Assembly: GCA_024278345.1 (NCBI GenBank)
Contig: JAJRTK010000257.1
Coordinates: 1 to 5,342 of the forward strand
From: a bacterium
GTDB lineage: Bacteria; CSSED10-310; JAJRTK01
DNA: 5,342 nucleotides
Direction: 5' to 3'
Under the pieces are notes generated by a model that made no database searches, was not told where the DNA came from, and saw only the letters and a list, made by a program, of their open reading frames with translations. A program made the translations under genes and the position numbers. Positions 1 to 5,342 of the stretch are shown here, in pieces. The stretch's first letter is position 1. Every line of letters begins with the position of its first letter.

Positions 1-570
1 CTTGGCAGCGGCCATCTTCGGGATCTTGACTCCGAAGTCGGAGAGCTTGACGGAGAACTCCGTTCGAACACGGATCCATTCACCATTCTCGAGCCCGGCG
101 CGCTTCGCTGTTGCCGCGGGAATCGAACGGACCTCGGCGGTTACATTGAGTTTCTTGGTGACCCCGTGCATCGTGAAGGTCCCTTTTAGCTTCCACCGGT
201 TCCTGGAGCCTTTCTTGAGGGTCGTGGCCCGGAAGGAAATCGCGGGGTACTTGGCCGCGTTGAGCCACATCGGCGAGCGGAGATGCTCGTCCCGGAGATC
301 GATACCAGTACGGAGCGATTCCACTGGGATCTCCAGCTCGACGCTTCCTCCTTTCCCTTTTCTGACATCGACAGTGGCCTTTCCCCGGAGGGCATGGGTC
401 GAACCAAGGATCACCTCAAAATCGGTGTCCGATTCGAAAGTGATGTTGGAGCGTTGCTGGCTGATCCCAAAATGGTAAGTCGTTTTCCCCGCTTGGGCAG
501 GAGAGGCGGCTCCCAAAACCATGAGACTGGCGGCGAAGGTGGCGAGAACAGTTGAACGATTGAGATTCAT
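1..570 (-). CDS. YceI-family exported lipid-binding-like protein (C-terminus cut off by window edge)
   Basis: The frame is open from an ATG at 570 down to base 1, giving 190 residues with no stop, so the 3' end lies outside the window. Residues 1-27 form a Sec signal peptide ending in AQA, which predicts a periplasmic product. The mature part matches the YceI fold: a beta-strand start near TYHFGI (31-36) and SNITFE (41-46), then GSTHALRGKA (56-65), the family signature RTGIDLRDEHLRSP (87-100) followed by KYPAISF (107-113), then MHGVTKKL (134-141), and DFGVKIP (178-184). YceI proteins form a beta-barrel/lipocalin-like pocket that binds polyisoprenoid-type lipids; the ligand here is unknown. 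Family members are usually about 190-200 residues, so only some 10-30 are probably missing. The start is supported by GGAGG eight bases upstream. It is divergent from the rhodanese membrane gene, but no shared function is evident. Confidence 0.9.
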   Translation of the reverse strand, partial: MNLNRSTVLATFAASLMVLGAASPAQAGKTTYHFGISQQRSNITFESDTDFEVILGSTHALRGKATVDVRKGKGGSVELEIPVESLRTGIDLRDEHLRSPMWLNAAKYPAISFRATTLKKGSRNRWKLKGTFTMHGVTKKLNVTAEVRSIPAATAKRAGLENGEWIRVRTEFSVKLSDFGVKIPKMAAAK

Positions 571-578
571 CTAGAGGG

Positions 579-583
579 CCTCC
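579..583 (-). promoter_or_regulatory. Ribosome binding site of the YceI-family gene
   Basis: On the minus strand the sequence reads GGAGG, followed by eight bases and then the ATG at 570-568. This is a consensus Shine-Dalgarno at normal spacing. The signal peptide begins directly at this ATG, which fixes the start. Confidence 0.75.
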
Positions 584-644
584 GTGAGGAAGGTTTGGTC
601 TGATTGCTCGCTGCAAGAATCCGCGCTGGCCCATTGCATTGGGC

Positions 645-674
645 TTGTTTCCTTTCCAAACTCCGGCGTATCTT
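645..674 (+). promoter_or_regulatory. Weak candidate sigma70-type promoter for the rhodanese membrane gene
   Basis: TTGTTT (645-650) and TATCTT (669-674) are separated by 18 bases and lie about 110 bases ahead of the ATG at 785. They match the sigma70 consensus at three and four of six positions. This is the most AT-rich part of the divergent intergenic region (571-784), so the minus-strand YceI promoter may lie in the same place, but I could not pick out a convincing box pair for it. The match is weak, and the housekeeping consensus of this organism is unknown. Confidence 0.22.
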
Positions 675-771
675 AATCTATTCCCGGCAAACCGACGATG
701 AGGGAAAATCGGGTGGTGCTTCAAGCATTGGCCACTGGCTAGGCAATGGCCCTGTTTCGGGCCGCTGACGT

Positions 772-776
772 GGAGG
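772..776 (+). promoter_or_regulatory. Ribosome binding site that fixes the start of the rhodanese membrane gene at 785
   Basis: GGAGG lies eight bases before the ATG at 785. The upstream in-frame ATG at 746 has no comparable purine-rich site. Starting at 785 also places Lys4 and Arg7 directly before the first hydrophobic segment, as expected for a membrane anchor. The 13 extra residues of the longer reading would be polar and unsupported. Confidence 0.7.
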
Positions 777-784
777 AGTACGCC

Positions 785-2080
785 ATGGCTGGCAAATGGG
801 TTCGGCTCTTAGGGGTTGCCCTTCTCCTTGAACTAGCCCCCTTGGGTTGGTGGTGGTGGCAGGTGGGCCGGATTCCGGCGATTTCGCCAGTCCGCGCCGC
901 TGAGTTGCTTTCACTGGGCTCGGAAAAGGCACTTCTGCTGGACGTGCGGAGCCGGACGGCGTTCTTAGAGCGTCGTCCGTCAGGGGCTTTGTGGTTTTCT
1001 GGGCAAGCTCTAGCCCATGAGAAACCAGGGCAACTCCGCGAAAAATGGCTCCGAAAACTTCGCCACCGTACTCTGCTAATCCTAGGAGATGGCGGCCTGA
1101 ATAGTGGCAAAATAGCCAGAAAACTCCTGGGCTGGGGCCTTCGTGACGTTCGCCTTGTGGAAGGCGGCTTCCCGAGGTGGGTGGGAACGAATTTTGGGAA
1201 AAAGGCGGGGAGACTATCCCTGGAGTCCGACCATGGGCGGGTCGAGCTCCCCTGGCGGCGGATGCCCCGTGTCGAGCAGGGGGCTTTGTTGGTGGCGGCC
1301 TTCGCGTTGAAGCCACTTTACATTGCTTTGGCACTCGTTTTGGCGATCTGGTTTTTTCGCCAGGGATCGACCCTATCTCTGATTGTGGCATGGGGATTAC
1401 TCTGCTTTTTCGTCGGCGAGAATGTCTGCACGGTGAACTTTCTGCTTTTCGCCATGGGTTCGGAGTTCTTGGAGTTTGTTCACAGCAGTTTCATGGTCCT
1501 TTGCTTCGGACTCGTGGTCTATGGCGTGTTAGAGGCGCTGGACGAAGTCGTGGGCCGATTTTCAGCGCCCAAGGAGAAGTGCCGCCTCGGCCCGATTTGC
1601 TGCTCCTGTGCAAAGTTCACCAAGACTTCTTGCCCGGCCGTGCGGTTGTTCGAAGTCGCCGCCGTTGCACATTTGGCGCTAGCACTCATCGTTGTCGGGA
1701 TTCCCATCGAGCCCCTCTTCTCTTGGACGACACTCTTGGGGGAGCCCTATTTTGAGATTCACACGGTTCCAAGCCAACTACTGGAGCTTCGCTTCTGCCC
1801 AGCCTTGGCCAGCGGACTCTTGTTCTGGTCTTGGCTTGCGACTCGGTGGGGCGGGCCGAAGGCGTTCAGCAGAGTCAAACCTCTTTTTGCCATGGGAACC
1901 GGAGCACTTTATTTCTCGCTTTTCCGGCTGTTGCTTTACAGAGGATTCACGCCCCGACTGGGGTGGGCGGACTTCTGGGAAGAGGCCACGGAGCTTCTTT
2001 TCGTCGTGGGCGTCTTTGTTGTAGCCAGGATCTTCTTGCCGCCCTCGACCTCTTTGGCAAAGGAGGGTGAATCGGCATAA
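785..2080 (+). CDS. Polytopic membrane protein with a degenerate rhodanese domain and a five-cysteine cluster
   Basis: The product has 431 residues. An N-terminal helix (about 7-26) precedes a rhodanese-like domain (about 33-133): LLLDVRSRTAF (50-60) matches the DxR motif, RRPSGA (63-68) matches the GHIPGA region, and DVRLVEGGFPRWV (121-133) is the typical end. The active-site loop, normally CxxGxRS, reads GDGGLNS (101-107). The catalytic Cys is Gly101 and the domain contains no cysteine at all, so sulfur transfer is not expected; it probably binds or senses something. Seven further hydrophobic segments follow at about 166-190, 195-216, 231-250, 288-308, 335-353, 366-386 and 402-418. Between the fourth and fifth helices lie Cys266, 272, 273, 275 and 283, which could hold a metal or iron-sulfur centre. 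Glu212, Glu227, Glu230 and His233 sit in or beside membrane segments. Positive-inside reasoning puts the rhodanese domain in the periplasm and the cysteines in the cytoplasm. I do not recognise the membrane family, so the function is unknown. Confidence 0.85.
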   Translation: MAGKWVRLLGVALLLELAPLGWWWWQVGRIPAISPVRAAELLSLGSEKALLLDVRSRTAFLERRPSGALWFSGQALAHEKPGQLREKWLRKLRHRTLLILGDGGLNSGKIARKLLGWGLRDVRLVEGGFPRWVGTNFGKKAGRLSLESDHGRVELPWRRMPRVEQGALLVAAFALKPLYIALALVLAIWFFRQGSTLSLIVAWGLLCFFVGENVCTVNFLLFAMGSEFLEFVHSSFMVLCFGLVVYGVLEALDEVVGRFSAPKEKCRLGPICCSCAKFTKTSCPAVRLFEVAAVAHLALALIVVGIPIEPLFSWTTLLGEPYFEIHTVPSQLLELRFCPALASGLLFWSWLATRWGGPKAFSRVKPLFAMGTGALYFSLFRLLLYRGFTPRLGWADFWEEATELLFVVGVFVVARIFLPPSTSLAKEGESA

Positions 2081-2202
2081 ACTCTGACCATCAACATTTG
2101 TCCAATGATCTACCCTACCCCGGCGAAAAAGAGGTCATGGGACTCCTGCTGAGCATAATTCGATCAACTCGCCTTCTTTTCTTTGGGTTGCCTTCCGCTC
2201 GC

Positions 2203-2226
2203 GGCGGCGGCAATCCGTCCGCCGCC
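2203..2226. repeat. GC-rich perfect hairpin in the intergenic region
   Basis: GGCGGCGG (2203-2210) and CCGCCGCC (2219-2226) are perfect reverse complements around an eight-base loop. The stem is strong enough to fold in RNA. There is no T-tract after it on either strand, so it is not a standard intrinsic terminator. It could stabilise an mRNA end or lie in the leader of the gene at 2360. GC-rich triplet runs can also arise by chance. Confidence 0.5.
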
Positions 2227-2344
2227 ACTCGCCTTTCCATGAGCCCCGAAGCAGATTCGTCTCCCGAAGGCGTGAGACCATGGAAGAGGGGGCATGGTTC
2301 GGATCGCCGATGGCAAGAGCTTCAGCAGGCGTGCCAGTACGAGT

Positions 2345-2350
2345 AAGGAG
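2345..2350 (+). promoter_or_regulatory. Ribosome binding site that fixes the start of the small exported protein at 2360
   Basis: AAGGAG at 2345-2350 lies nine bases before the ATG at 2360. The frame extends upstream to 2294, but that longer reading would bury the signal peptide behind 22 polar residues. The Shine-Dalgarno site and the signal peptide agree on 2360. Confidence 0.75.
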
Positions 2351-2359
2351 AGAATCGGA

Positions 2360-2845
2360 ATGAACTTCAAAAAACGGATCTGGGTCGCGCTGCTCATTGC
2401 CTCCTTGGGTTTCGGGGGCGCGGCGTTTGCGAAAAAGAAGCGCAAAAACTCGAAAACGGTTCTTCCCATGACTGTCGTGGAGGCAGTGGTCTGCGAGAAA
2501 ATCGAGGAGATTGGAGGGATGCTTCGTCCCGTGGCCGTGGCGGAGAAGTTTCCCACGGATATCCAGCGCCTCCACGGGTACATCCGCTTTCAACACATCC
2601 TCCGAGCTCATAAGCTCCGCTGGAGGTGGTATGATCCCGATGGAAAGCTGTACACAGAGAGCTCGGACCTGGTCGTCAAGCCAACCGGAAAATACCATAA
2701 AACCTTTACGGCATCCCATCCCGTTGTTGTCCGAGGTGAACGTGCCATGCTGAAGCCTGGCCGCTGGAAATTGGTGATCTATCTCGACGACGCCGTCGTG
2801 GCCACCAAGGGATTCGAGTTGTTTAGCGGCCCAACCGAATCATGA
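2360..2845 (+). CDS. Small exported protein resembling DUF2914
   Basis: The product has 161 residues. Residues 1-24 form a clear Sec signal peptide: Lys4, Lys5 and Arg6, a hydrophobic core, and an AFA cleavage site. The mature protein begins with a very basic stretch (KKKRKNSK, 25-32). The rest looks like a single small beta-sandwich: a strand with VVEAVVCEKIEE (39-50), FPTDIQRLHGYIRFQ (64-78), HKLRWRWYDPDGKLY (84-98), then LKPGRWKLVIYLDD (131-144) and a final strand ATKGFELF (148-155). The order of features, with a 'W-x-dPdG' strand and a late 'G-x-W-x-v-x-i-x-ld' strand ending in F, resembles DUF2914 and related extracytoplasmic domains; this assignment is from memory and tentative. Cys45 is the only mature cysteine. 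It converges on ridA, with 17 bases between the stop codons. The role is unknown. Confidence 0.82.
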   Translation: MNFKKRIWVALLIASLGFGGAAFAKKKRKNSKTVLPMTVVEAVVCEKIEEIGGMLRPVAVAEKFPTDIQRLHGYIRFQHILRAHKLRWRWYDPDGKLYTESSDLVVKPTGKYHKTFTASHPVVVRGERAMLKPGRWKLVIYLDDAVVATKGFELFSGPTES

Positions 2846-2862
2846 GCTTTTCCCACGGAAGG

Positions 2863-3246
2863 TTACCCGGCCAGGATGGCCACGGCATCGATTTCCACAA
2901 CGGCCTCTTTGGGAAGGGAGGCCACTTCCACGGTGGCACGGGCAGGCCTCGAGTCTCCGAAGAGCTCGGCGTAGACAGCGTTGACTTCCGGAAAATCCGC
3001 GATGTCCGTGAGATAGACAGTCGTTTTCACCACCTGCTCCAAGCTGGAGCCAGCGGCTTCCAAGACGGCTTTGAGGTTTTTTAGGATTTGTCGTGTTTGA
3101 GCTCCAGCGGAACCGGTGATTTTCGTCTCCCCCGGGGCAAGAGCAATCTGCCCTGAGCAAAAAACGAATGGACCGGCAACAACAGCTTGGGAGTACGGGC
3201 CGATGGCTGCCGGGGCCTCGGCGGTCAGGATTGTTCGGATCTTCAT
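2863..3246 (-). CDS. ridA: RidA/YjgF/YER057c/UK114-family reactive enamine/imine deaminase
   Basis: The product has 127 residues, the normal family length. RidA hydrolyses reactive 2-aminoacrylate and related imines released by PLP-dependent enzymes such as threonine/serine dehydratase, yielding 2-ketoacids and ammonia, and so protects other PLP enzymes from damage. It acts as a cytoplasmic homotrimer with active sites between subunits. The sequence has the full signature: GPYSQAV (16-22, with Tyr18), FCSGQI (29-34), Asn89 in EVNAVYAELFG, the substrate-carboxylate-binding Arg103 in RPARATVEV (100-108), and Glu118 in VEIDAVA (117-123). Positions 103 and 118 correspond to Arg105 and Glu120 of E. 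coli RidA, so activity is expected. The frame extends upstream to 3306, but homology starts at MKIRT; the ribosome site there is only a modest AAAGG. It is convergent with the exported-protein gene and divergent from the pseudokinase gene, so it probably forms a single-gene transcript. Confidence 0.95.
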   Translation of the reverse strand: MKIRTILTAEAPAAIGPYSQAVVAGPFVFCSGQIALAPGETKITGSAGAQTRQILKNLKAVLEAAGSSLEQVVKTTVYLTDIADFPEVNAVYAELFGDSRPARATVEVASLPKEAVVEIDAVAILAG

Positions 3247-3300
3247 GGGTTGCCTTTCGTTGCGGCGTCGTGAAGGGCTCAGTGTCCAGAGGGTCTCCCG

Positions 3301-3329
3301 TGGCAATTCCTGGCGTGGGCTGATATTCT
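3301..3329 (+). promoter_or_regulatory. Weak candidate sigma70-type promoter for the pseudokinase gene
   Basis: In the 167-base divergent region between ridA and the pseudokinase gene, TGGCAA (3301-3306) and TATTCT (3324-3329) are spaced by 17 bases. They match the consensus at three and four of six positions. The location is reasonable, about 85 bases before the ATG, but the match is poor. No convincing ridA promoter was found in the same region. Confidence 0.2.
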
Positions 3330-3404
3330 GCCATGGGGCTTGATTTGGGAAAAATGCTGAACAACCAGAAGCTGCCCCGTAGTATCTGAAAGGCCAAGTT
3401 GCTC

Positions 3405-3408
3405 GAGG
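3405..3408 (+). promoter_or_regulatory. Ribosome binding site supporting an ATG start at 3414 for the pseudokinase
   Basis: GAGG lies five bases before the ATG at 3414. The frame could also start at a TTG at 3399, five codons earlier, where no Shine-Dalgarno-like sequence sits at the right distance. The kinase fold begins at residue 14 (YEVGPKL), so either start leaves the domain intact. Confidence 0.55.
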
Positions 3409-3413
3409 TAGAA

Positions 3414-5147
3414 ATGAATGCCACCATCGAAGGAGCTTTGTTGGCGGACCGGTATGAAGTCGGTCCGAAGTTGGCGTGCGGGATCTCCAGCTCCATCTTC
3501 TTCGGCTGGGACCGGACCCATGGAGTCCCCTGCGCCCTCAAAGTGTTGGCGGATTGGGAAGATGCCACACAAATCGAGAAAATGCTCTTTCGGCGCCGCC
3601 TCGAGTCGCGGCGGGATTTCTCTGTTCCCCGGTGCTGCGCTTTGCGGAGTTTCCTCGTGGAGGGAAATGTTGCCGTTGTCGTATCAGACCTCGTCATCGG
3701 CTGGTCTTTGGCGGAATTGCTGGCTTCGGCCAAAGAGCTTCCCATTGCGGTTGCCCTTTCGATATCCGGGCAGTTGGCTGCTCTTCTTGCTGAGCTCCAC
3801 CGGAATGGGTGTCTTCTCGGATCGCCCAAGCCGCGGAAAATCTTGTTGGATCTCGAAGGCCGACTCCTCCTTGGGGGGGGCGGTTGTTCGTGGACGGAGA
3901 TTCGTGGAGGCACGCTGGATGTGGTGAGCGGCGCGGCACAGGCCTGGAAAGGCCTGGAACTCGCTGTGGGAGACCCAACCTCGCTTCGCGCTGATCTCTC
4001 GGGATGGGGGCTTTTGAGCTACCGCCTGTTGGCTGGCTCGGGATTCGATGGGGGGACAGAGACTGCCTTGGTTTCCGGGAGGCTCCAGACTGGAGCCGAG
4101 ATCCGTGGAATTCGGGATGGCTCGCCGCCAGAGGTGGGGCAATTACTGGTTCGGTGTTTTTCCAGGGGGCCAGACCACGGTTTTCGTGATGCCGCGGAGT
4201 TGGCCGCGGAATGGAGGCGTTTGCTTCCTGGGGACTCCGATCCTCATACCGTGCGGGAGGCTTGCCGCCCTCTTGGGCTTCCCGCCGCTCTTGAGCTGGC
4301 CAAGATGGCCGCTTCATTGGGAGGGCTCGGGTTGACACCCACAAACCTGAGTGATGAAAAGACCCTTCTTCTTACCGGTGGCGACCATTCCGAGAGGGGC
4401 AGTGCGCCGACGGAAGTTTCTTCAGGGCGCGTGGCTTCAACGGATGATGGCAAGGCGGGACCGGAGGCCATTGCTCGTTGGGAACGGATTGGTGAGCCTC
4501 CTTCGGCAGACCCGTCTGGTTCGGAGGTTCTTTTGCCAGAAGCCCCGCCTTCGGGACGCGTCCCCGTGAGCCAGATCCTGGATTTGTTGGACGAAATCGG
4601 CTCCGATTTACAGTCGATGGCTGTCAACAGAGCTCAGAAGGGGGGTCTCGAAGCCGTGGCCGCGGAGTCTTCAGTCGCCCAGAGGCACGGGAAGATCATT
4701 GATCGTTTTCTGGCGTCGGCCACGACGGAGGCGAGAATCGAACAGCCATCCGGTGGCGGTGGCACGAAGTCCCCTGGCGATTCGACGGAACCGGAACCGG
4801 ATACCATGGATTTTGAGGGAAGCTCTTATTATGACCTTCTGGATGACGTCGATCGTTTGGAGAAGGCGGTTCTTCGGGAATCCGTGAGCCCGGAGCCGAC
4901 AGCGGAAACGGTCAAGGCTTCCGAGCGGTCCGAAGCGCCTGCCACGGGAAGGGGCCCGGAACCGTCACTCCCGCCTAAAATCACCAAAGCATGGGAATCC
5001 GCGGACAGATCCTTCACCTGGAACCGGACCTTTGAAGACGAGTCCATCAGCTTGAGCTCTGCCGTCATGGACAAGATCTTCGACGAAGTTGACGAGATTA
5101 CCCGTATCCGCCGCGAAACCAGGGAACCCGCCGGCGAAGATTCTTGA
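3414..5147 (+). CDS. Serine/threonine protein kinase-fold protein, predicted pseudokinase with a long acidic repeat-bearing tail
   Basis: The product has 577 residues with no signal peptide or membrane helix, so it is probably cytoplasmic. Residues 13-272 follow the Hanks-type kinase order: DRYEVGPKL (12-20), a degenerate glycine loop (ACGISSSIFFG, 21-31), the ATP-binding Lys43 in CALKVL, a helix before the catalytic loop (LLAELHRNG, 124-132), the catalytic-loop region (CLLGSPKPRKILLD, 133-146), an activation-segment end (WKGLELA, 178-184), RADLSGWGLLSYRLLAG (192-208) matching the 'sDiwSLGvvLYelltG' helix, and FRDAAELAAEWRRLL (257-271) as the last subdomain. The HRD motif reads LGS (135-137), the catalytic Asn is Lys142, and DFG reads GGG (155-157). 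Without these residues phosphotransfer is very unlikely, so a scaffold or sensing role is inferred. Residues 273-577 are rich in Ser, Pro, Glu and Gly and probably disordered. They carry a motif three times: LLDEIG (391), LLDDVD (475) and IFDEVD (555). Partners are not evident from the neighbours. Confidence 0.88.
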   Translation: MNATIEGALLADRYEVGPKLACGISSSIFFGWDRTHGVPCALKVLADWEDATQIEKMLFRRRLESRRDFSVPRCCALRSFLVEGNVAVVVSDLVIGWSLAELLASAKELPIAVALSISGQLAALLAELHRNGCLLGSPKPRKILLDLEGRLLLGGGGCSWTEIRGGTLDVVSGAAQAWKGLELAVGDPTSLRADLSGWGLLSYRLLAGSGFDGGTETALVSGRLQTGAEIRGIRDGSPPEVGQLLVRCFSRGPDHGFRDAAELAAEWRRLLPGDSDPHTVREACRPLGLPAALELAKMAASLGGLGLTPTNLSDEKTLLLTGGDHSERGSAPTEVSSGRVASTDDGKAGPEAIARWERIGEPPSADPSGSEVLLPEAPPSGRVPVSQILDLLDEIGSDLQSMAVNRAQKGGLEAVAAESSVAQRHGKIIDRFLASATTEARIEQPSGGGGTKSPGDSTEPEPDTMDFEGSSYYDLLDDVDRLEKAVLRESVSPEPTAETVKASERSEAPATGRGPEPSLPPKITKAWESADRSFTWNRTFEDESISLSSAVMDKIFDEVDEITRIRRETREPAGEDS

Positions 5148-5230
5148 ATCCTGATCCCGAATCGACACAAAGTTCTCTCATGCACTCCCGTAGGGTATCC
5201 ACCGGCCTCGGTCATGGTACCGGCCACCCG

Positions 5231-5249
5231 AAAAAAGCGCGCAGCGCAC
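5231..5249 (-). terminator. Possible intrinsic terminator for transcription entering from the right
   Basis: Read on the minus strand, GTGCGCTGCGCGC (5249-5237) can fold into a five-pair stem with one G-T wobble and a three-base loop, followed directly by TTTTTT (5236-5231). The stem is short, and no gene on that strand is visible in the window. If real, it would end a leftward transcript whose gene lies beyond the right edge, and it would guard the end of the pseudokinase gene from antisense reading. No terminator for the pseudokinase itself was found between 5148 and 5230. Confidence 0.35.
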
Positions 5250-5255
5250 AAAGAT

Positions 5256-5342
5256 GTGGGTCCAGGGAGCTGGCTCCCTGGCGTGGGTCTGGGAGCGGCG
5301 CTCCCAGCGGAGGTCCGGAGGCAGAGCCTCCGCCGGGTTCCA
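5256..5342. repeat. Tandem stem-loop array of 26-27 base units, truncated by the window edge
   Basis: Three units follow one another without gaps: 5256-5282, 5283-5308 and 5309-5334. Each starts with a short linker (GTGGGTC, GTGGGTC, GGAGGTC) and contains a perfect stem-loop. Stem 1 pairs CCAGGGAGC (5262-5270) with GCTCCCTGG (5273-5281). Stem 2 pairs CTGGGAGCG (5289-5297) with CGCTCCCAG (5299-5307). Stem 3 pairs CGGAGGC (5316-5322) with GCCTCCG (5326-5332). The following GGGTTCCA (5335-5342) looks like the start of a fourth unit. The stems differ in sequence but stay fully paired, which points to selection on structure. Related short palindromic repeats are known between genes in many bacteria, and I recall similar GGAGGC-AGA-GCCTCC elements, but I cannot name the family. 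Confidence 0.8.

Follow-up and report, generated by a model that had tools for sequence, protein, structure and literature searches.

The stretch of bacterial DNA analysed here (the window, 5,342 nucleotides) closes with a tandem run of hairpins, and the locus raises two questions: what this run is part of, and why stems that differ in sequence stay paired. Three perfect stem-loops, of 9, 9 and 7 pairs with loops of 2, 1 and 3 bases, lie where the sequence-only reading had placed them, at a spacing of 27 bases (Table 1); sterically, the second is equivalent to 8 pairs with a loop of 3. Three non-overlapping stems of at least 7 pairs were obtained in 0 of 2000 dinucleotide shuffles of a 140-bp stretch, which puts the hairpins beyond chance and confirms them as real. 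For 5256-5342, folding with DNA parameters gave z = -2.7, and the fold of the whole element described below was very stable (z = -8.1). The fourth unit suspected at the edge was also present, its 5' arm beginning at 5340 and the hairpin being whole in complete copies. Contig C181 ends at 5342 and thereby truncates the element in the window; on the left, the feature reaches past the hairpins, to 5204, further than had been noted.

Table 1. Features at the right end of the window, in order of position.
Feature	Position	Strand	Remark
presumed left 8-bp target-site duplication TATCCACC	5196..5203	.	from 10 of 18 complete copies
element A (probable MITE type), leftmost 139 of 201 bases, truncated at contig end	5204..5342	+	complete copies, e.g., G000:C413:37-237 (L009)
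left 24-bp terminal inverted repeat GGCCTCGGTCATGGTACCGGCCAC	5204..5227	+	genome matches; inverted copy at the other end
small GC hairpin, then T6 on the minus strand; terminator-like, array leader	5231..5249	-	
hairpin 1, CCAGGGAGC-TG-GCTCCCTGG	5262..5281	+	9 pairs
hairpin 2, CTGGGAGC-GGC-GCTCCCAG	5289..5307	+	
hairpin 3, CGGAGGC-AGA-GCCTCCG	5316..5332	+	
beginning of hairpin 4 (5' arm); complete copies read CCAGGGCT-GGA-AGCCCTGG	5340..5342	+	

We found that the array is the interior of a dispersed mobile element of 201 bases (family A), GC-rich and non-autonomous. The last 143 bases of the window recur many times in the same genome, whose assembly comprises 6.06 Mb in 550 contigs and is 87.9% complete; the full-length places listed were 98-100% identical, and most of them sit at contig ends. 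Complete copies measure 201 bp and start with a perfect 24-bp terminal inverted repeat (TIR) that returns, inverted, at the end. With up to 3 mismatches, this TIR was matched 115 times in the forward and 118 times in the reverse orientation, and the control pattern, read backwards, gave 0 matches in both; the 233 ends correspond to at least about 117 copies. The core consists of four GC-rich hairpins with GGT-containing linkers, and the element has no room for a transposase gene. Among 18 complete copies with both flanks, 10 were bordered by target duplications of 8-9 bp. Of the 8 without a duplication, 7 are no more than about 225 bases away from a contig end, where mis-joins are a possible, unproven explanation. 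The partner of the presumed duplication in the window would lie beyond the contig end, and it was not found in the loci fetched. Elsewhere, an ISL3-type transposase gene is split by an A copy at C5:335-535, its profile match covering 53-161 before the copy and 161-235 after it, and thus resuming at exactly the same position. One further A copy, 174 bp long, is shorter by precisely one 27-bp unit, which is missing between repeated GACCCA linkers. With 233 TIR ends, the units are far from occurring once only in the genome, and the high copy number, TIRs and duplications agree with the earlier suggestion of a mobile repeat. Immediately to the left of the element, window positions 5193-5202 read GGGTATCCAC, the start of the family B TIR (see below); to judge from this stretch, the window copy may lie inside a B end.

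We read the element as a MITE-type transposon, with a probability of about 0.9. The TIRs and target duplications point to a DDE-type transposase, supplied in trans, that would bind the TIRs and move the element, and this movement is probably recent, since family A copies are 97-100% identical. The enzyme may have been lost, unassembled or missed. Multi-copy elements are often missing from such assemblies, and seven transposase-family searches in this one (88% complete, 550 contigs) revealed no autonomous element with the A TIR. The candidates considered as partners were all rejected: PF01609 gave a single fragment, at a contig end; PF01610 a remnant and one gene, the latter split by an A copy; PF12762 two fragments whose end does not resemble the A TIR; PF01797 only the RAYT-like gene described below; NF033572 weak fragments; and PF00872 and PF13610 nothing. 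After the PF01610 gene comes an ISL3-like end, GGCTCTTCGCCATC, inverted. No TIR variant followed by A or T was found.

The sequence-only reading had also offered a REP-like repeat spread by a Y1-type transposase; the mobility and the high copy number stood, and the Y1 route did not. The genome contains one RAYT-like gene (L155:1012-1737, G000:C390), scoring 67 bits with NF047646 (cut-off, 80) and 30 bits with Y1_Tnp, and a GGT-containing tag precedes each hairpin (GGGTC, GGGTC, AGGTC and GGGTT, respectively). However, no GTAG or CGTC tag was seen by eye directly before the hairpins, and what moves is the whole 201-bp element rather than one hairpin. Target duplications are not a product of HUH transposition, so the 24-bp TIRs and the 8-9-bp duplications leave spread by a Y1 enzyme unsupported. 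The association with a RAYT gene, which had been proposed as a check, failed as well: in the 2.9 kb fetched around the single gene, itself below the family cut-off, the best array match had E = 0.049, and a partial B-like element lies upstream, yet no complete array was found there. Collectively, these results make spread of REP-like repeats by the genome's own Y1 (RAYT) transposase highly improbable. The RAYT-like gene has TTTGATAGGTGCCCC upstream and GGGAACCTATCAAAT downstream, and L092, L104 and L107 hold comparable CCTATCAAAT stretches.

A search with an array profile detected a second dispersed set, family B, with a homologous array; it is diverse and older. Several of its members, of 169-336 bp, are bounded by GGGTATCCACGTAAGGCGGGACA and an inverted copy, and 8-bp duplications were present in at least four. 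A covariance model built on the first three hairpins of this family (R1) matched at least 150 arrays genome-wide, every candidate that was scored, down to 60 bits, and family A copies in the sample scored roughly 50 bits, below this lower end; further arrays that were checked belonged to family B, with the other TIR and 8-bp duplications. Together, the two families, which differ in age, contribute at least about 260 arrays at dispersed sites of the genome. The array was absent from all seven other genomes of the same phylum in the R1 search, the whole element had no match among forty other genomes or in plasmids, and the window and six loci gave 0 matches in Rfam at the gathering score. In the species genome collection, which may not have covered the genome analysed here, the exact TIR 20-mer occurs in at least two other contigs, without the rest of the element where these were read. 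In diverged A-type elements the hairpins are the same and the TIRs resemble GGCCTTGGTCATCGTTCCGGCCA, locus L210 combines an A-like end with a B-type array behind it, and some units hold nested extra hairpins.

Other repeats were observed in the same loci and in an 870-kb sample of stretches of the genome (L095-L154). A hairpin module, ATGCCGAGCGTAAGCGAG...GCGGCCCAAGGGGCCGC, and its variants lie inside hairpins of A and B arrays (L141:12169-12306, L034, L048, L103 and L105:17067), and in several old A copies (L134:1438, L147:2553 and L141:12169) the middle of the right TIR is replaced by a stretch like GTCCGAGCGACAGCGAGAGCTGCCGAAGGCACCACCG. A third type, found at L147:1205-1336 (132 bp), L110:19290 and L127:5299, has TIRs like those of A and a different pair of hairpins, CAGTCG..CGACTG and CAGCCG..CGGCTG. 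Copies of CGCCGAGCAAAGCGAGGCGAAAACCCC run head-to-tail at L105:17330-17480, adjoining a B array, and two other intergenic hairpins recur in the sample, CACCGGCAAGATGCCGGTG, with 12 exact matches when both orientations are counted, and GCATGGAGGCCTTCCGGCCTCCATGC.

Comparison of the copies bore on why the stems stay paired. In 74 distinct family B arrays, standard pairs made up 96.2% of the cells, and changes on both sides affected 32 cells, belonging to 6 pairs, in an alignment fitted to the structure tested and with cells that are not independent events; the covariation score was reached by 0 of 500 shuffles and was destroyed by sliding the partner. For nine A-type arrays, with a structure drawn from the tested sequences themselves, 98.5% was paired, 7 cells were changed on both sides and the covariation score beat all shuffles; the pairs changed on both sides numbered only 3, a count reached by 238 of 500 shuffles. 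In hairpin 2 of the A-type arrays, two adjacent pairs changed together, from CTGGGAGC/GCTCCCAG to CCAGGAGC/GCTCCTGG, and hairpin 4 alternates between CT-GGA-AG and CC-GGA-GG. The young A copies (n = 32) show no paired change yet, and the differences among the units of the window are fixed family features. The claim that stems change on both arms together is therefore correct for diverged copies of the two families, whereas the unit-to-unit differences on which it had been built are fixed in young copies.

Pairing in the array would be maintained by selection for the fold, by hairpin-templated mutation, or by both, and we give selection on folding an even chance of being the main cause. In the young copies, about 6 substitution events fell on 48 stem sites and about 17 on 33 loop and linker sites taken together (p = 3e-4, events counted by hand), and the scarcity of single changes in stems speaks for selection on folding. 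The stems might instead be paired without selection, replication template switching copying arm onto arm and the array being neutral MITE cargo, which we hold to be somewhat less probable; alone, it would not lower single unpaired changes unless it also repaired them. The mechanism is documented, with multi-base paired changes within the stems of hairpins in RNA genes (PMC8794818), and the joint change of two adjacent pairs in hairpin 2 is consistent with it. The copy at L232:2106-2210, where hairpin 2 is half-converted, with the new left arm CCAGGAGC and the old right arm GCTCCCAG, favours template switching or recombination, as it could be a recombinant of two array types. Single-side stem changes in family B, at 10 G-T and 6 A-C pair positions by hand count, had no clear bias, in line with template switching; G-U versus A-C intermediates do not discriminate between RNA and DNA, and selection would not necessarily act at the RNA level. 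If the folded form is selected, it would most simply be a hairpin bundle in read-through transcripts, working in either direction. The array may be an old structural module common to transposable families of this lineage. That it is a functional module, outliving and moving between TIR families (A, B and hybrids) and kept folded by selection, is a tentative and rather unlikely reading; it could, for instance, bind proteins or RNases when transcribed, or serve as single-stranded DNA hairpins in transposition or replication. At least about 260 arrays in one genome offer a natural test of folding selection against template-switch mutation, the distinction on which covariation evidence for RNA structure rests, and they warn against taking covariation in repeats as proof of a functional RNA.

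REP/BIME elements have been proposed to act as 3' mRNA stabilisers or attenuators, and the array could be kept for such an effect on upstream transcripts, as had been suggested for the gene preceding it in the window. The very stable fold of the whole element, the minus-strand terminator-like hairpin with T6 at its left end, the position of the window copy 56 bp behind a kinase-like gene and the inward direction of family B flanking genes in 28 of 44 cases, a value not compared with the control, agree with this role. However, young A copies lie upstream of genes by preference: 45 of 62 neighbouring genes pointed away (p = 0.005) against a control of 54%, which is the share of intergenic flank length, with genes called by a simple home-made finder, trained on the 870-kb sample, that recovers the window's five genes. 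Given this tendency towards upstream positions, we consider a 3' stabiliser improbable. The share of inward-pointing genes was the same on both sides (left, 11/40; right, 6/22), and the window copy, downstream of the kinase-like gene, is a minority case. The orientation of the element relative to genes is uninformative because the palindrome folds on either strand. A terminator-like pattern scan of the L011 copy found 2, with 0.1 expected, and the leader hairpin in other copies has varying, mostly paired stems. The kinase-like protein (window 3414-5147) gave a weak Pkinase match, of 18.8 bits for a cut-off of 31.7.

Among known systems, bacterial MITEs such as Correia elements, ERIC, RUP and Nezha are likewise short, without a transposase gene, bounded by TIRs and target duplications, strongly folding and present in many copies in intergenic DNA (PMC3049150). 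The element resembles them in its perfect 24-bp TIR, its length of 201 bp, its 233 TIR ends, and its 8-9-bp duplications, seen in 10 of 18 complete copies and in none of the other 8. We treated it as a variant of this kind because of its GC content of 69%, the genome sample having 58%; AT-richness is listed as characteristic of MITEs (PMC3049150), and we did not take it as defining. It also differs in its four separate hairpins at a spacing of 24-27 bases, in core hairpins common to a second TIR family, and in that no partner IS was found. Nearest in architecture is the pneumococcal BOX element (boxA-(boxB)n-boxC), a dispersed composite repeat in which the inner module varies in number and folds itself (PMC3049150), paralleled here by the A copy without one unit; the 24-bp TIRs, 8-bp duplications and units of differing stem sequence set our element apart from BOX by architecture alone. 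REP/BIME sequences are palindromic too, extragenic and sometimes clustered, and carry a conserved sequence beside the stem (PMC3733652), but they are 20-40-bp palindromes with a GTAG or CGTC tag and a cognate RAYT, in place of which we found the GGT-containing tags and movement as a TIR element with target duplications. The element is not a REP: its tags differ, and neither its mobile unit nor its duplications suit a Y1 enzyme. Hairpins maintained by template switching share the multi-base paired changes in stems and were described for RNA genes (PMC8794818), whereas here they lie inside mobile repeats. The element is a mobile repeat of a familiar type, and what is unusual is its cargo of hairpins, which remain paired as their stems change in sequence and which are common to a second family.
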